DNA of 6,716 bases from an uncultured Massilia sp. (GTDB taxonomy: Bacteria > Pseudomonadota > Gammaproteobacteria > Burkholderiales > Burkholderiaceae): NCBI GenBank assembly GCA_946886065.1, contig CAMPHU010000237.1:1-6716 (forward strand). Reading direction: 5' to 3'. Below, piece by piece: positions 1-6,716 of this stretch. The translations under genes were made by a program, and so were the position numbers. The notes beneath the pieces were generated by a model, which worked only from the letters and a program-made list of their open reading frames with translations, was not told the origin of the DNA and made no database searches. The number at the start of each line of letters is the position of its first letter. Within the stretch, counting starts at the first letter, position 1.

Positions 1-389
1 GTCCCGGCTACCTGGAACGCGCGGGCGTGCCGCGGCAGCCGTCCGAGCTGGCGGCGCATGAAGGTGTGTTGTTCCGTCTTCCCGAGACGGGCCGTCCGCG
101 ACCGGTGGAGCTGGCGCCGGAAGCCGGTTCGTGGCGCGCCGTGGCCGTCATCGACGACGGCCAGTCGCTGGTGCATGCGGCGCTGGCGGGATTCGGCCTG
201 ATCCAGGCGCCGCTGCTGCTGGTGCGGGCGGAGCTGGAGGCCGGGAGGCTGGTGGAAGTGCTGGCGGCGCACCGTCCGGCGCCGCTCGAGGTGAATCTGC
301 TGTTTTCAAGCCACGCCTGGCTGCCGGCGCAGACGCGCGCCTTCATCGACCTGGCGCGGCTGCACTTCGGACTCGGCCGCGCCGGCTGA
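1..389 (+). CDS. LysR-type transcriptional regulator, C-terminal part (5' end outside window)
   Basis: This is the last ~129 codons of a LysR-family regulator, open from the window edge (first full codon at base 3) to the TGA at 387-389. What is visible is the second half of the effector-binding domain: a PGYLERAG segment leading into 'SELAAHEGVLFRLP', the typical entry to the last sub-domain, then 'DDGQSLVHAALAGFGLIQAP', the conserved helix in which LysR proteins carry a G-x-G-I/L-x-x-x-P pattern, and finally 'LEAGRLVEVL'. The DNA-binding helix-turn-helix lies upstream of the window, so target and effector cannot be inferred. The family normally binds DNA as a tetramer and often controls a divergent neighbour, which here would be off the left edge. 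The stop codon lies 5 nt from the stop of the convergent small gene at 395-577. Nothing ties this regulator to the copper genes further right. Confidence 0.9.
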   Translation, partial: PGYLERAGVPRQPSELAAHEGVLFRLPETGRPRPVELAPEAGSWRAVAVIDDGQSLVHAALAGFGLIQAPLLLVRAELEAGRLVEVLAAHRPAPLEVNLLFSSHAWLPAQTRAFIDLARLHFGLGRAG

Positions 390-394
390 TCGTC

Positions 395-577
395 TTAGTG
401 ACGGGCCTGCTCGGCAAGGCGGCGCAGGACGGCGGGCGACACCGAGTCGGCGCCACGGTTCAATCGGTACAGCGCCCAGACCTCGTTCGAGGCCGTGAAC
501 AAGCCGCGGACGGCGTCGACAGCGGCGCGGGCGAAGCTGGTGTCGGGGGCGGCGGTGCGAAGGTTGAAGGTCGACAT
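395..577 (-). CDS. Small unknown protein, 60 aa
   Basis: A 60-codon ORF whose product I do not recognise. ATG is at 577-575 and TAA at 397-395. A GGAAA Shine-Dalgarno-like element (587-583) sits 5 nt before the ATG, and a plausible promoter lies at 638-611. The product has no signal peptide, membrane helix or cysteine. It reads as a soluble, probably helical protein: an N-terminal STFNLRTAAPDTSFARAAVD segment, a hydrophobic/aromatic centre (GLFTASNEVWALYRLNRG) and a basic helix ending LRRLAEQARH. It is loosely reminiscent of short DUF1127-type proteins in size and ending, but the diagnostic residues are not there. The gene is convergent with the LysR gene and divergent from the diguanylate cyclase across an AT-rich gap. 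That the AT-rich promoter-like DNA ends where this ORF begins favours a real gene; short length and lack of known homology keep confidence moderate. Confidence 0.55.
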   Translation of the reverse strand: MSTFNLRTAAPDTSFARAAVDAVRGLFTASNEVWALYRLNRGADSVSPAVLRRLAEQARH

Positions 578-884
578 GGTAGTTTCCAGGTTGCGTTGAT
601 CTTGCTTACCAGTATGGGCTCTTTGAGATAGAAATCAAATTGCGATCCATGATGATCGCCATTCACAAAACAACTATCTCTCCACTGCTTGTTGCCTCCC
701 GATGAGGGGTTGCCATCAATAGTGATGTTTATGAGCAACAAATCTGTATATACGGAAACCTACGCCGCAATTCCGATATACTCACCAATTATCACGGTCA
801 TGCGCCCCACCCTTTGCGCCGGCCGCCCACCTGGCCTGGACTCCGCCGGATTCATTTGCCGATGTCTCACGCGCAGGAGTTCCC
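578..884. other. AT-rich intergenic region between divergent genes
   Basis: About 300 bp between the start of the 60-aa gene (minus) and the start of the diguanylate cyclase (plus). From roughly 590 to 800 it is markedly AT-richer than everything around it; 800-884 returns to high G+C. It holds the candidate minus-strand promoter at 611-638 and, on the plus strand, a TATACT hexamer at 777-782 that could be a -10 box for the cyclase gene, although no good -35 lies 16-18 bp before it. A TTGCCA at 710-715 and a TATATA at 747-752 are 31 bp apart, too far for one promoter. I see no riboswitch (including no c-di-GMP aptamer pattern), tRNA or convincing repeat. A minus-strand reading frame crosses part of it but starts with TTG and has no ribosome-binding site. 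Confidence 0.6.
611..638 (-). promoter_or_regulatory. Candidate sigma70 promoter for the 60-aa ORF
   Basis: Read on the minus strand, TTGATT (638-633) and CATACT (616-611) are separated by 16 bp and match the -35 and -10 consensus at 4 of 6 positions each. Transcription would start near 604, giving a leader of about 27 nt that contains the GGAAA ribosome-binding element at 587-583. The site lies in unusually AT-rich DNA for this genome, which favours promoter function but also raises chance matches. Confidence 0.35.
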
Positions 885-2528
885 ATGCCTTCGATGTACC
901 ATCATTTTTCCACTTTCAAGTTCAAGCTCTCGGTGCTGGTCACCGGCATGGTGCTGATCGCGGCCGTCGGGGTCGGCGGCATCTCGCTGCTGTTCGCCGA
1001 TTTCCAGATCGAGCGCATGATCGCCCGCCAGGAGCTGCTCGCCCTGGGCGGCGCGGCGGCCTATATCGACAACGACCTGCGCCACAAGCAGCAACTGCTG
1101 CGCGCCGTCGCCGAGGAAGCGCTGACGCGCGGGCTGGGGCCGGACGATATCCAGGCGCTGCTCGAATCGCACGACAGCCTGCGTGACGAATTCGTCAACG
1201 TCGCTTCCTACGATGCGCGCGGCGACCGCGTCGCCAGCCTCAGGAACCGTCATGACAAGATCATCAACGTCAGCCAGCGCCACTACTTCCGCCAGACCAT
1301 GGCCGCGCGCGAGAGCGTGGTCTCGGCACCCTTCCGCAGCGCCCTGACGGGCCGCCCGGTGGTCTCGATCACCCAGCCCGTCATCGACCGGCGCGGCAAC
1401 ATCGTCGCCATCCTGCTGGGCGGGATCGACCTGCTGCGGCCTTCGTTCGCGGACCAGATCGACGCATTGCGCGCGGGCGAAGCGGGCTACCTGTTCATCG
1501 TCGCCAACGATGGCGCCGTGGTGCACCACCCGAACAAGGACTTGCTGCTGGCCCGGCCCAGCGAGGAAGTCCAGCCGGTGCTGCACGCGGTGCGCGCCGC
1601 GCCCGAGGGCTGGCGCACCGACATGGTCGACGGCGGCTCGCGCTCGCTGGTGGCCTGGCGCCGCCTGTCCCATGTCGACTGGACCATCGCCGTTTCCTAC
1701 CCGCTGCGCAGCGCCTTCGCGCCCATGGTCTCGGTGCGCCTGAATTCCTTCGCCGCCGCCGCCTTGTTCACCGTGCTCGCCGGCCTGTTCGGCTGGGCGC
1801 TGGTGAAGATCCTCCTCGAGCCGCTCGACAAGCTGCAAAGGAACGTCGATCTGCACGACGCGGGCGCGGCCGGCATCGAGGTGTTCGACACCGGCGAGCG
1901 CGACGAATTCGGCCTGCTGAGCCGCGCCCTGTACCGGCTGTCGCGCCACCGCCAGCAGTCGGAACGGAAGCTGCAGCGCCAGGCAACCACCGACGTGCTG
2001 ACCGGCGCATGGAACCGCCGCATGTTCGAGGACTTCCTGCCCGCCGCCCTGGCCAGGAGCGGCCGCTCGGGCGAGGCCGTGGCCGTCGCCTTCCTCGACA
2101 TCGACCATTTCAAGGACATCAACGATACCCATGGCCACGCGGCGGGCGACGCGGTGCTGGTCGAGTTCGCGCACCGGCTGGCGGCCGCGGTGCGGGCCGC
2201 CGACACCGTCGCGCGCCTGGGCGGCGACGAATTCGTGATCGTGTTCGAGCAGCTGCAGGCGGCCGACGAAGCGCACCAGATCGGCGCCAAGATCCTGGCC
2301 GCCATGGCCCAGCCTTTCCGCGTGGGCGGCCAGTCCCTGCGCGTCACCGCCAGCGTCGGTATCGCCGTCGCCACCCAGGCCGCCGGCATGGAAGCCGTCA
2401 TGCGCTCGGCCGACGAGGCCTTGTACGGCGTCAAGGCGGCCGGCCGCAACGGGTATGCAATCAACCTGGTCGGCGCCGGCAAGCTGGGCACGGTGCGCGC
2501 CAAACCGCTCAGGCAGGCTGCTTCCTAG
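885..2528 (+). CDS. Membrane-bound diguanylate cyclase with periplasmic Cache sensor (dCache-HAMP-GGDEF)
   Basis: This 547-residue inner-membrane protein should make cyclic di-GMP from two GTP in response to a periplasmic signal. TM helix 1 is at ~15-37. A ~250-residue periplasmic region (38-287) reads as a double Cache domain: a long helix from ~39 (ERMIARQELLALGG), the segment around RHYFRQTM, then GYLFIVANDGAVVHHPN at 201-217, typical of the membrane-proximal sub-domain. TM helix 2 is at ~288-308, followed by a HAMP-like linker (EPLDKLQ at 312, ERDEFGLLSRAL before the catalytic domain). The GGDEF domain starts at DVLTGAWNRR (370-379), carries the metal-binding LDIDHFKDIN (404-413) and has an intact active-site GGDEF at 446-450. 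RAAD at 437-440, five residues before it, is a canonical RxxD inhibitory site, so product feedback is expected. There is no EAL domain. The ATG at 885 was chosen because AGGAG (875-879) lies 5 nt before it. The sensed ligand cannot be told from sequence. Confidence 0.93.
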   Translation: MPSMYHHFSTFKFKLSVLVTGMVLIAAVGVGGISLLFADFQIERMIARQELLALGGAAAYIDNDLRHKQQLLRAVAEEALTRGLGPDDIQALLESHDSLRDEFVNVASYDARGDRVASLRNRHDKIINVSQRHYFRQTMAARESVVSAPFRSALTGRPVVSITQPVIDRRGNIVAILLGGIDLLRPSFADQIDALRAGEAGYLFIVANDGAVVHHPNKDLLLARPSEEVQPVLHAVRAAPEGWRTDMVDGGSRSLVAWRRLSHVDWTIAVSYPLRSAFAPMVSVRLNSFAAAALFTVLAGLFGWALVKILLEPLDKLQRNVDLHDAGAAGIEVFDTGERDEFGLLSRALYRLSRHRQQSERKLQRQATTDVLTGAWNRRMFEDFLPAALARSGRSGEAVAVAFLDIDHFKDINDTHGHAAGDAVLVEFAHRLAAAVRAADTVARLGGDEFVIVFEQLQAADEAHQIGAKILAAMAQPFRVGGQSLRVTASVGIAVATQAAGMEAVMRSADEALYGVKAAGRNGYAINLVGAGKLGTVRAKPLRQAAS

Positions 2529-2625
2529 GTCCGGGCGTGGGCGGGCCGCTGCGCCGGTAGCGGCAGAACAGGCATGGCGGACAGGGCGTGGGCGGCGGCG
2601 CCGGCCGCGGTTCTGGCGCTTTCAT
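2509..2625 (-). CDS. Putative copper-inducible Cys-rich microprotein, 38 aa (CPPCLFC)
   Basis: A short minus-strand ORF, ATG at 2625-2623 and TGA at 2511-2509, encoding 38 residues. It begins MKAPEPRPAPPPTP, continues with the metal-ligand-like motif CPPCLFC (Cys15, Cys18, Cys21; CxxCxxC) and ends in a basic Pro/Gly-rich tail (CRYRRSGPPTPGPRKQPA). There is no signal peptide or membrane helix, so a cytoplasmic location is expected. Three lines support a real gene: a strong AGGAGG Shine-Dalgarno (2635-2630) 4 nt before the ATG, a CueR/MerR-type promoter (2652-2682) placed to give a ~20-nt leader, and a position beside a copper operon. The closely spaced thiols would suit Cu(I) binding, as a buffer or chaperone, but that is inference and I know no named family for it. 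The last 20 nt overlap the 3' end of the convergent diguanylate cyclase gene. The Pro/Arg/Gly-rich composition could also arise by chance in GC-rich DNA, hence intermediate confidence. Confidence 0.55.
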   Translation of the reverse strand: MKAPEPRPAPPPTPCPPCLFCRYRRSGPPTPGPRKQPA

Positions 2626-2629
2626 GAAG

Positions 2630-2635
2630 CCTCCT
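2630..2635 (-). promoter_or_regulatory. Shine-Dalgarno of the 38-aa Cys-rich ORF
   Basis: AGGAGG on the minus strand, a full match to the anti-Shine-Dalgarno complement, lies 4 nt upstream of the ATG at 2625. It is embedded in TTGAGGAGGCTTCATG. It is the best ribosome-binding site in the window and the main reason for accepting so short an ORF. Confidence 0.6.
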
Positions 2636-2651
2636 CAAGGGTAAATACGCC

Positions 2652-2682
2652 ACTCTGGAGCTTCCAATAATGGCAAGGTCAA
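2652..2682 (-). promoter_or_regulatory. CueR/MerR-family type promoter-operator driving the minus-strand microprotein
   Basis: On the minus strand a TTGACC -35 box (2682-2677) is followed by exactly 19 bp and a weak -10, CAGAGT (2657-2652), which keeps the important A2 and T6. The overlong 19-bp spacer is the hallmark of promoters activated by MerR-family metal sensors. The spacer holds an imperfect dyad centred near 2669 (minus 2679-2659): left arm ACCTTGCCA, right arm TTGGAAGCT. The left arm and -35 context closely resemble CueR operators of copA-type promoters (TTGACCTTnCC...GG.AAGGT). No MerR-family gene is in the window, so the sensor would act in trans. Orientation is clear: no usable -35/-10 pair exists around the dyad on the plus strand. 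A start near 2645 would serve the ORF at 2625-2509. Confidence 0.6.
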
Positions 2683-2740
2683 GCGGTTTGTCGCGCTTGC
2701 TTTCAGCATGCTCAAGGCCGTCGCCGCAGGAAAAACGCCG

Positions 2741-2749
2741 TGCTATACT
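2741..2749 (+). promoter_or_regulatory. Extended -10 promoter element upstream of the DUF2946-like gene
   Basis: TGCTATACT combines a TGn extension with TATACT (5 of 6 matches to TATAAT). No good -35 hexamer stands 16-18 bp upstream, which is common for extended -10 promoters or activator-dependent ones. Transcription would begin around 2755-2757, only 3-5 nt before the ATG at 2760, predicting a nearly leaderless mRNA. Confidence 0.5.
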
Positions 2750-2759
2750 CGCCGCACCT

Positions 2760-3161
2760 ATGACCCGCGCATTCAAGACCTTCCTGGTGTGGCTCCTGAT
2801 GGCCGTGCTCCCGCTGCATGCGGTAGCGGCGGGCATCGGCATGTCCTGCATCCCGCAGCACCAGGCAGACGCCGTCGCGGCCGCGGTGCAGCACGGCGAC
2901 GACCAGGCCCATGCGCACCATGGCCATCACGATGCCGCACAGGCGGACCAGGCGGACAGTGCCCCTGAGGCCGAGACCCAGACGCATTCGTCCTGCAGCG
3001 CCTGCTCCGCCTTCTGCGTGGGTGCGGTCGCACCGCCTTCGGCGTATTCTCCCGTGCTCTCCTTCGACGGCTCCGAGCCCGTCGTCATCGCGCCCGCCGC
3101 CTTCGCCGCGGGCTTCATTCCGGACGGTCCGCAGCGACCTCCCCGGCCTCAATCCGCCTGA
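2760..3161 (+). CDS. DUF2946-like exported protein with Cys/His metal-binding clusters
   Basis: A 133-residue protein with a clear N-terminal signal sequence (TRAFKTFLVWLLMAVLPLHAVAA, likely cleaved after ~A24), so periplasmic or membrane-anchored. After it come a GMSC (Cys30), a His-rich patch AHAHHGHH (50-57), an acidic/Gln linker, and a Cys cluster HSSCSACSAFC with Cys79, Cys82 and Cys86 (CxxCxxxC), then the ending GFIPDGPQRPPR (118-129). This layout (short, leader peptide, CxxxC, 'FxPDGPxRPPR'-like end) resembles DUF2946-type proteins found beside copper genes in Burkholderiales; I assign the family from pattern only. The function is likely copper binding or sensing. The ATG at 2760 is preferred over the in-frame ATG at 2670 because it places the signal peptide at the N-terminus and follows an extended -10 box. 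There is no Shine-Dalgarno, consistent with a near-leaderless start. An 82-nt gap with a hairpin separates it from the next gene. Confidence 0.7.
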   Translation: MTRAFKTFLVWLLMAVLPLHAVAAGIGMSCIPQHQADAVAAAVQHGDDQAHAHHGHHDAAQADQADSAPEAETQTHSSCSACSAFCVGAVAPPSAYSPVLSFDGSEPVVIAPAAFAAGFIPDGPQRPPRPQSA

Positions 3162-3164
3162 TCG

Positions 3165-3193
3165 ACGCAGGCGGCCGCCACGGCTCCCTGCGT
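3165..3193 (+). repeat. Inverted repeat/hairpin after the DUF2946-like gene
   Basis: ACGCAGG (3165-3171) and CCTGCGT (3187-3193) are a perfect 7-bp inverted repeat around a 15-nt GC-rich loop, beginning 3 nt after the TGA of the upstream gene. No U-run follows, so it is not a standard intrinsic terminator. It could act as an mRNA processing or attenuation element between the leader gene and the operon body, or be a chance match in GC-rich DNA. Nothing else is evident in the 82-nt gap. Confidence 0.35.
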
Positions 3194-3243
3194 GCACCCG
3201 CGTGCCCCCGGCGCGCGACCGTTACCGATTCTGAGGATGCATC

Positions 3244-3552
3244 ATGAAACTCACGCTTTGGGCCGCCATCGGCGCCCTGCTGGCCGCGCCGCTTGCCGCG
3301 CAGGCCCAGCCGCCCCAGCGCGCCCCGGCTTCAGCCAACCCGGCCGACCCGAACGCCGCCGTGGCGCCGCTCGTGTACGAATCCGTCATCGCCGCAGCAC
3401 CGCGGCAGGATAGCGCCGCAGCGACACCCGACAAGCGCTGGCGCGCCGCCAACGACGCGATCGGCGGCCAGCCCGGCCACGACCATGGCGCCCCGGCCGC
3501 TCCGGCGCCCGTGGATCACGGCAAACACCACCACACCGAGGGAAAGCAATGA
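3244..3552 (+). CDS. Small exported protein with His-rich tail, copper operon
   Basis: A 102-residue protein with a signal peptide (MKLTLWAAIGALLAAPLAAQA, AxA site at 19-21), so probably periplasmic. The mature part is Ala/Pro-rich and disordered-looking, with one conserved-looking core, APLVYESVIA (41-50) followed by RWRAANDAIGG (65-75). Small proteins with a 'VYESxxA...WxxAND' core occur before outer-membrane efflux genes in heavy-metal operons, but I cannot name the family with certainty. The tail GHDHG (78-82) and VDHGKHHH (90-97) offers six histidines in under 20 residues, suiting Cu(II), Ni(II) or Zn(II) binding. GAGGA (3233-3237) lies 6 nt before the ATG. Its stop overlaps the start of the TolC gene as ATGA (3549-3552), so the two are probably translationally coupled and act together. 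A role as periplasmic metal buffer or accessory to the efflux complex is inference. Confidence 0.8.
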   Translation: MKLTLWAAIGALLAAPLAAQAQPPQRAPASANPADPNAAVAPLVYESVIAAAPRQDSAAATPDKRWRAANDAIGGQPGHDHGAPAAPAPVDHGKHHHTEGKQ

Positions 3553-4976
3553 GCGGCCCTTCCACGATGCCCGCGCCGCGCGCCATCTGCGCGGCCGTGC
3601 TGGCGCTGGCCCTGGGCGGCTGCGCCACGTTCTCGAAAGATGGCGGCATGGACGCCGTCTCGGCCATGACCGCCGAGCGCACCGGCCAGGATGTCCGCTT
3701 GCCGGCCGCCTCCGGCGGCGAGGACGCCGCGCAGCCCGAACTTGCGCGCCTGCTCAAGGAACCGCTGAGCGCCGACCAGGCCGTGCGCGTCGCCCTGCTC
3801 AACAACCGCTCGCTGCGCGCCTCGCTGGCCGAACTGGGCGTGGCCGAGGCCGACCTGGTGCAGGCCGGCCGCATCGCCAACCCCGGCTTCAGTTTCGGCC
3901 GCATGTCGGGCGGCGGCGAAACCGAGATCGAACGCAGCGTGATGTTCGACCTGGTCGGACTGCTGACCATGCCGATCCGCCGCGACATCGAGGCGCGCCG
4001 CTTCGAAGGCGCCAAGCTCGTCGCCGCGGCCAGCGCGGTGCAGCTGGCCGCCGACACCCGCAAGGCCTATTTCGACGCGGTCGCGGCGCGACAGTCGGCC
4101 GCTTACGCGCAGCAGGTGCACGAAGCGGCCCAGGCCAGCGGCGAACTGGCCCGCCGCATGGCCCAGCTGGGCCACCTCAGCGCCCTCGACCAGGCGCGCG
4201 AGCAGGCCTTCTCGGCCGAAGCCGCGGCCCAGCTGGCGCGCGCCCGCCACAATGCCACCGCCGCGCGCGAACGCCTGGCGCGCCTGCTGGGCGTGTGGGG
4301 CGAGCACACCGCCTTCACCCTGCCCGACCGCCTGCCCGAGCTGCCGGCCGCGCCGCGCGAAGCCGGCAACATCGAGGCCCTGGCCATGCGGCAGCGCCTC
4401 GACCTGCGCCTGGCCCAGCTGGAAGCCAGGTCCACCGCCAGCGCCCTGGGCCTGACCAGGGCCACCGGCTTCGTCAACGTGCTGGAAGCCGGCTACGCCA
4501 ATTCAAGCAAGAGCGGCGAGCCGCGCGAGAACGGCTACGAGATCGAACTGGCGCTGCCGCTGTTCGACTGGGGCGGCGCGCGCGTGGCCAAGGCCGAGGC
4601 GATCTATATGCAATCGGTGCACCGCACCGCCGGCATCGCGGTCAACGCCCGTTCGCAGGTGCGCGAGGCCTATTCCGCCTACCGTACCGGCTTCGACATC
4701 GCGAAGCAGCACCGCGACGAACTGGTCCCGCTGCGCAAGAAGATCTCGGAAGAGGTCCTGCTGCGCTACAACGGCATGCTGGTCAGCGTGTTCGAGCTGC
4801 TGGCCGACGCGCGCGCCCAGATCGCCGGCGTCAACGCGGCCATCGAGGCCCAGCGCGACTTCTGGATCGCGGAAACCGACCTGCAGGCCGCCATGAATGG
4901 AGCCGGACCCGGCACCGGCGGAGCCACCGTATCGCCCGGCAGCGCCGCCCCGGCCCAAGCCGCCCCCGCACATTGA
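3549..4976 (+). CDS. TolC-family outer-membrane efflux lipoprotein (copper efflux outer component)
   Basis: A 475-residue outer-membrane channel protein, the usual length for TolC/CusC-type factors, which trimerise to form the exit duct of tripartite efflux pumps. The N-terminus is a lipoprotein signal peptide with lipobox LGGC; Cys25 would be lipidated. Two outer-membrane efflux repeats are visible: the first from PLSADQAVRVALLNNRSLRA (~72-91) with the characteristic IANPGFSFG strand, and the second from NIEALAMRQRLDLRLAQLEA (~274-293), including GYEIELALPLFDWGGARVA (329-347), where 'LPLFDWG' is a family hallmark. Long helical, Ala/Arg/Gln-rich stretches (~170-245, 350-455) form the coiled-coil barrel. 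The C-terminus is a Gly/Ala/Pro tail. Start: ATG overlaps the previous stop (ATGA), with GAGGGAAA just upstream. The oxidase gene follows after 13 nt. Copper as substrate is inferred from neighbours; no fusion or RND subunit is seen in the window. Confidence 0.9.
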   Translation: MSGPSTMPAPRAICAAVLALALGGCATFSKDGGMDAVSAMTAERTGQDVRLPAASGGEDAAQPELARLLKEPLSADQAVRVALLNNRSLRASLAELGVAEADLVQAGRIANPGFSFGRMSGGGETEIERSVMFDLVGLLTMPIRRDIEARRFEGAKLVAAASAVQLAADTRKAYFDAVAARQSAAYAQQVHEAAQASGELARRMAQLGHLSALDQAREQAFSAEAAAQLARARHNATAARERLARLLGVWGEHTAFTLPDRLPELPAAPREAGNIEALAMRQRLDLRLAQLEARSTASALGLTRATGFVNVLEAGYANSSKSGEPRENGYEIELALPLFDWGGARVAKAEAIYMQSVHRTAGIAVNARSQVREAYSAYRTGFDIAKQHRDELVPLRKKISEEVLLRYNGMLVSVFELLADARAQIAGVNAAIEAQRDFWIAETDLQAAMNGAGPGTGGATVSPGSAAPAQAAPAH

Positions 4977-4989
4977 ACGAGGACACAGC

Positions 4990-6381
4990 ATGACTTCCCG
5001 TCGCAACTTCTTTACCGGCGCCGCCGCCCTGGTGGGTGCGGGCCTGGTGAGCCGCGCCGGCGCCGCCACCCTGCCTGAGGCGCCGATCATGAACAGCGCG
5101 GCCACCCAGCCGCCGCCGCCGCCGCCCAACGGCCGCCCCTACAACCCGGTGGTCACCCTGAATGGCTGGTCCCTGCCCTGGCGCATGAACAAGGGCGTCA
5201 AGGAGTTCCACCTGATCGCCGAACCCGTGGTGCGCGAGATCGCACCCGGCATGAAGGCCAACCTGTGGGGCTATAACGGCCAGAGCCCGGGCCCGACCAT
5301 CGAGGTGGTCGAGGGCGACCGCGTGCGCATCTTCGTCACCAACCGGCTGCCGGAAAACACCAGCGTCCATTGGCACGGGCAGCGCCTGCCGAACGGGATG
5401 GACGGCATCAGCGGCCTGACCCAGCCGCCGATCGCGCCCGGCAAGACCTTCGTCTACGAATTCGAGGCGCGCCGCGCCGGCACCTTCATGTACCACCCGC
5501 ACGCGGACGAAATGGTGCAGATGGCAATGGGCATGATGGGCTTCTGGGTCACCCACCCCAGGAACCCGGCCCACCATGCGGTGGACCGCGATTTCGTGTT
5601 CCTGCTGGGCTCCTACGACATCGACCCGGGCAGCTACACGCCGCGCGTCAACGAGATGCTGGACTTTAACCTCTGGACCTTCAACAGCCGCGTCTTCCCA
5701 GGCATCGACACGATGAATGTGCGCCAGGGCGACCGGGTGCGCATCCGGGCCGGCAACCTGACCATGACCAACCACCCGATCCACCTGCACGGCCACGAGT
5801 TCGAGGTGACCGGCACGGACGGCGGCTGGACCCGCCCCGAATCGCGCTGGCCGGAGGTCACGACCGACATCGCGGTGGGCCAGATGCGCGCCATCGAGTT
5901 CATTGCCGACGCGCCGGGCGACTGGCCCTTCCACTGCCACAAGTCGCACCACACCATGAACGCCATGGGCCACGACGTACCGAACCTGATCGGGGTCGAC
6001 CACCGCGGCGTGGCGGAAAAGATCTCGAAGCTGGTCCCGGACTACATGGTCATGGGCGACAAGGGCGGCTCGATGGGCGACATGGAGATGCCGCTGCCGG
6101 AAAACACCCTGCCCATGATGACCGGCCAGGGCCCCTTCGGCGGCATCGAGATGGGCGGCATGTTCACCGTGCTCAAGGTGCGCAGGGACCAGAAGCGCGG
6201 CGACTACGGCGATCCGGGCTGGTACAAGCACCCGGCCGGCACCGTCGCCTACGAATGGAAGGGCGAAGCGCCGGCGGCCGTGCGCAGCCACGATCACGGC
6301 GGCCAGGCCATGCCGGCGAAACATGCCAGGGAGGTCGAGATGACCGTGCGCAAGCCGGTCGACCACCACGGCAAGCATTGA
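4990..6381 (+). CDS. Tat-exported multicopper oxidase (two-domain arrangement, Met-rich C-terminal extension)
   Basis: A 463-residue multicopper oxidase, expected to oxidise Cu(I) (and possibly phenols) in the periplasm while reducing O2 to water. The N-terminus TSRRNFF followed by a hydrophobic stretch and AGA (23-25) is a twin-arginine signal, fitting export of a folded copper protein. All four copper motifs are intact: HWHG (127-130), HPH (169-171), HPIHLHGH (262-269) and HCHKSHHTMNAM (315-326), with His262, Cys316, His321 and Met326 as type 1 site ligands. Only ~90 residues separate the second and third motifs, too few for a middle cupredoxin domain, so the layout matches two-domain oxidases such as small laccase, which assemble as trimers. 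A ~120-residue tail has nine Met between 353 and 391 and ends VDHHGKH. An upstream in-frame extension into the TolC gene was rejected: GAGGA (4979-4983) lies 6 nt before this ATG and the Tat motif follows it. CopA/CueO-like role, but not the same domain layout. Confidence 0.92.
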   Translation: MTSRRNFFTGAAALVGAGLVSRAGAATLPEAPIMNSAATQPPPPPPNGRPYNPVVTLNGWSLPWRMNKGVKEFHLIAEPVVREIAPGMKANLWGYNGQSPGPTIEVVEGDRVRIFVTNRLPENTSVHWHGQRLPNGMDGISGLTQPPIAPGKTFVYEFEARRAGTFMYHPHADEMVQMAMGMMGFWVTHPRNPAHHAVDRDFVFLLGSYDIDPGSYTPRVNEMLDFNLWTFNSRVFPGIDTMNVRQGDRVRIRAGNLTMTNHPIHLHGHEFEVTGTDGGWTRPESRWPEVTTDIAVGQMRAIEFIADAPGDWPFHCHKSHHTMNAMGHDVPNLIGVDHRGVAEKISKLVPDYMVMGDKGGSMGDMEMPLPENTLPMMTGQGPFGGIEMGGMFTVLKVRRDQKRGDYGDPGWYKHPAGTVAYEWKGEAPAAVRSHDHGGQAMPAKHAREVEMTVRKPVDHHGKH

Positions 6382-6425
6382 ACCGATAGCACCAACAACA
6401 ACCGAGACAAACGAAAGGATTCACC

Positions 6426-6716
6426 ATGAAAGCAATCACCCAGTTCGCGGCGGCGATCGTCCTGAGCGCCGCTTCCGCGGCCGTCTTCGCCCAGCATGGC
6501 GGCCATGACGGCCATGGCGACCACGGCCACGCCCATCCGGCCGCGGCGGCCGAGCCGAGCGAGGGCGAGGTCAGGAAGATCGACAAGGAAGCCGGCAAGA
6601 TCACCCTGCGCCACGGCGAGCTGAAGAACCTCAGCATGGCGCCGATGACGATGGTGTTCCGCGTGAAGGACGCGGCGATGCTGGACCAGGTCAAGGCTGG
6701 CGACAAGGTCCGCTTC
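6426..6716 (+). CDS. CusF-like periplasmic copper-binding protein (3' end outside window)
   Basis: The first 97 codons of a gene cut by the window end. A signal peptide (MKAITQFAAAIVLSAASAAVFA, cleavage after A22) precedes a His-rich segment, QHGGHDGHGDHGHAHP, at 23-38. It then enters a CusF-type OB-fold: EGEVRKIDKEAGKITLRHGELKNL, SMAPMTMVFRV, and AGDKVRF at the edge. Aligned with E. coli CusF, His63, Met74 and Met76 take the places of the Cu(I)/Ag(I) ligands His36, Met47 and Met49, while the copper-capping Trp44 is replaced by Met71. The protein should ferry Cu(I) in the periplasm to an efflux complex. AAGGA (6415-6419) is 6 nt before the ATG, and the gene follows the oxidase by 44 nt, so it is probably in the same operon. 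Only about 15-25 residues should be missing if it has family length. Confidence 0.88.
   Translation, partial: MKAITQFAAAIVLSAASAAVFAQHGGHDGHGDHGHAHPAAAAEPSEGEVRKIDKEAGKITLRHGELKNLSMAPMTMVFRVKDAAMLDQVKAGDKVRF

Follow-up and report, generated by a model that had tools for sequence, protein, structure and literature searches.

Organization of the locus

The window, by which we mean the whole stretch of 6,716 nt from an uncultured Massilia sp. that was analysed, carries a very small unit on its minus strand, in the gap between a GGDEF gene and a copper operon (Table 1). The unit consists of a CueR-type operator with its −35 and −10 elements, a Shine-Dalgarno sequence and a 38-codon ORF, whose final 20 nt are shared with the 3′ end of the GGDEF gene that converges on it. 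A first-pass annotation had pointed to the TTGACC box followed by a dyad-containing 19-bp spacer, to AGGAGG four nucleotides before an ATG opening 38 codons, and to a TGA inside the convergent cyclase gene, and each of these elements is present on the minus strand. The copper operon on the plus strand consists, in order, of a DUF2946-like ORF, a 102-aa ORF, an outer-membrane efflux protein, a multicopper oxidase and a CusF-like protein. The microprotein stands alone, adjoined by neither a ferredoxin nor an ATPase gene. An Rfam scan of the window returned no match, and a scan for sigma-70 promoters and terminators returned none at a spacer setting of 16–18 bp, which is blind to a 19-bp promoter.

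Table 1. Positions of the microprotein unit and the neighbouring genes in the window
Feature	Position	Strand	Remarks
GGDEF (diguanylate cyclase) gene	885-2528; stop 2526-2528	+	convergent with the microprotein ORF
CueR-type operator TTGACCTTGCCATTATTGGAAG	2661..2682	-	0 mismatches to the pattern; same site in L019 and G050
-35 element TTGACC	2682-2677	-	within the CueR-type operator
Spacer of 19 bp, imperfect dyad	2676-2658	-	between -35 and -10
-10 element CAGAGT	2657-2652	-	19 bp from -35
Shine-Dalgarno AGGAGG	2635-2630	-	4 nt before ATG; also in L019 and G050
CLFCRYR microprotein ORF, 38 aa, MKAPEPRPAPPPTPCPPCLFCRYRRSGPPTPGPRKQPA	2509..2625; ATG 2625-2623, TGA 2511-2509	-	
Codons for CLFCRYR	2554..2574	-	same residues in all 15 aligned members; codons of 16 members differ at third positions only
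DUF2946/CopL/CruR-like ORF	2760..3161	+	first gene of the divergent copper operon; context, outside the microprotein unit

A CueR-type promoter facing the microprotein

Promoters of the MerR/CueR type are defined by a dyad operator between the −35 and −10 elements and a spacer of 19–20 bp, and the region upstream of the microprotein has both the dyad and a 19-bp spacer. The operator pattern TTGACCTTnCCnnnnnKGnAAG was searched, with the reversed pattern as control, in 62 genomes of the genus of Massilia sp. ZL223 (G001, the genome that holds locus L019). It gave 113 sites, with a match in 58 of the 62 genomes, against a single site for the control. In the window itself 0.10 matches with up to three mismatches would be expected by chance (200 dinucleotide shuffles); besides the perfect match in Table 1 the sole other one, at 2656-2677 of the plus strand with three mismatches, arises from the same dyad on the opposite strand. 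The position of the −10 element was read in the 83 distinct sites of the DNA examined, which includes 80 oxidase loci and takes in only part of the 113 sites. NANNNT lies at exactly 19 bp in 78 of them, as TANNNT in 63 and as CANNNT, the subtype of the window, in 11; TANNNT occurs at none of the 83 with spacers of 15–18, 20, 22 or 23 bp and at two with a spacer of 21 bp.

The ORFs downstream of these operators, as named by eye, include heavy-metal ATPases with GMTCASC repeats, cueR-like MerR regulators and CopZ-like proteins. Only three sites are found by the pattern in G001, before an HMA-type heavy-metal ATPase ORF, cueR and the microprotein, and two in a second relative, G050; both genomes carry the window's version of the microprotein, and both are among the five of six related genomes tested in which CueR homologues score above the NCBIfam cut-off. 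At the place where a plus-strand −10 would be expected the window and L019 read AAGCGG and G050 reads AAGCCG. The plus strand thus has no −10, the promoter of the window lineage faces the microprotein, and we reject service of the operator to the plus-strand copper operon in this lineage. Orientation differs between lineages, since in seven other loci (L005, L007, L008, L009, L011, L017, L020) a CueR-type operator in a similar place is turned towards a DUF2946-headed copper operon; that of L016 points away from the copper operon, to a 136-aa ORF. L019, G050, L126 and L252 share with the window a TATACT element immediately upstream of the DUF2946-like ATG (at about 2740-2760 of the plus strand), a possible separate promoter of the plus-strand copper operon.

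A similar stretch is also seen on Sinorhizobium meliloti plasmids, for example in NC_003078.1 near 1116852, where about 70 bases without an annotated feature share 77.5% identity with window positions 2661-2730, operator included. The plasmid search that covered this stretch matched 82 records, mostly Sinorhizobium, those among the matches listed being about 70 bases at 77.5%. One further plasmid search gave a single plasmid, with similarity confined to the surroundings of the DUF2946 start, and another gave two records at E values of 2 and 9.

Conservation in the closest relatives

A 331-base region matches somewhere in 32 of the 62 genus genomes (E ≤ 0.001), and over its whole length only in G001 and G050. 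Both relatives (L019 in G001; L102/L106 in G050) keep the operator, AGGAGG and the ATG; their ORFs, 42 or 46 codons long, stop at the same place and differ by 12-nt indels that stay in frame. Frameshifts or loss of the cysteines behind a kept operator, which the first-pass annotation had held to speak against a gene, are not seen in either, as both ORFs retain frame and cysteines. By this comparison the 38-codon ORF is probably a real gene.

The constraint is confined to a small part of it. Codon differences among the three members of the lineage, as raw counts not normalised by site, are nonsynonymous versus synonymous 9 v 6, 13 v 9 and 17 v 6; because nonsynonymous differences exceed synonymous ones over the whole ORF, only a short element is clearly constrained, and the peptide outside the motif appears weakly constrained at best. 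CLFCRYRR is unchanged among the window, L019 and G050.

The CxxCxxC motif that had been proposed was upheld in part. CPPCLFC is indeed encoded in the window, but the conserved part is CLFCRYR with its CxxC. Among the sequences seen, the window, L019, L102/G050 and two database proteins, P0001 and P0033, are the only ones with the first cysteine; since that residue is lineage-specific, CxxCxxC is rejected as the family's defining motif. A search with a C-x-P-C pattern in 392 genomes drawn from the family found this sub-type only in G001 and G050, six further matches reading CWPCLYCSY.

Whole-peptide searches reached little further. The window peptide matched 4 of the 62 genus genomes at E ≤ 0.01, including G062 and G012:C23, which by eye are without the motif. 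The L019 peptide matched 11 of 12 records at E ≤ 10, its own place at 8.2e-23 and the next at 0.019, and in a protein search it found one protein, P0001. The protein search with the G050 peptide gave no candidate though P0033 shares its motif, so the search misses members.

A family defined by seven residues

We here define a CLFCRYR microprotein as a short CLFCRYR ORF directly behind a CueR-type operator, the arrangement found in the window and its relatives. Ten distinct operator sites have it (the window, L019, L084, L102, L110, L126, L180, L182, L198, L199). Near-identical copies are present in G029, G065 and G049, which brings the tally to at least 12 of the 113 sites, spread over 11 genomes. 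L084 and L102 initially came from a microprotein search, and L126 was picked up because its DNA is similar across the motif; all nine examples other than the window also appear in the operator-only list. The proteins are 38–82 aa long, apart from one 209-aa fusion (L180) that was excluded from the alignment, and among the 15 aligned the only invariant residues are Met1 and the motif. Across 16 members all seven motif codons show third-position variation, and their first and second positions are constant.

A search with a pattern that itself fixes most of the motif gave 50 matches, spread over 39 of the 392 family genomes, and its reversed control gave 18, so many of these matches are chance or unrelated. 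The DNA examined holds 22 distinct CLFCRYR-coding stretches, 15 with an operator within 420 bp upstream and 7 without, by an expression widened after L233, L252, L253 and L262 had been viewed. A search of 5.8 billion proteins gave 54 at E ≤ 10 (31 at E ≤ 1e-3), of 39–82 aa, including proteins annotated as hypothetical in Massilia timonae, M. varians and Pseudoduganella plicata; all 54 contain CLFCRYR, which is largely built in, as the search needs three shared five-residue words. No Pfam or NCBIfam model matched the short members tested. The CLFCRYR microproteins are apparently an undescribed family of very small proteins: the string CLFCRYR is absent from the open-access papers searched, and among the matches listed in the open-access literature, neither the peptide nor a CueR-ferredoxin-ATPase operon is described.

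Several loci show the motif, or one close to it, in other settings. In G037 (L264/L180) a CueR-type operator precedes the 209-aa ORF, in which CLFCRYR and a DUF3703 domain share one frame, and in G006 (L107) such an operator precedes an ORF that by eye resembles DUF3703 alone. Six loci (L241, L237, L243, L245, L250, L261) encode 62–64 aa ORFs with an N-terminal CMFCRYR and no CueR operator; they have a divergent TetR-like gene (by eye, Pfam-confirmed in L241 only) and inverted repeats of about CGGAACnnnGTTCCG nearby. L260 holds a further CMFCRYR ORF. A motif of this kind need not be copper-specific, since CMFCRYR proteins, some of them beside TetR-like genes, occur without such an operator.

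Operon context in relatives

String matching places an ISC-type ferredoxin gene next in 10 of the 15 operator-linked CLFCRYR loci, all 10 being among the 12 other than the window, L019 and G050, and a YHS-domain ATPase after it in 7 of the 15; among the seven stretches without operator both counts are zero (0/7 and 0/7). The two full-length ferredoxins tested scored 165.7 and 170.4 bits, above the 132.1-bit cut-off of fdx_isc, and the one ATPase tested contained YHS, HMBD and P-type ATPase domains and exceeded the TIGR01511 copper-ATPase cut-off. L233, L252 and L184 have the ferredoxin and no YHS match in the 1.5–6.8 kb examined downstream, and L253 keeps CLFCRYR beside a ferredoxin that is degenerate by eye. 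Downstream of the microprotein in the window, L019 and G050 there is no ferredoxin and no YHS ATPase, so the ferredoxin is not taken as defining the family, and the operon argument for the window rests on homology. L204 (G007) has a CueR-type operator directly before an ISC-type-ferredoxin-like ORF with no CLFCRYR ORF.

As in the window, the module is divergent from a DUF2946-TolC copper operon in L263, L184, L252, L253 and L262. In L265, however, some 7 kb separate it from the DUF2946 gene, and the 6.5, 4.2 and 3.0 kb examined of L266, L198 and L233, respectively, contain no match to DUF2946 or the cyclase, which makes the module a unit of its own.

Comparison with known copper systems

MymT is a bacterial copper metallothionein, and the microproteins are like it in being small thiolate peptides whose expression would be copper-linked. 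The same likeness extends to SmtA (PMC7558416); in contrast to the cysteine-rich, multi-metal definition in that article, two cysteines are conserved here (three in the window lineage), and metallothionein membership is ruled out on this count. According to PMC7558416, CueR activates copA, cueO and copZ upon Cu(I) binding, and Cu(I) is bound by MxCxxC in CopZ. Small size, a CueR-type promoter, a CxxC and, in relatives, an adjoining copper ATPase are shared with such CopZ/HMA chaperones, whereas at the sequence level the CLFCRYR members have 38–82 aa with seven conserved residues and the start Met; membership in the HMA (MxCxxC) family is ruled out, as neither HMA nor any other Pfam model matched the window, L019, L110 and L252 proteins at E ≤ 1. 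CueR-type operators also precede CopZ-like ORFs with CMFCAYR (L127), CMFCATR (L157) and CMFCSYR (L165) against the usual MTCxxC, letters close to CLFCRYR; L127 is above and L165 below the Pfam HMA cut-off. In Archaeoglobus fulgidus CopZ a fused Fe-S domain mediates Cu(II) reduction (PMC7558416). The pairing of a Cu(I) site with an Fe-S protein may be analogous, but in the relatives described here the genes are separate, the ferredoxin is of the [2Fe-2S] ISC type and there is no HMA domain.

CruR of Bordetella pertussis is a DUF2946 copper-sensing uORF whose CXXC is needed for copper control (PMC9426467). The microprotein resembles it as a short copper-linked first gene with a CXXC, and unlike it has no RAPP-like C-terminal motif and, in the window, no gene behind. 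It is the DUF2946-like ORF of the window that resembles CruR. Its DUF2946 score (16.3 bits) is below the cut-off of 23.7, as are its CzcI and CopL scores, and compared with the CruR criterion of a CXXC about 45 residues before a C-terminal RAPP it has CSAC at residues 79–82 and RPPRP at 126, with 43 residues between and five residues after RPP. Given this nearly CruR-like spacing, the window copper operon may be under translational copper control.

Proposed function and alternative explanations

Promoter anatomy, ORF conservation, the motif and the operon context in relatives are established by comparison, and the proposal of the first-pass annotation that a CueR-type promoter drives a real thiol microprotein has gained strong comparative support from operator specificity, the −10 fixed at 19 bp and the conserved ORF. 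We consider it reasonably probable, judging from sequence, that the window ORF is a real gene and a solo, short member of a Massilia-group module, encoding a CueR-induced cytosolic Cu(I)-thiolate peptide that serves as buffer or export feeder. On binding Cu(I), CueR would activate the promoter by realigning its 19-bp-spaced elements. In the translated peptide Cu(I) would be held by the two conserved cysteines, and arginines and aromatic residues would shape the site or dock the peptide. From its composition, by eye, the peptide appears to lack a fold. It may buffer Cu(I) or pass it to a Cu(I)-exporting ATPase. The latter role, a feeder for efflux, had been suggested at the outset and gains support because the module heads an operon with a copper ATPase in several relatives, but no ATPase is adjacent in the window. 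In relatives the ferredoxin might help to repair copper-damaged Fe-S enzymes or keep copper reduced. Against this best reading stand the excess of nonsynonymous differences over the whole ORF and the CMFCRYR proteins without an operator; in addition, two conserved cysteines are fewer than in a classical metallothionein, and 7 of the 22 CLFCRYR stretches have no operator.

An extension of this reading, built on analogy and on balance improbable, would make CLFCRYR a minimal Cu(I) chaperone motif without a folded domain. Together with the ISC-type ferredoxin and a YHS-type CopA it would form a split reduce-bind-export module, in which the Fe-S protein reduces Cu(II), the peptide catches Cu(I) and the ATPase receives it. 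This would be a genetic counterpart, in separate genes, of the Fe-S-fused CopZ of Archaeoglobus, and the window lineage would run on the peptide alone beside a periplasmic copper operon.

The overlapping linkage with the ISC-type ferredoxin gene, the presence of that gene in 10 of 15 operator-linked loci, and the basic and aromatic RYR that adjoins the CxxC, fit a peptide that docks on the ferredoxin or the Isc machinery, or is a redox switch, copper only setting its expression. We hold this to be unlikely, as the window lineage and the DUF3703 fusion have CLFCRYR but no ferredoxin, and a YHS copper ATPase follows in the 7 of 15 loci mentioned above. It is also doubtful that the ORF is a cis-acting leader, in which nascent CLFCRYR would be sensed and would couple to or gate ferredoxin translation, the window copy being a relic. 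In the ferredoxin-bearing loci inspected the microprotein stop does overlap the ferredoxin ATG, by 8 nt (mostly ATGCCTAR; ATGTCTAG in L112), 15 of 16 members have the motif 11–18 residues before the C-terminus, and the DUF2946 family that heads the neighbouring operon includes a copper-sensing CXXC uORF (PMC9426467). The leader explanation is weakened, however, since the motif is intact in the window, L019 and G050 though no fdx follows; in L264/G037 it is in one frame with DUF3703, 151 residues from the C-terminus, and L253 retains it beside its degenerate ferredoxin. A reading in which no protein matters, the transcript acting as copper-induced RNA antisense to the cyclase gene's 3′ end or the operator serving the divergent operon, is very improbable: the ORF ends inside the cyclase gene and seven other loci have the operator facing the DUF2946-headed operon, but against this stand the codon-level conservation of CLFCRYR, the Shine-Dalgarno sequence, the in-frame indels, the separation of the module from DUF2946 and cyclase genes in L265, L266, L198 and L233, and the plus-strand AAGCGG or AAGCCG.

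Implications

If the reading as a Cu(I)-thiolate peptide is true, it would add a copper-linked microprotein family, pared down to a seven-residue motif and left unrecognised by Pfam and NCBIfam in the members tested, and would test how little protein suffices for specific Cu(I) handling. In the Massilia group CueR-type promoters are also found ahead of an ISC-type ferredoxin, so that a single operon would allow both the damage of copper to Fe-S clusters and its export to be tested. Very small genes can be uncovered by inspecting what lies downstream of regulator sites, as done here.
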